A stretch of DNA of 64,000 nucleotides from Albimonas marina (GTDB taxonomy: Bacteria > Pseudomonadota > Alphaproteobacteria > Rhodobacterales > Rhodobacteraceae), in the NCBI RefSeq assembly GCF_029223255.1, contig NZ_JARHUC010000002.1:558001-622000 (forward strand). Reading direction: 5' to 3'. The notes beneath the pieces are model-generated. The model made no database searches, was not told where the DNA came from, and saw only the letters and a list, made by a program, of their open reading frames with translations. Position 1 is the stretch's first letter. Every line of letters starts with the position of its first letter. Of this stretch, positions 1 through 64,000 are shown piece by piece. The position numbers and the translations under genes were made by a program.

Positions 1-78
1 CGCGCAAAAATTGGTGGCGCAGGCGCGCAAGGAAAGTGTCAGCACTTTTCGGGGCGTTGAACGGGCCTTGAAACCCTC
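1..78. other. Non-coding stretch beyond the last tail gene
   Basis: No gene is seen. The segment at 52-72, read on the minus strand, contains AAGGCCCGTTCAACGCCC. It resembles AAAGCCCGGTTCATCGCCC near 39904-39922 and faces the opposite way, which is what transposase-binding sites at the two ends of a transposable phage would do. This is a weak lead, not an identified end. Confidence 0.3.
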
Positions 79-387
79 TCAGCCGTTGGCCTCCTGAACC
101 CGGATCTCGAACTGATCGAGCATCTGAGGCTCGCCCCCCAGCTCCAGCCAGGTCTGCACCCTCCAGCGCCCGACGGCGAGCCCACCGGCGGCAAAGGCGG
201 CGTGGATCGTGTAGTTGTCGCCCAGGCTCGCGGAGGCGTTGACCAGCTGGCCGCCGACGCCCCCGATCTTCTCGGCCGAGGCGGTGGGTGTGCCGGCGCT
301 GATGTCGAAGGCGCTGCCCGCCTCGTCGACGACGGGGACGGCCCAGGCGTAGGCCTCGCCCTCAGTGATCTCGACGATGTCCGTCAT
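79..387 (-). CDS. Phage tail-tip accessory protein, unknown
   Basis: A 102-residue protein with no family I recognise. It is the last gene of the late operon. Its start overlaps the stop of the upstream gene as ATGA (384-387), so it is translationally coupled. The sequence is rich in Ala, Gly and short beta-type segments (residues 55-98), like small baseplate or fibre accessory proteins, but that is only an impression. Its place after the J-like tip, spike and two other tip genes suggests a role in the distal tail. Confidence 0.7.
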   Translation of the reverse strand: MTDIVEITEGEAYAWAVPVVDEAGSAFDISAGTPTASAEKIGGVGGQLVNASASLGDNYTIHAAFAAGGLAVGRWRVQTWLELGGEPQMLDQFEIRVQEANG

Positions 388-656
388 GTCCAGGTGGCCT
401 CCGGTCGGGTCTGCCGCATGCGCCAGGCGGCGGCGGGTCTACTGGCACGGACGCGCCAGGGAGCGGCTGATCGGGCGGCCCGGTCGCGCCGCACGCCCAG
501 CACGATGCGGTCCGGGTCGAAGCCGCTGACTGGCCCGGCCGGCCAGATTGCGACGATTTCGTAAGGCGGGACGCCTCCGGTCGGGGCGAGCGTGCCGAGG
601 TCGATCTCGGCCCCGTCGAAGTCGGTTGCGCCGACGAGCGGGGAAACCGAGATCAT
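384..656 (-). CDS. Small phage tail-region protein, unknown
   Basis: A 90-residue frame linked by ATGA overlaps to both neighbours. Residues 1-57 look like a normal small folded domain with hydrophobic beta-type stretches. From about residue 58 the sequence becomes Arg/Ala/Trp-rich and low in complexity, unlike the first part. The tail could be genuine or could come from a frameshift after residue 57. No family recognised. The flanking coupling argues that the frame is translated. Confidence 0.55.
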   Translation of the reverse strand: MISVSPLVGATDFDGAEIDLGTLAPTGGVPPYEIVAIWPAGPVSGFDPDRIVLGVRRDRAARSAAPWRVRASRPAAAWRMRQTRPEATWT

Positions 657-1561
657 GAGACTTGCAGCTCGAAGAGGATATGGTTCGAGCCGTACAGGAC
701 CGGCCCGCTCGTCACGCTCCAGGCGAAGGCGACCGGCGTCGCCGGATCAAGCACGCCAAGCGCAGCCTGAGTCCTTCCGCCCCACGAGCTATTGCCACCG
801 CGCGCCCAGAACTCCGTTGCCGGGTACGGCCCATCATACGGGCCAACGGTGATGTCGCCGGGAGGGTCGGTGAAGGTGATTTGAGACGAAAAGCCGTGCC
901 CACCGGTGAAGTGCACGTAATTCGGATGCGTCCGAGGGCGCGCCATCGACCCCGTGTAGGACGCCAACCCCCCCAAAAACATGCTGTCGAGCCCGCCATC
1001 CACATCCGGCGTCGCAAAGGGCAGGACCGTCGCACCGGCAGATCGGAGCGTCATGAGAATGAACGATCCGGGCAATATGCTGACTGGGATCGTGTAACCC
1101 GCGGCGTTGCTGGACGTGACAGGCTGCGCGTAGACCACGCCAATCGGAAGGCGGTCGTCGGTCCTGTACATATCCCAGTCCGGGATCTCAGGTATTCCAC
1201 CGCCGTTGTAGGTGTATCCCCTGTTGACCACGTGCAGATGCATCACGCGCAAATCGCCCGGAGCCGCCGCCGGGACTACAATATCGACAGACTGCTCACC
1301 GGAACTCGTCGTGGTGCCGTACACGTTGTAATCCTGCGCCACCACGATCGGCGGGCCATAGTCCGCGGTCACGTCCACCGCCGCGAGATCCGCGAGCGCC
1401 AGCGCCCCGCGCTTGTCGCGCACCAGGCCGCGGAGGCGGGTTTGCGTGACCCCCTCGGCCCACGCGCCGTCGCCGCCCTGCGGGTCGAAGAACACCCGCC
1501 GCGCCGGCGTGACGCGGAACAGCCCGTGACCGGCCGAGCCCGCGGACGTCTTGTCGGTCAT
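653..1561 (-). CDS. Probable tail tip/fibre protein, unknown family
   Basis: A 302-residue protein starting at the ATG that overlaps the upstream stop (ATGA, 1558-1561). The first 60 residues resemble the short connector domain of Rhodobacterales tail proteins (FRVTPARRVFF near residue 15). The rest is rich in Gly, Thr, Tyr and Asn with many beta-type segments and no signal peptide. Base composition is visibly less GC-rich than the neighbouring structural genes over about 660-1400, as is common for receptor-binding proteins exchanged between phages. A host-recognition role is inferred from position and composition only. Confidence 0.65.
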   Translation of the reverse strand: MTDKTSAGSAGHGLFRVTPARRVFFDPQGGDGAWAEGVTQTRLRGLVRDKRGALALADLAAVDVTADYGPPIVVAQDYNVYGTTTSSGEQSVDIVVPAAAPGDLRVMHLHVVNRGYTYNGGGIPEIPDWDMYRTDDRLPIGVVYAQPVTSSNAAGYTIPVSILPGSFILMTLRSAGATVLPFATPDVDGGLDSMFLGGLASYTGSMARPRTHPNYVHFTGGHGFSSQITFTDPPGDITVGPYDGPYPATEFWARGGNSSWGGRTQAALGVLDPATPVAFAWSVTSGPVLYGSNHILFELQVS

Positions 1562-2004
1562 GCCGCCGCCCAGGCGAGCGCGTCGCGCAGGGCGGCGGCC
1601 TCGGTCCGCAGGATCGACAGCTCGGCCGAGGTCAGCACCCGCGCCAGCGGCCGCCCGCCCGTCGACCAGGCATAGGCGGGCGTCACGGCCGGGTCGCAGG
1701 CCGAGCCCCCCACCTTCGCCACCAGCGCCGCCCCGGCCGCGTGCGCGCCGGCGATCGCGTCGCCGAGCGAGCCCGGCAGAGCGCCCGGCCAGCCCCGCTC
1801 GGCCGCGGCCGCGACCGCCTCGTCGGGATAGGCGGCCAGGGCGCCGACCGTCTCCCACCCAAGCTGCAGGCGGTCCAGGTGCGCCGCCATGTCGGCGACG
1901 CTGATATCCGGCGCGGTCGCCAGCGCGTCGGCCGCGTCGTGCATGGCGCCGGCGGCGTTCATCGCCGACAGCACGGCGCGGTCGATATGGGGCAGAGCGG
2001 GCAT
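1558..2004 (-). CDS. Small helical phage protein, unknown
   Basis: A 148-residue, Ala-rich protein predicted by eye to be mostly helical, with repeated Ala/Asp/Glu helices and no signal or membrane segment. It is coupled by ATGA to the tip gene downstream. Residues 100-148 contain a tyrosine/tryptophan patch (PAYAWSTGG) and a terminal helix. It may be a fibre assembly or tip-attachment factor, but nothing in the sequence shows a function. Confidence 0.65.
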   Translation of the reverse strand: MPALPHIDRAVLSAMNAAGAMHDAADALATAPDISVADMAAHLDRLQLGWETVGALAAYPDEAVAAAAERGWPGALPGSLGDAIAGAHAAGAALVAKVGGSACDPAVTPAYAWSTGGRPLARVLTSAELSILRTEAAALRDALAWAAA

Positions 2005-2025
2005 GGCGGGTTTCCTTGGCTGCGG

Positions 2026-2514
2026 TCAGGCGAAGGCGGTGAAGAGGAGATGAGCGGCGATTCCGGCCAGCACCACCAGGCCGGCGGAGGCCGCGAAGGC
2101 GGCCAGCGGGTACATCTTCGCGACGATCCGCAGCGGGCTGGATCGCCACTTCCAGCGGTAGTTCGGGCGGGAGGCGATGAAGCCCTCCGCCGTCCGCACC
2201 ACCGGCGAGACGTTGTCGAAGCGGTAGGGGCCGCTGGTCGTCTGCAGCTCGCCGACCGCGTGGCCGTCGTCGGGCGTCTCGACATGCCACAAGGCAGCCT
2301 CGCGCGTGATCACCAGGGCGCGCAGGACGCCCCAGGCGCCGCCGTAGAGGTCGGCCAGGACGGTGAGCGAGAAGTCCTCGCAATCGCCCCGGAGCTTGCC
2401 GTCGGCGTCGGGCGCGAGGATGCGCCAGCGGTCGCGGCGACCGTCCGGCGTGTAGACGAAGGCCTCCTGCACGCGGGCGACGGCGGCTTCGAGATCGGCA
2501 AGGGCGATGGACAT
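2026..2514 (-). CDS. Transglutaminase-like cysteine peptidase fold, membrane-anchored
   Basis: The 162-residue protein carries GDCEDF (residues 43-48), the nucleophile motif of bacterial transglutaminase-like cysteine peptidases (BTLCP), with Cys45 as the likely nucleophile. Candidate catalytic histidines are His77 and His85. Residues about 132-155 form one hydrophobic helix at the C-terminus. The size fits a minimal BTLCP domain. It lies between the spike gene and the tip accessory genes, so it may process the envelope or a tail protein during adsorption, or modify host peptidoglycan. The family assignment is by motif; the role is inference. Confidence 0.65.
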   Translation of the reverse strand: MSIALADLEAAVARVQEAFVYTPDGRRDRWRILAPDADGKLRGDCEDFSLTVLADLYGGAWGVLRALVITREAALWHVETPDDGHAVGELQTTSGPYRFDNVSPVVRTAEGFIASRPNYRWKWRSSPLRIVAKMYPLAAFAASAGLVVLAGIAAHLLFTAFA

Positions 2515-2527
2515 GGGTGGCTCCTGT

Positions 2528-4618
2528 TCAGAACTCGCCGGAGAGGGGGAGAAGTTCGGCCGCCAGGACGCTCAGGGTGTCATCGCAGGCGAACGTCGTG
2601 CCGATCTTGAGGTGGATCGAGATCCGCACCGTGCAGACGTCCCTCAGGATCAGCGCCAGGTCCTCGGCGAAGAACCGCGTGTCGTAGGTCTCGAAGGCCT
2701 CCTGCCCGTAGCCGGGCTCGCCCTGGAACGCGATGGCGCAGTCGTGGATCGCGTAATCCTCGGGCGCGGGCGGGTTCTCGGGATCTTCTACCGGCGATGG
2801 CGGCCGGTTTGGATCGCTGATCACGATCTTCGCGCCCGGGTTCGGGTGACTCGTGCCCTCGGTGAGCTTCAGCTGCGCGCGCGCCAGCAGCCACTGGCCC
2901 TTCATGTTGTTGAGGACCAGGTCCCGGTAGATCGTCATGTTGCCGGTGGTGCCGTCGCCGGTGATCTTGATCACCGCCTGCCCGGGCTGCATCCACGCCG
3001 CGGGGTCCGTTCCGGCGGTGAAGGTCGCGACGGCCGGCGAAGCCGTCCAGCCGGTGGTCGTGCCGTCCATCAGGTTCAGCTTCGACCCGGACCCGCGCCC
3101 CGGAATGATCGAGTAGCCCGTGGTCGACATCTTCGACTGACCGGAGACGAAGGCCCCCAGGGCGCCGCCGCCGGCGCCGTTCTTGTCCCGGCTGAAGTAG
3201 GCGTTCTGCTTCCCGGTCGTCCCGGCCGCGTCGTAGGTCAGGGCGATCTGGTCGCGGAGCGTCAGGCCGTCGGGGTAGAACTTCCCGGTGCCGTCGAGGT
3301 TCAGCCACAGGGTCGTGCCCGTGCCGATCGCGTGCTCGGGCTGAGCGCCCTGCAGGCCGGCGCCCTCGCGGTAGACGATGGAGCCGCCGGTGTCGGCCGC
3401 GAACACCCGCTGGGCGTAGTTGTTCGAGAACTTCCGGGGGCTGTCGATGACGATGCGGCCCTTGTTCGACGCATAGAAGGCCTGGGCGGCTCGACTGGAG
3501 TAGTTGCCGGCGTTGGGGGCGGCGTTCCGCAGGCCCGTGTTCTCCAGGTAGCAGTGCGAGAGGGTCGTCGCCTGGTTGTCGGTGAACTTGCCGGCGGCGT
3601 CGTGGCGGACGTAGCCGAATTCGCCGGCGTTGAGCCGCACGCCGATCAGCGAGTTGCGGCCGGCGTCGGCGAGGCTCGGGTCGCCGTTCGCCTCGTTCTC
3701 GGTGGAGGTGAGCCAGCACCAGCCGGGGACGCCGCCCAGCTTGCCGCCCACCATCTTGCCGACGGTATCCGAGCGGACGCAGGCCGGGACCACGCCGGCA
3801 GGGGTGGCGACCGGCACGGGCTCGCTCTCGCCCGGATCGGGGCCGTCCCAGCGGCGCTCGATCAAGGTCCCGGTGATCTCGAAGTTGTCCGCCTGCGAGT
3901 GGAAGCGGGCGCCGTAGCGCATGAAGTCGCGGATCTCGCCGTCGATCAGGCGGGTGCCGCCGCTCTGGGTCTGGTTGCCGGCGCCCGACCCCTTCACCCG
4001 GATGGCGTCCCAGGCGTTGCGGTCGAGGTCGAAGTGCGGCTTGTCCCAGGTCGAACGCGGGCAGTCGATCAGCTCGATCAGCGCCGAGTCCGTTCCGCCG
4101 GGGCCGATGTACTTCAGCCAGGCGGCGCCGAAGAACCGGACGGTGAGGTCCTCGTAGCCGCTCAGGGCGAGGGTCTGCGCCAGGCCGAAGGTCTGGTTGT
4201 AGATGTGGACCTCGCGCCCCATCGCACCGGCGTACTGGCAGGCGGCGAGCAGACCGGCGTGGGCGTCGAGGACGCCGCCGGCGGGGGCCTGGAACATGGT
4301 GGGCGTGGCGACCGGGACCTCCAGCTGCCACCAGACCGTGCCGCCGTTGCTGTGGAGCTTGCCGGGGTGGGCCGGCTCCGTAGGCGTCCAGCGGAACACC
4401 ATCGGCGCGCCGACATCGCCGTGCGCGGCCGCGCCCATCACCACGATGGCGAAGACGTCGACGCCGGCGCCCTCGATCGTGTCGTCCATGACCTCCTGGA
4501 AGGTCCGGTACTGCCGATAGGAGGGCGAGACGTCGACGCCGAAGAGGCCGGCGACGGTCTCGTCGCCGCGCAGGGTGCCGAGCGGCGACCAGAAGGTGCG
4601 CGGGTCGTAGAGCGACAT
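2528..4618 (-). CDS. Tail spike/fibre protein with probable beta-helix domain
   Basis: A 696-residue protein. The start at 4618 was chosen because it overlaps the upstream stop (TGATG). The N-terminal 60 residues (DPRTFWSPLGTLRGDETVAG) resemble an attachment domain. The middle (about 80-450) has the repeated short beta-strand, Asn/Gly-turn style of pectate-lyase-like right-handed beta-helices, typical of polysaccharide-binding or depolymerising tail spikes. The last 130 residues look like a separate beta-sandwich. I see no unambiguous catalytic motif. It probably binds or degrades a surface glycan of the host. Confidence 0.7.
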   Translation of the reverse strand: MSLYDPRTFWSPLGTLRGDETVAGLFGVDVSPSYRQYRTFQEVMDDTIEGAGVDVFAIVVMGAAAHGDVGAPMVFRWTPTEPAHPGKLHSNGGTVWWQLEVPVATPTMFQAPAGGVLDAHAGLLAACQYAGAMGREVHIYNQTFGLAQTLALSGYEDLTVRFFGAAWLKYIGPGGTDSALIELIDCPRSTWDKPHFDLDRNAWDAIRVKGSGAGNQTQSGGTRLIDGEIRDFMRYGARFHSQADNFEITGTLIERRWDGPDPGESEPVPVATPAGVVPACVRSDTVGKMVGGKLGGVPGWCWLTSTENEANGDPSLADAGRNSLIGVRLNAGEFGYVRHDAAGKFTDNQATTLSHCYLENTGLRNAAPNAGNYSSRAAQAFYASNKGRIVIDSPRKFSNNYAQRVFAADTGGSIVYREGAGLQGAQPEHAIGTGTTLWLNLDGTGKFYPDGLTLRDQIALTYDAAGTTGKQNAYFSRDKNGAGGGALGAFVSGQSKMSTTGYSIIPGRGSGSKLNLMDGTTTGWTASPAVATFTAGTDPAAWMQPGQAVIKITGDGTTGNMTIYRDLVLNNMKGQWLLARAQLKLTEGTSHPNPGAKIVISDPNRPPSPVEDPENPPAPEDYAIHDCAIAFQGEPGYGQEAFETYDTRFFAEDLALILRDVCTVRISIHLKIGTTFACDDTLSVLAAELLPLSGEF

Positions 4619-5058
4619 CAGCCCAGCTCCTCGTAGTGGACCGGGACGCCGGATGGCGCGGCGATCGGGGAGCCGTCGGGCGAGAGCAGCGCGCCCCACG
4701 CGAGGACCACCTCGACCTTCCGCACGATCAGCGTGGCCGTGACGTCGTCGTGGCTCTCGGTGGTCCACTCCAGATCGAGACCAGTGGCGAACTCGGCGAC
4801 CACGGACCGGAACGGCCGAGGATCTCCGGGCACACGCAGGGGAACCCGGAAGAGATCGACGCCGACCTCGTCCATGAACTCGACGAGCTGGACCCGTTCG
4901 GCCCGCGTCAGCCGCCAGGTCACCTCGCAGGTCATCGGAAGGGTCGCGAAGAGGCGACGGCTGCGCACGACGCCGCCGGTCATCCCGGTGCGGTCGAGGC
5001 CGAGATCGAGGTCGACCCTGATGGCGGGCAACGGCAGACCGGCGGGAAACACCTTCAT
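4618..5058 (-). CDS. Phage tail protein, unknown (tip module, second copy type)
   Basis: A 146-residue protein beginning with a short proline/leucine-rich segment, then a beta-rich core with CEVTWRLTRAERVQLVEFMD near residues 43-62. It is paired with the next gene upstream (5055-5405), which has the same layout: a short N-terminus, a SW.L...QA...F segment, then F.L.LRMPG. The two may be paralogues that arose by duplication, which is inference from the shared pattern. It sits between the J-like protein and the spike, so it probably connects the spike to the tail tip. Start overlaps upstream stop as ATGA. Confidence 0.6.
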   Translation of the reverse strand: MKVFPAGLPLPAIRVDLDLGLDRTGMTGGVVRSRRLFATLPMTCEVTWRLTRAERVQLVEFMDEVGVDLFRVPLRVPGDPRPFRSVVAEFATGLDLEWTTESHDDVTATLIVRKVEVVLAWGALLSPDGSPIAAPSGVPVHYEELG

Positions 5059-5405
5059 GCCGCGACCTCCAGCTCGGCGCGGCAGCGCCAGCCGTCCGGG
5101 ACCGCGGTCATCGAGACCGACGACGTGAAGCGCGCGAGCGCCGGAGTGGTGGCGTCGGCCTCGCCGGGCATGCGCAGGCTCAGCTCGAACCATTCGTCGG
5201 CATGATCGCGGGCGAAGAGCACGAAGTCGCGCGCCTGGTCCCGCGAGAGCGCCCAGGACGCGACGAGAGACTGCGGAAGGACCGTCGCCAGCCGCCGCGG
5301 CGCCGCATAGCCCGTGCGGAAGTCCTGGCGCGCCGCCGGCAGCGAGAGCTTCGGCGCGTAGGGCTCGACGAGCGGGTGGGGAATGGTTGCGGGCCACGTC
5401 GCCAT
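5055..5405 (-). CDS. Phage tail protein, unknown (tip module, first copy type)
   Basis: A 116-residue protein that starts with WPATIPHPL and has a conserved-looking segment with SLVASWALSRDQARDFVLFA followed by FELSLRMPGE. The layout is that of small tail proteins encoded directly after the J-like protein in Rhodobacterales Mu-like and gene-transfer-agent-like tails. It is coupled to its neighbours by TGATG upstream and ATGA downstream. No enzymatic motif is visible; a structural tip-to-spike connection is inferred. Confidence 0.6.
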   Translation of the reverse strand: MATWPATIPHPLVEPYAPKLSLPAARQDFRTGYAAPRRLATVLPQSLVASWALSRDQARDFVLFARDHADEWFELSLRMPGEADATTPALARFTSSVSMTAVPDGWRCRAELEVAA

Positions 5406-8188
5406 CAGGTTTCCAGCTCCTCGTAGACGGTCCCGTCGAAGGCGCTCTCCAGGTAGCGGCGGGCGGTCACCTTGGCCCGGCCGCGCTCGGTGCGCGTCAC
5501 GGCGTCCACGACCAGGTCGAGGAGGAAACCGGAGCCCTTGCCGATCGCCACGTGGGTGGGATCGCGATCGCCTCCGAGCGCATGGAGGGTGATCCCGGGA
5601 TCGGCCGCGAGGGTGATCTGGCGCGGACCGGTCTTGCTCATCTGCACGGGACCGATCGTCCGGCCGCGATCGTCGCGCAGCGCCGCCCAGCGGTTGCCGC
5701 CGACGTCCGGAACCGGCCGGTCCAGGGTGAGGACGAGGCCGTCGACCTCGACCACCTGCGCGGCGTCGCCCCAGCCGAAGGTGGGCCAGCTGAGGCCGAC
5801 CCGTTCGCCGCTTCGCACGATGCGGCTCTCGTTCTCGATCTCGAACTCGGCCAGCAGCTGGGCGCCTTCCCGCTGCCGCCAGCGGACCTTCGCCATGTCC
5901 AGCGCCGCGTCGCCGTCGGTCAGGCCGTAGATCTTCAGCTCGGTGGGGCGGACCGCGTCTTCGGGCCAAAGCGCGGTCTGCTCGGCCAGGCTGTCGGGGT
6001 TGCGCCAGACCACCTTCACGCCATCCGGGTCGCCGGCGCTCCGAAAGCCGAAGCGGATCCGCAGGCTGCCCGCCCGCACGTTGAGCGGGCTGAACAGGAG
6101 CGTGCGGGCGACCTTGGGGCCTTCCTGCCGGATGGTGACCTTGCCGCCGACCACGAGAGGCTTGGCGAGCGCAGGCTGCAGGGCGAGCTTGACGGCATCC
6201 CAGGCGCTGCTGCGGTCGGTGACCAGGTGATCGAAGGTCAGGCCCGCGGCTGCGTGAAGGGCCCGCGCCGCCCGGATCTCGGCGAGTTCGAGGAACACCG
6301 CGGGATCGAGGCCGAGACCGTACTCCGGGTTGCAGAGCATGTCGTACATCGCCCGCACTGGAGAGCGCGACCGCCCCACCTCGCTGCCGCTCCAGGGAGT
6401 GCGGATCGCGGCGAGCCGGCGGTGGGCCGCGACGCGCACTCGGCTGATGGCATCCTGCGAGAACCCGGCGCTGGCCTTGAACTCGACGGCGAGCAGGGTG
6501 ACCGGGCCATAGACCGGGGAGGCCTGCAGCATGCGGTAGCCTTTCAGCTGAGCCCAGACGCAGCGGCTCTGATCCGCGGCCGCCGTCGATTCGGCGGTGA
6601 TGCGGCGGCCGCGGACCTGCCATTCGCCGCCGCCGACCTCGATGGCGTGCGAAAGCCGGATCGCCTTGTTCAGCGGAACGCCGGAGGCGAGGTGGTCGCC
6701 GGTGGCGACGGTCAGGTCATGGGTCTCCCACTCGCCGACGGGGTTCCCGTCCGCATCGATCTCGCGGATCTGGAAGCGCAGGTCGACGCTGGTCGCCTCC
6801 AGCTCGCCCGTCGACGTGTTCGCCTCGTAGAGCCCCGAGGGGAACTCGAGATCCAGTTCGATCTTCTTGATGCTCTGGCCCGGCTTGGCGACGCGGAAGG
6901 GGCCGAGCCAGCGCGGCACGCCGGAGGTGTCGAAGGTCGGCGGCGGGTCGGTCTCGTAGACCGAGACGTTCGCGTAGCCGCCGCCGATCAGGTCCCCGCC
7001 GAGGTTCTTCAGCCGGAGCTGGTGCAGGCCGCCGTCGCCGGCGCCGTCCCCGCCCTCGGAGTCGACGTAGTAGTTGTAGCTCTCCACCGTGCCGTACTGG
7101 TCGACGCCCGAGGCGACGACGCGAGCGCGGTCGCCGGTCGCGATGCCGAGCGCGCCGCCCGGCGCTTCCTCTTCAAGCGTCCACTGCTGGCGAGCGCCCC
7201 GCGGAGAGGCCGTCCCCAGGTCGAACGTCCGCAGCAGGGTCTCGGAGAAGCTCTCGTCGGTCACGCCCGAGCCGACGTTCAGGACGGTCTTCGAGCCGGC
7301 GCGATTCCTGGAGACGATGGTGAAGGCGGCGTCGTTCGATGTCGTGCCAGAGACCGTGACGGTCCCGCCCACTTCGAAGGCGTCCACCGCGTCGCCGGTC
7401 GCATGGAGCCGGATGGTGTCCGGGGCGACGAACTCGGCGCCGAGGACATGGGTCTGGTCCGCGGTCGCGGAGCGAAGGTCGAGCCCCCGGACGTCGGTGC
7501 TGGTGACCACGTCCTCCCAGATCCCGAACTTCGTCCCGACGACGCCGTGGTCGCGGTTGTGGTCTCCCGGCCCGAAGGCCCTCCAGCGGGCGGCGCCGTC
7601 CGGCAGGCCGTCGAGGTTGGTCTCGCCGGCGTAGACCGCGTTCACGTCGCACTCGCCGCAGGTGACCGTCAGCAGCACGACGACGTAGTGCTCGTTGTCG
7701 GAGTAGAAGCTGTAGGGCATCGACGCGACGTCGGGCGCGTAGGTGAGCCGGCCGTAGAGGATCGGGAGCGCCTCGTGGAGCCTCGGCGTGTTCTGCGGGT
7801 AGCTGACCGAAAACACCGGCGAGGGCTTCTCCGCCTGGGCGAAGGCGGGCTGGTCCGGGGCCGGGAACAGCAGCATCGTCAGCGCGGTGAGCGCGACGCT
7901 GACCGCGATGCTGATCAGCACGCTCTTGGCGAAGGCGGTGATCGCGGCGATGGTCGCGGGGTCGAGGCCCTGCGGGGGCTGGAACACGAAGACGATCTCG
8001 TCCTCGTCGGGCACGAACCCCCAGTCGCTCTCGGGAACCTCCTCCTGCCCGCTGCGGCGCAGGACGAAGCCCTTGAACGGCTCCTGAAACCGCCCTTCGA
8101 GCCAGGCCTTCACCGTCCCGTCGATCCGGTGATGCTCGACCCGCTCGGGCGCGGTGGGGTCCTCGATGTAGGCCAGGTGCGCGCCCAT
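5405..8188 (-). CDS. J-like tail tip (host specificity) protein
   Basis: A 927-residue tip protein of the lambda gpJ/TipJ type. The start at 8188 is preferred over 8200 because GGAGG lies 5 nt before it and its ATG overlaps the stop of the NlpC/P60 gene. The N-terminal 100 residues contain a hydrophobic helix (about 82-103), resembling the gpI-type segment that precedes J in lambda. The central part (about 300-850) has the long beta-rich domains of tip proteins. It should form the distal end of the tail and contact the receptor. The order tape measure, DUF1833-like, K-like, J-like matches lambdoid tail modules and supports the call. Confidence 0.8.
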   Translation of the reverse strand: MGAHLAYIEDPTAPERVEHHRIDGTVKAWLEGRFQEPFKGFVLRRSGQEEVPESDWGFVPDEDEIVFVFQPPQGLDPATIAAITAFAKSVLISIAVSVALTALTMLLFPAPDQPAFAQAEKPSPVFSVSYPQNTPRLHEALPILYGRLTYAPDVASMPYSFYSDNEHYVVVLLTVTCGECDVNAVYAGETNLDGLPDGAARWRAFGPGDHNRDHGVVGTKFGIWEDVVTSTDVRGLDLRSATADQTHVLGAEFVAPDTIRLHATGDAVDAFEVGGTVTVSGTTSNDAAFTIVSRNRAGSKTVLNVGSGVTDESFSETLLRTFDLGTASPRGARQQWTLEEEAPGGALGIATGDRARVVASGVDQYGTVESYNYYVDSEGGDGAGDGGLHQLRLKNLGGDLIGGGYANVSVYETDPPPTFDTSGVPRWLGPFRVAKPGQSIKKIELDLEFPSGLYEANTSTGELEATSVDLRFQIREIDADGNPVGEWETHDLTVATGDHLASGVPLNKAIRLSHAIEVGGGEWQVRGRRITAESTAAADQSRCVWAQLKGYRMLQASPVYGPVTLLAVEFKASAGFSQDAISRVRVAAHRRLAAIRTPWSGSEVGRSRSPVRAMYDMLCNPEYGLGLDPAVFLELAEIRAARALHAAAGLTFDHLVTDRSSAWDAVKLALQPALAKPLVVGGKVTIRQEGPKVARTLLFSPLNVRAGSLRIRFGFRSAGDPDGVKVVWRNPDSLAEQTALWPEDAVRPTELKIYGLTDGDAALDMAKVRWRQREGAQLLAEFEIENESRIVRSGERVGLSWPTFGWGDAAQVVEVDGLVLTLDRPVPDVGGNRWAALRDDRGRTIGPVQMSKTGPRQITLAADPGITLHALGGDRDPTHVAIGKGSGFLLDLVVDAVTRTERGRAKVTARRYLESAFDGTVYEELET

Positions 8189-8562
8189 CAGGGCCTCCAT
8201 TCCATGAAGGTCGGGCTGGGGAAGCCGCAGGCGGACAGCTCCGAGGCCGGGTCGGCGCGCACGCCGTCAGCCCGCGTCGCGTGAACCACGTAGCCCCGCC
8301 AGAAGACGCCGGCGTGGGTGGGCTCGAGCATCACCAGGCAGCGGTCCCGCGGTGCGGCGAGCCGACGCCAGCGCTCGTCGCGCCAGCCCTTCGCGAACGC
8401 CACGGCCAGCTCCATGCGGGCCTGCGCATCGCCCGCGTAGTCGGGCACGCCCGGGATGCAGAGGAGCACCACGCCCCAGCAGTCGATGCCGCCGAGCGGA
8501 TCTCGGCCGCCGCGCAGCCAGGGCGCTCCGACCAGGGCGGCGGGATCCATGACGCCGTTCAT
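8188..8562 (-). CDS. NlpC/P60-family tail assembly peptidase (lambda K-like)
   Basis: A 124-residue single-domain protein with the NlpC/P60 signature: GGIDCWG (Cys28 as nucleophile) and PTHAGVFWRGYVVHA (His83 as the likely catalytic His). Such proteins lie directly before the J-type tip gene in lambda-like tails and are thought to open peptidoglycan locally during DNA entry or to act in tip assembly. Start at 8562 overlaps the upstream stop (ATGA). A further in-frame ATG at codon 5 is possible. The usual N-terminal Mov34/JAMM domain of lambda gpK is absent. Confidence 0.85.
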   Translation of the reverse strand: MNGVMDPAALVGAPWLRGGRDPLGGIDCWGVVLLCIPGVPDYAGDAQARMELAVAFAKGWRDERWRRLAAPRDRCLVMLEPTHAGVFWRGYVVHATRADGVRADPASELSACGFPSPTFMEWRP

Positions 8563-9056
8563 GCGCGATCCAGCCCCGGGTAAAGATCGACGCTGCAGGT
8601 CAGGCGCGGGAACATCATGCCGTCGAGGTTGGGCATGGAGGCGACGCCGGAGATGACGCCGGCGCCGGGATCGACGTCGAGCCCTGCGAGTTCGGTGAAG
8701 ACGACCAGGCGCGGCACGAGTTCGTCGGAGATGTAGACGCGGTCGATCAGCGTCAGCGGAGCCGAGGACAGGGCCGAGGCCGCGACCAGCTCCTCGCAGA
8801 CCTGCGGCAGGGTCGCGATGCGGATCTGCATCTCGCCCCGACCGCTCTCGTCGAGCCCGGCGGGGACGATCGCGATGGGGCCCGGCTTGTAGATGATGGT
8901 GGCGCCCGCTCCGTCGTCCGCGCCCCAGGCGTCGGGTTCCGTGGTCAGGTTCCAGGCCTGCGAGAAGCCGGGATGGATGAGCGAGACGCCTTCGCGCAGG
9001 CGCTTGCCGACGACGGCGCTGGCCAGGATCCGCTGCAGTTCGGGGTCGGACGTCAT
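8559..9056 (-). CDS. DUF1833-like tail protein (lambda L-like position)
   Basis: A 165-residue beta-rich protein between the tape measure and the K-like peptidase, where lambda-like tails carry gpL or DUF1833 proteins. The central phrase ATIIYKPGPIAIVPAGLDESG and the stretch MQIRIATLPQVCEELV fit the DUF1833 style as I remember it, but I cannot verify the match. It probably forms part of the ring joining the tail tube to the tip. Both ends are coupled by 4-nt overlaps. Confidence 0.65.
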   Translation of the reverse strand: MTSDPELQRILASAVVGKRLREGVSLIHPGFSQAWNLTTEPDAWGADDGAGATIIYKPGPIAIVPAGLDESGRGEMQIRIATLPQVCEELVAASALSSAPLTLIDRVYISDELVPRLVVFTELAGLDVDPGAGVISGVASMPNLDGMMFPRLTCSVDLYPGLDRA

Positions 9057-11818
9057 ACCAGGTCCTTCCGCTTCGCACCGCGCTTGGTCAGGGCGCCGTC
9101 GATGGCCGAACCGGGGCTCTCGATCAGGATGCCGATGTCGCGCTTCAGCTCCTCGTCGCGGCGATCGAGGATTGCCGGGAGCTGCGCCGCCAGGTCCGGG
9201 CCGCCCTGCACCTGGATGGTGGTGGAGACGTTCACGGCGTGGCCGCCTCGGCCGCCGCCACCCGATGGCGGGGTCGGCACGAGGGTGGGGCGGGTCGCCT
9301 GCGCCCGGGCGAAGTCGCCGGCGCCGCCGTTGATCGCCTCCAGCAGCGCCATGTGGCGGTTGGCGGCCGCGGCGTTGACGACGAACTCGCCGTTCGAGAG
9401 CAGCGCCGGGATGCTGTCGGAGGTGCCGGTCCCTGGGCCGACGACGCGACCGCCGCCCGCCAGGGCGACCGCCCCGGTTCGGCCGAGACCGTAGCTTGCA
9501 TACTGGTTCGCGACGTCGGCGGTGCTGTAGCCCGAGTAGGGTGAGGAGATGCCGCCCGCGAGGGCCCCGCCGGCGGCGCCGGCCACCCCACCGACGACGG
9601 CCTTGGCCAGCATCCCGAAGAGCCCGCCCGACTCCTTCGTGCCGAAAGCCCCGGCGAGGCCGCCCTCGCCAAGCAGCGCCGCTTTCCAGGCGGCCTCCGC
9701 CAGGGCGGCGGTCAGGTCGCGGACGACGTCGGTGGCGTCCTCGCCCTTCAGGATCAGCCCCTCAAAGGCGTCGTAGGCCGTGTCCGCGAAATAGTCCGCC
9801 GTGCGGTTCGCCTCGGCCTCCTCCTCGCGCGCCCGGATCAGCAGCTCGACCGCCGCGCGCTCCTCGTCGGTGGCGCCTTTGAGACGGTCGCGCAGGCGGA
9901 TCATCTCCTGTTGGACCGGGTCCAGCTCGCGCATGACGTCCAGCTCTTTCTGGAGGCCGTCGACCATGTCCTGGACGCGGGCGGCGTCCGTGGCGCGGAT
10001 GCGGGCGGCGACCAGACCCTCCAGCTTGGTCCGCTCGGCGGCGGTGGCGGCGGTCATGCGGTCGGCGACCGAGAGCAGCTGCTGGCGGACGGGGTCGGTC
10101 TCGCGCAGGACCGCCAGGCGTGTGCGCTCCTGCGCCAGCAAAGTCTCCACCGCCTGGCGCTCCTGGTCGAAGTCCCGCGCGCCGGACCGCGAGGTCGACA
10201 GCAGCTTGCGGCGGGCTTCATCGGCGGCGGCGATCTCGGCTTCGACCGCGCCGTAGGCGGCCGCTTGGGCATCCAGCGCCGCCAGCTCGGCCGCCGGAGC
10301 CGTCTCGCGCAGCGGCGCTTGGGTGCGCTCCATGGAGGCCACGCCGAGGCGGCGCGCCATCTCGACCGGGTCGCCGGCGAAGTCGCGGCGGATCTTCGCG
10401 TCCTGCAGGCGTGCCTCGGCGCTCTGACCCATGCCGCGGATCTCGGCCGCCGCGCGCGAAATCTCGTCGGCCAGCGCCCGGGCACGGTCGGCGGCGCGGG
10501 CGACGGGGGTCTCCATGTCGAGGGCGATGAAGGCCCGGCCCGCGCTCTCGGCTCCGATGAGGCTTTTGACGAAGCGCTGCTGAGCGTCGTTGAGTTTTTC
10601 CAGGCCGCCGTAGGTCTGAAGGACCAAGTCGTACATCGCCCGGTACGCGGCGACCTTCTCTTCGACGCCATCGGCCGACTCGAGACGCCGGTAGGCGGCG
10701 TAGAGCGCCTCCGCCTGCTGGATCGACAGCCCCAGCACCTTGTTCAGCGAATACGTAAGGTCGGTCGTGTTGGTGAACGTCCGGCGAAAGGTCTCCCAGT
10801 CCGTCGTGACCTTGCCGAAGGCCTCGCCGACGGAGCCCGCCACCGCCGCCTGCGTCTGGTTGAGCGCTTTCACCGCGTCGAGCTGGGCGAGGGCGCGCTG
10901 GGCCTCGAGCATCGAGCGGACCTGGCGGGTGACCTGGCCGTACTTCTCCTGCAGCTCGTCGAGCGCCCCGACCGACAGGCGTCGGCTCGCGGCGGTGAGG
11001 GCGTCGACGCTCTTCTCGGCGTCCTCCAGCGCCTCGCCGAGGTCGATCGTCTCGGGCACAGCCTCGCGCAGCCAGGAGAACAGCGCGGCTCCGGCGGCGA
11101 TCGTCCCGATCGTGATCAGCGACATGGGGTTGAGCAGCGAAAGGAAGGCGGCGCCCAGCGCCCGGACCGCGCCGCCGGCGCCCATCGGGCCCAGCACCTG
11201 GCTGATCTGGGTGCCCTGCTGCAGGGCGAGCTGCAGGGGCGACTGGCCGGCGGCGAGCATGACGCCGATGTCGTTGAACTGCGCGGCGAGGTTGCCCAGC
11301 TGGGCGGTGCCGGCCTGCGAGGCCGTCCCGAGCTGGCGCATGCCGGTCCCGAGCGAGAGGTACTGCGCCTCTGCGACCTGCATCATCCGGTTCGCCTCGG
11401 CCTGCGTCGCCGCGCCGATCCGCACCGCATTGGTCGCCGTCTCGACCGCCGCCTCGTACTGCTTGGAGCTGCGGTAGACCGGGTCCAGCGCCATGCGCAG
11501 GTCATGGAAGCCGCGCGCCTGACGGTCGATCTCGGCGGTGAAGACCGAGGCGGAGGTCTCGGCCGATGCCGCCGCGGCGCGGACGCCGCCATAGGCGTTG
11601 ACCACCTGCAGGATGGCGGCCTGCTGACGGCCCGCGGCGGCGGCCTCCTCGCGGCGGGCGGAGACCAGGCGCTGGATCTCCGCGGCGGCGGCGGTGGAGG
11701 CGGTCCCCGAGGCGCGGGTCGCCTCGGTCGTCTTGGAGACTTCAGACGCGGTTTCGCGCAGCACGCCCTTGGCCTGGGCGGCGTCGGCCGTGACCAGCAG
11801 GCTTGCGCGGAACGCCAT
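9053..11818 (-). CDS. Tail tape measure protein
   Basis: A 921-residue, Ala/Gln/Glu-rich protein. Long coiled-coil helices cover residues 1-190 and 420-700, hydrophobic segments lie near 225-250 (PMSLITIGTIAAGAALF), and a Gly/Ala-rich region with further hydrophobic stretches near 730-800 ends in a short helix. This is the standard layout of siphophage tape measure proteins of the lambda gpH type. It sets tail length and is ejected with the DNA. It follows directly on the GT frame (stop TAG at 11819-11821, ATG at 11816-11818). Confidence 0.9.
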   Translation of the reverse strand: MAFRASLLVTADAAQAKGVLRETASEVSKTTEATRASGTASTAAAAEIQRLVSARREEAAAAGRQQAAILQVVNAYGGVRAAAASAETSASVFTAEIDRQARGFHDLRMALDPVYRSSKQYEAAVETATNAVRIGAATQAEANRMMQVAEAQYLSLGTGMRQLGTASQAGTAQLGNLAAQFNDIGVMLAAGQSPLQLALQQGTQISQVLGPMGAGGAVRALGAAFLSLLNPMSLITIGTIAAGAALFSWLREAVPETIDLGEALEDAEKSVDALTAASRRLSVGALDELQEKYGQVTRQVRSMLEAQRALAQLDAVKALNQTQAAVAGSVGEAFGKVTTDWETFRRTFTNTTDLTYSLNKVLGLSIQQAEALYAAYRRLESADGVEEKVAAYRAMYDLVLQTYGGLEKLNDAQQRFVKSLIGAESAGRAFIALDMETPVARAADRARALADEISRAAAEIRGMGQSAEARLQDAKIRRDFAGDPVEMARRLGVASMERTQAPLRETAPAAELAALDAQAAAYGAVEAEIAAADEARRKLLSTSRSGARDFDQERQAVETLLAQERTRLAVLRETDPVRQQLLSVADRMTAATAAERTKLEGLVAARIRATDAARVQDMVDGLQKELDVMRELDPVQQEMIRLRDRLKGATDEERAAVELLIRAREEEAEANRTADYFADTAYDAFEGLILKGEDATDVVRDLTAALAEAAWKAALLGEGGLAGAFGTKESGGLFGMLAKAVVGGVAGAAGGALAGGISSPYSGYSTADVANQYASYGLGRTGAVALAGGGRVVGPGTGTSDSIPALLSNGEFVVNAAAANRHMALLEAINGGAGDFARAQATRPTLVPTPPSGGGGRGGHAVNVSTTIQVQGGPDLAAQLPAILDRRDEELKRDIGILIESPGSAIDGALTKRGAKRKDLV

Positions 11819-12480
11819 CTACCTCTCCCTCCTCTCCCGTTCCTCGGCGATCGCTTCGCGCGCGCCGGCCTCGATCACCCGAACCTCGCCCCAGAGCGCG
11901 GGGCCCACGTCGAGGCCGGCCAGCTCGAACCCGGCGCGGGCGCCGGCGTAGTCCAGGCCACCGTCCCGCCACTGGCTGGCGACGGCCAGGAAGGCCCGGA
12001 GCGCCGCCTCGTTCTCCGCCCAGATCCCGTCGTCGGGATCGGGGTCGAAGGCGTCTTCCGGCAACTCCAGGCCCCAGAGGGCGGCCGTGCGGGCGGCCTC
12101 GTCCCGCCCGTCGTCGCCGAGCCGGCCGGTCGCCCAGGCGCGACCGGCGGCCTTCAGTTTCCCAGGCGGGCCTTGAGCTGCGCCTCGAAGTACCCGTTCA
12201 CCAGCGCGTAGCGGATGTAGCCCCAGCCCAGCAGCGCCTCGATCAGCTCGGGCGACGAGCGCAGCTCCTCGCCGTCCTCGTCCTGGATGTCGTGGACCTC
12301 GGCCACTACGGCGCGGAGAAAGGCCTTCTCGCCCTCGGCCGACGTGAGGTCGAAGGTGCGGGCCTCGTCGTCGTGGAGGCCGCGATAAACGGTGCGGATG
12401 GTCTGGGCCGGCTCGTCGCCGGAGGCGGCCTTGACCGTCACGACGTGCGCGAAGCGCGGCTCGCGGATGAATTTCAGCAT
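11819..12480 (-). CDS. Tail assembly chaperone GT, made by -1 frameshift from the upstream gene
   Basis: The frame from about 12160 to 11819 has no ATG of its own. It encodes about 113 residues with the DUF1799-like segment (GIWAENEAALRAFLAVASQW). It is in the -1 frame relative to gene 12154-12480. The heptamer G GGA AAC lies at 12163-12157, immediately before the TGA of the first gene, and re-pairing in -1 gives GGG AAA. This fits X XXY YYZ and differs from lambda's G-GT slippery site, as I recall it, in the last base only. The fusion would be about 219 residues. Its role should be as in lambda: the T part brings tape measure and tube subunits together. Confidence 0.8.
12154..12480 (-). CDS. 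Tail assembly chaperone G-like protein
   Basis: A 108-residue protein between the tail tube and tape measure genes, the place of lambda gpG. Residues 60-103 form helices with a pattern of acidic and hydrophobic residues (SPELIEALLGWGYIRYALVNG). The reading frame ends in GGGAAAC-TGA, so most ribosomes terminate and a minority can slip into the T frame. Start at 12480 is the only ATG that keeps the conserved N-terminus and lies 15 nt after the tube gene stop. Confidence 0.8.
   Translation of the reverse strand: MLKFIREPRFAHVVTVKAASGDEPAQTIRTVYRGLHDDEARTFDLTSAEGEKAFLRAVVAEVHDIQDEDGEELRSSPELIEALLGWGYIRYALVNGYFEAQLKARLGN
12157..12163 (-). promoter_or_regulatory. -1 ribosomal slippery heptamer GGGAAAC
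   Basis: Read on the minus strand as G GGA AAC in the zero frame, followed at once by TGA. It is a canonical tandem slippery site. The continuing -1 frame is open for 113 codons up to the tape measure gene. Confidence 0.8.
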
Positions 12481-12495
12481 CGGTGCGTCTCCGGT

Positions 12496-13425
12496 TCAGG
12501 TCAGGACGAGGGTCCACTGGTCGTTGCCTGAGACGGGCTGCGGAGCCAGGCGCAGGGGCCACTCGACGATCTTCTGCTGGTTCTCGATGCCGGCCGGCCG
12601 CTGCATCTGCGCGGCCGGGACGTTTAGGGTGGCGATCGAGCCGGCGGCGTTCCCGTGAACCAGCTCCACCTCGATCGCCGTGCCCGCGGCGGCGAGGGCG
12701 AAGGGGTTGAGCGTGGTCATCGGCACGGCCTCGATCGTCGCCTCGATCATGTCGGCGCGGTCGACGATGACGATCGCCTCGGAGCCGATCAGCAGCCGCT
12801 GCTCGACCTGGTTGGCGAGGTCGAGCTGGAGGGAGCGCAGCACGTAGTCGTCGCCGTTGATGGTGAAGGTCGGGGTGTTGGCGCTGGTGGCAATCTGCGG
12901 CTTCTTGAAGCCGGTCAGCACCGGCGTGACCCGGGTCTCCTCGGTGGGCTGGGAGAAGAGGCCGGTGAAGGCGAACTGCAGGACCGGGATGCCCTGGGCG
13001 GTCACGCCGATCCGGCAGGTGCCGCGGGCGCCCTTCAGCACGTAGCGGGTGCTGTCGATCGCGAAGTAGATCGTCGCCGACTCGTGCCCGTCGGTGACCG
13101 GGTTGTAGGTGACCGAGACGCCGGCATCGACCGTCTCCGCGACGGCGCAGGCGCGCAGCAGCGGCCCCCAGGCCGGGGCGGTCCCGGCCGTGCCGGAGCC
13201 CTGCAGCTCGACGTTGAAGGACAGGGTCGCGTGCAGGCCCGCCGACAGCGTGCCCTGGTGGCCCATCCACGGGATCTCCAGGCCACGGTCGACGTCCTGC
13301 CCCTCCATGGGGGCGAAGCGGACCTCGGAGGCCTGGATGCCGTTGGCGGCGACCGGGCTCGCGTCCGTGCCGTAGGTGGTCTCGATCTTCGCGAGGATCG
13401 TCTGGCGGCGCCAATAGAGGGCCAT
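12496..13425 (-). CDS. Major tail tube protein
   Basis: A 309-residue protein with a beta-rich tube domain. The N-terminus KIETTYGTDASPVAANGI is typical of phage tail tube proteins, and the middle contains repeated strand pairs (ATIYFAIDSTRYVLKGARGT). Size and position, after the terminator gene and before the G/GT chaperones, match the major tail protein of siphophage-like tails. It polymerises around the tape measure to form the DNA conduit. Confidence 0.8.
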   Translation of the reverse strand: MALYWRRQTILAKIETTYGTDASPVAANGIQASEVRFAPMEGQDVDRGLEIPWMGHQGTLSAGLHATLSFNVELQGSGTAGTAPAWGPLLRACAVAETVDAGVSVTYNPVTDGHESATIYFAIDSTRYVLKGARGTCRIGVTAQGIPVLQFAFTGLFSQPTEETRVTPVLTGFKKPQIATSANTPTFTINGDDYVLRSLQLDLANQVEQRLLIGSEAIVIVDRADMIEATIEAVPMTTLNPFALAAAGTAIEVELVHGNAAGSIATLNVPAAQMQRPAGIENQQKIVEWPLRLAPQPVSGNDQWTLVLT

Positions 13426-13428
13426 GGC

Positions 13429-13605
13429 TCAGTCCTCCGTCTCGCCGGCCGGCTCGGCGGGCGCGGGGTTCGGGGTGGGCGCGGGGGCGGCCGGGGCGGC
13501 GGCGGGCTTCAGCCCTCCGTCGGGGGTGCGGGTCCAGCTCCCGCCGCCCGAGGGCAGCGCCGGCCGCGGCGCGGGCTTGGCGGGCTTGCGGGGCGTCTTG
13601 CTCAT
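13429..13605 (-). CDS. Small Pro/Ala-rich phage protein
   Basis: A 58-residue protein with a basic N-terminus (MSKTPRKPAKPAPRP) and a long Pro/Ala tract, ending in acidic residues. It is too short and low in complexity for family assignment. It is linked by a 4-nt overlap to the tail terminator gene and ends 3 nt before the tube gene start, so it belongs to the tail operon. It may be a linker or an assembly factor. Confidence 0.6.
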   Translation of the reverse strand: MSKTPRKPAKPAPRPALPSGGGSWTRTPDGGLKPAAAPAAPAPTPNPAPAEPAGETED

Positions 13606-14033
13606 GCGGGGATCCTCAGCTGGTCGGCGATCACGAAGTCGAGCTGGTAGACGAGCACGCCGTCGCGGTTGTGCAGGAGGGAGCCGCGGGCCAGCTCGAA
13701 GACGCCCATGGCCTCGTCGGGGCCCCAGCCGGCGACGGCGACCAGGACGGCCTGGATCAGCTCGTCCAGCTCGGGCAGGTCGTCGCCGGCGGTGCGGTCG
13801 TAGGTCCGCAGGGTCAGCACCACGGCGACCATCTCGTGCAGCACCTGGGTGAAGAGGCCGACGGCGGCATGCGCCCCGCGGCCCTGCAGGCCGAGGGGGA
13901 TCACATGCGCGGCCGGGGTGTGCTGGGGCCAGGCGCCCTTGCGGCTCAGCTCGGAGAGATCGGCCGCGCCCTCGATGCGCCCCGCCAGGCGCGGAACCTG
14001 CGCCTCGAGCCGGGCCTTCAGCTCCGCGATCAT
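13602..14033 (-). CDS. Tail terminator protein (Mu gp37-like position)
   Basis: A 143-residue protein with a helical N-terminus (residues 1-30), then the mixed alpha/beta body common to tail terminators (VLHEMVAVVLTLRTYD and LDELIQAVLVAVAGW). Its place between the gp36-like adaptor and the tube protein is where Mu-like genomes encode the protein that stops tail polymerisation and joins tail to head. Function is inferred from position and fold style. Confidence 0.65.
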   Translation of the reverse strand: MIAELKARLEAQVPRLAGRIEGAADLSELSRKGAWPQHTPAAHVIPLGLQGRGAHAAVGLFTQVLHEMVAVVLTLRTYDRTAGDDLPELDELIQAVLVAVAGWGPDEAMGVFELARGSLLHNRDGVLVYQLDFVIADQLRIPA

Positions 14034-14461
14034 CAGATCCAGCCCTTCATGTTCGCCTCGGTCATCGGCCGCTCGCGGTCCGTGATCCGCACGCCCGAGG
14101 CGCCCGAGCTGGGCGGCTCGACGCCGGCGACGGGCAGGCGCGCGGCGCCCGAGGCGATGTCCTTCAGGGTGGCGCGGGCGTCCTTGTAGTCGGCCTCGAT
14201 CTTCTCGTCGGCGGCCGAGGTGTGGAGGTTCCAGATCGCGATCCGCTGGGCGAGGTCGACGATCAACGGCGGCGTCTCGGCGAGCGGCAGCGCGTAGCGG
14301 CCGGCCAGGTAGCCGTCGATCAGCGCGTCGGCGTCCGCCAGGGCGCGGTCGACCGTGTCGCCGTCGATCTGGCGGGTGGCGGTCTCGCCGCGGTCCGTCA
14401 GCATCACGAGCATGCGCTCGCCGTAGCGGTCGGTCAGCTGCTGGAGGGTGGCGTAGGACAT
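14033..14461 (-). CDS. DUF1320 head-tail adaptor (Mu gp36-like)
   Basis: A 142-residue protein with the DUF1320 pattern: YATLQQLTDRYGE at the N-terminus, ALADADALIDGYLAGRYALPL at residues 40-60 and the conserved LAQRIAIWNLH segment. DUF1320 proteins (Mu gp36) are all-helical head-completion proteins that join the portal vertex to the tail. The stop overlaps the start of the tail terminator gene by one base. Confidence 0.85.
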   Translation of the reverse strand: MSYATLQQLTDRYGERMLVMLTDRGETATRQIDGDTVDRALADADALIDGYLAGRYALPLAETPPLIVDLAQRIAIWNLHTSAADEKIEADYKDARATLKDIASGAARLPVAGVEPPSSGASGVRITDRERPMTEANMKGWI

Positions 14462-14470
14462 GGCGGCGGC

Positions 14471-14728
14471 TCAGGCGGTGATGTGGCGGACGGCGCGCAT
14501 GACGGCGTCCTCGGCGTGAGTGTTGGCGAGCGCCAGGTCGCGGCTGGCGAAGCGATCGCCGGCCGGGTCGGTGCCGCCGATCTCGTGGAGCTTGGCGATG
14601 AAGGCCGCGCCGAGATCCTTCACCTCGACCATCTGCGCCTTCTCGGCCTCGGTCAGGACGCGGTAGGCATGGCGCACGCCGCTGTTCTCGGTGCGCTGGT
14701 CGCTCTCGCTGGGGACATGGTCGGCCAT
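14471..14728 (-). CDS. Candidate Acb2/Tad1-family cyclic-oligonucleotide sponge (anti-CBASS)
   Basis: An 85-residue protein inserted between the gp35-like and gp36-like head genes. After a disordered N-terminus (1-18) it has two long helices: HAYRVLTEAEKAQMVEVKD-LG (20-40) and a second with DLALANTHAEDAVMRAVRHI (65-84). This is the Acb2/Tad1 hairpin layout. In Acb2, as I recall, Tyr11 and Lys26 hold the nucleotide; here Tyr22 and Lys37 keep the same 15-residue spacing. Acb2 proteins form small oligomers that bind cyclic di- and trinucleotides and silence CBASS. Start at 14728 has GAGGAAGAG upstream. Family assignment is by eye; binding residues are from memory. Confidence 0.7.
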   Translation of the reverse strand: MADHVPSESDQRTENSGVRHAYRVLTEAEKAQMVEVKDLGAAFIAKLHEIGGTDPAGDRFASRDLALANTHAEDAVMRAVRHITA

Positions 14729-14830
14729 GGGGCTCTCTTCCTCGGGTGAACCCCGGCGGCGACGAGCGTCGCCGCCGGGAGGGCCCCTACGCCGGGCCGA
14801 GACCGCCGGGACGCATCCGTCGGCCGGACG
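14729..14830 (-). promoter_or_regulatory. Hairpin in the leader of the Acb2-like gene
   Basis: The 102-nt gap, unusual for this tightly packed operon, holds a perfect inverted repeat: CCCGGCGGCGAC (14752-14763), loop GAGC, GTCGCCGCCGGG (14768-14779). On the transcript it precedes the Acb2-like start by about 24 nt. There is no U-tract, so it may be a weak terminator, a processing site or an RNA element that changes the level of the downstream genes. Confidence 0.5.
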
Positions 14831-15289
14831 TCACGGGCGGCGAGAGACCTCCGCGACGGACACGATCAGGACGGGGTCGGCGAGCAGCGCGGCCTTGTCG
14901 TCCTCGCTCAGCTCCTCCTCCGGGATGCGGACCGGCTCGGCGCCGAAGTGGCGACCGGCCCGCCAGCGGCCCCGCTTCGGGCCGACCACGACCACCTCCA
15001 GGCCGGAGGGCTCGTCGTCCTGGATGGCAGGCTCGGGAGCGCCTCCGTCCTCCCCCGAGGCCGCCGGCGCCGCATCGGCCTCCGGCGCCTGCGTCCCTCC
15101 CTCGGCCGAGGCGGAGGTCTGCGCCCCCTGGTCCTCGGCCTGCCCCTCGGAATGGGTGGCGGAGACGGTCTCGGTCGCCTCCGCCGTGGCCGGCTTCGTC
15201 GCCGGCTCCTGCTCGGGCTTCTCGGCCGCAGCGGAGGTCTTCGCCTCCTCGTCCGCGGCCCGCCCCTTGGTATTGGTCTTGCGCGTCAT
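14831..15289 (-). CDS. Mu gp35/FluMu-like head-region protein
   Basis: A 152-residue protein. Residues 1-95 are a low-complexity Ala/Glu/Pro/Thr tract. The C-terminal 55 residues (GRWRAGRHFGAEPVRIPEEEL...ALLADPVLIV) match the small domain of Mu gp35 and FluMu HI1506-like proteins, in which a GR.R.G..F......I....L....AL..DP pattern recurs. It lies directly after the major capsid gene, as in Mu. The role of gp35 is not established; minor head protein is the usual label. Confidence 0.75.
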   Translation of the reverse strand: MTRKTNTKGRAADEEAKTSAAAEKPEQEPATKPATAEATETVSATHSEGQAEDQGAQTSASAEGGTQAPEADAAPAASGEDGGAPEPAIQDDEPSGLEVVVVGPKRGRWRAGRHFGAEPVRIPEEELSEDDKAALLADPVLIVSVAEVSRRP

Positions 15290-15303
15290 GTCCGGGCCCT
15301 CGG

Positions 15304-16197
15304 TCAGGCGAGCCAGGGCACGACGAGCAGCTCGGCGGTCCCCTTCCACTCGTTGGTGACGCCGCCGGTCCCGTACTCGGAGTTCAGGATCTTGCGGCCG
15401 GCGCTCTCCAGGGCGGGCGGCACCGCCAGGAGGTTGGGCATCAGGCCCAGCGGGCGGCCGTAGTCGCCCTTCATGCCGGTCATCGCCGCGCGGGCGGTGG
15501 CATAGGCCGAGGCGTCCAGCGTCTGCTTGGAGCCGTAGGCGATCTGCCAGAGGCTGTAGCCCACGTTCGCGTAGCCCTCGGCGCCGTAGACGAACTCGGC
15601 CCGATTGAAGACGTTCTCGTCGGTCGGGTTGTCCTTGGCGACGAAGTTGAAGTCCTTGCCCACCTGGTGGATCACAGGCAGCAGGAAGTGGTTCGTGTCG
15701 ATCAGGAACCAGTTCGTGCCGGAGCCGCCGCCCGAGTTCGAGACGGTGGTCATCGAGCCGTCCTCGGCGATCACCGGGTGGTCGGTGTCGAAGTAGAACT
15801 GGCCATCGTAGCACTCGGTGGTGAAGCCCGCCTTCAGCGCGCCCCAGACCAGCGTCTCCCACTTCGACCCGGTGCTGCGGCCGAACGCCGTGAAGCGGGC
15901 GTTGAAGGTCCCGAGGTTGTCGGTTTCGATGTTCCGGCGGGGGACGCCGAGCGTCAGTTCCCAGGGCTTCTCGCGGATCGCGTAGTCGTGCTCCTTCAGG
16001 CTGTGGACCACGCGCTCGCCGACCCACTCCCGGACGTCGGGCAGCTCGCCGAGCCAGCCGTACTTCTCCTCCATGTGGGTGGAGTCGATCCGGGTGGAGA
16101 TGCGCTCGCGCATCTGCGGGGCCATGCCCAGGCCGGCCTGGAAGGCCGTCTTGAAGCCGACGCGCAGCGCTTCGAGGTTGGCGTTGGTGATGAGCAT
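15304..16197 (-). CDS. Major capsid protein (Mu gpT-like)
   Basis: A 297-residue protein with the gpT hallmarks: the N-terminus LITNANLEALRVGFKTAF, the segment WLGELPDVREWVGERVVHSL (48-67) and DGQFYFDTDHPV (about 131-142). It is the Mu-type HK97-fold capsid subunit. Its place after protease/scaffold (gpI) and cement genes and before gp35 is the same as in Mu. Start at 16197 with the next gene 12 nt upstream. Confidence 0.95.
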   Translation of the reverse strand: MLITNANLEALRVGFKTAFQAGLGMAPQMRERISTRIDSTHMEEKYGWLGELPDVREWVGERVVHSLKEHDYAIREKPWELTLGVPRRNIETDNLGTFNARFTAFGRSTGSKWETLVWGALKAGFTTECYDGQFYFDTDHPVIAEDGSMTTVSNSGGGSGTNWFLIDTNHFLLPVIHQVGKDFNFVAKDNPTDENVFNRAEFVYGAEGYANVGYSLWQIAYGSKQTLDASAYATARAAMTGMKGDYGRPLGLMPNLLAVPPALESAGRKILNSEYGTGGVTNEWKGTAELLVVPWLA

Positions 16198-16209
16198 CTG
16201 GGCGACTCC

Positions 16210-16647
16210 TTAGGCGGCCGCGGTCTTGGTGAGGGCCTCGTCCAGGCGGACCCAGACGCCCAGGGCGTCGACGTCCTCGACGATCCCGGCGGGCGAGCGG
16301 CTCGACGAACCGTTCGTCTTGGCGACGGTCTGGTCGTCCACGACGAAGCAGACGTCGCCGACCTCGGCGATCGTGATTTCGTCGGTGGAAGCCGAGTTGG
16401 CGAAGCGGAAGACGCCCGGCCGGAAGGTCAGCGTCGCGTCGCCCGCCGAGCCGGACGAGTTGTCGACCCGCGCCTCGGCGCGACCGACCCCGACGGAGCC
16501 GGTGGCGGTGGCGCCCTTGGTCAGATAGCCGGCGGCGTTGCGCATCACGAGCGCTCCGGCGTGGATCAGGACGCTGGCGGCGACCGGGCCGGCGCGATCG
16601 CCGGGCAGCCGCTGGGGCGTGTTGCGGCCCTCGGTGAGCGCGGTCAT
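16210..16647 (-). CDS. Capsid decoration/cement protein
   Basis: A 145-residue beta-rich protein between gpI and gpT. It starts with a short basic segment (GRNTPQRLPGDRAGPVAA) followed by alternating strands (GALVMRNAAGYLTKGATAT...GVFRFANS). This is the layout of capsid cement proteins of the DUF2190 kind found beside Mu-like capsid genes. It probably binds the outer capsid surface and stabilises it. Coupled to gpI by ATGA. Confidence 0.7.
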   Translation of the reverse strand: MTALTEGRNTPQRLPGDRAGPVAASVLIHAGALVMRNAAGYLTKGATATGSVGVGRAEARVDNSSGSAGDATLTFRPGVFRFANSASTDEITIAEVGDVCFVVDDQTVAKTNGSSSRSPAGIVEDVDALGVWVRLDEALTKTAAA

Positions 16648-17768
16648 CGGGTCTGCTCCTGGCTGTCACGCGCCTGGCGCTCGGCGGCGAGCGTCTTCGC
16701 GTAGTCGTCGCGGGGGATGCCCAGAAGGCGGGCGGCGTCCGCCTGCTCGGCGTTGAGGTGGATCTCGCCGTCCTTCGACGGCGGATCGGCGGGCACGATG
16801 GCGCCGGCGCGGATCTTGGGCAGACCGGCGACCAGCTCCTCGGTGCGGGCGGGGTTCTCCATGTGCATGGAGACGTAAAGCTCGCGCTTGGGCGCCACGC
16901 CGTGACGGCCGTCGCGGATCGCGCCGTCGACGAAGGTCTCGGCCCGGGCCTTGGCGCCGTCGCTCTTCAGGGTCTCCAGCTCGGAGGCCATCTCGGTCAG
17001 CTCGGACTGGAGCGCGGCGATCAGCTCGCCCTCCTTGCCGCCGCCGGCCTTGGCGGTCTTCGCCGCCGCCAGCACGTCCTTGGGCGCGGCGTCCTTGGGC
17101 AGGCCCAGGACGACGCCGATCTCGCCCAGCTGCGACTGCAGCTCGGCCGAGGTCGCGGCCTTCGCCTTCTCGGCGGCGGCGGCGTCGATCACGGCGCTCA
17201 GCGAGCGGTAGATCTCCTCCGTCTCCGCATCCTCGGCGAGGCCGAGCATCTTCTTCAGCTTGGCGAGCACCTCGTCCATGAGGGCCTCCTCGGAATTGAG
17301 CGCGGCCAGCCCGCGCAGGTTGGGTCGGTTCACCAGGCTCGCGTTGGCGATCGAGGCGACGGTCTTGGAGCGATCGGCCATCAGCACCGGCGAGATCGCG
17401 CGATAGGCGCGATCGGCGACCAGGCGGCGGCCCTCGGGGGTCCAGTCGACGCGGCCCCAGATCCCGTCCTCGCGGGCCTGCATCTCGACGATCCAGCCGA
17501 CCGCGTCCGACCGGCCGCCGTTCTTCGCGGCCAGGTAGGTGGCGTGGTTGATGTCGATCTCGATCTGGGGAGCGCGCTCGAAGCTGCGGTCGATGATCGC
17601 CTGCAGCTCGGCGCGCTCCAGCCGATAGGGGCCGCGGTTGTCGGCGGTCTGCAGCAGACCGTCCGCCGGCGCAGGCAGCAGGTGGATCCACTCCGGCGCG
17701 TCGCCGCCCTCCGCGGACGCGGGGAGCGGCTGCTGGGCCATCATGGCGATATGGGTGTGCGTCGGCAT
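16644..17768 (-). CDS. Head maturation protease and scaffold (Mu gpI-like)
   Basis: A 374-residue protein. The N-terminal 150 residues match the Mu-type phage protease (WIHLLPAP...GLLQTADNRGPYRL, then IEIDINHATYLAA, AVGWIVEMQAREDGIWGRVDWT and RAISPVL). The rest is helical and Glu/Lys/Ala-rich, as expected for the scaffold part (gpZ in Mu) released during maturation. The start at 17768 is supported by the conserved N-terminus and by a -10-like GATGAT placed so that +1 would fall on this ATG. An in-frame ATG at 17804 is possible but would overlap the activator site. Confidence 0.85.
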   Translation of the reverse strand: MPTHTHIAMMAQQPLPASAEGGDAPEWIHLLPAPADGLLQTADNRGPYRLERAELQAIIDRSFERAPQIEIDINHATYLAAKNGGRSDAVGWIVEMQAREDGIWGRVDWTPEGRRLVADRAYRAISPVLMADRSKTVASIANASLVNRPNLRGLAALNSEEALMDEVLAKLKKMLGLAEDAETEEIYRSLSAVIDAAAAEKAKAATSAELQSQLGEIGVVLGLPKDAAPKDVLAAAKTAKAGGGKEGELIAALQSELTEMASELETLKSDGAKARAETFVDGAIRDGRHGVAPKRELYVSMHMENPARTEELVAGLPKIRAGAIVPADPPSKDGEIHLNAEQADAARLLGIPRDDYAKTLAAERQARDSQEQTR

Positions 17769-17774
17769 GGGCGA

Positions 17775-17823
17775 ATCATCGCGGATTTCGCGCGCCGGCA
17801 TCATCCGCAAGCGCTTGCGGATG
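17775..17823 (-). promoter_or_regulatory. Late promoter PI with activator palindrome
   Basis: A perfect 22-bp palindrome, arms CATCCGCAA and TTGCGGATG around GCGC (17802-17823), is followed after 21 nt by GATGAT (17780-17775) as a -10-like hexamer. No -35 is needed in Mor/C-activated promoters, where the dyad lies at about -55 to -34, as here. The same dyad at the same spacing precedes the lysozyme gene. In Mu the C-dependent promoter PI lies before gene I. The inferred +1 falls on the A of the gpI start codon. Confidence 0.7.
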
Positions 17824-17902
17824 GGTCATGGAAGCTGGCTTGAAAGGGGCTTGAACGCCGGGTTCGGCGGGCCTGAACCGCGGCTACCTCCCGAGCCTGC
17901 GG

Positions 17903-17917
17903 CGCCCGCGGCGGGCG
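17903..17917 (-). terminator. Short GC hairpin after gpG
   Basis: CGCCCG-loop-CGGGCG lies directly after the gpG stop codon (17919-17921) and before the PI promoter. It is a plausible end point for the upstream late transcript. There is no U-tract, so it is only a possible terminator. Confidence 0.4.
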
Positions 17918-17918
17918 G

Positions 17919-18422
17919 TCAACGCCCGCGCTCGGCCACGCGCTCCAGCCACTCTTCGACCGTGTCAGCGATGTTCTGCCGGTCCAGCTCGGAGAGGCCG
18001 AGGAACGGGCGGGCCGGGATGTCGCCCCAGGGGATCGACGAGCCGCGCTTCGTCTTGCCGAAGGCGCCCTTCTTCGCGCCGAACTGCATCACCGCCGACT
18101 GGATGGCGTTGGTGCCGATCTCCACGAAGCTCGGGCCGAACACGGAATGGAAGCTCCGCGCCAGCCGGATGCCCTCGCCGGGCCCCCAGAGCGGCCGGCG
18201 GTCGGCGGGCTTGCCGCGCCGCACGTAGGCGTCGATCGTCGTCTGCGACTTCGGCGCCCAGGGATGGCCCTCGGGATCCGCGCCCTGGTCGAACCGCGCC
18301 TCCGTCGTCTCCTGCAGCTGCTCGCCGATCTCGGCCATCACCGGCGTCATGTCGTCGAGCGCGCCCGCCAGGCGGTCGAGGGCGGCGAAGGCCGCATCGG
18401 CGTCGAGCTGAACCCGCAGCAT
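17919..18422 (-). CDS. Virion morphogenesis protein (Mu gpG-like)
   Basis: A 167-residue protein of the phage virion morphogenesis family: an N-terminal helix pair (AAFAALDRLAGALDDMTPVMAEIGEQL), the conserved RFDQGADPEGHPWAPKSQTT segment, and PARPFLGLSELDRQNIADTVEEWL near the end. Mu gpG is needed for tail or head-tail joining. The start at 18422 is preferred over 18455 because AGGAGA lies 7 nt upstream of it. It follows MuF, as in Mu, and is the last gene before a likely transcript end. Confidence 0.85.
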   Translation of the reverse strand: MLRVQLDADAAFAALDRLAGALDDMTPVMAEIGEQLQETTEARFDQGADPEGHPWAPKSQTTIDAYVRRGKPADRRPLWGPGEGIRLARSFHSVFGPSFVEIGTNAIQSAVMQFGAKKGAFGKTKRGSSIPWGDIPARPFLGLSELDRQNIADTVEEWLERVAERGR

Positions 18423-18520
18423 CGGAGATCTCCTGTCAGGGGGCGCCGTCGACATCAGGCGGCGAGGCGCCTATATTCATGCGGGGCGCATCGGGAGACC
18501 GGATTGAACACCCGGTCGTG

Positions 18521-19789
18521 CTAAGGGCGTTGGCTCCTGGGGGCCCCTCCAACCTTCACCCGCCACATGGTGATCAGCGCCAGCAGCCGCCGATTGGCGC
18601 GGCGCTCGAAGATCGCGTGGACCCGCTCTCCGCCGATCGTCCTGCTCACCTGGATCCGCTCGGGCTCCTCTCCCGCCTTCAATTCGTCCCACCCTGCCAG
18701 AAGCAGCGGCAGGAGCCGGTAGTCGGCGGGACCGATCGCGATCTGCCCGCGGCGACGCTCGGTCTCCGGATCGCCATGGCGGGCGCGGATGTGCTCGACC
18801 GCAGGGGACGTCATCACGAAGTCGAACCCCGCCACGTCGCCGAGGATCGCGCCGACCTCGGTCTGCTGGTCCGACGTGAGCAGGCCGAGCGTCCGGGTCT
18901 TCTCCTGCAGGACCGGCCCGGCGATCGGCGCGCCGTTCCGCTCGCCCAACGCGCGCTCGGCATAGCGGCGCAGGTCGTCGGCGAGAGAGGGAAGGCGGCG
19001 GTAGGCCTGGGAGAGCGCGTCGGCCTGCGCCGGCGGCAGGGAGGTCATGTAGGCCTTGCCGATCTCGTAGGGCCAGCGGACCACCTTCTCGGCCGAGGCG
19101 CGGATCTCCGCCTGGACCGAGGCGCCCGGCGCATAGTCCCAGCCCTTGCCCAGCCCCTTCGGCGCGCCGGTCTTCGGGTCGATCGCGTCCCAGCCCTCGG
19201 GCAGCGCCTTGTCGGGATCGCCGCCCACCCGCCGCGCGCCGCGGCGGGAATGGGCGCCCCGGACCTTGCAGCCGCAGCCCCAGCCGTTGGGCGGGTAGTG
19301 CTGGGCCCAGAACGGATGGTCCGCCTCCAGCACCAGCCCGTTCCAGGACAGGTGGTCGAGCCGCGGGTGCTCGGCGCCCGAGTGGCGGTAGACCCAGAAG
19401 TCGAAGCCGCCGGCGCGCAGCTGGGCGTGACGGCCCGCGGCGTAGCTGGTCAGCATGTTGGTCTTGTAGATGGTCCGCGTGCGCCAGGCCTCGCCCGCCG
19501 CCGTCCCCTCGCCGGTCCAGCCGTGCCAGCCTCGACGCTCGACGATGGCGCGGAAGTCCTTCCGGAACGCCTCGATCCCGGTCCCTTCGGTCACCGCCCG
19601 GTCGACCGCCGCGGCGAGGTCGGCGAGCAGGTCCGCCTTCGCCGCGCCGGCGACCATGAAGGCCCGGTCGTGGGCCTCGCGCTCGATGTCGTCCCAGCGC
19701 GCCGTCGGGACCAGCTCGCCGAGGCGGAGGCGGTAGGCGGCGACCTGTTCCTTGAACGGCTGCCGCAGGACGCCGGCGGCGTTAACCAT
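18521..19789 (-). CDS. MuF head morphogenesis protein with C-terminal toxin-like nuclease domain
   Basis: A 422-residue protein. Residues about 50-190 are the Mu gpF domain, including the TIYKTNMLTSYAAGRHAQL helix and the NGWGCGCKVRGAHSRR Cys-rich end. Residues about 310-422 form a second domain with HIRARHGDPETERRRGQIAI, DYRLLPLLLAGWDEL, and RLLALITMWRVK. This resembles the phage-encoded Barnase/EndoU/ColicinE5-D/RelE-type (PBECR) nucleases often fused to MuF, with His and Thr as likely active-site residues. Such fusions are viewed as polymorphic toxins packaged in virions. No immunity gene is obvious next to it. Confidence 0.8.
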   Translation of the reverse strand: MVNAAGVLRQPFKEQVAAYRLRLGELVPTARWDDIEREAHDRAFMVAGAAKADLLADLAAAVDRAVTEGTGIEAFRKDFRAIVERRGWHGWTGEGTAAGEAWRTRTIYKTNMLTSYAAGRHAQLRAGGFDFWVYRHSGAEHPRLDHLSWNGLVLEADHPFWAQHYPPNGWGCGCKVRGAHSRRGARRVGGDPDKALPEGWDAIDPKTGAPKGLGKGWDYAPGASVQAEIRASAEKVVRWPYEIGKAYMTSLPPAQADALSQAYRRLPSLADDLRRYAERALGERNGAPIAGPVLQEKTRTLGLLTSDQQTEVGAILGDVAGFDFVMTSPAVEHIRARHGDPETERRRGQIAIGPADYRLLPLLLAGWDELKAGEEPERIQVSRTIGGERVHAIFERRANRRLLALITMWRVKVGGAPRSQRP

Positions 19790-21425
19790 CCTCGCCCACC
19801 ACCTCGGCGCGCCCCGCGCCCTGGGCGGCGAGCAGGCCGAGCGCCAGCGCGTTCGCCAGGCCCGAGGCGTCGAGCTTCGGGAAGGCGGCGAGGAACATCT
19901 CGCGCAGCTCGTCCATGTCCTGCGCGGCCTCGACCATCGCCTCGATCCGGGCCATCATCTCGCCCATGGCGGGCTGCGCCTCGACCGCGAGACGGTCGGC
20001 CAGGAGCGCCTCCGGCGAGACCCCCCCAAAAACGGCCCCAGGAGCGCCGTCTTCCATCTGGGGCGCTTCGGTACCCGGATCGGCCGCACCCCCTTTAATT
20101 TCGGCCGAGACGGCTTTCATGGGCCCATCCTGACCCGGGGCGCCCGGCGCAGGCGCGGCCGGCGGGGCCGGAGCCGCCCTGGGCACGAGGATCTCGTCGT
20201 CCGGCCCGGGGTCGGCGAGGCCGAAGCGGTCGCGCACCTCGCTCATCGACACGCGCACGCCGAGCGGCACCAGGATGTTCAGCGACTCGGCCAGCTGCTT
20301 GAGGTCCTCGGCCTCCGGCCGGGCGATGCGCAGCCGCGGGTAGCGCGCCTGCGGCCCGTACTCCAGATCCACCCACGGCCGGATCAGGTCGCGGTTCAGG
20401 ATGCCCTGCAGGACCCGCGCGTCGGCGCGCTCGATGTCCTCCTGGACGAGGCGGTGCTCCTTCGAGACGGCGTGCCCGCCGGAGACCGCGTCGGTGGTGG
20501 TGGTCTGGCCCAGCACCGCCTTCGAGATCTGCCGATCGAGCCAGTCCGAACGCTGCAGGTACAGCTCGGAGCCCGGCCCGACGTTCTTCGACTCGATGAA
20601 GTCGATGGTCATGCTCTCGGGCACGATGGCCGCGCAGTCGCCGGCGATGTTCGCCACGGCCCGGAACAGGGTGTCCTTGTCGCCCTCGGTCGCGCCGGCC
20701 CCGAACTTGCCGATCCGCAGCGGCTGGCCATAGGTCTGCGTGAAGATCGCCCAGTCCCGCTGGGTGTAGGCCTTGAACATCCAGCCCCAGGCGGCCACCC
20801 GCGCCAGGCCGGAGCGCAGGACCAGGCCGCTCTTCGCCTTCATCGTAGCGAAGATGAACTTGAAGGGCGGCAGCGGGACCTCCCGGCCGCCCTCCTCCAG
20901 CATCACCGGGGTGGCGAGGTCCCGGCGCTCGAAGCGGAACCAGCGCGGATCGCGCCGCTCCAGCCGGGCGGGGCGCCAGTGGCCCTCGGAGGTGTCCCAG
21001 ATGATCTCGGTGAAGCTGTAGCCCTTCCCCAGCGCGTCGAGAATGTCGAAGAGTTCGTCGGCCAGCTCGTCGCGGTCGAGCCAGTCGCGGACCATGTCGG
21101 CGATCTCGATGTCGCGGGCGTCGTCGGAGCCCGGCTCGACGGTGATGTCGATCTGGCTCACCGAGCGCCTGCGCGTGCCGAGCACCCCGAGGTAGTGCGG
21201 GTCGCGCTCCTCGATCGTCTCGGCCAGCTCCAGGTAGCGCACCGGGTCGCCCTGGTCGGCCTCGCGAAGGATGCTCGCCAGCCGGACCGGGTTCAGCCCG
21301 TCGGCCGGATAGCCGGAGATCGGCTGGCGCACGCCGCCGATGGTGGCCGCGGCCACCTCCTGCGTCAGGACGGGGCGCTGCACCGGACTGCCGTAGGCAT
21401 CGAGCAGGACGGGGGGGCGGGCCAT
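19782..21425 (-). CDS. Portal protein (Mu gp29-like, DUF935)
   Basis: A 547-residue portal. The start at 21425 is chosen because AAGGAAGCAGCC precedes it, over the GTG at 21440. Motifs of DUF935 are clear: GLNPVRLASILREADQGDPVRYLELAE, EERDPHYLGVLGTRR, GKGYSFTEIIWD and PRWFRFE. The C-terminal 130 residues are Pro/Ala-rich with terminal helices, as is usual. It forms the dodecameric ring through which DNA is packaged, and overlaps MuF by 8 nt. Confidence 0.95.
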   Translation of the reverse strand: MARPPVLLDAYGSPVQRPVLTQEVAAATIGGVRQPISGYPADGLNPVRLASILREADQGDPVRYLELAETIEERDPHYLGVLGTRRRSVSQIDITVEPGSDDARDIEIADMVRDWLDRDELADELFDILDALGKGYSFTEIIWDTSEGHWRPARLERRDPRWFRFERRDLATPVMLEEGGREVPLPPFKFIFATMKAKSGLVLRSGLARVAAWGWMFKAYTQRDWAIFTQTYGQPLRIGKFGAGATEGDKDTLFRAVANIAGDCAAIVPESMTIDFIESKNVGPGSELYLQRSDWLDRQISKAVLGQTTTTDAVSGGHAVSKEHRLVQEDIERADARVLQGILNRDLIRPWVDLEYGPQARYPRLRIARPEAEDLKQLAESLNILVPLGVRVSMSEVRDRFGLADPGPDDEILVPRAAPAPPAAPAPGAPGQDGPMKAVSAEIKGGAADPGTEAPQMEDGAPGAVFGGVSPEALLADRLAVEAQPAMGEMMARIEAMVEAAQDMDELREMFLAAFPKLDASGLANALALGLLAAQGAGRAEVVGEDG

Positions 21426-21436
21426 GGCTGCTTCCT

Positions 21437-21604
21437 TCACTCCAGCGCCGCACGCGCCTGACGGAGCGTGCTGGCCACATCGACCAAGCCGTACTCTCGC
21501 TCGAGCGATCGCTCCATGAGGCGGAGGACGGCCGAGTACTCGAGTTCGATCCGGTCCAGGAGCGCCGCCAGTACAGCGGCCTGGTCATCCTGCAGCGTCT
21601 TCAT
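21437..21604 (-). CDS. Small coiled-coil phage protein, unknown
   Basis: A 55-residue, mostly helical acidic protein between terminase and portal. The start at 21604 has GGAGG 6 nt upstream and is preferred over the ATG at 21622. No family recognised. The two helices (QDDQAAVLAALLDRIELEYS and ERSLEREYGLVDVAS) could form a hairpin. It ends 11 nt before the portal start. Confidence 0.6.
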   Translation of the reverse strand: MKTLQDDQAAVLAALLDRIELEYSAVLRLMERSLEREYGLVDVASTLRQARAALE

Positions 21605-21710
21605 GCTGTCCTCCGGTTTCATAGCTGGATCAGAGATTCCTCATGCCCAGCATAGCCATGCGGCTTGAACTAGACCCGCACCACGTTCGGGGGCGGCGGT
21701 GCGGCGGGCG

Positions 21711-23375
21711 TCAGAAGCCTCCTCTGAGACCGCCGCCCAGCGGCGGCTTCCACCAGCTGCGGCCGGGGCCGCGCTCGTCGGGCAGATCGTGCATCTCGCC
21801 GCGGCTCCGGTCCGGGGAGCGGCCGACGGGCGTGTAGCCGTACTCGACCCAGCGCTGGCGGCTGGCGAAGTGGGCAAGCGCGAGGCCGATGGCGTAGTCG
21901 CCGTGGCGCTTCTTGCCCTTCTCGCCCTCTCGAGTCGGCGGCACCCGCGGCACGCCGCGGATCAGCTTCACGGTCCGAAGGTCGGAGAGGTGATGCTCGT
22001 CCGGCGAGAGGGCGATCATGTCGTCCTCGAACGCCGCCTTCACGGGCGGCATATGCTGGCGATACCAGTCCTCGGTGAACTTGATCGCCATCACCAGGCC
22101 GGAGCCCTCCTCGCCCTCGCGCAGCCCGAAGAGGCGGCCCATGTCCTCGGCGACCGTCCAGCCCATGCCGGTGGCGTCGAAGGCGGCGCCGAGCAGGCGG
22201 GCGCGGACATGCTCCAGCACCATGCGCACGATCGCCTTCTGCTCGTGGCCCGGGACGCCGCGCAGCTCGATCGAGAGCGCCTCGCGCCGGCGCAGGTTCT
22301 GCTCGATCGCCAGCAGCACGGCGACGGTCAGGTCGGCGACGCGGCCGAAGTCGAAGCCGAAGGCGAACCGCGGCGACAGGTCGAGCGCCGCGAGCGCCGT
22401 CTCCAGCTCCTCCATGAACGGGGTCAGGAGCGACAGCCGCTCGACGGTGGGCAGCTGCAGGAAGTTCGCCGGCAACTCCAGGCGCAGGACCGGGGCTTCG
22501 GCCGTCATGCGCGCCTCGATCAAGGGCGCGGGCAGCCAGGCGCCCGAGCCCATGGAGGGGATGCAGAACAGCTCCTCGTCCGCGCCCTCGGCGTAGAAGT
22601 CGATGATGTCCTGGCGCCAGTCGGCCTCCGCCTCTGGCGACCATTCGGTCCCGGTGACCAGGCAGATGCGCTGGTAGAGCCCGTCGCGCAGCGCCTGGTC
22701 GAGGTCGATGCGCTCGTGGGCGTAGGGCTTGCGCCCCGAGAGCACGTCCTGGACCAGCTCGTTGAACGGGTTCTCCGCGCCGTTGTGGGTGGAGCACACC
22801 ACCACCTGGCCGCCCCACATCAGGAAGGCGAGGGCGGCCTTCAGCAGCTCGGGCAGGCTCTCGACGAAGGCCGCCTCGTCGATGATCACCACGCCCTGCT
22901 TGCCGCGCAGCGAGCGCGGGGCGGACGAGAGGGCGATGATTTCGAAGCCCGAGGCGAAGCGGATGCGGAAGGCCTGGATCGAGCGGTCGCCCTCGGCGTC
23001 GCCGTCCGGGAACAGGAAGTCCTCGGTCTCGAACGAGGCCATGGCGAAGGCCCGGGCCCACATGGCGCAGGCGTCTACGAACTCGCGGGTCATCTCCTGG
23101 GAGTAGGAGATGTACATGGCGTCCATGCCGCCGGCGGGCTTCTCGCGCCCGGCGCGCAGGACGGCGTAGGCCGCCAGCGCCCAGGTCACGCCGACCCGAC
23201 GGCTCTTCTCGATGACCAGGACGCGGTGGGCGGCGGTGTCCAGGAGATGGACGGTCTTCGCCTGATAGGCCAGGAGCACTTTCGGCAGGCCGACCTCGGC
23301 GACGAGGCTGGGCATCGCCTCGGTCGCTTCGCGCCGCTGGCGCTCCCAGTCCTCCCTGGAGATGGGCGCGTTCAT
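21711..23375 (-). CDS. Terminase large subunit (Mu gp28-like)
   Basis: A 554-residue packaging motor. The ATPase has a Walker A-like EKSRRVGVTW (56-65) and Walker B VVIIDEAAF (162-170) followed by a coupling motif (VVVCSTHNG). The nuclease half starts near FGFDFGRVADLTV with its metal-binding aspartates, and DATGMGWTVAEDM follows. Length and motifs match Mu gp28. It is coupled to the upstream gene by ATGA. It cuts host-flanked Mu-like DNA during headful packaging. Confidence 0.95.
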   Translation of the reverse strand: MNAPISREDWERQRREATEAMPSLVAEVGLPKVLLAYQAKTVHLLDTAAHRVLVIEKSRRVGVTWALAAYAVLRAGREKPAGGMDAMYISYSQEMTREFVDACAMWARAFAMASFETEDFLFPDGDAEGDRSIQAFRIRFASGFEIIALSSAPRSLRGKQGVVIIDEAAFVESLPELLKAALAFLMWGGQVVVCSTHNGAENPFNELVQDVLSGRKPYAHERIDLDQALRDGLYQRICLVTGTEWSPEAEADWRQDIIDFYAEGADEELFCIPSMGSGAWLPAPLIEARMTAEAPVLRLELPANFLQLPTVERLSLLTPFMEELETALAALDLSPRFAFGFDFGRVADLTVAVLLAIEQNLRRREALSIELRGVPGHEQKAIVRMVLEHVRARLLGAAFDATGMGWTVAEDMGRLFGLREGEEGSGLVMAIKFTEDWYRQHMPPVKAAFEDDMIALSPDEHHLSDLRTVKLIRGVPRVPPTREGEKGKKRHGDYAIGLALAHFASRQRWVEYGYTPVGRSPDRSRGEMHDLPDERGPGRSWWKPPLGGGLRGGF

Positions 23376-23707
23376 CGAGATTGCCCCGACTCAGAGAACG
23401 ACGCAGGATGAACGGGACGCCCGGTCTCGCGGCCGGCTGCCCGCCCCGGCGATATCGGCCGCGCCCTCACGTACCCGGACCGGGCGTCATCCTCATCCCA
23501 TCGAACATGGCGCCCCGAGGCGTTCACCTCCTCGATCCGCCAACCGGCACGGGCGAGCGAGCGCCAGATCTGGGCGCGCAGCTCGTCGTTGCTGCAGGCG
23601 TAGCCGGCGGCGCGGCGCACGGCCTCCAGGCGAGCGTCCTCGGGCGTGGCGCGGGAGGCGCCATGCCAGGGGCGCGGATCGGGCGAGACGGCGCGGAAGA
23701 CGGTCAC
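23372..23707 (-). CDS. Phage protein between the terminase subunits, unknown
   Basis: A 111-residue protein starting at a GTG that overlaps the stop of the small terminase gene (GTGA). It has an N-terminal helical half (TPEDARLEAVRRAAGYACSN, then DELRAQIWRSLARAGW) and a basic, probably disordered C-terminus. The helical half looks like a small DNA-binding or adaptor fold, but I cannot name it. Coupling to both terminase genes suggests a packaging accessory. Confidence 0.6.
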   Translation of the reverse strand: MTVFRAVSPDPRPWHGASRATPEDARLEAVRRAAGYACSNDELRAQIWRSLARAGWRIEEVNASGRHVRWDEDDARSGYVRARPISPGRAAGRETGRPVHPASFSESGQSR

Positions 23708-24303
23708 GTCGCCACCCCGAGGATCTGGGCTTTGATCGCCTCGGCGGTCTCGGCGGTGAGGCCCTTGGCGCGGGCGACGGTTTCGACGGCCTGGTCGAGC
23801 TTGCCCGCGAACTCCTTCTCCAGCTTCGCGCGGCGCTGGGAGCTGACGCTCTGCGCCTGCACGGCCGACTTGAAGGCGGAGGCGAGGAACATGGCCTCCT
23901 GCGGGGCCATCGACCCGTCCGCGTCGCCCAGCATGTTGAACACGAGGCTCTTGATCGCCTCGCCCGCCATGATGGTCAGATCGTCCGAGTCCTTCGCGTT
24001 GTAGCGGTCGGCCAGTGCCGCGACGATCTCGCGGGTGCGCTCCTGCTGCCGGATCATCCGGGCGAGCTGGGTGGAGTAGCGGTTGAACCCCTTGAAGGAT
24101 GGCTCGTCGATCTGGATTTCGCCGCGGTACTCGGCCTCCAGCTCGCGGCACTTCTCGACGAACTCGGCGTAGATCTCCGTCTGGGTGCGCTCGCGCTTCG
24201 CCAGTTCCTGGGCCGCCCAGGAGATGATGCCGTCCGCCTCGGGCGGCATCAGGTCGATCTTGGAGAGGCGCCCCCGGCCGCGGGACCGCGCGCTGCGCGC
24301 CAT
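23704..24303 (-). CDS. Small terminase (Mu gp27-like, DUF3486)
   Basis: A 199-residue protein with the DUF3486 pattern: RGRLSKIDLMPPEADGIISW at the N-terminus, helices with TEIYAEFVEKCRELEAEY, SFKGFNRYSTQLARM, and a coiled-coil C-terminal half. DUF3486 proteins are the small terminase subunit of Mu-like phages and recognise the pac region near the left end. It is followed by the unknown protein and gp28-like gene in one coupled series. Confidence 0.9.
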   Translation of the reverse strand: MARSARSRGRGRLSKIDLMPPEADGIISWAAQELAKRERTQTEIYAEFVEKCRELEAEYRGEIQIDEPSFKGFNRYSTQLARMIRQQERTREIVAALADRYNAKDSDDLTIMAGEAIKSLVFNMLGDADGSMAPQEAMFLASAFKSAVQAQSVSSQRRAKLEKEFAGKLDQAVETVARAKGLTAETAEAIKAQILGVAT

Positions 24304-24304
24304 G

Positions 24305-24604
24305 TCAGGCGCCCGGGCGCGAGGGACGCTTCACGCCCTCGATGGCGATCTCGCGCTGCAGGTGCCGGTGGCCCTTGTCGGTCAGGGTGGCGACCTGGAC
24401 CGTGCCGGCCTCCATGACGGTAACGGCGCCGCGCTCGGCGAGCCAGGCCAGCTCGTCGTGAACCCAGCCGCGATCCTTGCGGATGCCGAACAGGCGCAGA
24501 TGCTCGACCAGGATGCCGGAGTTCAGCGACTCGTCGACCTGCTCGGCCAGCGCCTTCAGGATCACCAGGCGGGCGTCCTCGCGGATCAGGGTCTGCATGT
24601 CCAT
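24305..24604 (-). CDS. VpaChn25_0724-family (Mu gp26-like) winged-helix phage protein
   Basis: A 99-residue protein that reads like a winged helix: REDARLVILKALAEQVDESLN, RKDRGWVHDELAWLAERGAVTV and VQVATLTDKGHRHL. The pattern LI.ED.RL.IL..LAE...SLN is that of the VpaChn25_0724 phage family which accompanies gp25 and gp27 in Mu-like genomes. Role unknown. It lies one base upstream of the small terminase and overlaps the DUF2730 gene by one base. Confidence 0.8.
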   Translation of the reverse strand: MDMQTLIREDARLVILKALAEQVDESLNSGILVEHLRLFGIRKDRGWVHDELAWLAERGAVTVMEAGTVQVATLTDKGHRHLQREIAIEGVKRPSRPGA

Positions 24605-24948
24605 CAGCGCTTGCCCTCCGAAAGGGCCTGCTCCTGCAGGCGCTCGGCGATGGCCTTCACCGGCATGAGGCGTTCGTTGAAGACCTCCATCTGACCTTCC
24701 ATCCGCGCCAGCGTGACGAAGATCTGCTGCATCGCCTCGGGCGTCGGGCCGCGGTCGAGCTTCGCCTTGACCAGCTCAATCTCGCGCTCGACCAGGTCCA
24801 GGCGACGCGCGTGCTCCTCCAGCGTCTTTGCGTTGGTCCGCGCGCCGGAGGAGACGATGTTCCAGACCGTGGTCCCCAGCGCGACGAGGTTGGAGACGCC
24901 CGCTGCCCAGACGATGATGCTCGCGATCTCGGGAGAGGCGGCCGTCAC
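24604..24948 (-). CDS. DUF2730 membrane-anchored coiled coil (Mu gp25-like)
   Basis: A 114-residue protein with an N-terminal membrane helix (about residues 6-28) and a long coiled coil (TLEEHARRLDLVEREIELVKAKLD and LARMEGQMEVFNERL), the DUF2730 layout. The GTG start at 24948 overlaps the holin stop (GTGA). It sits in the lysis-to-packaging junction of Mu-like phages. A spanin-like or lysis accessory role is possible but unproven. Confidence 0.75.
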   Translation of the reverse strand: MTAASPEIASIIVWAAGVSNLVALGTTVWNIVSSGARTNAKTLEEHARRLDLVEREIELVKAKLDRGPTPEAMQQIFVTLARMEGQMEVFNERLMPVKAIAERLQEQALSEGKR

Positions 24949-25481
24949 GCGGGCCTCCCGAACCGCGAGGCGACCTTGCCGACCGCGTCCTTGACGGTGT
25001 GCCCGCCCATGTAGAGGCCGAGGAACAGCGCGGTGAGGTTGAACAGCTCGCCCAGCGGCATCTGCGGCAGGGCGATCTTGAAGATCGCGTTCAGGACGTG
25101 GAGCACGATCACGTTCCAGAACCAGAGCGCGCCGATCCCGTACATGCCCAGCGGCCGCCACGCCCAGGTCCAGCGCGGCTCCCTCATCTCGGCGAGCAGC
25201 AGGGTGGTCTTCGACTCCAGCTCCGCCGCGTACAGGGCGATCAGCTCGGGCGCCTCGCGCTCGGCCGCGGCGACAGCGGCCTCGAGCTTGTCCGGCGCAT
25301 CGCGCTGCAGGTCGGGCAGCGCCTCCGGCTTCACGCCGGCATGGGTCGCGATGGAGCTGACGACGCCGGAGACGAGGCCGGCGTTCTCGGCTCCGATCCG
25401 CCCGGCGAGCACCCGCTCGATCAGGGGCGCACCGACCTGAGCGGCGACGGTGGCGAGCAGCGGGGCGATGACGGGCAGCAT
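24945..25481 (-). CDS. Holin (3-TM, gene-transfer-release type)
   Basis: A 178-residue protein that starts at 25481 behind GGAGG. The N-terminal half is a hydrophobic/Ala-rich helix region (PVIAPLLATVAAQVGAPLI) and an acidic amphipathic helix. Then come REPRWTWAWRPLGMYGIGA, a membrane helix near 130-147, and a second near 158-170. The RPRWTWAWRPL...-like junction is typical of the GTA_holin_3TM family. It should permit the lysozyme encoded directly upstream to reach the wall. Confidence 0.75.
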   Translation of the reverse strand: MLPVIAPLLATVAAQVGAPLIERVLAGRIGAENAGLVSGVVSSIATHAGVKPEALPDLQRDAPDKLEAAVAAAEREAPELIALYAAELESKTTLLLAEMREPRWTWAWRPLGMYGIGALWFWNVIVLHVLNAIFKIALPQMPLGELFNLTALFLGLYMGGHTVKDAVGKVASRFGRPA

Positions 25482-25483
25482 GA

Positions 25484-26404
25484 TCAGATCCTCCGCAGGC
25501 GGGCGGCGACGCCGGGAGCCTTGCCCTGGACCCGCGCGGCGAGCGCGTCGCGGTAGCTCCAGGCCAACCAGGCGAGGCGGGCGACGGCGAGCGCCACGAC
25601 CGCCCAGGCGACCCATTCGGCCCAGGCGGGGAAGTCGGCCGCCGCCGCGGCGGTCTCGGCGGCGATCGGCGCGGTGGTCCCGGCGCCGCCGCCGGCGACC
25701 GCGGCGGTCGCGACCTTCCGGCGGGCGTCGATCATGCGCTGGACGGTGGAGAGCGTGGCGCGCCCGATGATGCCGTCGACGGTCAGGTCATGGTCGGCCT
25801 GGAAGGCGCGCACCGCCTCCACCGAGACGCCCGAGAGCCCCTCGCCCGGATCGTAGCCCAGCGACGAGAGCGCCTCGCGCAGGGCGGCCACCTCGTCCGG
25901 GCCGAGCGGCACCACCTCGCGGGCGACGAGCGAAGCCGGATGCGGCACGGGAGGTTTGCCGTGGTACACGCCGAAGCGCAGCAGCGAGTACTCCTCCTCG
26001 CGGCGACGCTGCAAGCCGGGCAGCACCCTGCCGCCGCCATTGATCCAGAGAAGCATCTTCTCGCGGACTAGGTCCCATTCGCCGAGAACCCAGGCGTCGA
26101 CCCAGGAGGCCTTCGCGATGGCGCCGGTGTTCCAGTGGAAGCTGACGCCGGCATCGAACTCGTGCTGGTTCGCCATGGGCATCTCGGCCAGCACCGCGGG
26201 CTCGTAGTTCCGCGCCAGCGCCAGGGCGGTGAGGCGCGCCGATTCCTCGGCGGTGATCACCATGCCGGGCTTCGGATCGACCACCCCGGAGGCCTTCGTC
26301 AGGCCCGGGCCGATGGTCAAGACGCCGACGACGTCGCGATAGGCCTTGAGGACGACGCCCTCGTGCCGTTCCAGGAAGGTCACCCCTTCGGCGCTCGTGT
26401 GCAT
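25484..26404 (-). CDS. Endolysin: GH24 lysozyme with peptidoglycan-binding domain and C-terminal anchor
   Basis: A 306-residue muramidase. The GH24 triad is present with the T4-type spacing: Glu15 (RHEG), Asp24 (YRD) and Thr30 (LTIG). Residues about 165-220 form a PG_binding_1 domain (ALREALSSLGYDP...VRAFQADHDLTVDGIIGRATL). A hydrophobic helix at about 260-283 suggests membrane tethering at the C-terminus, which is unusual compared with N-terminal SAR endolysins. It heads the late transcript from the palindrome promoter 26443-26491; GGGGG lies 4 nt before the ATG. Confidence 0.9.
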   Translation of the reverse strand: MHTSAEGVTFLERHEGVVLKAYRDVVGVLTIGPGLTKASGVVDPKPGMVITAEESARLTALALARNYEPAVLAEMPMANQHEFDAGVSFHWNTGAIAKASWVDAWVLGEWDLVREKMLLWINGGGRVLPGLQRRREEEYSLLRFGVYHGKPPVPHPASLVAREVVPLGPDEVAALREALSSLGYDPGEGLSGVSVEAVRAFQADHDLTVDGIIGRATLSTVQRMIDARRKVATAAVAGGGAGTTAPIAAETAAAAADFPAWAEWVAWAVVALAVARLAWLAWSYRDALAARVQGKAPGVAARLRRI

Positions 26405-26442
26405 GTCGCCCCCGTCCGATGCGATCTCGAAATTCGGGGGTC

Positions 26443-26491
26443 AGTATGGCGATGCCGGCGCCGCAGCATCATCCGCAAGGGTTTGCGGATG
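26443..26491 (-). promoter_or_regulatory. Late promoter Plys with activator palindrome
   Basis: The dyad CATCCGCAA-N4-TTGCGGATG (26470-26491) starts 4 bp after the stop of the Mor/C-like gene. It is followed after exactly 21 nt by CATACT (26448-26443), a -10-like hexamer. The arms are identical to those of the site at 17802-17823; only the centre differs. This matches Mu, where C is encoded just before lys and activates Plys. Confidence 0.75.
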
Positions 26492-26495
26492 AGCC

Positions 26496-26873
26496 TCAGA
26501 TCAGGCGGGGCTGGCGGGGATCTCCGGCGGCGCGACGAGCGGCGCGGTCGAGCCAGCCGCGGACCGAGACGTCGGTGACGTGCAGTCTGCGGGCGATCTC
26601 CGCCTTGGGCAATCCCTGTTCGGCGAGGCGCTCGGCGAGCCAGGCCTTCGCGGTCGGGATCCGCCGCTGGCGATCGGAGCCGAGCGTCGCCGCCAGCTCC
26701 GCCGCCTTCTCTCGGCCGACGATCCGGGCGAGCCGAGAGGACCCGTTGGAGCTGGGCGAGAGGTAGACCTCGGAGCCGCCGAGCGCGAGAAGCACCTCGA
26801 CGGTCAGGTCGACGCCCAGCACCTGCACGTATGGGGCGACCGCTGATGGAGTGCCCGCGGGGACCTCAGCCAT
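26496..26873 (-). CDS. Mor/C-type late (middle) transcription activator
   Basis: A 125-residue protein with the Mor/C family layout: an N-terminal dimerisation part with LGGSEVYLSPSSNGSSRLARIVG (the GG..VY.P....S.R...I.G pattern) and a C-terminal helix-turn-helix (GLPKAEIARRLHVTDVSVRGWL). Mu Mor and C bind dyads as dimers and bend DNA to recruit RNA polymerase. This is the only such gene in the prophage, so it probably does both jobs. It overlaps the MT-A70 gene by 8 nt and directly precedes its likely target site. Confidence 0.85.
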   Translation of the reverse strand: MAEVPAGTPSAVAPYVQVLGVDLTVEVLLALGGSEVYLSPSSNGSSRLARIVGREKAAELAATLGSDRQRRIPTAKAWLAERLAEQGLPKAEIARRLHVTDVSVRGWLDRAARRAAGDPRQPRLI

Positions 26874-27438
26874 CGGCCGCCTCCCGGAACACGTGGGCCT
26901 TCGGGGCCCAGATCTCGCCCTCGGCCCAGGGCTCCGTGGCGAACAGCTCGCAGGCCCAGGCGTGGGGCAGCAGCCGGCGCAGCATCGCGCGCGCCTCGGG
27001 CGGCTTGCGGGAGTGCTCTCGGCGAAGGGCGTCGATGTGGTTGCGCACCGCGCGGTCGCGGATCTCCGGCGAGCCGAGGCTCGCGACGAGGAAGGGCTCC
27101 GTCGAGCTGCGCAGCAGGTAGCCTGTCCCGATGGCGACGCGCCCGTTCTTCGCCCGCTTCGTCCAGGCGCCGCCGGTCTTGTAGACGAAGCCCCAGGCCT
27201 CGATCACCTCCAGCGCCAACGACAGGTGCGGCCAGGTCGACCACAGGAACAGCAGGCAGTCCGGCCCCGCCAGGCGATGCACCGGCAGCGCCTTGATCTC
27301 TTCGATCGGCATCGTCTCGTAATGCGCCTCGGGGGAGCGGCCGTGGCCGGCCGCCGAGCGCATCTCGTAGGGCCACGGCGGGTCCGCCAGGATGGCCCCG
27401 TACTTCATCGGGACGAGGGGATCGAAGGGCCAGTTCAT
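26866..27438 (-). CDS. MT-A70-family adenine methyltransferase
   Basis: A 190-residue methylase with the catalytic DPPW (residues 19-22) in KYGAILADPPWPYE, the HYETMPIEEIKALPV motif and LLFLWSTWPHL. These are hallmarks of the MT-A70 clade of N6-adenine DNA methylases common in phages. The start at 27438 is chosen because it follows the upstream stop by 7 nt and gives the usual N-terminus; starts at 27486 or 27525 would overlap the upstream gene. It may shield phage DNA from restriction, in the way Mu uses mom. Confidence 0.85.
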   Translation of the reverse strand: MNWPFDPLVPMKYGAILADPPWPYEMRSAAGHGRSPEAHYETMPIEEIKALPVHRLAGPDCLLFLWSTWPHLSLALEVIEAWGFVYKTGGAWTKRAKNGRVAIGTGYLLRSSTEPFLVASLGSPEIRDRAVRNHIDALRREHSRKPPEARAMLRRLLPHAWACELFATEPWAEGEIWAPKAHVFREAADG

Positions 27439-27445
27439 CGGGGTT

Positions 27446-27643
27446 TCAACGGCCGTGAACTTGGGCGGAACGCTCGTCTTGACCATCGCTCTGAAGGTCG
27501 AGGTGGGCGGGCTCGGCCGCGGCATGGGCCTCGGCGCGGGCGAGGGCGCCGACGGGCTGGGCCATGCAGTGGGTGTAGATGGCGTGGGCGTAGAGGATGA
27601 CGCGGATCGCGTCCTCGCGCTGGGCGGGGGTCAGCTGGGTCAT
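27446..27643 (-). CDS. Small phage protein, unknown
   Basis: A 65-residue protein: a helical N-terminal half (TPAQREDAIRVILYAHAIYT) and an Ala/Glu/Asp-rich remainder. It is coupled to the upstream gene by ATGA and ends just before the methylase start. No family recognised. Confidence 0.55.
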   Translation of the reverse strand: MTQLTPAQREDAIRVILYAHAIYTHCMAQPVGALARAEAHAAAEPAHLDLQSDGQDERSAQVHGR

Positions 27644-27984
27644 CCCTGGCGCTCCTCGGGCTCGAGGGCGATGGGTCCGCCCGCCTCGCCGGCGGCGACC
27701 AGGCAGGCGCGGCCGTCCGGGGCAGCGGACAGCCAGGTCCAGCGGCCGCCCGGACTGGCCCAGGCCTCGGCCACGAAGCCGCGGACGTCGAGCCCGCGGA
27801 ACACGGGCGCCTCGCCGTGCGCGCGCAGCGCGGCGGCCATGGCGACGTACTCGCCGCAGACGACGGTCGCCTGGGCCTTCGCCGGCTTGACGGCGCAGCC
27901 GACCATCGCGACGGCGACCACAGCGGCCTCGATGGCGAGCGTGGGGATCACCCACCACCCGGGGCGGAAGTCTCGGTCGCACAT
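27640..27984 (-). CDS. Small exported or membrane-anchored phage protein, unknown
   Basis: A 114-residue protein with one hydrophobic segment (about residues 11-30, WVIPTLAIEAAVVAVAMVGCAV) followed by a small periplasmic-type domain with two further cysteines (VVCGEY and ACLVAAG). It lies in the early operon between GemA and the methylase. The export signal could be a lipoprotein-like Cys30, but a clear lipobox is absent. Function unknown. Confidence 0.6.
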   Translation of the reverse strand: MCDRDFRPGWWVIPTLAIEAAVVAVAMVGCAVKPAKAQATVVCGEYVAMAAALRAHGEAPVFRGLDVRGFVAEAWASPGGRWTWLSAAPDGRACLVAAGEAGGPIALEPEERQG

Positions 27985-27987
27985 GGC

Positions 27988-28635
27988 TCAGCCCTCCTGC
28001 GCCGCGCCTGCGCCCGCGCGGATGCGGGCGCCCCAGGCGTTGTTCACCGCGCGCCAGTCGAGCCGGCGCAGGGCGTGCAGGCCGCTGCGCGGCCCGGTGA
28101 TCTCGAAGAGGGCGGCCTCGAACTCGGGGGAGGGCATGGGGCCCTTCCACTCGGGCCGCAGGCGATACCACTGCGCGACGGCGATCTTCGCCCCGTGGTC
28201 CTTCAGCCAGTGCGGGCAGCTGGTCCCGTCGTCCCAGCGGACCCCGCCGTCGCGGGCGATCCAGGCCTTCAGGCCCTCGATCGCGCGTGCGGCCGCGGTG
28301 GCGTCGATCAGGAAGCGGGTGTGGTCGACGCGAGCCTGGCGCTTCACGAAGGCCAGCAGGGCGGCGTCCTCGCGGCTGCGCACCAGGCCGAGGTTCCAGG
28401 CCGCGATCCACAGCGCCTGCAGCTTGGGCGCGTAGGGCCCTTCCAGGCGCTTCCGGCCGCCGGCGGGGCGGAACCCCATCCGGCGCAGTTCGGCGACCAC
28501 GTCGGACTTCTCCGAAGGGGTCATGTCGCGGAGCCGGCGCTTGCCGGTCACACGCTCGTAGAGGGCGCGGCGATCGTCCTCCTCGGCGATGCCGAGCGCC
28601 CGGATCCCCGCGTAGATGGACTTCACCGCGCTCAT
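27988..28635 (-). CDS. gemA: GemA-like regulatory protein (Mu gp16, DUF1018)
   Basis: A 215-residue protein with the GemA N-terminus: YAGIRALGIAEEDDRRALYERVTGK, LRDMTPSEKSDVVAELRRMGF and PYAPKLQALWIAAWNLGLV. GemA of Mu changes host gene expression and DNA supercoiling. The C-terminal part has an HWLKDHGAK segment and a basic end. It sits in the early operon between DUF3164 and the small exported protein, as in related phages. Confidence 0.9.
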   Translation of the reverse strand: MSAVKSIYAGIRALGIAEEDDRRALYERVTGKRRLRDMTPSEKSDVVAELRRMGFRPAGGRKRLEGPYAPKLQALWIAAWNLGLVRSREDAALLAFVKRQARVDHTRFLIDATAAARAIEGLKAWIARDGGVRWDDGTSCPHWLKDHGAKIAVAQWYRLRPEWKGPMPSPEFEAALFEITGPRSGLHALRRLDWRAVNNAWGARIRAGAGAAQEG

Positions 28636-28639
28636 CGGC

Positions 28640-29314
28640 TCAGGCCTTCGCCAGGTCGATGGTCACGGCCTGCCACTCGCCCTCGCGGCTCTCGCGGCGG
28701 TAGCAGCGCACGTAGGTCTTCGAGCCGACCACCCGCATCGCGTCGCGGATCGCCACCATGGCCGAGAGCCAGCGCTCGTCCTGGATGTCCAGGCGCAGGA
28801 GCATGAAGATCTCGGCGCGGTTGATCTGGCCCGCCTTGTCGGTGTTGAAGGCGCGGGTGACGATGGCGCGGATCTCATCGCGGGCGTCGGCCGCCCACTC
28901 GTTGAGGCACTCGTCGACCAACTCCTTGGCGATCTGCAGCTGGGGGCCGAAGTCGATCCGGTCGGCGACCTGGACCACCACCTTCATCAGCCCGTCGTGG
29001 GTCATGAAGGTCTTGTTGCCCTTCGCGCCGCCCTTGGTCGCCTCGTACTCCTGCGCCAGCAGCGCCTCGAAGTCGCCGAGGTCCTCGAACGTGTGGGCCT
29101 TGAAGCGGGCGACCTGTTCGGAGAGGGCCACGGCATAGCCCATCACCTTGCGGACCGTCTCGTCCTCGAGCAGGTCCTGCGGCTTGATCAGCGAGACCGG
29201 GACGAGCTTGCCCTTCGCATCGGGCAGGTACTCGTCCGCGCCGACGCGCACGCGGCCGTCGGGGATCTCGGCGGGGGGCGTCGCGATGGCAGCGGCGGTG
29301 GGTTCGGGGGCCAT
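28640..29314 (-). CDS. DUF3164 phage protein
   Basis: A 224-residue protein of the DUF3164 type: PDAKGKLVPVSLIKPQDLLEDETV, the conserved KTFMTHDGLMKVVVQVADRIDFGPQL stretch (read in parts) and RAEIFMLLRLDIQDERWLSAM near the end. The family is a constant member of the Mu-like early region; its biochemical role is not known. It ends 4 nt before gemA. Confidence 0.85.
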   Translation of the reverse strand: MAPEPTAAAIATPPAEIPDGRVRVGADEYLPDAKGKLVPVSLIKPQDLLEDETVRKVMGYAVALSEQVARFKAHTFEDLGDFEALLAQEYEATKGGAKGNKTFMTHDGLMKVVVQVADRIDFGPQLQIAKELVDECLNEWAADARDEIRAIVTRAFNTDKAGQINRAEIFMLLRLDIQDERWLSAMVAIRDAMRVVGSKTYVRCYRRESREGEWQAVTIDLAKA

Positions 29315-29315
29315 G

Positions 29316-29708
29316 TCAGGTCTCCTTGCGGTCGGGGGTCTTGTTGCGGGGGCAGCGATTGCAGGCGCGGTTCATCCGCACCCACGTCGGGTTGACGGAG
29401 GCGAACTTGGTCGAGCGCTTGCGCCAGAGCTGGCACTCGTCCGTGGGCAGCCAGCCCAGGGTCGGGCAGTTCACGGCGTCGCCCATGAAGGCGCCGCGGA
29501 CGGCCTCCTCGACGGCCGCCAGGTCGCCGGGGTAGCTGTTGCGCAGCACCCGGCTCACCAGGCTCGGCGAGCGCTTCAGGCGGTCGCCGACCATGCGCTG
29601 GCTGGCGGCGGCGCACTCGCGGGCCAGCGCCTCGATCCAGTCGGGCAGCGGGTCGCCCCAGTGCTGGCGGGCGACGTCGAGCGGAGAGGGCGGCACGCGG
29701 GCGTTCAC
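29316..29708 (-). CDS. HTH protein with C-terminal Cys cluster
   Basis: A 130-residue protein from a GTG start that overlaps the upstream stop (GTGA). Residues 25-70 form a helix-turn-helix-like segment (ASQRMVGDRLKRSPSLVSRVL). The C-terminal half has four cysteines in the arrangement NCPTLG...DEC...ACNRCPRN, a likely zinc or iron-sulfur site. Similar HTH plus CP.LG cysteine proteins occur in alphaproteobacterial transposable phages. Probably a DNA-binding early regulator. Confidence 0.7.
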   Translation of the reverse strand: MNARVPPSPLDVARQHWGDPLPDWIEALARECAAASQRMVGDRLKRSPSLVSRVLRNSYPGDLAAVEEAVRGAFMGDAVNCPTLGWLPTDECQLWRKRSTKFASVNPTWVRMNRACNRCPRNKTPDRKET

Positions 29709-30301
29709 GACACGGCCTCTTCGGTCTTGGGAGAGACGGTCTCGCCGGTGTTGGGGTCCTCGAGCGTCCCGTCTCGGCGGATGCGCGGCGGCCGGGGGCC
29801 GGTGTCGCGGACCAGGACGTAGCGGACCTCCCCGCTGCCAGAGCGACGCGGCAGCGGACGCAGGTAGCCGGCCCGGGCGAGCCGGAGGCAGTACTTCTGG
29901 GCGCTCGACGGCGCGACGACGACGGGCGGCACGCTCGAATAGGCGGCGAGGTCCGTCGTGCTGAACTCGCGTGCGACCCGCATGGACCGCCACATGTTCA
30001 GTTGCCCCGATCCCTGCGAGGCGGGCGTCCCGTCGGCCCGCAGACGCGGCGCCTGCGGGCCCGCCTTGTGGGTGAGGCGGAAGCGCAGGCCGCGCTCGCC
30101 CTCCTCCCGGGCCGCGTAGCCGGCCAGCACCAGGCGGTCGGCCAGGTCCTTCACCGTCCAGCGGGGAATATCGGTCGCGCGGGTGATGTCGCGCACCGAC
30201 CAGTCGTCGTCGCCCTTCGCGCGCATAGCGGCCCAGATCGCCGCCCGGCGCTCCTCGGCCGTCATCTCCTGCGGCTTGCGCTGCGCGGTCCGCCGGCTCA
30301 T
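29705..30301 (-). CDS. Winged-helix early protein, unknown
   Basis: A 198-residue protein with two DNA-binding-like segments: DDWSVRDITRATDIPRWTVKDLADRLVLAGYA (about 32-63) and FSTTDLAAYSSVP...AQKYCLRLARAGYL (about 110-140). Both end in a basic wing, so it may be a tandem winged helix. It directly follows MuB (ATGA overlap) and belongs to the early operon. Possibly a helper of replication or regulation. Confidence 0.7.
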   Translation of the reverse strand: MSRRTAQRKPQEMTAEERRAAIWAAMRAKGDDDWSVRDITRATDIPRWTVKDLADRLVLAGYAAREEGERGLRFRLTHKAGPQAPRLRADGTPASQGSGQLNMWRSMRVAREFSTTDLAAYSSVPPVVVAPSSAQKYCLRLARAGYLRPLPRRSGSGEVRYVLVRDTGPRPPRIRRDGTLEDPNTGETVSPKTEEAVS

Positions 30302-31041
30302 CGCGCGATCCTCCGCGGCGCCGGCGCTTCGCCCGAGAAGAAGCGCTCGCCCGCGAAGTCGGCGAGGCCGACCTGCTTCTTGCCCATCCGCAGGCCGAAC
30401 TCCCGCACCCGGCCGAGGTTGATCGCGATGCGGCGCATGGAGGCGCGGGACTCGTCCAGCAGGCGCTCCTGCAGGTCGACGTCGAGATCGACGCCGCGGC
30501 TGTAGATCGGAACCAGGTGGCCCACGTCGTTGAGCGTCGCGGGCTCCGCGGCGACCCAGTCGGCCATGCGGCCGTGGACCCGCTCCCACTGCAGGAGCTT
30601 GATCGGCAGCTGCTCCTCGCCGATCAGGATCACCGTCGCGGCCGAGGACTCGTGGATGTCGCGCACCAGCTCGATCTTCTTCTGGTCGACCAGGTGATCG
30701 GCCTCGTCGATCAGAAGCGGCCGGCCGGAGCGCAGCAGGGACTCGGCGATCTGGTCGACCATGTCGGCGATGGTGCGGGCCGGCTGGACGCCGATGTCCT
30801 TCAGGATCGCCTCGCAGAGCTTCTTGCGCGTCCAGCAGCTCTTCACCTGGACGTGGTGCGCCCCGAAGCGGTTGACGGCGAACGCCGCGGCGGAGGTCTT
30901 CCCGTAGCCCGAGGGCCCGTGGAAGCAGGCCATGCCTGGCAGTCCGTCGAAGCGCGCCTGCACCCGCTCGATCAGCTCCGAAAGCGCCCGCACGTTGCGC
31001 AGGGGCGCGATGCTTCCGTAGGTCGGTGTGTCGTCCAACAT
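30298..31041 (-). CDS. MuB-like AAA+ ATPase (transposition target selection)
   Basis: A 247-residue AAA+ protein. Walker A is GPSGYGKT (42-49) and Walker B is LLIDEADHL (109-117). It has SCWTRKKLCEAIL and a C-terminal lid with helices (RRIAINLGRVREF). Start at 31041 precedes YGSIAPLRNVRALSELIERV, the usual N-terminus of MuB-like proteins lacking the extra HTH of Mu MuB. It should bind target DNA, stimulate MuA and give target immunity. The gene follows MuA by 59 nt. Confidence 0.9.
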   Translation of the reverse strand: MLDDTPTYGSIAPLRNVRALSELIERVQARFDGLPGMACFHGPSGYGKTSAAAFAVNRFGAHHVQVKSCWTRKKLCEAILKDIGVQPARTIADMVDQIAESLLRSGRPLLIDEADHLVDQKKIELVRDIHESSAATVILIGEEQLPIKLLQWERVHGRMADWVAAEPATLNDVGHLVPIYSRGVDLDVDLQERLLDESRASMRRIAINLGRVREFGLRMGKKQVGLADFAGERFFSGEAPAPRRIAR

Positions 31042-31100
31042 TGCTCTCGCCTCTTCTTGGTGCGCCGCCGGCCCGCTTGCGTCCCGGGCCGGCGGCTCGT

Positions 31101-33263
31101 TCACCCGCTTTGCCGGGCGTGGTTCGGGAAGACCCTGTCGAAGCCGTAGACCTCGACCATGCCGTCGAAGCTCCGGCACTCGGGGGTGCCGGCGTAGCCG
31201 TCGAGCCAGAAGCGATCGTCGGCGGAGATCTCGCCGCCGGCGGCGATCCGCCGGCGCAGGACGTGGGCGCGCAGGTAGCGCTCCTCGTCCGTTTCGGGGC
31301 GGGGCTTCGGCTTGTGCAGCGGAAAGGTCGCCACGAAGGCGGCCTGCCGAGCTTCTTCGGCGGGGTCCGGCTTCGCGGGCTCGAACGTCTGGCGGCGACC
31401 AGCGGCCTCGGCCGCAGCGTCCAGCGCCGGCGTGGCATGGGCCTCGCCTCGCTGCGGGAACGCGACCAGATCAGCCGAAGGTCGGCCGACGCCGCGCACC
31501 TCCAGCCGAGCCAGCTCCCGCAGCTCGCGCTTCTTGCCGCGGATCTCGGTCATGGCGCCCGCTTCGGCCGCCTTCTGCATCGCCTTGGCGCGCGCCAGCA
31601 CCTCGGCCGGATCGAGCCCGCGCAGTTCGGGGCAGATCGCCTCGCCCAGGAACGCGTCGCCCGAAGGCGTGAACAGCATCGCCCGGCCGAGGTCGTGGGG
31701 GTCCATGCGGACCAGCACGTCCATGCCGGGCTGAGCGCCCATCGGCAGGTACTGATGATGGTCGATCCGGACGCCCTGCTTGGTGACCCGCCGCAGGCCC
31801 CCGTTCGAGGCGAGCGGCGCGAGCAGCACGTCGAGCATCGCTTCGTCGGTCAGCCAGCGAACCGGCCCCGCGTAGGCCGCCGCCATCATGAAGGGCGTCC
31901 GCCGCCCGAGGCCCTCATGGGGCGTGTGGGCGAAGCGGTTCTCGGTCCAGTCGTCCGCCCAGGCCTGGAACTGCGCCAGGTCGAGCTGCACGTCGAAAAG
32001 CTCGACGTCGCTGGCGCCGAGACGGGCGTGGAATGCCTTGCGCCCCTCGATCCGCTTCCGGTCGGCGACCGAATGGCCGATGAAGCCCGGCATCACCTGC
32101 AGGTCGCGTTGGAACGTGCCGATCGTGCGCTCGACGATGCCCTTGGACTTCGGGTTGTAGGGCGGCGACAGCTCAACGTGGATGCCGGCGCTGTCGAACA
32201 GCTGACGGGTCTGGTGCGCGGTGAAGTCGGAGCCGTTGTCGGTGTGGATGCGCTCCGGCCACCCCCAGGTTTTGATGCACTTCCGCACGAGCAACCCGAC
32301 TGCGGACGCGCGGGGCGTCGGCGTGACCAGCACGATGGCCCGACGGGAGTAGACGTCGACCGCCATGTAGATCGAGGCGCGGCCGCTGGTGAGCATGATG
32401 TCCGCGGGCGAGGCGTCGATCTGCCAGACCTCGTTCAAGCGGTCTGCACGCTGCGTTCCGGTCGCGACGAACTCCACCTTCGAGCGGTAGCCGTCAGGGT
32501 CGGTCAGCCGCATCATCTCGTTGCGGTAGGTCTTCTTCCACTCGCCGACCGCGACCTGGAACATGCGCAGGCTGGGCAGCGGCACGCGCTTCAGTTCGCC
32601 CGTCGCCTCGTCCATCACCTCCAGCGAGGCGCCGTATTTCCGGGCGATCTGCTCGCGCAGCTGGCGGGCGTTGATCAACGGGTGCTTCGCCATCAGAGCC
32701 AGGGCAAGATTGCGGACCTCGCCGCCGTCGGCCCGGTCGAGAACGCCAGACCCTTTCGGTCGCCCCCGCCGCCCGGGCGCGGCGCCCTCAGCCGCGGCCT
32801 TGCGCCAGCGCGCCAGCGTGCGGGGCGAGAGGCTCTGCGCCTCGGCCCGCACCCAGCCGGGAAGGTCCACGCGGTCGCCGTTGAACAGCGCGCAGAATAT
32901 CGAATCTGAGGCCGTCTGGGACAGCAGCGTCTGCCAGCGGAACTTGTCGGCCAGCCGCACGATCACCCGCCGCGCGTCGAGCGCCGCGTCGACCGGGCCG
33001 TCGATCACCTCCAGGCGGACGTCCTCGTCGGTGACCTTCAGGTGATGGCTCAGCCAGGCGAGCTGCGCGGCAGGCGGCAGGAGGTCGACGTGGTACTCGA
33101 GTCCACCGCCCCCCTCCCGACCGCCGCGCAGGCGCGCCTGCGGGGTGGTCGCCCAGCCCTTGCGGTCGGCGAGGACGTTCACGCCCCGCTTGGTGGCAGG
33201 CATGCCAGGCATCAGCCCGGCCGCCGCCGCCTCCGCGATCTCCTGGGCCGAGAGCCACATCAT
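31101..33263 (-). CDS. MuA-like DDE transposase
   Basis: A 720-residue transposase. The N-terminus (WLSAQEIAEAAAAGLMPGMPATKRG) is the Mu-type winged-helix end-binding domain. The RNase H-like core has the triad Asp283 (WQIDASPAD), Asp342 (HTDNGSDF) and Glu378 (KSKGIVERTIG), a D-35-E spacing. The C-terminal Mu-type beta-barrel and a Lys/Arg/Glu-rich tail for MuB contact follow. It integrates and replicates the prophage by transposition. Start at 33263 overlaps the ParB-like stop. Confidence 0.95.
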   Translation of the reverse strand: MMWLSAQEIAEAAAAGLMPGMPATKRGVNVLADRKGWATTPQARLRGGREGGGGLEYHVDLLPPAAQLAWLSHHLKVTDEDVRLEVIDGPVDAALDARRVIVRLADKFRWQTLLSQTASDSIFCALFNGDRVDLPGWVRAEAQSLSPRTLARWRKAAAEGAAPGRRGRPKGSGVLDRADGGEVRNLALALMAKHPLINARQLREQIARKYGASLEVMDEATGELKRVPLPSLRMFQVAVGEWKKTYRNEMMRLTDPDGYRSKVEFVATGTQRADRLNEVWQIDASPADIMLTSGRASIYMAVDVYSRRAIVLVTPTPRASAVGLLVRKCIKTWGWPERIHTDNGSDFTAHQTRQLFDSAGIHVELSPPYNPKSKGIVERTIGTFQRDLQVMPGFIGHSVADRKRIEGRKAFHARLGASDVELFDVQLDLAQFQAWADDWTENRFAHTPHEGLGRRTPFMMAAAYAGPVRWLTDEAMLDVLLAPLASNGGLRRVTKQGVRIDHHQYLPMGAQPGMDVLVRMDPHDLGRAMLFTPSGDAFLGEAICPELRGLDPAEVLARAKAMQKAAEAGAMTEIRGKKRELRELARLEVRGVGRPSADLVAFPQRGEAHATPALDAAAEAAGRRQTFEPAKPDPAEEARQAAFVATFPLHKPKPRPETDEERYLRAHVLRRRIAAGGEISADDRFWLDGYAGTPECRSFDGMVEVYGFDRVFPNHARQSG

Positions 33264-34105
33264 CAGATCCAGCCCTCCGCGCGGGCCAGGTCGAGGATCT
33301 CGTCCTTGTGGTTGCGCACGAAGAGCAACCGCTCGTTCCGGTGCATCCGGCCCCAGTTGGCGTTGAGCCGGCTCATCAGGTTCTTGCCGCCCGCAGGCTT
33401 CTCCTTCCCGCGGACCAGGAAGACCGCGTCGGCGACGCTGGAGGCCTCGGGCTCGTCCGCGAACAGCACGTCGCAGACCTTCGCCTGGATCTCGGCGTCG
33501 AGCTTCGCCAGCGCCAGCAGCTCGCCTTGGTGGTCCTCGAACCGCGTGCCACGGACATGCTTCTTGGACTCGGGCGTCATCTTGCGCGCGATCTCGATCG
33601 CGATCTGCAAGGCGCGCCTGGAAAGCCCAACAGTTTCAGAAACATCGGAGCAAAGCGCAAAAATTGCGTCTTGATCGGCGGCTTTCGCTTCCTCCTCCCG
33701 TTTCGCCCGGACATTAGCGCTCCGGCGGTCGCCGCCGTGGCGCGCGCTGGGGTTCAGCCGCTTCCAGACCGCGTCCAGCTCGGCGAGGAACTCGGCCCGC
33801 TCCAGCTTCGTCAGCTCCTGCCGGTCGACGTTCTCCATGATCTCGGCGAAGCGCAGCTGCGCCTCGTCGAGGTCGCGCACCACCGTCGCCGGGATCTCCG
33901 CCCAGCCCAGCTCGCGCACCGCCGCCAGACGGTAGGCACCCACCACCAGGACGAAGCGCTCGCCCGCCGGCGCCACGACGATCGGCTGCAGCACGCCCTG
34001 CATGTCGATGTCGGCCGCGAGCACCTCCACCCGCTCCGGCTTCACCGGACGCAGGCGGTCGCCCAGGTCGATCAGGTCGACGGCAATACGCTGAAGGTCG
34101 TTCAC
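33263..34105 (-). CDS. ParB-like nuclease-domain protein
   Basis: A 280-residue protein with the ParB/Srx N-terminal fold: LRPVKPERVEVLAADIDMQGVLQPIVV (15-45), VVGAYRLAAVRELGWAEIPATVV and AEIMENVDRQELTKLERAEFL. An HTH-like segment (SETVGLSRRALQIAI) follows. There is no visible partition partner ParA. Such genes precede MuA in Rhodobacterales Mu-like phages and may regulate or remodel DNA. GTG start at 34105 overlaps the upstream stop (GTGA). Confidence 0.85.
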   Translation of the reverse strand: MNDLQRIAVDLIDLGDRLRPVKPERVEVLAADIDMQGVLQPIVVAPAGERFVLVVGAYRLAAVRELGWAEIPATVVRDLDEAQLRFAEIMENVDRQELTKLERAEFLAELDAVWKRLNPSARHGGDRRSANVRAKREEEAKAADQDAIFALCSDVSETVGLSRRALQIAIEIARKMTPESKKHVRGTRFEDHQGELLALAKLDAEIQAKVCDVLFADEPEASSVADAVFLVRGKEKPAGGKNLMSRLNANWGRMHRNERLLFVRNHKDEILDLARAEGWI

Positions 34106-34221
34106 AGCAGGTCTCCGATGGTGAAGGCGACGAGGATCAGGAGGATCACGCAGGCCAGGCCGAGCGCGTCGGCCTCGGGCGCTTCCTCGAGGCGGCGCAC
34201 GAAGGCGCGAAGGCGGGTCAT
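34102..34221 (-). CDS. 39-residue membrane peptide
   Basis: A short frame with a basic N-terminus (MTRLRAFVRRLEEAPEADA) and one hydrophobic helix (residues 19-37, ALGLACVILLILVAF). It shares bases with both neighbours (TGATG with the upstream gene, GTGA with the ParB-like gene), which is strong evidence of translation. Probably a single-pass inner-membrane peptide; function unknown. Confidence 0.6.
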   Translation of the reverse strand: MTRLRAFVRRLEEAPEADALGLACVILLILVAFTIGDLL

Positions 34222-34520
34222 CACGAGACCTCCGACGCGAGGCGCTTCAGTTCCGCCTTCAGGTCGGCCGCGGCCTTGTGCATCGCCGACATGCTGGCGA
34301 GCGTGTCCTCGACCTCCAGCCCCTCCAGCGCCGCCAAGATCGCGGTGCCGGCCGCGTCCAGCTCCTGCAGCCGCAGGTTCAGCTGGTCCCGGGCCTCGGC
34401 CGACCAGGCGCGGGCCTGGTCGAGGATCTCCCGCGCCTTCACGCGCTGGCCGACGCTCGCCTTGTCGTGCGCCAGCTCCGGGGCGCCGCAGACGCGGGCC
34501 ACCTTCGTTTCAAGCCGCAT
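34221..34520 (-). CDS. Early helical protein, unknown
   Basis: A 99-residue, almost fully helical protein, with coiled-coil-like parts at 25-65 and 70-97. No domain recognised. It overlaps the DnaA-like gene by 11 nt and the membrane peptide by one base, so it is part of the early operon. Confidence 0.65.
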   Translation of the reverse strand: MRLETKVARVCGAPELAHDKASVGQRVKAREILDQARAWSAEARDQLNLRLQELDAAGTAILAALEGLEVEDTLASMSAMHKAAADLKAELKRLASEVS

Positions 34521-34914
34521 GATCGCCCTCCGTCAGTTCGCGCACGGCCAGCTCCATGGCGCGCCACTGGATCTCGGCGATCCGCCGGCCGATCGTCGAA
34601 CCGCCCAGTTCCATGCCGAGCGTCATCGCCGTCATCGCGTGGGTCACCGCCGAGGGATGGCGCTCGAACGCCTCGCCCACCGCGGCGGTGGTCAGGTGGC
34701 CGCAGCGTCCGGCGGCCGCGAGGCCCAGCCGCCGCCAGCGCGCCGGCTCGCCCCGGCCGTGGCCCAGGATCTCCGCCTCGGAGACGCCCGCGGCCTGCGC
34801 CGTGGCCGTCACGAAGTGCCGGGCCGTGACGTCCAGCGGGCGGCCCTGCCACCAGACGCTGGCGGCGGACACCGGGCGCGCGGCCTCGCCCAGGGTGGGA
34901 CGGGGGGCGGTCAT
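34510..34914 (-). CDS. Protein with DnaA domain IV-like helix-turn-helix
   Basis: A 134-residue protein whose centre resembles the DNA-binding domain IV of DnaA: VSEAEILGHGRGEPARWRRL, then LAAAGRCGHLTTAAVGEAF-ERHPSAVTHAM, which parallels the DnaA pattern of a helix, a basic loop, and FGRDHSTVLHA. No AAA+ domain is present. It may bind DnaA boxes or phage replication sites. It is an early gene, coupled by ATGA to a 32-codon frame upstream. Confidence 0.65.
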   Translation of the reverse strand: MTAPRPTLGEAARPVSAASVWWQGRPLDVTARHFVTATAQAAGVSEAEILGHGRGEPARWRRLGLAAAGRCGHLTTAAVGEAFERHPSAVTHAMTAMTLGMELGGSTIGRRIAEIQWRAMELAVRELTEGDHAA

Positions 34915-35009
34915 CGGGCGATCTCCCGGCGCTTGCGCGCGTGCAGGCGCTGGCCCGCCTCCTGACCCTCGTAGGACGAGAGCGCGATGGCGCGGAGGAA
35001 GGCGGACAT
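34911..35009 (-). CDS. 32-residue early peptide
   Basis: A 32-codon frame (Arg/Lys-rich C-terminus RLHARKRREIAR) that overlaps the Ner-like gene stop (TGATG) and the DnaA-like start (ATGA). Double coupling suggests it is translated, even if only to link the two neighbours. No further evidence. Confidence 0.45.
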   Translation of the reverse strand: MSAFLRAIALSSYEGQEAGQRLHARKRREIAR

Positions 35010-35260
35010 CAGGACGCCCTCCGCACGGCTTTCGCTTTCGGCCTCGGAACTTCACGCGGCCACTCGAGGCCATCCGGCCAGTTCAGGGCGAACCAATTCA
35101 AAGCCCGGCTTGCCGTCTTCGTCCGGCAGTCGCGCCCGTCGATGAGCCCCTTGAAGAAATCGCCCTTTCCGAAGATCCGCATGGAGATGGCGAAGTGGGT
35201 GACGCCCTGATGGGCGGCCATTCGCTCTGCAAGCGAAACGATATGCTGGCGCTGATCCAT
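35009..35260 (-). CDS. Ner/Cro-like early DNA-binding protein
   Basis: An 83-residue protein, first gene of the early operon and divergent from the repressor. The segment MAAHQGVTHFAISMRIFGKGDFFKGLIDGRDCRTKTASRALNWF (14-57, read in parts) has the outline of a Cro-type helix-turn-helix, with KGDF..GL..GRDCRT in the recognition part. Like Ner in Mu, it should bind the repressor-early intergenic region and turn down both promoters during lytic growth. Assignment by position and motif style. Confidence 0.65.
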   Translation of the reverse strand: MDQRQHIVSLAERMAAHQGVTHFAISMRIFGKGDFFKGLIDGRDCRTKTASRALNWFALNWPDGLEWPREVPRPKAKAVRRAS

Positions 35261-35347
35261 GGGGCGTATGATAGCCTGTTTAGGCTATCTCGCAAGCCTC
35301 TTGTGGCTATTCATTTCCGCCTTAGCCATTTTTGGCTATGGTCCTGC
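35261..35347. promoter_or_regulatory. Repressor/early promoter-operator region
   Basis: The 87-bp divergent gap is AT-rich and holds related dyads: ATAGCCT-gttt-AGGCTAT (35271-35288), an imperfect AGCC-N6-GGCT (35295-35308) and TAGCCA-tttt-TGGCTA (35323-35338). All share AGCC(T/A) half-sites, so they are probably three operators for the repressor and/or the Ner-like protein. The outer two overlap the likely start regions of the early (leftward) and repressor (rightward) transcripts. TATCAT on the minus strand (35268-35273) is a possible -10 for the early promoter. Confidence 0.75.
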
Positions 35348-36184
35348 ATGGATCCGATTCTGGACGTCATCGACGACGCGCTCAGAGAGAAGGGGCTGAC
35401 CGACGCGGCAGCCTCTCGCTTGGCTGTTGGGCATCCGTCTCTGATCAAGAACATGCGGCTGCCCCGCTCCGGCGAGAAGCGATACAACTTGCCGGCGCTG
35501 CAGAAGCTCGCCGCCGTTCTGGGGCTGGAATTCTACTTTGGACCGCCTCGGGCAGCATTGCGGGCCGATCTGAGTGCCCAAGGAGCGCAGCGCTCCAACC
35601 CCAGCGATCGCGATCTTGCGGCAGCGTTACAAAACCTGGATGCCCGCGAACTCCGTCGCCTCTTCGAGGCGGCTTACGGTCCCGACGTGGCGCCGCCAGG
35701 CGAAGCCCTTCGCCCCCTGAGCAAGGACGAGGACTTCGCGCTTGTCCCGCTACACGATGTGGAGTTGGCGGCCGGAACAGGCTTCACTAATGACAGCGAG
35801 GAGGCTGGCGCTCATCTGCTCTTTCGCCGCGACTGGTTGCAGAAGGTCGGCCTGGCGACAAAGGATGCTCGGCTCGTCCGCGTACGCGGCGAGAGCATGA
35901 TGCCGATGCTGTTCGATGCGGATGTTGTCCTACTGGACACTTCCAAGACCGAAGTTCCGGCCGGCCGAAAACGCGCTTCGGGCGCGCACACGAGATACCT
36001 AATTGCACTGGAGCAGGATGGCGAAGCGAGGGTGAAGTGGGCTGAACGGCCGAATGACGACACGCTTGTGCTCTCGTCCGAAAACAGCGTCGCCTACAGG
36101 CCGGAAGTCTACACTCGCTCGGAAATCGACGGAATGCGCGTTATCGGGCACGTTGTATGGTGGTGCCACACGGTTCGGGATTAG
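35348..36184 (+). CDS. Prophage repressor, S24 (LexA/CI-type) self-cleaving
   Basis: A 278-residue repressor. The N-terminal 65 residues are a helix-turn-helix (GLTDAAASRLAVGHPSLIKNM and NLPALQKLAAVLGLEF). The C-terminal half is a S24 peptidase domain with Ser183 in RGESMMPML and Lys230 in ARVKWAERP as the catalytic pair, and Ala142-Gly143 as a likely cleavage bond. So induction by RecA-stimulated cleavage (SOS) is expected, unlike the classical Mu repressor. It is divergent from the Ner-like gene over three dyads. The ribosome site is weak. Confidence 0.9.
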   Translation: MDPILDVIDDALREKGLTDAAASRLAVGHPSLIKNMRLPRSGEKRYNLPALQKLAAVLGLEFYFGPPRAALRADLSAQGAQRSNPSDRDLAAALQNLDARELRRLFEAAYGPDVAPPGEALRPLSKDEDFALVPLHDVELAAGTGFTNDSEEAGAHLLFRRDWLQKVGLATKDARLVRVRGESMMPMLFDADVVLLDTSKTEVPAGRKRASGAHTRYLIALEQDGEARVKWAERPNDDTLVLSSENSVAYRPEVYTRSEIDGMRVIGHVVWWCHTVRD

Positions 36185-36189
36185 CCACC

Positions 36190-36582
36190 CTACTGCGCTT
36201 CCTCCAGGAGATTTGATAGGAGCATTAGAAAGTCTATCCCCAACTTCTCGCAAGAATAGATTTTCGATCCGGCTGCACTCAGCTCGACAACCTCGGACTC
36301 TGAGATGACGTAGTAGGTACCCTTGCGCTCCACGACGACGCGGTCACCGAGCTGAACTACCTTCTTGTGAAGCGGCCACGCATCAAGCTCCAGAAGTCCA
36401 GCGCTGTCCTCGGCAAAGACCAGGTAGGCAGGCCGTAGCCCCTCGCAGTGGATGATCGTCTTGTCCGCGACTACATCGCCGAGCCGAAGCACCGTCTCCG
36501 GCTTCGTCGCCGCTGCCTCTTCGGCCCAGCAGGCGGGCACGCAAGCAAGCAAAGCGCAGGCGGCGAGCAGGGCGGATCTCAT
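36190..36582 (-). CDS. Secreted prophage accessory protein, unknown
   Basis: A 130-residue protein with a Sec signal peptide (residues 1-20, ALLAACALLACVPACWAEE) and a small mixed domain. The central part (VLRLGDVVADKTIIHCEGLRPAYLVF...LGDRVVVERKGTYYVI) is beta-rich with two cysteines (about 46 and 110) that could pair. It is convergent to the repressor, 5 nt away, and lies outside the conserved early genes, so it looks like a lysogenic accessory gene. Not recognised. Confidence 0.6.
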   Translation of the reverse strand: MRSALLAACALLACVPACWAEEAAATKPETVLRLGDVVADKTIIHCEGLRPAYLVFAEDSAGLLELDAWPLHKKVVQLGDRVVVERKGTYYVISESEVVELSAAGSKIYSCEKLGIDFLMLLSNLLEEAQ

Positions 36583-36652
36583 GGCGTTCGTCCTTCAATG
36601 AACTTCGCTTTCTCATGGCAAGGCGACCAGGAATGCGAGACCAAAGGTTCAA

Positions 36653-37207
36653 CTAGTCAGGTTGGTCGCCAGCATTTTCTGGCTCGCGAAGTACGCGTTC
36701 GCGGCATTCCACGACATCACGCTTTGGAGCCCAGTGGTTGCGGCCAAACGTATCGCAGAAGCCGAAATTGTCCAACTCATTCGTTTCAAACCAACTCTTC
36801 TCAAGAGGGAAGTATACAGCGAACTCCTCTCCTACCGCCAGCTTCTTTGGAAGCCCGCCACCGAAAGGACCATCAGTATCAAAGCCATGCGGGTATCGAT
36901 TGTATGGGTAGAGAATGCCATACTCTCGCGCATTTCGGAAAACACGGGGCCGCTTGCGCGCAATCGCATGCTTCAACGTGACCTCTGTCGGTCCATAATT
37001 TGTAGCACGGATCGTAACTGCGGGTGGAGTCTGTTCCCAGCCCGGACCAAAAGCCTGGACGACAGACATTCCCACTCGCAGCCTCGGCTTTGGGTAGATG
37101 AATTTTGACCAGATGTTCCAGAACAGACTCGCGAGCGCAATGGCGGTCGAGCCCAAGCTCACGATCAAGGCCCAATCTGCGGTCGTCATTCTTGGCCCAT
37201 CGCCCAT
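36653..37207 (-). CDS. Membrane-anchored prophage accessory protein, unknown
   Basis: A 184-residue protein; the start may be at 37207 or at the ATG at 37189. One N-terminal membrane helix (about 11-33, ALIVSLGSTAIALASLFWNIW) is followed by a cytoplasmic or periplasmic beta-rich domain (LRVGMSVVQAFGP...PPAVTIRATNYGPTEVTLKHAI) of a kind common in small hypothetical membrane proteins. Base composition is much less GC-rich than the chromosome. Possibly an exclusion or defence-related accessory gene; no motif proves it. Confidence 0.6.
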   Translation of the reverse strand: MGDGPRMTTADWALIVSLGSTAIALASLFWNIWSKFIYPKPRLRVGMSVVQAFGPGWEQTPPAVTIRATNYGPTEVTLKHAIARKRPRVFRNAREYGILYPYNRYPHGFDTDGPFGGGLPKKLAVGEEFAVYFPLEKSWFETNELDNFGFCDTFGRNHWAPKRDVVECRERVLREPENAGDQPD

Positions 37208-37355
37208 AGCGTTGACTGGAGCGGCACCGGATCACGCTAGTGATTATCCGAGCCTGCTCAACCTAGATCTAGATCGTAGCGACGTTGTTCGGGACTTATC
37301 TGGAACCGATGTTCTTGATATGTTCTGGACCGCCTTCTCCTGCTTAGGTTTCAAA

Positions 37356-38171
37356 ATGACCAGTGGCTTCGCCTCCCGTCACGTCGATCCCATCCGCCCC
37401 GTCGCCCCCTGGCTCGGCGGCAAACGCAACCTCGCCAGGCGCATCGTGGCGCGCCTCGCCGAGATCCCGCACGAGACCTATGCAGAGCCCTTTGTCGGGA
37501 TGGGCGGGGTGTTCCTGCGGCGCTCGGCGCGGCCCAGGGCCGAGGTGATCAACGACCGCGGCCGAGATGTCGCCAACCTATTCCGCATCCTCCAGCGCCA
37601 CTACCCGCAGTTCTTGGAGACGCTCCGCTTCCAGCTCACCACCCGCGCCGAGTTCGAGCGCCTGGTCGCCACCCGCGCCGACACGCTCACCGACCTCGAG
37701 CGCGCCGCCCGTTTCCTCTATCTCCAGCGCACCGCCTTCGGCGGCAAGATCGAGGGCCGCACCTTCGGCGTCTCCCGCGGGCGCCCCGGCACGTTCAACT
37801 TGACCACGCTGGAGCCGATGCTGGAGGACCTCCACACGCGCCTCGCCGGCGTGATCATTGAGTGCCTGGACTTCGGCGACTTCATCCGCCGCTACGACGC
37901 CCCCGCCACCCTCTTCTACCTCGACCCGCCCTACTGGGGCTGCGAGGACGACTACGGCCGCGCGCTCTTCGGCCCCGACGACTTCGCCCACCTCGCCGAG
38001 CAGCTCGCCGGCCTCCAGGGCCGGTTCCTGATGTCCATCAACGACGTCCCCGAAATCCGCGAACTGTTCGCCGCCTTCGATCTTCAAGCGGTCGAGACGA
38101 CCTACGGCATCAGTCGTCAGGCTGCCGCAAAGGCCGCCCCTCGAAGAGAGCTTCTCATTTCGGGGCGCTGA
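37356..38171 (+). CDS. D12-class N6-adenine DNA methyltransferase (Dam-like)
   Basis: A 271-residue methylase. It has the AdoMet-binding VAPWLGGKRNLARRI (16-30), EPFVGMGGVFL (44-54) and the catalytic DPPY (189-192) in FYLDPPYWGCEDDY. These mark the D12 class to which Dam belongs. There is no linked restriction gene, so it is an orphan enzyme, perhaps protecting prophage DNA or altering gene expression. It is rightward, unlike the flanking accessory genes, and lies between the repressor and the prophage end. Confidence 0.9.
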   Translation: MTSGFASRHVDPIRPVAPWLGGKRNLARRIVARLAEIPHETYAEPFVGMGGVFLRRSARPRAEVINDRGRDVANLFRILQRHYPQFLETLRFQLTTRAEFERLVATRADTLTDLERAARFLYLQRTAFGGKIEGRTFGVSRGRPGTFNLTTLEPMLEDLHTRLAGVIIECLDFGDFIRRYDAPATLFYLDPPYWGCEDDYGRALFGPDDFAHLAEQLAGLQGRFLMSINDVPEIRELFAAFDLQAVETTYGISRQAAAKAAPRRELLISGR

Positions 38172-38230
38172 GCGAATGCCTCCCCGATTTGGCGAGGCCG
38201 GGCGATCGGCTTGTTCGGATCTGTAGTGAA

Positions 38231-38830
38231 CTAACCCGATGCTTCGTTATCCACCGCCAATCGGATGCGCTGGATCTGTTCTTCGTCCAAACTATCGAAC
38301 GTGGCATGATGCCAACTTAGATCTCGGGCAACCTGGGCGGCCAGGTAAGCCCACCAGAGAGCATAGAGCGTCGAGCCCAACGTCAAAGCTAGCGCAATTC
38401 TATCAACCCAGATCGGGATCCAACCGACAAGCAATATTCCAAGGGAAGCTATTGCCATCAGTGCCGCCGCCGTCTGGACGCCATGAATAAACCCTAAAAT
38501 AAATAGATAAGTTGAGAGCACTCCAGAGTGTTGCAGAAAACTCGAAAAACTGGGCGCCGCCAAGCTGTCGTAGACTCGACCAATACCACTCCATGCGAGC
38601 GCCATCGTGAGCGCATTGAAGGCGAGCAGGCCAGAATAGAGGGTCACCGACACATCCCAGCGGCGCGGATAAAAGAATGATGCTTCGATGTTCTGAGATA
38701 CTAGAAAGCCCGCACCGCAGCAAATTGCGACCCGCCATGGCAAAACATGGATGGGTCCTCGGTCCCAATTGGCCCTGATGTCTTTGAGCCAAGCTTCACG
38801 CAGTGTCGGCGGCTGTTTCATCGCTCTCAA
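38231..38830 (-). CDS. RexB-like multi-spanning membrane protein (candidate exclusion system effector)
   Basis: A 199-residue inner-membrane protein with four to five hydrophobic segments: about 31-48, 58-82, 102-119, 121-141 and 143-167. A short cytoplasmic-type N-terminus and an acidic C-terminus flank them. Its start overlaps the end of the upstream RexA-like gene by 35 nt, so the two are one unit. In lambda, RexB is a four-TM ion channel that depolarises the cell when RexA detects a superinfecting phage. No direct sequence match to RexB can be claimed by eye; the pairing and topology are the evidence. Confidence 0.6.
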   Translation of the reverse strand: MRAMKQPPTLREAWLKDIRANWDRGPIHVLPWRVAICCGAGFLVSQNIEASFFYPRRWDVSVTLYSGLLAFNALTMALAWSGIGRVYDSLAAPSFSSFLQHSGVLSTYLFILGFIHGVQTAAALMAIASLGILLVGWIPIWVDRIALALTLGSTLYALWWAYLAAQVARDLSWHHATFDSLDEEQIQRIRLAVDNEASG

Positions 38831-39704
38831 ACAGCTCTCTTAGAGCCCTCACAATTTGCAGCTCTTCAGCCTCATCGCTGCCCATTTTCTCAACGGAGAC
38901 GAACAGAACTTGAGGCCGCTCTTCGGCGGCTTGGTCCTTCTCACGATCCCCTTGCAGCTTCTTCTTCTTGTAGACGACTTCAGCGCCTTCCGAAGTTGTT
39001 GCTTTCAGGCCGAGGTGACCGTACGATTTCTGAGTTAGACCGTCGACTTCCGACACGAGGCCGCCGGAGTCTGGGACCATGTGCCCACCATCAGCGGGGC
39101 GGGCTTTCCCCGTGAACTTATCGACTTTCGCGATCGAGAGCAACTTGTGAAGTTCATCTCCTGGCACGCTCGGGTGCGGGTTGAATGGCCGAACTTCGAA
39201 AGTTAGCTCAATCAAGCGTAGTTTCTTAAGCGCCTTCGATACATCATTCCTATTTGCAGTTGCGATGTAATCGAACGCAATCTCGCCGTGGTGCTCAAAT
39301 ATTGCCCGAACCCGCCCAGCGCCACCCGTCGCACTGAGGTCATCCCCCGAGCCATCCCGGAATGCGCAGACGCCGTAGGCGGGCACGAAAACCGCACGCG
39401 TGTAGCGCATATCGTTGGCATCACGGTATACGGGCGAGATCTTCTCGGTGCGTGGGTTGAGCTGCCGCTCCAGGCGCTCCGTAATCTGGTAGCCCACGCC
39501 AAAGGAAAAGTAGTCCAGCCCGGAGAGCTTACTATCAGAGATGTCGAACACAAAATGTTTCTCGTCATTTTTCTCTGGGTCGCGCACCCTGTACGGGGCT
39601 TTTTTTCCTTTTATGTTATCGAATTCTGCGAGGTGGTGGCTATGGTCAATTTCTTCGCCCTCACTGTTACTCATGGTGTAACGAAAGATTGCAAAATTAG
39701 GCAT
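38796..39704 (-). CDS. RexA/DUF4747-like cytoplasmic protein (candidate exclusion system sensor)
   Basis: A 302-residue soluble protein with no signal or membrane segment. It has an outline shared by lambda RexA and DUF4747 proteins: an N-terminal strand-rich part, a TRAVFVPAYGVCAF core strand pair (about residue 103), then ANRNDVSKALKKLRLIELTF-EVRPFNPHP and a GGLVSEVDGLTQKSYGHLGLKA segment. The C-terminal 80 residues are acidic and helical. It leads the pair with the membrane protein downstream. Lower GC suggests recent acquisition. Assignment to this superfamily is by pattern only. Confidence 0.6.
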   Translation of the reverse strand: MPNFAIFRYTMSNSEGEEIDHSHHLAEFDNIKGKKAPYRVRDPEKNDEKHFVFDISDSKLSGLDYFSFGVGYQITERLERQLNPRTEKISPVYRDANDMRYTRAVFVPAYGVCAFRDGSGDDLSATGGAGRVRAIFEHHGEIAFDYIATANRNDVSKALKKLRLIELTFEVRPFNPHPSVPGDELHKLLSIAKVDKFTGKARPADGGHMVPDSGGLVSEVDGLTQKSYGHLGLKATTSEGAEVVYKKKKLQGDREKDQAAEERPQVLFVSVEKMGSDEAEELQIVRALRELFESDETAADTA

Positions 39705-40291
39705 CGCCGCCCCACAGATATCCTACCCTTTATCGTGAAAATGTCGCCAGAAACGAGATTCGTCAAACTTGGTCGCACTGGACCAGTTCATCGTCTCAGC
39801 GCGTCGCTGGCGTTGTCAGAGTGTTCCCGGTGTGAAGCCAGAGAAGGGGCCGGAGCCGCGGCCAGCCCATGACGCGAGCTGCTGATTTCGCGCGGCGCTT
39901 GAAAGCCCGGTTCATCGCCCTTTCCGGACGGCTGCGGGGCGCTCCCGCGAGTTCCCACCTTGCAGCCCCGCCCAAAGGGGCCATGTTGGCGTTTCCCAAA
40001 TGATTTCCGCCGGTTAGTCGAGGCGGGAAGAATCCGACGCCCCGGCGATTCCGTTCCCACCTTCCGAGGCCCTCGGACTGTTTTCATTGCGCTTTTTCGG
40101 GCAACCTCTGGCGGCCGAAGCGCTCTCGGCGAAGATTTCTTTGCGCAAACCTCCGGAGCGCCTGGGCATCACCCTGTCAGGCTGCTCGCGGTAAGGCGTT
40201 GCTGTGCAACGGTTCTCGCCAGAATTCGTCTCTCGACGGCTGTTCTCGAAAATAGGCCCTCACTGCCACCATTTCCTGCGCCTTACAGCGA

Positions 40292-40309
40292 CCCCGCCTC
40301 TTGGCGGGG
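40292..40309. terminator. Hairpin terminator-like element
   Basis: CCCCGCC-tctt-GGCGGGG followed by CTTGTCCTT. It is a compact stem with a weak T-rich tail on the plus strand. The gene it served is not visible; it may belong to a chromosomal unit cut off by the prophage. Confidence 0.5.
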
Positions 40310-40457
40310 CTTGTCCTTGACCCCGGCGGGCGAGTCGCTCAGGCATCTTCAGCGAGAGACGGATCAGAAGGACAGGCGCGGCCCCTGTTCTTTGGTGAGT
40401 CAGGAGCCCGCCGGAGGCTCCCGCCCCCTGCCCTTCCGGGCGCGCCTCCCGCAGGGG

Positions 40458-40481
40458 GCCCAAGCCCGCCCGCAGGGCGCC
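40458..40481 (+). repeat. Chromosomal 24-bp intergenic repeat, copy 1
   Basis: Identical over 24 bp to the minus strand of 61208-61231 (core CCCAAGCCCGCCCGCAGGG). Both copies are in gene-free stretches, close to convergent or divergent gene ends. It may be a REP-like or terminator-associated repeat of the host. Confidence 0.55.
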
Positions 40482-40588
40482 CGTAGACCGCCCCTCCCCC
40501 GCTCCCCGCCATTGAGCCGGGCCGAGCCCCGGTCTAGGAAGGCCCCACGCTTTCCGCCCCCCTTCGTCCGCCGCGCCCCGGAGTCCGC

Positions 40589-42298
40589 ATGAGCCAGTCC
40601 AGCCTCGAGGCCGCTTCGGTTCCCGTCGCGCGGCGGCTGCGCTTCGGCTCGCGGCGCGGGCCGCGGGCGGCCTCGGCGCGGGGGCTGACCTGGCCCGCGT
40701 GGCTGCTGGCCGCGCTCTGCGCGCTGCCGGCGCTCTCGGTGGCGGTCACGGCGGTGCTGGGCGACTGGTCGCTGTGGTCGCTGCTGATGTCGACGGTGCT
40801 GCCGCGCTACGCCTTCACCACGCTGCAGCTCGCGCTGCTGGTGGCGGCCGGGTCGCTGCTGCTGGGGGTGGGCTCGGCGGCGCTGGTCACCGCCTGCCGC
40901 TTTCCGGGGCGGCGCTTCTTCGAGGTGGCGCTGATCGCGCCGCTGGCCTTCCCCGCCTACGTGCTCGCCTACGCCTACACCTACATGCTCGACCATCCCG
41001 GCCCGGTGCAGGCGGCGCTGCGGGCGGCGATGGGCTACGGGCCGCGCGACTACTGGTTCCCCGAGATCCGCTCGCTCGGCGGCGCGGCGCTGATGCTGTC
41101 GCTGGTGCTTTACCCTTACGTCTACCTGCTGACGCGGGCGGCCCTGCTGCACCAGTCGGTGACCGCGGCGCAGGTGGCGCGCACGCTGGGGCTCGGCCCC
41201 TGGGGGGTTCTGTTCCGGGTGACCCTGCCGATGGCGCGGCCGGCCATCGTGGGGGGCCTCGCGCTCGCGATGATGGAGACGATCGCGGATTTCGGCGCGG
41301 TCTCCCACTTCGGGGTGCAGACCTTCGCCACCGGGGTCTACCGGGCCTGGTTCTCGATGGGCGACCGGGTGGCGGCGGCGCAGCTGTCGCTGTGCCTGCT
41401 GACGCTCGCCGTGGCGCTGGTGGCGCTCGAGCGCGCCCAGCGCGGCCGCGCGCGCCGTCACCAGGCCGGGCGGCGCTACGAGCGGCTGACCGAGGTCGAG
41501 CTTCCCGGCTGGCAGGGCCGCGCCGCGGCGATCGCCTGCGGGATCCCCGTGGCCTTCGGCTTCGCGATCCCGCTCGGCATGCTGGGGTACATGGCCTGGA
41601 CCTCCTGGTCGGGCCTGGGCGTCGAGCGCTACTGGGGCTTCGCCTGGAACACGCTGACGCTGGCGGGGTCTGCGGCGGCGCTGGTGATGGGGGCGGCGCT
41701 GCTGATCGGCTACGCGGTGCGCCTCGCGCCCGGGCCGGGGGCGAAGGCGGCGCAGCTCGCCTCCTCGGTCGGCTACGCGGCCCCGGGCTCGGTGATCGCG
41801 GTGGGGCTGCTGACGCCGCTCGCCTTCACCGACAACGCCATCGACGGCTTCGCGCGGGAGTGGCTGGGCGTCTCCACCGGCCTGATCCTGACCGGGACCG
41901 TGGGGGGCATCCTGCTCGCCTATCTCTCGCGCTTCATGGCCGCGGGGCTGAACGCCGTCTCGGCGGGGTTCGAGGGGCTGGGCCCGAATCTCGACGCCTC
42001 CGCGAGGGTGCTGGGCTGCAACGTCTGGGGCGTGGTGGGGCGCGTGCATGCGCCGCTGCTGCGCGGCTCCCTGCTGACCGGCGCGCTGATCGTCTTCGTC
42101 GACGTCACCAAGGAGCTGCCGGCCACGCTGATGCTGCGCCCGTTCGACTTCGACACGCTCGCCGTGCAGGCCTACCGCCTCGCCTCGGACGAGCGGCTGG
42201 CCGAGGCCGCGGCCCCCTCGCTCGCCATCGCGGCGGTGGGCATGGCCCCGGTGCTGCTGCTCGCCCGCTCGATCAGGAAGAGCCGGCCGGGGAGCTGA
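40589..42298 (+). CDS. fbpB: Fe(III) ABC transporter permease (FbpB-type)
   Basis: A 569-residue fused permease with two sets of six or so membrane helices, as in FbpB/AfuB/SfuB. Each half carries a binding-protein-dependent transport (EAA) loop: AARTLGLGPWGVLFRVTLPMARPAI-like near residue 195-220 and ARVLGCNVWGVVGRVHAPLLRGSL near 470. KELPATLMLRPFDFDTLAVQAYR at the end is typical of iron permeases. It takes Fe3+ from the periplasmic FbpA encoded on the other strand at 43212-44231. The ATPase FbpC is not in the window. GGAG lies 6 nt before the ATG. The 3' end overlaps the convergent protease gene. Confidence 0.9.
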   Translation: MSQSSLEAASVPVARRLRFGSRRGPRAASARGLTWPAWLLAALCALPALSVAVTAVLGDWSLWSLLMSTVLPRYAFTTLQLALLVAAGSLLLGVGSAALVTACRFPGRRFFEVALIAPLAFPAYVLAYAYTYMLDHPGPVQAALRAAMGYGPRDYWFPEIRSLGGAALMLSLVLYPYVYLLTRAALLHQSVTAAQVARTLGLGPWGVLFRVTLPMARPAIVGGLALAMMETIADFGAVSHFGVQTFATGVYRAWFSMGDRVAAAQLSLCLLTLAVALVALERAQRGRARRHQAGRRYERLTEVELPGWQGRAAAIACGIPVAFGFAIPLGMLGYMAWTSWSGLGVERYWGFAWNTLTLAGSAAALVMGAALLIGYAVRLAPGPGAKAAQLASSVGYAAPGSVIAVGLLTPLAFTDNAIDGFAREWLGVSTGLILTGTVGGILLAYLSRFMAAGLNAVSAGFEGLGPNLDASARVLGCNVWGVVGRVHAPLLRGSLLTGALIVFVDVTKELPATLMLRPFDFDTLAVQAYRLASDERLAEAAAPSLAIAAVGMAPVLLLARSIRKSRPGS

Positions 42299-43040
42299 CG
42301 CCCCCGGCCCGCCGCCGGACCAGCGCCAGCGCGCCCAGGCCCAGCGCCAGCAGCCCGCCCGCCGCGGGAACCGGCACGGCGGTCGAGAAGGTCCCCGGCT
42401 CGCCCGGCAGGGTCGAGCCCCCGAAATAGGCGAGGCTGGCCGCGGAGAAGGTGGTGGGCGGCTCTTCGGTCGAGATGGAGGCCGCCATCAGGAAGCCGCT
42501 GCTCGGGGCCGTGTTGCCGTTCCCGTCGTGCGCCGCGCCCAGGATATGCCCGAACTCATGCGCGAGCAGCGCGGTGCTGAACTCCAGCGAATAGCTGCCC
42601 AGCGCCTGGACGATGCCGAAAGGCGTGGTCCCGAAGGGCGACCCCACGTAGGCGAGGCCGATGGTCGAGCCCTCCATCTCCGGCGTGCCGCCGATGTAGG
42701 CGGTGTGCGCGGCGGCGGGCGGCGACAGGGCGTCGCGGAAATCGGACAGGGTCGGGTTGGGATCGACCTCTCCGCCCCCCCCGATCGTGAAGGAGAAGTT
42801 CAGAAGCTGGATCGGCGCCGGCAGCACGATCAGCAGGCCGGCGGGGTCGAACATCTCCTGCAGCAGCGTGGCGTCGACCTGCGGCGTCCAGCAGGTGACG
42901 CCGGCGTCGGTGCAGACCGAGACGCGCTGGATCGCCACCTCGCCCGTGTAGGAGGGCAGCGCGCTCGCCGCGCCCGCCCCCAGCCCGAAGGCCACGACAG
43001 CGCCCAGCGCGGCCCCTCTCAAGACTTTCGCGAACCCCAT
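42273..43040 (-). CDS. Secreted metzincin protease with VPLPA-CTERM-type sorting tail
   Basis: A 255-residue secreted protein. It has a signal peptide (about 1-27), a zinc motif HEFGHILGAAHD (161-172) with a Met-turn candidate at Met185 (GFLMAA), so a metzincin. The C-terminus has VPVPAAGG (222-229), a hydrophobic helix and RRR, the layout of VPLPA-CTERM exosortase/rhomboid-type sorting signals. Six residues follow the basic patch. Start at 43040 has GGGGAG upstream. Its last 26 nt overlap the 3' end of fbpB on the other strand. Substrate unknown; it should be surface-anchored or released after sorting. Confidence 0.8.
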   Translation of the reverse strand: MGFAKVLRGAALGAVVAFGLGAGAASALPSYTGEVAIQRVSVCTDAGVTCWTPQVDATLLQEMFDPAGLLIVLPAPIQLLNFSFTIGGGGEVDPNPTLSDFRDALSPPAAAHTAYIGGTPEMEGSTIGLAYVGSPFGTTPFGIVQALGSYSLEFSTALLAHEFGHILGAAHDGNGNTAPSSGFLMAASISTEEPPTTFSAASLAYFGGSTLPGEPGTFSTAVPVPAAGGLLALGLGALALVRRRAGGVSSPAGSS

Positions 43041-43211
43041 CGTTCCGACTCCCCTTCCCCTCGCTTCCCCCTGCGGAAGGCGCACCATGTCCCGGGGCGC
43101 CTGCACGCAAGATGAACGGCCCCGGGCGCGGCCGGAGGGGATCCGGGCGCCCGGGGCCGCGAGGGCCTGGGAAAGGCTCGGCCCGCCGGCGCGCGCCGGC
43201 GGGCGTCGGGC

Positions 43212-44231
43212 TCACTCGTAGCCGACGGAGTCGTAGATCATCTGCGCCGCGGCCTGGTTGCGGCCCAGCTCGGCGAGGTTCAGCTCGTCGGGCTTGAAGG
43301 CGCCCAGCTTCTCGGTCGAGGGGGCCTGCTTGGCGCCCTCGACGGCCGGATACTCGTCGTTGCCGGCCGAGAAGTACTGCTGCGCCGAGTCGGAGGCGAG
43401 ATACTCGAGGAACGCCTTCGCCGCCTCGGGATGGGGCGCGTACTTGGCCATCGCGCCGGCCGAGACGTTCATGTGCGCGCCGGTCCCGTCCTGGTCGGGG
43501 AACACCCAGCCGATCTGGTCCACGTGCTCGGTCACGCCCGAGACGTCGGTGCGCAGCGCGCGGGCGAAGTAGTAGGTGTTGGCCAGCACCACGTCGCACT
43601 CGCCCGAGACGATGGCGCGCAGCTGGTCGGTGTCGCCGCCCTGCGGATCGCGGGCGCGGTTCTCCCACAGGCCCTTGGCCCAGTCGGTCGCGGCGTCGGT
43701 CCCGTCATGGGCGATGCGCGAGGCGAGCAGCGAGAGCATGTAGATGTTCGAGCCCGAGCGCGTGCAGACCTTCCCCTTCCACTTGGGATCGGCGAGCTCG
43801 GCGTAGGTCTGGGGCGGCTCGGTCACGTCCTGCTTGTCGAAGAAGATGATCCGCGCGCGCTGGGAGAAGCCGAACCACAGGTCGTCGGGGTGGCGCAGAT
43901 GCGCGGGGATGCGCGCGTCCAGCACCTCGCTCTCGACCGGGGCGAGGATCCCGGCCTCCTCGGCGCGCCACATGCGGCCGGCGTCGGTGGTCAGGAACAC
44001 GTCGGCGGGGGAGTTGCGCCCCTCGGCCTTCATCCGCTCGATCAGCTCGTCGGCGCCGGCCTCGATGCGGTTCACCTTGATGCCGGTGGCCTTTTCGAAG
44101 TCGGTGTAGAGCCGCTCGTCCGTGTCGTAGTGGCGCGAGGAATAGAGGTTCACCTCCTGCGCGGAAGCGGCGGCGGCGGTCAGCGCCAGCGCGCCGGCCA
44201 GCGCGGCGAGACGGGGGGAGAGGCGGGGCAT
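43212..44231 (-). CDS. fbpA: Fe(III)-binding periplasmic protein (FbpA/FutA-type)
   Basis: A 339-residue solute-binding protein with a signal peptide (cleavage near ASA-QE, residue 24). It has the transferrin-like features of the FutA/FbpA family: VNLYSSRHYDTDERLY after the signal, PADVFLTTDAGR, and the tyrosine pair in NTYYFARAL, expected iron ligands. It delivers Fe3+ to the permease FbpB. The two genes are convergent with a protease gene between them, not in one operon. A promoter and dyad lie upstream at 44317-44371, so iron control is likely. Confidence 0.9.
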   Translation of the reverse strand: MPRLSPRLAALAGALALTAAAASAQEVNLYSSRHYDTDERLYTDFEKATGIKVNRIEAGADELIERMKAEGRNSPADVFLTTDAGRMWRAEEAGILAPVESEVLDARIPAHLRHPDDLWFGFSQRARIIFFDKQDVTEPPQTYAELADPKWKGKVCTRSGSNIYMLSLLASRIAHDGTDAATDWAKGLWENRARDPQGGDTDQLRAIVSGECDVVLANTYYFARALRTDVSGVTEHVDQIGWVFPDQDGTGAHMNVSAGAMAKYAPHPEAAKAFLEYLASDSAQQYFSAGNDEYPAVEGAKQAPSTEKLGAFKPDELNLAELGRNQAAAQMIYDSVGYE

Positions 44232-44316
44232 CAGGGGTCGCTCCTGCGTTCGAACCGTCGGGTCGGGCGCGGCCGGGATCCGGCGCGCTCCGACGCGCCC
44301 GCGGGGGCGCGCCGGA

Positions 44317-44371
44317 ATACCTGACGGTTTCGCCCGGTCATGTCAATTCCTACGCGTTTCGTCAGGAATTG
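44317..44371 (-). promoter_or_regulatory. fbpA promoter with overlapping dyad (candidate iron-regulatory site)
   Basis: On the minus strand TTGACA (44346-44341), 18 nt and AGGTAT (44322-44317) form a good sigma-70-type promoter reading into fbpA. The dyad CAATTCCT-N12-AGGAATTG (44344-44371) overlaps the -35. An iron-responsive repressor (RirA-, Irr- or Fur-type) would fit, but I cannot assign the motif to one of them. Confidence 0.6.
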
Positions 44372-44402
44372 GCCCGCGCGACCGGGCGCTTGGGCCGCCG
44401 TC

Positions 44403-44711
44403 TCAGAGCTCGACGCGGGCCTCGAACCCCTCGAACTCCGGCGGACCGAGGTAGAGGGACCGGGTCTCGCCGGCCTGCGCATGGGCCGCGCGGAACTGCT
44501 CGGACTTCGTCCAGGCCTCGAAGGCCGCGCGGGTGGTCCAGGTGGTGTGGGAGACGTAGAGGACGCTGTCCTCCGTCTCGGGGCCGCGCAGCAGGCGAAA
44601 GGAAACGAAGCCGGGCACTTCGCGGAGGCGGCTGTCCCGACGACGCCAGACCTCCTCGAATTCAGCCCCGCGCCCCGGCGCGACTCGAAAACGATTCATA
44701 GCGATAAACAT
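44403..44711 (-). CDS. IsdG/HmoA-type haem-degrading monooxygenase
   Basis: A 102-residue ABM-fold protein. The IsdG-type catalytic trio is present at matching positions: Asn6, Trp67 and His77, in MNRFRV and FEAWTKSEQFRAAH. In IsdG the residues are Asn7, Trp67 and His77, so the spacing agrees. It should open haem with O2 to release iron, and the neighbouring iron-uptake gene fbpA supports that. Start at 44711 has AGGAG 7 nt upstream. It is read toward fbpA, but the fbpA promoter lies in between. Confidence 0.85.
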   Translation of the reverse strand: MFIAMNRFRVAPGRGAEFEEVWRRRDSRLREVPGFVSFRLLRGPETEDSVLYVSHTTWTTRAAFEAWTKSEQFRAAHAQAGETRSLYLGPPEFEGFEARVEL

Positions 44712-44895
44712 GGGGTGCTCCTGATAACGGTCCCGGCCGAGCCGGTCCGCCGTCGAGCACGCCAAAGCCACGCCCCCGGGTCAAGATTGACGCGAACGGC
44801 GCAGAGCCCTGTTGACGCGACGAAATCGATCCGGCGCGTCCCCGTGCGCCCCCACGCCGCGGACCGGCCCGCGCGCCGGCGCCGGTTTCCGCCGC

Positions 44896-46554
44896 TCAGA
44901 TGCGTCCGTCGTAGCCGCCGGGCGGGATCTCCGCCGCGATCACGGTGAAGCGGTCGGCCGAGAGCGCCTGCGCGAAGGCGGCGCGCAGGGCGGGCGCGTC
45001 GCGCACCGTCTCGCCCCGCCCGCCCAGCGCGCGCGCCACCGCGGCGTAGTCGGTGCGCCCGAAGGCGACGCCCGCCGGGGCGCGCCCCTCGCCCCGCTGC
45101 TTCAGCGCGATCAGCTCCAGCGCCCCGTCGACCAGCACCACCACCACGACCGGCCGGCCGAGGTCGCGCAGGGTGGCGAGCTCGCCCAGGGTCATGTCCA
45201 GGCACCCGTCGCCGATCACGCACAGCACCGGCGCCTCGGGCCGCGCGAGCTTCGCGCCCACCGCCAGCGGCAGCGCGCAGCCCATGGTGCACAGGCCCGA
45301 GGACTGCAGCAGCTCCCTCGGCGCGGCGCAGGTCCAGATCTGCGACAGCAGGATGCGATGCGCGCCGCTGTCGACCGTGGTCACGCAGCCTTCGGGCTTC
45401 ATTTCATTGAGCACGTGCAGCGCCTGCGCCGGGCCCCACGCCGCGTCCGGGGCGAAGGCCTCGCGCAGGGCGGCGCGGACGCGGGCCGGCGCGCCGTCCG
45501 GCCAGGCGGCGGCGGGGGCGAGGCCCGCGCCCAGCGCCTCCACCCCCGCCGCGATCCCGCAGGTCCAGGACAGCGTGGCGTGGTGCAGGTACTGGCGGTC
45601 GGGAGCGGCCGCGATCTCGATCGCGCGGGCGGGATCCCAGGGGTCGCGCCAGCCCGCGCGCATCTCGATCGGATCGTAGCCCGCGCAGATCACCATGTCC
45701 GCCGCCCCCAGCAGCGGCAGGATTTCGGCGTCCGAGCGGGGGGAGAGCCCGTGGCCGCCCAGGCTGAGCGGATCGTCCTCGGGCAGCGCGCCCTTGGCCT
45801 TGTAGGTCGTCGCGACCGGGATGCCGCAGCGGGCCGAGAGGTCGCGCAGCGCCGCCACGGCGCCGGGTTCGGTCAGCAGGTCGAGGCCCGCGAGGATCAC
45901 CGGCCGCTCGGCGCGGGCGAACATCTCCCGGGCCCGCTCCAGCGCCGGCCCCGGCGCGGGGGCCGAGAGGGCGGGCGCGGGGCGCAGGGGGGCGCCCGTC
46001 GCGCCGGGCTCGAGCGCCGCGGCCACCGGTATCGGCAGGTCGATGTGGACGGGGCCCGGGCGCGGGTCCAGCGCCAGGCGCACCGCCTTGTCGATCATCG
46101 GCGCGCAGGCGCCGGCGCGGGCCTCGAAGCTCGCCTTCACCAGCGGGCGCAGCACCGCCTGGTGATCCATCACCTGGTGCGAGTAGGTCAGCGCCTGCGC
46201 CTCGGGGATCCGGCCCGAGAGGGCGATCAGCGGCACCCGGTCCTGCTGGGCGTTGGCGATCACGTTGACCGCGTTGGCGATCCCCGGCCCCACCGTCGCC
46301 ACCAGCACCGCCGGCGCCCCGGTCGCGTGCCAGGCGGCCTCGGCCATGAAGCCGGCGGCGTTCTCGTGCCGGGCGAGGTGGAAGGCGATGCCGTTGCGCT
46401 CCAGCGCCTCGATCAGGGCCAGCACCTCGCCGCCGGGCACCCCGAAGGCGTGGCGCACCCCGGCCGCGTGCAGGCGCATCGCGATGGCGTCGGCGGAGGT
46501 CGGGACGCCCCCCGTCGCGGCGGCGGAGAGGTCGGCGGTCGGCTGGACGGTCAT
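44896..46554 (-). CDS. ThDP-dependent enzyme of the acetolactate synthase/decarboxylase superfamily
   Basis: A 552-residue protein with the three-domain ThDP layout. The N-terminal PYR domain has Glu64 (LARHENAAGFMAEA), the ThDP-activating residue. The C-terminal PP domain has GDG (448-450) and TLGELATLRDLGRPVV. The usual NN at the end of the GDG-X-NN motif is replaced by VDG (475-477), so Mg2+ binding may use aspartate. Substrate is unclear: benzoylformate, oxalyl-CoA, sulfopyruvate or 2-oxo acid decarboxylation are all possible. It stands alone, 184 nt upstream of the haem monooxygenase. Confidence 0.75.
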   Translation of the reverse strand: MTVQPTADLSAAATGGVPTSADAIAMRLHAAGVRHAFGVPGGEVLALIEALERNGIAFHLARHENAAGFMAEAAWHATGAPAVLVATVGPGIANAVNVIANAQQDRVPLIALSGRIPEAQALTYSHQVMDHQAVLRPLVKASFEARAGACAPMIDKAVRLALDPRPGPVHIDLPIPVAAALEPGATGAPLRPAPALSAPAPGPALERAREMFARAERPVILAGLDLLTEPGAVAALRDLSARCGIPVATTYKAKGALPEDDPLSLGGHGLSPRSDAEILPLLGAADMVICAGYDPIEMRAGWRDPWDPARAIEIAAAPDRQYLHHATLSWTCGIAAGVEALGAGLAPAAAWPDGAPARVRAALREAFAPDAAWGPAQALHVLNEMKPEGCVTTVDSGAHRILLSQIWTCAAPRELLQSSGLCTMGCALPLAVGAKLARPEAPVLCVIGDGCLDMTLGELATLRDLGRPVVVVVLVDGALELIALKQRGEGRAPAGVAFGRTDYAAVARALGGRGETVRDAPALRAAFAQALSADRFTVIAAEIPPGGYDGRI

Positions 46555-46933
46555 CGGCGGGCTCCGTTGCGGTCGCGGCGATCCTGCCGCGCGCGGGGCC
46601 GGCGCGCGAGAGGGGGCACGCAAAGGTGAGGCGGCGGGAGGCGCGCCGCCCGGCGGCCCGCCCCGGGCGCCCCGGCACCGCAGGCGGCCCTGCGGTGCCC
46701 CCTCCGCGGCATGAGGTCCGCTGAGGACGTCCCTCCAGATCGGTGCGGCGCCGGCCGCGCGGAGGGCGTATGGTCCCCTGCCCGGTCTCGCCGCCCGCGA
46801 GGCCGGCCGCGCCGTCTGCGCGACGCCCCGCCCGCGGGGCGGTCGCCCGGCGCGACCGTTCCATCCGGGCGCAGGCCCGCCGCCGCCCCCGCGCGCGGCC
46901 CGCCTGCGCCCCCCATGCCGGGAGAGCCGCGCC
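46555..46933. other. Gene-free stretch with strong hairpin
   Basis: No gene seen in this 379-bp divergent gap. At 46674-46699 there is a perfect stem, GGCACCGCAGG-loop CGGC-CCTGCGGTGCC, in very GC-rich sequence. It could be a transcription pause or terminator remnant, or a protein-binding dyad between the two divergent transcripts. Confidence 0.5.
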
Positions 46934-48716
<1,783 letters not shown>

Positions 48717-48741
48717 GGACCCCGGCCCCGGCCGGAGACGA

Positions 48742-48767
48742 AGAAGGCGCCCCGCGGGGCGCCTTCT
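48742..48767. terminator. Terminator between mreB and the leftward pair
   Basis: AGAAGGCGCCCC-GC-GGGGCGCCTTCT is a perfect 12-bp stem 25 nt after mreB, followed by CTCGTT. It is symmetrical and lies between convergent genes, so it may end both transcripts. Confidence 0.8.
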
Positions 48768-48795
48768 CTCGTTCCGGCCGGTCGCGACGCCCGCC

Positions 48796-49260
48796 TCAGG
48801 GCGCGAGCCCCAGCGCCTCCGCCTCGGGGGGCAGCTCGTCCAGCGGCAGCGCCCGGTCGGGACGGTCGAGCGTGGGGCGCCCGTCGCGGCCCGCGCGCAG
48901 CAGCCACAGCGTCGGGCGGTTCAGCTCCGGCTCGAAATCCGCGCTGGTCCGGATTCCGCCCGGGCCGCGCGGGGGCAGCGCCACGGCGAGGGTCTCGCCC
49001 GCCTCCGCCTCGCCCTTCAGCACCCGCTCGACCCGGATCAGCCCCTCCTGCGGGACCAGGCCCCGCGCGTCGGGGGCGAGGCTGCGCAGCGCGACCATCT
49101 CGCCGGTCACGATCGTCTCCGCCGTCTCGGCCCGCTCGGCGAGGGTCATCGCCAGCCAGTCGGCCGCCGCCGGCCCCGCGCCGGAGACGGCGAGGCAGAG
49201 CCCCGCCGCCAGCGCCGCCGCCAGGGCCCGCACGGGCCGAAGGGCAGCGCCCGCCTTCAC
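48796..49260 (-). CDS. Small secreted protein, NTR/TIMP-like style, partner of metalloprotease
   Basis: A 154-residue protein with a long signal peptide (about 1-34, up to AAADW). The mature part starts with a helix and has AETIVTGEMVALRSLAP...GLIRVERVLKGEAEAGETLAVALP. That pattern (A..IV.G.V......RV.RVLKG......L.V) is common in small secreted bacterial proteins with an OB/NTR-like fold related in style to TIMPs. It overlaps the protease stop region by ATGA (49257-49260), so the pair is co-translated. A cognate inhibitor or chaperone role is inference. Confidence 0.55.
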   Translation of the reverse strand: MKAGAALRPVRALAAALAAGLCLAVSGAGPAAADWLAMTLAERAETAETIVTGEMVALRSLAPDARGLVPQEGLIRVERVLKGEAEAGETLAVALPPRGPGGIRTSADFEPELNRPTLWLLRAGRDGRPTLDRPDRALPLDELPPEAEALGLAP

Positions 49261-50078
49261 GCCGCGGCCGCCTCGCCGCGCCGCCGGCGCAGACCCGCCA
49301 GCGCCAGCGCGCCCGCGCCCAGCAGCGCCATCGCCGGCGGCAGCGGCACGGCGGAGGCTGGCGCCTCGCGCAGGCCCACCGTCTCGATCAGGTCGGCGAA
49401 CTCGTCGTAGGCGAACTCCCGGTCCAGCACGCGATGGGCGTTGGGCATGAAGGAGGGCGAGACGCCGGTGGCCATCACGCTCCAGTCCGACTCGCCCGGG
49501 TTCGTGCCCGTCCCCTCGGGATGCGGCAGCCCCAGCGCGTGCCCGATCTCGTGCGAGGCGGTGCCCGCGATCAGGTTGATCAGCTGGTCGTCGGAGGAGG
49601 CGAGCCCCGCCATCCCCGCGATGTTGTCGGTGTAGACGCCCGCCACGATCGAGCCCGCGGAGTAGGCCGCCACGCCGTCCAGCCAGGCGAGCCCCAGATA
49701 GCTCTGCCCCCCCTGCGCGACGCCGATCGAGACGTAGTAGTAATCGAGGTCCCCGTTCGAGGGCGACGCGCCGAAGGCGCCCAGCTCGAAATGGATGTCC
49801 AGCTCGTAGCCGTCGGGCAGCGGGCTGAGCGTGTCCTGCGACAGGCTCGGGTAGTTCAGGTAATGGTCCTGCACCGCCGCCAGCACCGCCTGCTGCGAGC
49901 TGGTCTGGGTCAGGGCCGAGAAGCCGAAGGGGGCGGCGTCGTAGTCGCTCATCTCATCGCCGTAGATGTCCTCGGCCGGTCCGAAATCAAGCACGAGGGT
50001 CAGGGCGGAGGCGTTTTCGCCGACGAGGCAAAGCGCGGCGCCGAACAGGGCCGCGCGCGACCGGAACAGGTCGGTCAT
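49257..50078 (-). CDS. Secreted metzincin protease with VPLPA-CTERM sorting signal
   Basis: A 273-residue protein with a signal peptide (1-25), zinc motif SHEIGHALGLPHPEG (His176, His180, His186 with Glu177) and Met-turn SVMATG (Met202). The C-terminal VPLPPAMALLGAGALALAG-LRRRR is a textbook VPLPA-CTERM signal. It is a second, distant relative of the protease at 42273-43040. Start at 50078 follows GGGAG. It heads a two-gene leftward operon with the small secreted protein, placed between mreB and mreC. Substrate unknown; processing of surface or matrix proteins is likely. Confidence 0.85.
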   Translation of the reverse strand: MTDLFRSRAALFGAALCLVGENASALTLVLDFGPAEDIYGDEMSDYDAAPFGFSALTQTSSQQAVLAAVQDHYLNYPSLSQDTLSPLPDGYELDIHFELGAFGASPSNGDLDYYYVSIGVAQGGQSYLGLAWLDGVAAYSAGSIVAGVYTDNIAGMAGLASSDDQLINLIAGTASHEIGHALGLPHPEGTGTNPGESDWSVMATGVSPSFMPNAHRVLDREFAYDEFADLIETVGLREAPASAVPLPPAMALLGAGALALAGLRRRRGEAAAA

Positions 50079-50449
50079 GGTAGTCTCCCGAAGCAACAAT
50101 ATGTGGGACGTAAAAGACGCTTGCCCCTCCTCCATACACCATCGGCCGAAGGGCGCGAGGGGTGTTCGCCCCCGCCGCGCCGGTGTCGTTGCGGCGCCCA
50201 GCGCCGGCGCCACGGCCCTCCCTCGCGCGCCCGCGAGCGTGTCGCGGTTGGAGCGGCGCGGACTTGGGTGTATGGGACGCGCGAAGGTCCCGGCGCGCCC
50301 GCCGGGCGCGTTGACCGCCCCGCCCGCGCGCGACACTCTGGCGACGGGCGCGGCCGACGCCCGCCGGGCCGGGACGCCCCCGCGAGGCGGGGACGCGCGG
50401 CGACGGGAGAGGCCCCCGACGCCCCCTCGACAGGAGTTGCGACGCAGGC
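50079..50449. other. Divergent intergenic region of the protease pair and mreC
   Basis: 371 bp without a supported gene. The part next to the protease gene (50085-50125) is AT-enriched with CATATT on the minus strand, a possible -10 for the leftward promoter. The rest is very GC-rich and should hold the mreC promoter; I see no clear hexamers there. Confidence 0.4.
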
Positions 50450-51472
50450 ATGGCCAGGGACGAGGGCATCGCGGAAGGCGGCGCGGCGCGGGCGCTGCGG
50501 CGGATCCTGTTCGCCTGCCTGTGCGTCCTGCTGCTGGCGGTCTTCGTCTTCTGGCGCATCGACAACCCGCGGGCCGAGCGGATGCGCATGGGCGTCGTCG
50601 ACGCGATGGGCCCGATGCTGGAGCGGGTCTCGGGCCCGCTCGACTTCCTCTCCGAGGCGACCGTCGACTTCGAGAACTTCGTGCGCGTCTACGAGCAGAA
50701 CGATGCGCTCCGCCGCGAGATCCAGCGGCTGCGGGCCTGGCGCGAATCCGCCCTCCAGCTCGAGCAGGAGAACGCCCGCCTGCGTGCGCTCAACCACGTG
50801 CGCCTCGCGCCCACGCTGGGCTTCGTCACCGGCGAGATGATCGGGGATTCGGGCGGGCCGTTCCTGGCGACCGGCCTCGCCAACGTCGGCGCGCGCGACG
50901 GGGTCGAGGACGGGGCCGCCGTGATGGACGGCTCGGGCCTGGTGGGCCGGGTCGTGGGGCTGGGCCGGCGCGCGGCGCGGGTCCTCTACGTCACCGATTA
51001 TTCCTCGCGCATCCCGGTGCTGATCCGCCCCTCCGGCCGCCGCGCGATCCTCTCGGGCGACGGCGCGCGCGCGCCGCGGCTCGACTTCCTCGAGGATCCC
51101 GAGGGCGTGCGCCCCGGGGACCGCATCGTCACCTCCGGCGACGGGCAGGTGTTCCCGCCCGACCTCGCCGTCGGCATCGCGGTGGTCGGCCCCGACGGCA
51201 CGCCCCGCGCGCGGCTGGCGGCGGATCTCGAGCGGCTCGAGTTCGTGCGCATCCTGCGCTACCGCCCCGACACCACCATCGACCGCCCCGGCGGCCTGAT
51301 CCGCAACGGCCCGCTGGAGGAGCCCGCCCCCTCGATCGGCGAGGATCCCGCGCAGGGCGAGGCCGGCGAGGCCGCCCCCGACGGGGCCTCCCCCGCCGCA
51401 CCAACCCCCGAAGCCGCCGCCCGCCCGGCGCCGGCCTCCGGCGACGCCCCCGTGGCGTCGGCCTCGCGATGA
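50450..51472 (+). CDS. mreC: Rod-shape-determining protein MreC
   Basis: A 340-residue protein with an N-terminal membrane helix (about 19-36), a coiled coil (about 80-115, EQNDALRREIQRLRAWRESALQLEQENARL) and a periplasmic beta-domain with GLVGRVVGLGRRAARVLYVTD and GDRIVTSGDGQVFPPDLAVG, all MreC hallmarks. The last 70 residues are a Pro/Ala/Glu-rich tail, as often in Rhodobacterales. It scaffolds PBP2 and RodA in the periplasm. Overlaps mreD by ATGA. Confidence 0.95.
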   Translation: MARDEGIAEGGAARALRRILFACLCVLLLAVFVFWRIDNPRAERMRMGVVDAMGPMLERVSGPLDFLSEATVDFENFVRVYEQNDALRREIQRLRAWRESALQLEQENARLRALNHVRLAPTLGFVTGEMIGDSGGPFLATGLANVGARDGVEDGAAVMDGSGLVGRVVGLGRRAARVLYVTDYSSRIPVLIRPSGRRAILSGDGARAPRLDFLEDPEGVRPGDRIVTSGDGQVFPPDLAVGIAVVGPDGTPRARLAADLERLEFVRILRYRPDTTIDRPGGLIRNGPLEEPAPSIGEDPAQGEAGEAAPDGASPAAPTPEAAARPAPASGDAPVASASR

Positions 51473-52062
51473 GCGCGCCCGCCTCGGGTCCCGTCGCGGC
51501 GCTGCGGCGGCTGGGCGCGATGGGCGCGCTCTCCGGGCTGACGCTGGGCGGGGTGATGGTGCAGGCCGCCCCCATGGGTCCCCTGCCCGACGCGCCGATG
51601 CCCGACCTCGCCTGGTGCGTGCTGGCCTTCTTCGTGCTGCGCCGGCCCGCCGCCGCGCCGCTGGGCCTCGTCGCCCTGCTGCTGGTGATGCGCGACGCGC
51701 TGCTGGGCGGCCCGCTGGGCGCGGGCGCGCTGTCGCTGCTGCTCGCCTCCGAGGCGCTGCGCTGGCGCGCGAAGGAGCTTCCGCCCCCCCGCTCGGTCTG
51801 GGGCGACTGGGTCTGGGCCTCGCTCGGCTACGCCAGCGCGCTGGGCCTGCAATGGCTGCTGATGGCGATCTCGCTGGGCCACCCGCCCGCGCTCCTGGCC
51901 CTCGGGCCGCACCTGGGCGCGACGGTGCTGGCGATCCCGGTGGTGGCGGGGATCCTGCGCTACGGGATGCGCATCGGCGCCTCGCCGCGCCAGGACGAGG
52001 AGGGCCGCCGCCTGCCCGCCCGCCGCCTGCCCCCCCGGCGCCTGGGCAAGGGCGCGTCATGA
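51469..52062 (+). CDS. mreD: Rod-shape-determining protein MreD
   Basis: A 197-residue membrane protein with about five hydrophobic segments, located between mreC and PBP2 and coupled to both (ATGA). The PDLAWCVLAFFVLRRP and GPLGAGALSLLLASEALRWR segments fit MreD, which is poorly conserved. The C-terminus is basic (RRLPARRLPPRRL). It is part of the elongasome and helps link MreC to the membrane. Identification is by topology and context. Confidence 0.9.
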   Translation: MSAPASGPVAALRRLGAMGALSGLTLGGVMVQAAPMGPLPDAPMPDLAWCVLAFFVLRRPAAAPLGLVALLLVMRDALLGGPLGAGALSLLLASEALRWRAKELPPPRSVWGDWVWASLGYASALGLQWLLMAISLGHPPALLALGPHLGATVLAIPVVAGILRYGMRIGASPRQDEEGRRLPARRLPPRRLGKGAS

Positions 52063-54092
52063 CCCGCTGGCGCCCCGCCCCCCCGCCCCGCTCCGGCAAG
52101 CTCTCCCGGCGCGCGGCGATCCTCTTCGCCCTGCAGGGCGGGGTGATGGCCACGCTCGCCTGGCGGATGCGCAAGCTCCAGGTCGACGACGCCCAGCGCT
52201 ACCGGCTGCTGGCCGAGGAGAATCGGATCAACATCCGCCTGATCCCGCCCGCCCGCGGCCAGATCTTCGACCGCGCCGGCCAGCCGCTGGCGGTCAACCG
52301 CCAGAACTACCGCGTGACCCTGGTGCGCGAGCAGGCCGGCGACGTCGAGGAGACGCTCGACCGCCTCTCCCGCCTGATCGAGGTGCCCGAGCACGACCGC
52401 GAGCGGGTGCTGCGCGAGATCAAGCGCAAGCCCGCCTTCGTCCCGGTGCCGGTGGCCGAGCACCTGTCGTGGGAGGATTTCGCCCGCGTCAACGCCAACG
52501 CCCCCGCCCTGCCCGGCATCGACGTCGAGGTGGGCCAGACCCGCTTCTACCCCCACGGCCCCGCGCTCGCCCACACGGTCGGCTACGTGGGCCGGGTGAA
52601 CGAGCGCGAGCTCGAGGCCGACGGCGGGCGCACGCCGCTCCTCCAGATCCCCGACTTCCAGATCGGCAAGACCGGGGTCGAGACCAAGGCCGAGGACGTG
52701 CTGCGCGGCTCGGCCGGCCTCAGCCGCATCGAGGTCAACGCCCGCGGCCGCAAGGTGCGCGAGCTGAGCCGCGAGGAAGGCCAGCCCGGCGCCGACCTGC
52801 AGCTGACCATCGACCTCGACCTGCAGCGCTACGTGATGGAGCGGCTGGGGGGCGAGAGCGCCTCGGTCGCGGTGATCGAGATCGCGACGGGCGACGTGCT
52901 CGCCTCCGCCTCCTCGCCGGGGTTCGAGCCCAACCAGTTCGTCTTCGGCATCAGCTCGAAGAACTGGAACGCGCTGCTCAACGACCCCTACCGGCCGCTG
53001 TCGAACAAGACCGTGGCGGGGGTCTACCCGCCGGGCTCGACCTACAAGATGATCGTGGCGCTCGCCGCGCTCGAGAAGGGCGTGCTGGACCCGTCGGAGA
53101 AGATCTTCTGCAACGGGCGCTACCAGCTGGGCGAGAGCTACTTCCACTGCTGGCGCCGCGGCGGCCACGGGCACCTGCCGCTGCGCGACGCGCTGGGCCA
53201 GTCCTGCGACGTGTTCTTCTACGAGGCCGCGCGCCGGGTCGGGATCGACGCGATCTCGGACATGGCGCGGCGGCTGGGCGTGGGCGTGCGCCCCGACCTG
53301 CCGGTGCCGGCGGTGTCCGAGGGGCTCGCGCCCACCAAGGACTGGAAGCGCGCCTCCTACGACCAGAGCTGGCAGGTGGGCGACACGCTCAACGCCGGCA
53401 TCGGCCAGGGCTACGTGCTCGCCTCGCCCATGCAGCTCGCGGTGATGACGGCGCGCATCGCCTCGGGCCGCGCGATCGAGCCGCGGATGATCCGCGCCCA
53501 GGACGGCCGCCCCCTGCCTGATCCGACGCCTGCGCCGCTCGACGTGAACGGGGCGCATCTGCGCATGGTGCGCGACGGGATGTGGGCGGTGATGAACGAC
53601 CGCCGCGGCACCGCGCGCAAGAGCCGGATCTACGCGGACGGGGTGGAGTTCGCGGGCAAGACTGGCACCAGCCAGGTGCGCCGGATCACCGTGGCCGAGC
53701 GCGCCGCGGGCGTGTTCCGCAACGAGGACCTGCCCTGGAACCGGCGCGACCACGCGCTGTTCGTGGGCTATGCGCCCTACGACGCGCCCCGCTACGCGGT
53801 CTCGACGGTGGTCGAGCATGGCGGCGGCGGCAGCTCCGCCGCCGCCCCGATCGCGCGCGACGTGATGCTGCGCGCCCTGTGGAACGGGGAGCCGCCGCTG
53901 TCGGCCTATCCGCCCGGCGAGCGCGAGGCGGAGATGGAGCGACGCATCCGCCCCCCCGCGCCCCGGCCCGACGACGCACCGCCCGAGCCCGAGACCACCG
54001 GCTCCGCGCCCGGCGACGCCTCCGCCCCGCGGCCCGATCCGGCCGCCAGCCCCTCGCCCGCCGCCCCCTCCGCCTCCGGCCGCCGCGCCTGA
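52059..54092 (+). CDS. mrdA: Penicillin-binding protein 2 (elongasome transpeptidase)
   Basis: A 677-residue class B PBP. One N-terminal membrane helix (about 18-35), a dimerisation/pedestal domain, then the transpeptidase motifs: STYK (327-330), SCD (382-384, the S-x-N position altered to S-x-D as in PBP2), and KTGT (534-537). The C-terminal 80 residues are Pro/Asp/Ala-rich and disordered. It cross-links lateral wall peptidoglycan with RodA. RodA, which usually follows, is not found in the next 10 kb. Confidence 0.95.
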   Translation: MTRWRPAPPPRSGKLSRRAAILFALQGGVMATLAWRMRKLQVDDAQRYRLLAEENRINIRLIPPARGQIFDRAGQPLAVNRQNYRVTLVREQAGDVEETLDRLSRLIEVPEHDRERVLREIKRKPAFVPVPVAEHLSWEDFARVNANAPALPGIDVEVGQTRFYPHGPALAHTVGYVGRVNERELEADGGRTPLLQIPDFQIGKTGVETKAEDVLRGSAGLSRIEVNARGRKVRELSREEGQPGADLQLTIDLDLQRYVMERLGGESASVAVIEIATGDVLASASSPGFEPNQFVFGISSKNWNALLNDPYRPLSNKTVAGVYPPGSTYKMIVALAALEKGVLDPSEKIFCNGRYQLGESYFHCWRRGGHGHLPLRDALGQSCDVFFYEAARRVGIDAISDMARRLGVGVRPDLPVPAVSEGLAPTKDWKRASYDQSWQVGDTLNAGIGQGYVLASPMQLAVMTARIASGRAIEPRMIRAQDGRPLPDPTPAPLDVNGAHLRMVRDGMWAVMNDRRGTARKSRIYADGVEFAGKTGTSQVRRITVAERAAGVFRNEDLPWNRRDHALFVGYAPYDAPRYAVSTVVEHGGGGSSAAAPIARDVMLRALWNGEPPLSAYPPGEREAEMERRIRPPAPRPDDAPPEPETTGSAPGDASAPRPDPAASPSPAAPSASGRRA

Positions 54093-54563
54093 GGCGCGTA
54101 GGCGCCGCGACCGCCCGCGCGCCGGTCGCCGCCCCCTCGCCCGCGGCGCGGCCCGGCGGCGGCGCGTGGGGCGGGCGGCGCCGGCGGCGGAGGTCGCCAG
54201 GATGAGGGAGGCCGCGCCGCGGGAACGAAGCCGCAGGCAGGGAGCCGTGGAGACCGGTCCTGCTTTCGCTCAGGCGCCAGCCGACCTGGGCGACGTCGCG
54301 ACCCTGTCGCGTCCAGAACCAGGGAGGGGATGGCCTGCGTTGGTGGCAGCAGCCTGTCTGCGAGACCGCCCGCCGTCTCGATGGATCGGGGCATCTGCGC
54401 ATCTGCCCGGAGTGCCATGAGGGAGACGGGGCCGAACGCGGAACCGGCTCCAACGCATCGGCCTGCGCCGGCAGGCGGGGCCTCCGGCCCGGCGCCCGGC
54501 GCAGCGCCGAGCCGCGGGCGGCGCGCGGCCGGGCCGCAGCCCGCTCCGCGCGCCGTCGCCGGT
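54093..54563. other. Gene-free region after mrdA
   Basis: 471 bp between the convergent mrdA and lpdA. I see no supported gene. There is no rodA or fragment of it. The half next to lpdA is very GC-rich with short palindromes; no hairpin with a T-tract is evident. Confidence 0.5.
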
Positions 54564-55958
54564 TCAGAAGTGCAGCGTCTTGCCGTAGGCCGCCAGCACG
54601 CCCTCGTGCATCATCTCCGATAGCGTGGGGTGCGGGAAGACCGTGGCGATCAGCTCGGCCTCGGTGGTCTCCAGCGTCTTGCCGACCACGTAGCCCTGGA
54701 TCAGCTCGGTGACTTCCGCGCCGACCATGTGGGCGCCCAGAAGCTCGCCGGTCCTGGCGTCGAAGACGGTCTTGATCAGCCCCTCCGGCTCGCCAAGCGC
54801 GATGGCCTTGCCGTTGCCGATGAAGGGGAAGCGGCCGACCTTCACCTCGTGCCCCGCGGCCTTGGCCTTCGCCTCCGTCAGCCCGACCGAGGCGATCTGC
54901 GGGTGGCAGTAGGTGCAGCCGGCGATGTTCAGGGGGTCGGTCGCGTGCGCCTCCTGCCCCTTGATCAGCTCGGCCACCATCACGCCCTCATGCATCGCCT
55001 TGTGCGCGAGCCACGGCGCGCCGGCGATGTCGCCGATGGCCCAGAGGCCCGGGACGCCCGTGCGGCAATGCTTGTCGGTGACCACGTGGGTGCGGTCGAC
55101 CTTCACGCCGGCCTCCTCCAGGCCCAGGCCCTCGACGTTGCCGACGATGCCCACGGCCGAGATCACCGTGTCGAACTCGAGCTGTTCGGTCTTGCCGCCC
55201 TTCTCGATATGCGCGGTGACCTTGCCCTTGCCGCGGTCGAGCTTGGCGACCTTGGCGCCCTCGAAGATCTTCATGCCCTGCTTCTCGAAGGCCTTCTTCG
55301 CGAAGGTCGCGATCTCCTCGTCCTCGACGGGCAGGATCCGCTCCATCACCTCGACCACCGTCGTCTCGGCGCCCAGGGTGTTGTAGAAGCTCGCGAACTC
55401 GATCCCGATGGCGCCGGAGCCGATGACCAGCAGCTTCTTGGGCATCCGCTTGGGCTGCAGCGCGTGCTTGTAGGTCCACACCAGGTCGCCGTCGGCCTCC
55501 AGCCCCGGCAGCTCGCGCGCCCGGGCGCCGGTGGCGAGGATGACGTCCTTGGCCTCGAGCGTGCGCTCGCCCTTGTCGGTCTTCACCGCGACCTTGCCTT
55601 TGCCGGCAAGTTTCGCGGTCCCCATCACCACCTCGATCTTGTTCTTCTTCATCAGGTGGCCGACGCCGCCCGTGAGCTGCCCCGCCACCTTGCGCGAGCG
55701 CTTCACCACCGCGTCGAGATCGAAGCTGGGGTTCTCGACCGAGAGGCCGAACTCCTTGGCGCGGTGGAACAGGTGGAACACCTCCGACGAGCGCAGCAGC
55801 GCCTTGGTCGGGATGCAGCCCCAGTTGAGGCAGATGCCGCCCAGGTGCTCGCGCTCCACCACGGCCGTCTTCAGCCCCAGCTGCGCGCATCGGATCGCGG
55901 CGACGTAGCCTCCAGGGCCGGCCCCGATCACCACGACGTCGAACTTGTCCCCGGCCAT
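54564..55958 (-). CDS. lpdA: Dihydrolipoyl dehydrogenase (E3)
   Basis: A 464-residue flavoprotein. FAD motif VIGAGPGGYVAAIR (10-23), redox disulfide GGICLNWGC (Cys43, Cys48), NAD motif LLVIGSGAIGIEFASF, and the C-terminal HPHPTLSE-like segment (FPHPTLSEMMHEG) with the catalytic His-Glu pair. It re-oxidises dihydrolipoyl groups of the pyruvate or 2-oxoglutarate dehydrogenase complex. It stands alone here; the E1 and E2 genes are not in the window. Confidence 0.97.
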   Translation of the reverse strand: MAGDKFDVVVIGAGPGGYVAAIRCAQLGLKTAVVEREHLGGICLNWGCIPTKALLRSSEVFHLFHRAKEFGLSVENPSFDLDAVVKRSRKVAGQLTGGVGHLMKKNKIEVVMGTAKLAGKGKVAVKTDKGERTLEAKDVILATGARARELPGLEADGDLVWTYKHALQPKRMPKKLLVIGSGAIGIEFASFYNTLGAETTVVEVMERILPVEDEEIATFAKKAFEKQGMKIFEGAKVAKLDRGKGKVTAHIEKGGKTEQLEFDTVISAVGIVGNVEGLGLEEAGVKVDRTHVVTDKHCRTGVPGLWAIGDIAGAPWLAHKAMHEGVMVAELIKGQEAHATDPLNIAGCTYCHPQIASVGLTEAKAKAAGHEVKVGRFPFIGNGKAIALGEPEGLIKTVFDARTGELLGAHMVGAEVTELIQGYVVGKTLETTEAELIATVFPHPTLSEMMHEGVLAAYGKTLHF

Positions 55959-56107
55959 GGCGCTTGTCTCCCATGCGGTTGTGGTTGCTCTTCGCTTACC
56001 CTACGCACGGTCGCGGCGAAAAGCGAAACCCCGGCAAGCTTGTTGCGAAGTCGGCCGCCCCCGGGACCGGATGCGTCCCGCCCGTCGCGCGGGCGCGGGC
56101 CGCGCGG

Positions 56108-56686
56108 TCAGCCGCCGAAGCGGCGCACCTCGCCCATGTAGCCGACGTCGCGCAGCCAGGCGGCCTCCTCGGGGGTGGTCTCGCGGCCCAGCGCCTCGTT
56201 GCGGTAGGGGAAGCGGCCGAACTGTTCGATCACCGCGCGATGGGCGCGCGCGTGGGCGCGGTTGCGGGCGCGGTTCTTCACGCCCAGCCGGCGCACGAAC
56301 AGGCCGACGGAGCGGTCCTGGTCGGTCAGCCGCTCGGAATGGGTGAAGGGCAGGTAGAGGAAGCGCCGCGCCTCCTCCGGCAGGGCCAGGTCCTGACCGC
56401 GCGCCAGCGCCCGGCGCGCCACCCGCAGGCCCCGCGCGTCGGTCGCGAAGCTCAGCCCCGAGCCGCGGTGCATGTTGCGCGGGAACTGGTCGAGGATCAG
56501 CAGCAGCGCCAGCGTCCCCTCGGGCGTGGCCTGCCAGCTCTCGAAGGCGCCGCCCCGCGCGGCGCGCCAGGCGGAGGCGAAGCGGCGGCGGATCAGGTCG
56601 TCCACCCGCGGCCCGCCCCCGAACCAGCCGTCGGGTCCGAGCTCGTCGAACCAGAAGTCGAGCACCTGGGCGGGGGTCGTGGTCAT
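56108..56686 (-). CDS. DUF924 family protein
   Basis: A 192-residue helical protein with the DUF924 pattern: AQVLDFWFDELGPDGWFGGG at the start, LALLLILDQFPRNMHRGSG (about 65-82), RRFLYLPFTHSE and GRFPYRNEALGRETTPEE. The family is widespread and conserved, with a TPR-like helical fold; function unknown. The start at 56686 gives the conserved N-terminus; an upstream start at 56734 is possible. Confidence 0.9.
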   Translation of the reverse strand: MTTTPAQVLDFWFDELGPDGWFGGGPRVDDLIRRRFASAWRAARGGAFESWQATPEGTLALLLILDQFPRNMHRGSGLSFATDARGLRVARRALARGQDLALPEEARRFLYLPFTHSERLTDQDRSVGLFVRRLGVKNRARNRAHARAHRAVIEQFGRFPYRNEALGRETTPEEAAWLRDVGYMGEVRRFGG

Positions 56687-56839
56687 GGCCGTCTCCGTTG
56701 CGCGGTTGCGGGCGGAGGATCGGCCGGCGCGCACCCCGGGGCAAGGGGGCCCGCATGATCGCGACGGGGGCCGCGGCGCCCGCCGGCGCCAGGCGGACGC
56801 CCCCCCGCCGTCAGCACCGGACGACGAGGGTGGATCGGC

Positions 56840-58180
56840 TCAGCGCGGGGCGTCGTCTCCGGCGCCGGCGGGTTCGGGACGGCGCGGCTCGCCCTCCGCT
56901 TCGGCGGCCGCCTCGTCGGCGTCGTCCGCGGCGACGGCGGCGGCCTCGGTCTTCTCCTCGGCCAGCTCCAGCGCGTAGTCGGCCGCGACCGGCGTCGCGC
57001 CCGGCGCCACCAGCGTGTAGGCGAAGGTGTCGTCCGGCGCGACCGCGGGCCGGCGCGTCATCCGCCAGGCGGCGTAGCCGGCGATGGCCGCGAACATCGC
57101 GGTGACGAAGCCGAAGAAGGCCCAGGGGCCGAAGGTCTCCATCAACGCGCCCACCGCCAGCGGCCCGCCCACGGCGCCCACGCCGTTGAGGAACAGGATC
57201 CCGCCCGAGGCGGCGGCGCGGTCGTCGGCCTCGAGATAGTCGTTGGTATGGGCGATCAGCAGGGAATAGAGCGGGTTGGCGACGCCGCCGATCACCGCGG
57301 CCATGCCCAGCACCACCCACACGAAGCCGCCCGCGAGCGCGCCGGCCAGCGCGCCGGCGGCGCCGACCGCGGTCATGATCAGGATCAGGCGGCGGCGGTC
57401 CATCCGGTCCGAGAGCCACCCCACCGGGAACTGGCTGACCAGCCCGCCCACGTAGATCAGCGCCACGAAGATCGAGATCTCGGCCACCGACAGGCCCGCG
57501 GCCGTGCCGTATACCGAGGACATGCCGAAGATCGCCGAGAACACCGCCCCCAGGAACACCGTGCCCACCACGCCCAGCGGCGAGGCCCTGAACAGCGCCC
57601 GCAGGCTCATCGGCTTGGTGGTCTGGTGCACCGGCGCGGGCGAGACCGACAGCAGGATCGGCGCGAAGCTGAGCGACACCGCCACCGAGATCAGCACGAA
57701 CAGCAGGTAGCCGCCCGGATCGGCCAGGTTCAGCAGCGCCTGGGCCGAGATCACCCCCAGCATCTGCGTGGTCATGTAGAGCGACAGCGCCTTGCCGCGG
57801 TTCTCGTTGGTGGCGCTGTCGTTGAACCAGCTCTCGGCCACCACGTAGACGGCGGCGAAGCAGGTGCCCACCACCACCCGCATCAGACCCCAGGCCCAGA
57901 CGTTGGGGATCGCGGCGTAGAGGATGAACACCGCCGAGATGATCGAGCCCATGGCCGCGAACACCCGCACGTGGCCCACCCGCCGGATCATCCCCGGCGC
58001 CGCGCGCGACATGATCAGGAAGCCCAGGAAGTAGCCCGACATCACCAGCGACATCTCGCCGGCCGAAAAGCCCTCGATCGCGCCGCGGATGCCGAGCAAC
58101 GAGCCCTGCATGCCGTTGCCCATCATCAGCAGCAGCATGCCGAACAGAAGCGCCCAGGTGTTGCGCAGAAGGCCGAGCAT
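56840..58180 (-). CDS. MFS transporter, YcaD/UMF2-like
   Basis: A 446-residue major facilitator with twelve hydrophobic segments between about 5 and 385. The first loop has SGYFLGFLIMSRAAPGMIRRVGHVRVF (read in parts), the central loop is basic, and FPVGWLSDRMDRRRLI is the second MFS motif in the C half. The last 55 residues are an acidic cytoplasmic tail (AEEKTEAAAVAADD and onward). The RG.GEMSLVMSGYF style matches alphaproteobacterial YcaD-like exporters; substrate unknown. Confidence 0.85.
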   Translation of the reverse strand: MLGLLRNTWALLFGMLLLMMGNGMQGSLLGIRGAIEGFSAGEMSLVMSGYFLGFLIMSRAAPGMIRRVGHVRVFAAMGSIISAVFILYAAIPNVWAWGLMRVVVGTCFAAVYVVAESWFNDSATNENRGKALSLYMTTQMLGVISAQALLNLADPGGYLLFVLISVAVSLSFAPILLSVSPAPVHQTTKPMSLRALFRASPLGVVGTVFLGAVFSAIFGMSSVYGTAAGLSVAEISIFVALIYVGGLVSQFPVGWLSDRMDRRRLILIMTAVGAAGALAGALAGGFVWVVLGMAAVIGGVANPLYSLLIAHTNDYLEADDRAAASGGILFLNGVGAVGGPLAVGALMETFGPWAFFGFVTAMFAAIAGYAAWRMTRRPAVAPDDTFAYTLVAPGATPVAADYALELAEEKTEAAAVAADDADEAAAEAEGEPRRPEPAGAGDDAPR

Positions 58181-58577
58181 GACATCCTCCGATCGGCTTC
58201 GTCGCCCGGAACTCCGGCCCGGGCGACGGGCCCGGGGAATCGCCCGGACGTGCGGAGCGCGCAACCTGCGCGGGGCGGCCGCGCAGGTCTTTGCAAACCG
58301 CGACATGAAACGTCGCATTCTGGCGCCCGCGGCGATCCGGACGCGACGTCCCGCGCCGCCGGATCGCGCTTGCGTCGCGGGCCTCGCCCATGCCGCCGGC
58401 CGCGCGACGTCCCTTATTTAACTCTATAAACTGAGTTTAATTGTCATCGCCGCCCGCGGTCCGGCTCAATGGCGCCACCTTGGTGGGGAGGCGGCGGCCG
58501 GCGGATGCCGGCAGGCGGGGAACGCGACCGACGTCGCTCCACGGCAGGCGCCCTCCGTGCATTCGGAGCGACTCGCG
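58181..58577. other. Divergent promoter region of MFS and RTX genes
   Basis: 397 bp without a gene. At about 58410-58445 there is a striking AT-rich island in otherwise very GC-rich sequence (CTTATTTAACTCTATAAACT and onward), with the dyad AACTC-N8-GAGTT. It is a probable promoter or regulator site for the rightward RTX gene. The MFS side has no obvious motif. Confidence 0.5.
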
Positions 58578-59954
58578 ATGAACCCGTCCTATCCGCTGTC
58601 CACCGTCACCGTCACGATCCAGAATCACTGGTTCGGCCCGAACTTCGTCAACGGCCTTGCGCTGAACTCGGCCGAGTACGCCATCAAGTCGTCGACCAAG
58701 GCGGTGCTGACCTTCAAGGGCGGCTTCGACGCCGGGGTCACCTTCAAGCAGACCCTGACCGGCACCGGCTTCGGCGTCGACCCGACCACCGGGCGGATGA
58801 CCGGCGTGGTCACCTCCTGGACCGCCTTCGAGAAGGAGGCGCCCCAGAACCGCTGGACCTTCGACGGGCTGAACAACCCGCTGGCGCGGATGAACGACCT
58901 CGCCTCCAACCCCGACGTGACCTTCGACTCCCTGCTGCTGATCCCGCTGCAGTACAAGTTCATCGGCGATCGGTTCGAGGATTTCGACATCAACGGCTCC
59001 TTCGACGACGTCGCCATCGGCAAGGCCGGCGACGACTGGTTCTACGGGCTCGAGGGCGACGACACCCTGCGCGGCGGCGCCGACCACGACCATCTCGACG
59101 GCGGCGACGACGACGACCTGGTCAAGGGCGGCTCGGGCGACGACGACCTGCTGGGCGGCCAGGGCGACGACCTGCTGCTGGGCGGCCAGGGCGAGGACGA
59201 GCTGCGCGGCGACGACCGCGACATCCTCTACGGCGGCCAGGGCGACGACCTGGTCAAGGGCGGCAAGGGCTTCGACAAGATGTGGGGCGAGGCCGGCGAC
59301 GATCGGCTGGTCGGGGGCGACGGCGGCGACCGCATGTTCGGCGGCGACGGCAACGACCGCGCCGTGGGCGGCGACCAGTACGACGAGATCTACGGCGACG
59401 CCGGCGAGGACCGCCTGAAGGGCGGCGCCGCGGGCGACGAGATCTACGGCGGCAAGGGCGACGACAAGGTCTACGGCCAGGGCGGCTCGGACCATGTCGA
59501 GGGCGGCGCGGGCGACGATCTCGTCAAGGCCGGCAGCGGCGTGAACTACGCCTACGGCGGCGCCGGAAACGACACGGTGATCGCGGGCGACGAGATCGAC
59601 CAGCTGTTCGGCGGCGCGGGCGACGACGTGGTGAACGGGGGCGGCGGCGCCGACTTCATCTTCGGCGGCTCGGGCGACGACGTGCTCTCGGGCAACCTCA
59701 AGGGCGGCGAGGCGGACGCGGCGGTCGACAACTTCTTCTTCGCCGGCGCCTTCGGCGACGACGTGATCACCGACTTCGAGATCGGCCAGGACGGCATCGT
59801 CATCCTGGGCGGCGTGAACCCCGCCGACGTGACCGCAACCGTGGTCGGCGACGACGTGCGCATCGACGTGGCCACCGCCGGCGGCCAGACCATCCTGGTC
59901 GAGGGCGTGGCGGCCGAGTTCAACCTCGAGATCGACGTGCTGATCGCAGGCTGA
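58578..59954 (+). CDS. RTX (calcium-binding nonapeptide) secreted protein
   Basis: A 458-residue protein. Residues 1-145 form a non-repetitive N-terminal domain without a Sec signal. Residues about 148-385 have roughly twenty GGxGxDxUx repeats (GGSGDDDLLGGQGDDLLLGG and variants) that fold as a Ca2+ beta-roll. The end (about 386-458, FADDVITDFEIGQD-like then Ile/Val-rich strands) is the usual C-terminal signal region for type I secretion. No ABC exporter is adjacent. The start at 58578 fits GGAGCG upstream. The N-terminal domain has no recognised enzyme motif. Confidence 0.85.
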   Translation: MNPSYPLSTVTVTIQNHWFGPNFVNGLALNSAEYAIKSSTKAVLTFKGGFDAGVTFKQTLTGTGFGVDPTTGRMTGVVTSWTAFEKEAPQNRWTFDGLNNPLARMNDLASNPDVTFDSLLLIPLQYKFIGDRFEDFDINGSFDDVAIGKAGDDWFYGLEGDDTLRGGADHDHLDGGDDDDLVKGGSGDDDLLGGQGDDLLLGGQGEDELRGDDRDILYGGQGDDLVKGGKGFDKMWGEAGDDRLVGGDGGDRMFGGDGNDRAVGGDQYDEIYGDAGEDRLKGGAAGDEIYGGKGDDKVYGQGGSDHVEGGAGDDLVKAGSGVNYAYGGAGNDTVIAGDEIDQLFGGAGDDVVNGGGGADFIFGGSGDDVLSGNLKGGEADAAVDNFFFAGAFGDDVITDFEIGQDGIVILGGVNPADVTATVVGDDVRIDVATAGGQTILVEGVAAEFNLEIDVLIAG

Positions 59955-59983
59955 CCGACGAGCGTCCCTCCGCCGACGCCGAA

Positions 59984-60014
59984 ACGACCCGCCGGCCGAC
60001 CGCCGGCGGGTCGT
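59984..60014. terminator. Bidirectional terminator hairpin
   Basis: ACGACCCGCCGGC-loop-GCCGGCGGGTCGT is a perfect 13-bp stem with a 5-nt loop between the convergent RTX and queA genes. It is followed by CTCGTG on the plus strand. Confidence 0.75.
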
Positions 60015-60032
60015 CTCGTGCGCGCAGCCCCC

Positions 60033-61094
60033 TCAGGGGAACAGCAGCGAGGAATCCCCGTAGGAATAGAACCGGTAGCGCTGCGCGATGGCGTGGGCGT
60101 AGATCTCGCGCGCCCGCTCCACCCCAACCAGCGCCGAGACCAGCATCAGCAGGGTCGAGCGCGGCAGGTGGAAGTTCGTCATCAGCCCGTCCGCCACGCG
60201 GAAGCGGTGGCCGGGGCGGATGAAGATGTCGGTGTCCCCGACCCAGGGCTCGAGCCTTCGGTCCTCGGTCCCCGCAGTCTCCAGCAGGCGCAGCGCGGTG
60301 GTGCCCACCGGGATCACCCGGCCCCCGGCCGCTCGGGCGGCGTTCACCGCCTCGGCCGCGCTCTCGGGGACCTCGCCCCATTCGGAGTGCATCTTGTGGC
60401 TCTCCACGTCCTCGACCTTCACCGGCAGGAAGGTGCCGGCGCCGACATGGAGCGTCAGGCGGGTCGAGTTCACCCCCGCCGCCGCCAGCGCGGCGAGCAG
60501 CGGCGCATCGAAATGCAGCGAGGCGGTGGGCGCGGCCACCGCGCCCGGCCGCTCGGCGAAGACGGTCTGGTAGTCCTCGGCGTCCTTCTCGTCGGCGGGG
60601 CGGCGGTGGGCGATGTAAGGCGGCAGGGGCATCACCCCCGCGGCCGCGATCGCGGCGTCGAGCGCGGGACCCGACGCCTCGAAGACCAGCCGCACCGCCC
60701 CCGCCTCGCCCTTCGCCGCGACCGTCGCGCCCAGCTCCGCGCCCGGCGGGCCGAAGACCAGCCGGTCGCCCTCGCGCAGGCGCTTGGCGGGGCGGGCCAG
60801 CGCCTCCCACGCGTCGGGCCCCTCGCGCGAGAGGAGCGTCGCCTCGATCTTCGCCACCCCGCTGCCGTCCGCGCTGTCGCGCCGCCGCTCGCCGAACAGG
60901 CGCGCGGGGATCACCTTGGTGTCGTTGAACACCAGCAGGTCGCCGGGCCGCAGCAGCGAGGGCAGGTCCGAGACGCGCCGGTCGTCGATCCGCCCGTCCT
61001 GCGCCACCAGCATCCGCGCCGAGCTGCGCGGGCGCACCGGGCGCAGGGCGATCAGCTCTTCGGGCAGGTCGAAGTCGAAATCGTCGACGCGCAT
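60033..61094 (-). CDS. queA: tRNA preQ1(34) S-adenosylmethionine ribosyltransferase-isomerase
   Basis: A 353-residue QueA. Hallmarks: [18 protein letters not shown] at the N-terminus, [68 protein letters not shown] and [16 protein letters not shown] near the end. It transfers the ribosyl part of AdoMet to preQ1 in tRNA to make epoxyqueuosine. The neighbour tgt is not in the window. Confidence 0.97.
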
Positions 61095-61706
61095 CGGGGC
61101 CTCGGGTCGCGGCGGAAGGGGGCGAGGCCCCTCTGGCCGCTCCCCGCCCGAAGGTCAAGACCGCCCCCGCGCCGCCCGCCTCCGGCGGTCGGGAAACCGG
61201 GCCCGCAGGCGCCCTGCGGGCGGGCTTGGGCGGGAGGGCGGACGGGCGCCCCCGGACGGCTGCGCAGGGGCCGGGCCGCGACCGCCTCGGGAGGCGCGTT
61301 TCCGAGGATCGGACCCGGGAAACCCGACGCGGAACGACCGGGAGGGGTGGCGAGCGGCCTGGCCCCGAGTCGCCGGGCCGCCCCCGCCGGCCCACGCGCC
61401 GGAGAGGAGCGCGCCGCCCTCTATTTCACGGCGATTTTGCGAGAATAGGCTAGGCCCCTCGCGGCACGGCGCGCGCGATCGGGCGAAGGCTCTGAGCGGA
61501 AACGAAGATCGCCGCCGCGGACACGCTCCGGCCGCGCCGCTCGAGCGCTCACGTCCCGTTCACGCTGGCTCTCCCGATCCGTCGCGGCGGATGACCATCC
61601 CGTCAGGCGGATGAAATCTGCGCTGCGGCCGCGGGCGGCAGGCGCCAGATCGGTTTCCGCGGCGCCCGGTCGGCGTCGCCCAGCCCAACCCAGAGGGATC
61701 GCCCAG
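61095..61706. other. Gene-free region between queA and a small membrane protein
   Basis: About 610 bp without a supported gene. It holds the second copy of the chromosomal repeat (61208-61231) and, near 61419-61449, a less GC-rich patch (CTATTTCACGGCGATTTTGC) with CTATT/AATAG ends, perhaps the promoter for the rightward gene about 260 nt on. Confidence 0.5.
61208..61231 (-). repeat. Chromosomal 24-bp intergenic repeat, copy 2
   Basis: Reverse complement of the copy at 40458-40481, 24 of 24 bases identical (core CCCAAGCCCGCCCGCAGGG on the minus strand). It lies in a gene-free region. Confidence 0.55.
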
Positions 61707-62267
61707 ATGACCGCCGCAGACCGCATCTCCGCCGCCGCTCCGTCCCCCGTCGCCTCTCCCGGCCTCGCCGCGGACGACCCGCTCTCCCCCGGCCGCGTCC
61801 TCGCCCGGCCCGGCCAGGCCGCGTTGGCCGTGCTCGGCGCGGGCGCGGCGGCGACCGTCGCCTTCGACCTCTACGGCCAGGCGATCAGCCCGCTGCTGGG
61901 GGGCGCGGCCCTCGCGCCCGTGCCGCTCGCCCGCCAGACCCTGCAGACCCTGTTCGGCTGGGACTCGGCCGGCGGCGCGCACCTGCTGCACTACATCGCG
62001 GGCCTTCTCGCCTACCCGTTGGGCTGGCTGCTGATCGCCCGCCCGCTGGCCCGCCGCCTGGTCCCCGCCCTGCCCGAGCTCGCCGCCGCCGCCCTGTGGG
62101 GCGTGGCGCTGTGGATCTTCGCGCTGGGGATCATGGCAGGGTGGGTGAACGGAAACCCGTTCATGCTGGGCTTCATCGGCATCACCTGGGTGGCGCTGGC
62201 CGGGCACGTGCTGTTCGCCCTGGTCTGCGCCTGGGCGCTGCGCCGGACGGCGGGCGGCGGCGCCTAG
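61707..62267 (+). CDS. Small inner-membrane protein, unknown
   Basis: A 186-residue protein with four hydrophobic segments (about 42-62, 88-110, 125-145, 152-175). HYIAGLLAYPLGWLLIARPLARRL and GVALWIFALGIMAGWVNGNPFM recall small DUF6789-like four-helix membrane proteins, but I am not sure. The first 35 residues are Ala/Ser/Pro-rich. The start at 61707 has GAGGGATC upstream. It is a single gene followed by a terminator. Confidence 0.65.
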   Translation: MTAADRISAAAPSPVASPGLAADDPLSPGRVLARPGQAALAVLGAGAAATVAFDLYGQAISPLLGGAALAPVPLARQTLQTLFGWDSAGGAHLLHYIAGLLAYPLGWLLIARPLARRLVPALPELAAAALWGVALWIFALGIMAGWVNGNPFMLGFIGITWVALAGHVLFALVCAWALRRTAGGGA

Positions 62268-62343
62268 GGCGCCGCGCGGTCGAGCGGGGGTTCGACGCCC
62301 CCCGAGACCGCCCCCTCGCCCCCGGCGCGCCCCCCGAAACGAA

Positions 62344-62368
62344 GGAAGCCCCCGCGAGGGGGGCTTCC
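62344..62368. terminator. Terminator hairpin
   Basis: GGAAGCCCCC-loop-GGGGGCTTCC, a 10-bp stem between the convergent membrane protein and cyclophilin genes. Confidence 0.75.
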
Positions 62369-62387
62369 GGTCACGCCGCGGGGGCGA

Positions 62388-62927
62388 TCACTTCTTGTCG
62401 GCGGCCACGTAGACGTCGACCATCTTGTCGGGGTTGCGCGGCGGCTCGCCCCGGGTGATCGCGTCGACCTTGTCCATGCCCTCGATCACCTGGCCCCACA
62501 CCGTGTACTGGCCGTTCAGGAAGTGGCCCGGCGCGAACATGATGAAGAACTGGCTGTTGCCCGAGTTCGGGCTCTGCGAGCGCGCCATGCCCACCGTGCC
62601 CCGCTCGAACGGGACCGAGGAGAACTCCGCCGGCAGATCCTCGTACTTCGAGCCGCCGCGCCCGGTGCCCGTCGGGTCGCCGGTCTGGGCCATGAAGCCC
62701 TCGATCACGCGGTGGAAGACGATGCCGTCGTAGAAGCCCTCGCGGGCGAGCTGCTTGATGCGCTCGACATGCTTGGGCGCCACCTGGGGCAGGAGCTGGA
62801 TGTAGACCGGGCCGTCCTTCAGCTCGATCACCAGGGTGTTCTCGGGGTCTTGCAGCTCCACGGCGTGGGCCTCCATCAGCGGCGCGGAAAGGGTCAGCGC
62901 GAGCAGCGCGGCGAACAGGCGTCTCAT
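62388..62927 (-). CDS. Periplasmic peptidyl-prolyl cis-trans isomerase, cyclophilin type
   Basis: A 179-residue cyclophilin with a signal peptide (1-22, ending AHA). The catalytic and fold motifs are YDGIVFHRVIEGFMAQTGDP (65-84), GTGRGGSKYEDLPAEF, GTVGMARSQSPNSGNSQFFI and LNGQYTVWGQVIEGMD. The SNSGNSQFFI-type motif and short loops are those of bacterial PpiA/PpiB proteins. It folds proteins in the periplasm. A second cytoplasmic copy that often follows is not seen. Confidence 0.95.
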   Translation of the reverse strand: MRRLFAALLALTLSAPLMEAHAVELQDPENTLVIELKDGPVYIQLLPQVAPKHVERIKQLAREGFYDGIVFHRVIEGFMAQTGDPTGTGRGGSKYEDLPAEFSSVPFERGTVGMARSQSPNSGNSQFFIMFAPGHFLNGQYTVWGQVIEGMDKVDAITRGEPPRNPDKMVDVYVAADKK

Positions 62928-63200
62928 CCTTGCAGGGCTCCTCCCAGCCTGGGACGACGGCGGCCGCCCGCTTGCAGGCGCCGCCGGGCCGTCGGCCTAG
63001 CGCGGATGCGGATCGGGGTCAAATGAAGCCCGCGGGAGGGGCGCTCGCCCGCCCTCGGTCCGAGCAACCATGGGGCGAGCGCTTAAGCCATCGGAAACCT
63101 TCTGCCGCTACGGCTTGGGGAACGCGGCCGGCTCGTCCCGGCCGCGCAGGGCCCCCCGTCCGATCTCGGACGGGCGGGCGGAGCGGAAGGGAGGACGCCC

Positions 63201-64000
63201 ATGCCGGCCGAGCCTCGCGCACGGATCGCGGGCCTGCTGCGCAGACTGACCGCGCCGGCGGCCGGTCGGCGTTTCCCTGCCCCCGCCGCCCCGGGTCCCG
63301 CCGTCCCCGGCCCCTCGGCGGAGGCGCCTCGCCCCGCCGTCCTCCGCTCCGGCTCCAGCTCCGGAGACGCCCCGTCCGCCTCGGCGATGGGTGCGAACCC
63401 GCCGGCCGACGTTCACCCGTTCCCCCTCGATCCGCCCTCGCCCCAGGCCGCGTCCCGGCCGCCCGCCGGCTCCCCGCCGCCCCTCCCGGCCGCTTTCGCG
63501 CCGCCGGAGGACGTCGCGGCCGGGCTCTCCCTCTCCGAGGCGGCGCGGGGGGACGCCACGAGCCTGCCCCTCGACCCCGGCCTCGCCGCGCTGCGCCGCC
63601 GTGCCAGCCTCGCGCCCCTGCTGGTCGTGGCGGGCGCGCTGCTGCTGGTCACCGGCGTCGGCGCCGCGATGGCCTGGTCCACCGCCCAGACCGTGCGCTT
63701 CCACGCCCTGCGCCTGGTCGAGAGCTGGGCCGTCTCGGTGACCGAGGCGAGCCCCACCCTGCCCCTCCACCTGCGCGCGGGCCGCCTGCCCGCCGCCGAT
63801 CTCGACCCCCTGCGCCAGGTCGGCGCGCGGGCCGACGCCTTCGGCTTCCGCCTCTTCGATCCCGACGGCGCCCCCGTCGCCACCGCCTGGCGCTGGCGCG
63901 GCTACGCCGACGGCCGGCTCGAGGCCGCGGGCCCCGGGCTCGAACCCACGCGGGAGACGGCGGCCGACCTCGCCGCGGGCCTCCTGCCCCCCTCGGCGCT
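63201..64000 (+). CDS. N-terminal part of a membrane sensor protein, cut by window end
   Basis: An open frame of 266 codons from the ATG at 63201 (GGAGG 7 nt upstream) to the window edge. Residues 1-125 are a Pro/Ala-rich cytoplasmic stretch. A membrane helix follows (about 138-160, LLVVAGALLLVTGVGAAMAW). Then comes a periplasmic-type domain with TAQTVRFHALRLVESWAVSV and FGFRLFDPDGAPVATAW, the style of sensor domains before GGDEF/EAL or histidine kinase modules. The output domain lies outside the window, so the type cannot be decided. Confidence 0.7.
   Translation, partial: MPAEPRARIAGLLRRLTAPAAGRRFPAPAAPGPAVPGPSAEAPRPAVLRSGSSSGDAPSASAMGANPPADVHPFPLDPPSPQAASRPPAGSPPPLPAAFAPPEDVAAGLSLSEAARGDATSLPLDPGLAALRRRASLAPLLVVAGALLLVTGVGAAMAWSTAQTVRFHALRLVESWAVSVTEASPTLPLHLRAGRLPAADLDPLRQVGARADAFGFRLFDPDGAPVATAWRWRGYADGRLEAAGPGLEPTRETAADLAAGLLPPSA

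What the first reader, a model, noticed from the sequence alone, without database searches (positions are those of the whole stretch)
38231..39704. RexAB-like two-gene exclusion module at the repressor end of the prophage
A soluble 302-residue protein with the outline of RexA/DUF4747 overlaps by 35 nt a 199-residue protein with four or five membrane helices. Lambda carries rexA-rexB beside its repressor for superinfection exclusion. Here the pair lies in the lysogenic accessory block near the repressor, is less GC-rich than its surroundings, and is transcribed alone. RexAB-like systems in transposable phages of alphaproteobacteria would be new to me.
Basis: inference. Interest (0 to 1): 0.85.

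Follow-up and report, generated by a model that had tools for sequence, protein, structure and literature searches.

The report
Orphan RexAB-like gene pair in prophage
Near one end of a dormant jumping virus in a bacterial chromosome lie two overlapping genes, one for a soluble protein and one for a membrane protein, arranged like known phage-exclusion pairs, but their sequences match nothing known, so the likeness is plausible and unproven.

Summary
The genes are real: a 302-residue soluble protein (A, 38796-39704, minus) overlaps by 35 nt a 199-residue protein (B, 38231-38830, minus) with two to five hydrophobic segments by threshold. They are AT-richer (54% GC) than the prophage (71%) and lie between a Dam-type methyltransferase gene and the probable end of a ~40-kb transposable prophage related to phages RC1 and RS1. 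The RexA/DUF4747 label is not confirmed: A and B reach no Pfam, PHROG, NCBIfam or PADLOC model's cut-off, A lacks the DUF4747 motif, no credible relative turned up in over 700 genomes, INPHARED or PLSDB, and two AlphaFold runs on A failed (pLDDT 34). This does not exclude RexA: Toast gp42, a published RexA-like protein, is also missed by Pfam, PADLOC and the RexA structure's sequence, and accepted RexA-like families reach at most 0.6% hhalign probability with each other here. Support comes from anatomy (16 of 17 DUF4747 genes examined are followed directly by a TM gene) and place (phage contigs sharing the methyltransferase gene carry varied cargo 3' of it, once a pair that looks RexAB-like). 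Most likely an exclusion module, soluble sensor plus membrane effector, working like RexAB; homology is open.

The parts
38796..39704 (-). gene A: 302-aa soluble protein without family match; candidate sensor (RexA-like by anatomy only)
   Evidence: ORF longer than in 1000 of 1000 shuffles; no library match above cut-off; no TM segment
38231..38830 (-). gene B: 199-aa membrane protein, candidate membrane effector; hydrophobic segments start at about residues 27, 60, 104, 124 and 145 (threshold 1.4); alternative ATG start at 38821
   Evidence: 35-nt overlap with A
38796..38830 (-). 35-nt overlap of A and B (26 nt from the ATG), suggesting translational coupling (inference)
   Evidence: sequence
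37098..38171 (+). Dam-type (MethyltransfD12) adenine methyltransferase gene, convergent with B; true start probably internal
   Evidence: PF02086 E 1.6e-23, residues 105-337; the ORFs in L089 and L091 start near the domain
35510..36184 (+). phage repressor with S24 peptidase domain (start codon uncertain)
   Evidence: PF00717 E 5.7e-12; phrog_4 repressor E 8.2e-22
31101..33263 (-). Mu-type transposase
   Evidence: phrog_310 E 9.6e-96; relatives in phages RC1 and RS1
40261..40379 (.). probable end of the prophage: imperfect inverted repeat of the opposite end (L180 from 11917, which begins just outside the window)
   Evidence: no clean target-site duplication established

Best explanation
The pair is a lysogenic-conversion (anti-phage) module that works in the manner of RexAB. 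Protein A is a cytoplasmic protein that senses an infection (phage DNA, a replication intermediate or a phage protein) and activates protein B, a multi-pass inner-membrane protein that depolarises or permeabilises the membrane and stops the infection. Shown here: two overlapping genes, A's length beyond chance; a soluble and a hydrophobic product; AT-rich cargo between a methyltransferase gene and the probable end of a transposable prophage; other cargo 3' of that gene in phage contigs that share it. Inferred: expression in the lysogen, sensing, A-B interaction, membrane damage, exclusion of other phages. Whether A is a homologue of RexA is left open.
For: Gene order and soluble/membrane split match known pairs: lambda rexA-rexB, Butters 30/31, Toast 42/41, and 16 of 17 DUF4747 genes followed directly by a gene with at least two predicted TM segments (L081 has 526 nt left before the contig end and no closed ORF; 15 distinct DUF4747 and 14 distinct partners). 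Pairs of this anatomy are reported as exclusion systems in PMC12894663, PMC6426606 and PMC6426596. Phage contigs that share the methyltransferase gene carry varied cargo 3' of it: DUF5131 plus a second gene in L109, SRAP in L102, a KAP NTPase and a reverse transcriptase gene in the related prophage L091, there on the repressor side. In L105 a 349-aa soluble gene overlaps a 194-aa TM gene by 4 nt; weak relatives of it (E 0.03 and 0.06) lie directly after CI and before a gene annotated 'transmembrane protein' in phage Perceval, and one small gene after a repressor and before a gene with predicted TM segments in phage phi1_092021. Weak signals only: A against the DUF4747 profile scores 21.3, reached by 5 of 239 background proteins and 1 of 30 shuffles; B against one DUF4747 partner, 28% over 82 aa, E 0.014 for that single comparison; hydropathy likeness of B to the partners 0.465, reached by 2 of 30 other membrane ORFs.
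Against: No profile hit above cut-off for A or B; A against the DUF4747 profile -1.8 bits and B against the partner profile -1.4 bits. hhalign of A with Butters/Toast, lambda RexA and L105A is matched or beaten by 82, 78 and 186 of 239 background proteins, and with the L105-type profile has probability 0.07%. B is not set apart from background with any of four partner sets (3, 3, 18 and 19 of 22 membrane ORFs score as high). Two AlphaFold runs on A gave pLDDT 33.9 and 33.6, the second although DUF4747 rows were supplied. The pair is not beside or co-directional with the repressor; no promoter was found. The contigs were fetched by the methyltransferase alone and were not shown to be transposable phages. 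No function is tested.
Confidence: 0.45

Rival explanations
1. A and B form another kind of two-gene defence system with a membrane part (for example Kiwa-like, or an as yet undescribed pair), in which A acts on DNA or nucleotides itself and B anchors, scaffolds or restrains it.
For: Cargo 3' of the methyltransferase gene in other contigs includes genes of types often linked to defence (the link is recalled). Soluble plus multi-TM pairs are found in several systems (recalled). In the Butters pair the soluble protein is the effector (passages of PMC7542560; Discussion of PMC12894663).
Against: No PADLOC model matches A or B at E up to 10; the gene order of Kiwa, membrane gene first, is reversed here (recalled).
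Confidence: 0.28
2. The pair is lysogenic-conversion cargo without anti-phage role, such as a toxin-antitoxin, transport or surface-modifying pair.
For: Prophage cargo is diverse; no homologues exist to argue for defence; B could be any small polytopic membrane protein.
Against: The anatomy is shared with reported exclusion pairs, and some of the cargo in comparable places is of types linked to defence.
Confidence: 0.18
3. The ORFs are decayed or non-functional remnants.
For: GC is lower than in the rest of the phage, codon periodicity is weak in B, 92 of 1000 shuffles hold an ORF as long as B, and no relatives were found that would show selection.
Against: Two long ORFs in overlapping register with a soluble and a hydrophobic product; A's length is not reached in 1000 shuffles.
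Confidence: 0.09

Closest known systems
Phage lambda RexAB (PF15969/PF15968; RexA structure 8TWQ)
   Same: Soluble protein of similar size (279 against 302 aa) first, small multi-TM protein second, adjacent, carried by a temperate phage
   Different: No sequence or profile match; not in the repressor operon; B is longer (199 against 144 aa); fold of A unknown
Actinophage pairs Sbash 30/31, CarolAnn 44/43, Butters 30/31, Toast 42/41
   Same: Soluble plus TM pair; in Sbash (paper) and Butters the pair is away from the repressor
   Different: No significant pairwise match of A to Toast gp42 or Butters gp30; in Toast and CarolAnn the pair adjoins the repressor; Sbash and CarolAnn proteins were not fetched
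DUF4747 (PF15931) plus TM partner
   Same: Two-gene layout with overlap or short gap; partners of 185-266 aa; found in alphaproteobacteria
   Different: A fails the PF15931 model and lacks the LNIxLHPH stretch; B fails the partner profile
Pseudomonas putida RexABpp (PP_5643/PP_5644)
   Same: Prophage-borne soluble plus four-TM pair with reported anti-phage effect
   Different: Linked to RexA by HHpred and a Dali match; A has no such link; the sequence was not at hand for comparison
L105 pair (IMG/VR contig)
   Same: Directly 3' of a methyltransferase gene 77% identical to the window's; soluble 349 aa overlapping a TM protein of 194 aa
   Different: No detectable similarity of A to L105A or B to L105B; same strand as the methyltransferase gene, not convergent; its phage type was not determined

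Membership tests
RexA (lambda type) | Match to PF15969 / PADLOC RexA model | tested here: not met
   0 such hits for A; lambda RexA itself scores 364 bits in PADLOC and 327 in Pfam
RexA (lambda type) | RdgC-like split globular plus dimerisation fold | tested here: inconclusive
   AlphaFold pLDDT 33.9 alone and 33.6 with DUF4747 rows; no fold search run on such models
RexA (lambda type) | Dimer that binds DNA without sequence preference | not testable with these tools
   needs purified protein
RexA (lambda type) | TM partner gene directly downstream | tested here: met
   B overlaps A by 35 nt and has two to five hydrophobic segments by threshold
RexA (lambda type) | Same operon as the repressor (true of lambda and CarolAnn, not of Sbash) | tested here: not met
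   repressor on the opposite strand about 2 kb away
RexB | Match to PF15968 | tested here: not met
   0 Pfam hits for B; lambda RexB scores 305 bits
RexB | Four TM helices, ion-channel activity | tested here: inconclusive
   two to five segments by threshold; channel activity not testable
DUF4747 | Match to PF15931 | tested here: not met
   no hit; own 15-sequence profile -1.8 bits
DUF4747 | N-terminal LNIxLHPH stretch seen in the family alignment | tested here: not met
   absent from A
Kiwa | PADLOC Kiwa models (that the library holds them is recalled) | tested here: not met
   0 PADLOC hits for A and B at E up to 10
Anti-phage system (function) | Reduces plating of some phage | not testable with these tools
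   needs plaque assays

The most novel reading that the evidence does not exclude
A and B are a further lineage of RexAB-type exclusion module, diverged beyond sequence recognition, and the place 3' of the Dam-type methyltransferase gene in these phages is an exchangeable defence locus that has taken in RexAB-type pairs at least twice (here and in L105).
Probability: 0.3. Interest if true: 0.6.

Novelty: new variant of a known kind. Interest (0 to 1): 0.4.

Why it matters
[quoted passage not shown] If this orphan pair excludes phages it would add an independent lineage in a transposable phage, and it would mark a place in phage genomes where more such systems can be found by position where sequence search fails.

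Tried and rejected
Homologue hunts for A: Pfam, PHROGs, NCBIfam, PADLOC, PDB sequences; peptide scans of IMG/VR and GTDB, which reach close relatives only; tblastn of INPHARED (one match at E 0.6) and PLSDB (none); the genome search over 385 class, 390 order, 3 genus and 190 phylum genomes, some of them counted more than once; one degenerate DNA pattern in IMG/VR (none). At E up to 1 the order search gave 47 of 390 genomes with a match, the own genome included, the best other at E 0.003; I judged these chance from their scores and short extent and did not examine each. L088 (E 0.004) falls in a frame that overlaps longer ORFs. For B: family search, 53 of 295 genomes at E up to 1, own included, best other E 0.002, also judged chance; INPHARED, IMG/VR and PLSDB gave none. 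Searches of A and B against 2998 ORFs of related loci gave best E 2.4 and 3.4.

Profile comparison with controls was rejected as a decisive test, because accepted relatives hardly see each other: hhalign probability 0.6% for RexA against Butters/Toast, 0.3% for RexA against DUF4747, 0.6% for Butters/Toast against DUF4747. Toast gp42 does not find 8TWQ by sequence, nor does a three-sequence DUF4747 profile or the Perceval protein. Lambda RexA does.

Structure: A alone and A with 11 DUF4747 rows gave unusable models, so no fold search was run. The second run was a forced alignment (11-18% identity) and could not have been independent evidence.

A by-eye likeness of A to Toast gp42 and lambda RexA (order of strands and helices, 'RAVFVP' beside 'YRAVLMVP') was noted, but blastp gives nothing for Toast, so it is not counted as evidence.

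The argument from place is weaker than I first had it, so I lowered the main explanation from 0.5 to 0.45 and the novel case from 0.35 to 0.3.

Full report
What is there. ORF A (38796-39704, minus, ATG, 302 aa) and ORF B (38231-38830, minus, TTG or an ATG three codons on, 199 aa) overlap by 35 nt. In 1000 dinucleotide shuffles of the 2129-nt region the longest ORF reached at most 296 aa (mean 151); 0 of 1000 reached 302, and 92 of 1000 reached 199. A has low GC at codon position 2 and no hydrophobic segment; B has two segments at a threshold of 1.6 and five at 1.4. GC is 54% against 71% in window 1-38171 and 74% in 40590-64000. No sigma-70-type promoter was found in 37900-40600 (0 found, 0.7 expected).

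Where it lies. The window carries a Mu-type prophage: transposase, ParB-like protein, terminase subunits, portal and major head protein by PHROGs. The transposase has relatives in phages RC1 and RS1 (51.6% identity over half its length). An imperfect inverted repeat pairs window 40379-40261 with a stretch that begins just before the window's first base (L180 from 11917), which would give a prophage of about 40.5 kb; I established no clean target-site duplication. A and B lie between a Dam-type methyltransferase gene (PF02086), with which they are convergent, and this end. The repressor (S24 domain) is about 2 kb away on the other strand. So the pair is near but not in the repressor operon.

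What comparable phages hold there. Three related transposable phages were seen through their transposase. In L089 the methyltransferase gene is the outermost gene and the contig ends 617 nt beyond its stop codon. In L091 a KAP NTPase and a reverse transcriptase gene follow the methyltransferase gene 3', on the repressor side. In L090 no methyltransferase gene was seen, and a gene that looks like DUF5131 (not tested) and a second gene without Pfam match lie outermost. A wider set came by the methyltransferase alone: of 134 confirmed IMG/VR matches the tool kept 80, whose phage type I did not determine. In 13 of 80 the gene ends within 60 nt of the contig end. Genes 3' of it were listed for 57 of 80 (23 had under 500 nt; in tails over 3500 nt only genes starting in the first 3500 were listed). 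Pfam, run on eight proteins from L090, L091, L102, L105 and L109, named above cut-off a KAP NTPase, a reverse transcriptase, a DUF5131 (L109) and an SRAP (L102) protein; the other four (both L105 proteins, the second genes of L109 and L090) had none. By their first residues L112, L113 (same cargo), L116 and L143 also look like DUF5131 carriers and L174 like an SRAP carrier, which I did not test.

The L105 pair. Of the 57 loci listed, one (L105) has a soluble gene (349 aa) overlapping by 4 nt a gene for a 194-aa TM protein right after the methyltransferase gene (77% identical to the window's). tblastn of the soluble protein in INPHARED gave nine records at E 0.03-0.8, at most half of the query covered. 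In Perceval (E 0.03) the match lies directly after CI and before a gene annotated as a transmembrane protein. In phi1_092021 (E 0.06, annotated 'DefenseFinder protein') it lies one small gene after a repressor and before a gene with a weak '4TM effector' PADLOC match (E 0.0014). In SfIV (E 0.8) it lies beside lysis genes. L105 is therefore a possible RexAB-like pair. It shows no similarity to A or B.

Tests of the RexA/DUF4747 claim. In four libraries at E up to 10, A and B gave two entries, both far below cut-off: A to ANGEL2_N (E 0.029) and B to a SecE model (E 4.1). A against a 15-sequence DUF4747 profile scores -1.8 bits; B against the 14-sequence partner profile -1.4 bits. The LNIxLHPH stretch of DUF4747 is absent. 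In hhalign, A against DUF4747 scored 21.3, which 5 of 239 background proteins and 1 of 30 shuffles reached; against Butters/Toast, lambda RexA and L105A 82, 78 and 186 of 239 scored as high; B against the DUF4747 partners, Butters/Toast, lambda RexB and L105B partners was reached by 3, 3, 18 and 19 of 22 membrane ORFs. The controls show why this does not settle the matter: RexA against Butters/Toast has probability 0.6%, RexA against DUF4747 0.3%; Toast gp42 has no PADLOC match and only a 12-bit Pfam entry; and neither it nor a three-sequence DUF4747 profile finds 8TWQ by sequence. AlphaFold failed on A, alone (pLDDT 33.9, pTM 0.20) and with 11 DUF4747 rows (33.6, 0.27).

Anatomy of the known pairs. 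17 DUF4747 loci were examined; 16 have a gene with at least two predicted TM segments directly downstream; the 17th (L081) has 526 nt before the contig end and no closed ORF. They include Niveispirillum, Mesorhizobium, Agrobacterium and Sphingomonas, so DUF4747 pairs of this layout are present in alphaproteobacteria. B's hydropathy profile is like theirs to a moderate degree: 0.465, reached by 2 of 30 background membrane ORFs; family members 0.68-0.84, lambda RexB 0.57, Butters 0.57, Toast 0.74, but the L105-type partners only 0.16-0.33 (one too short to score), reversed B 0.27.

Literature. Abstract, sections 7, 8 and 12 and passages of PMC12894663 describe a P. putida prophage pair in which both genes are needed for defence and overexpression of the soluble protein leads to membrane damage through the membrane protein; it counts five RexAB-like systems. 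[quoted passage not shown] Passages of PMC6426596, PMC6426606 and PMC7542560 describe the Sbash, CarolAnn and Butters pairs; for CarolAnn, Sbash and Butters the DUF4747 link is called a weak HHpred match. Passages of PMC13373217 count 17 'DUF4747/CarolAnn' cases behind CapKS. Passages of PMC9936078 and PMC4378225 report exclusion genes and accessory regions in Pseudomonas transposable phages, none of them a RexAB pair in what I saw. Searches for RexAB with Alphaproteobacteria (one paper, on blue light by its listing) and for Mu-like with RexA and prophage (seven papers, two read in passages, five seen as listings) showed no RexAB-like pair in a transposable phage of alphaproteobacteria.

Verdict. 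The genes are real and lie as cargo at the end of a transposable prophage. The most likely role is exclusion in the manner of RexAB (0.45). Membership of the RexA or DUF4747 family is not shown: library tests were not met, and the fold test failed for want of homologues.

Noticed in passing
L105:6892-8522: A possible RexAB-like soluble/TM pair directly 3' of the same kind of methyltransferase gene in an IMG/VR contig, with weak relatives near repressor genes in phages Perceval and phi1_092021.
   Followed up: partly
L091:1366-5054: A KAP NTPase gene and a reverse transcriptase gene between the methyltransferase gene and the repressor of a related prophage.
   Followed up: partly
L109:4347-6330; also L112, L113, L116, L143, L090: A DUF5131 gene as cargo, followed by a second gene where the contig goes on; only L109 was tested by Pfam for DUF5131.
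   Followed up: partly
L061, L070, L071, L074-L087: 16 of 17 DUF4747 genes are followed at once by a TM protein; by eye a [LIV]PxLLGFxL stretch is conserved. The partner of L061 has no Pfam match at E up to 1; others were not scanned.
   Followed up: yes
window 36190-37207 (-): A 130-aa ORF with an apparent signal peptide (a similar-looking 140-aa ORF lies in L089) and a 184-aa ORF with a hydrophobic N-terminal stretch, between repressor and methyltransferase gene; the second has no family match above cut-off.
   Followed up: no
window 40261-40379 and L180 from 11917: Imperfect inverted repeat that probably marks the two ends of the prophage.
   Followed up: partly
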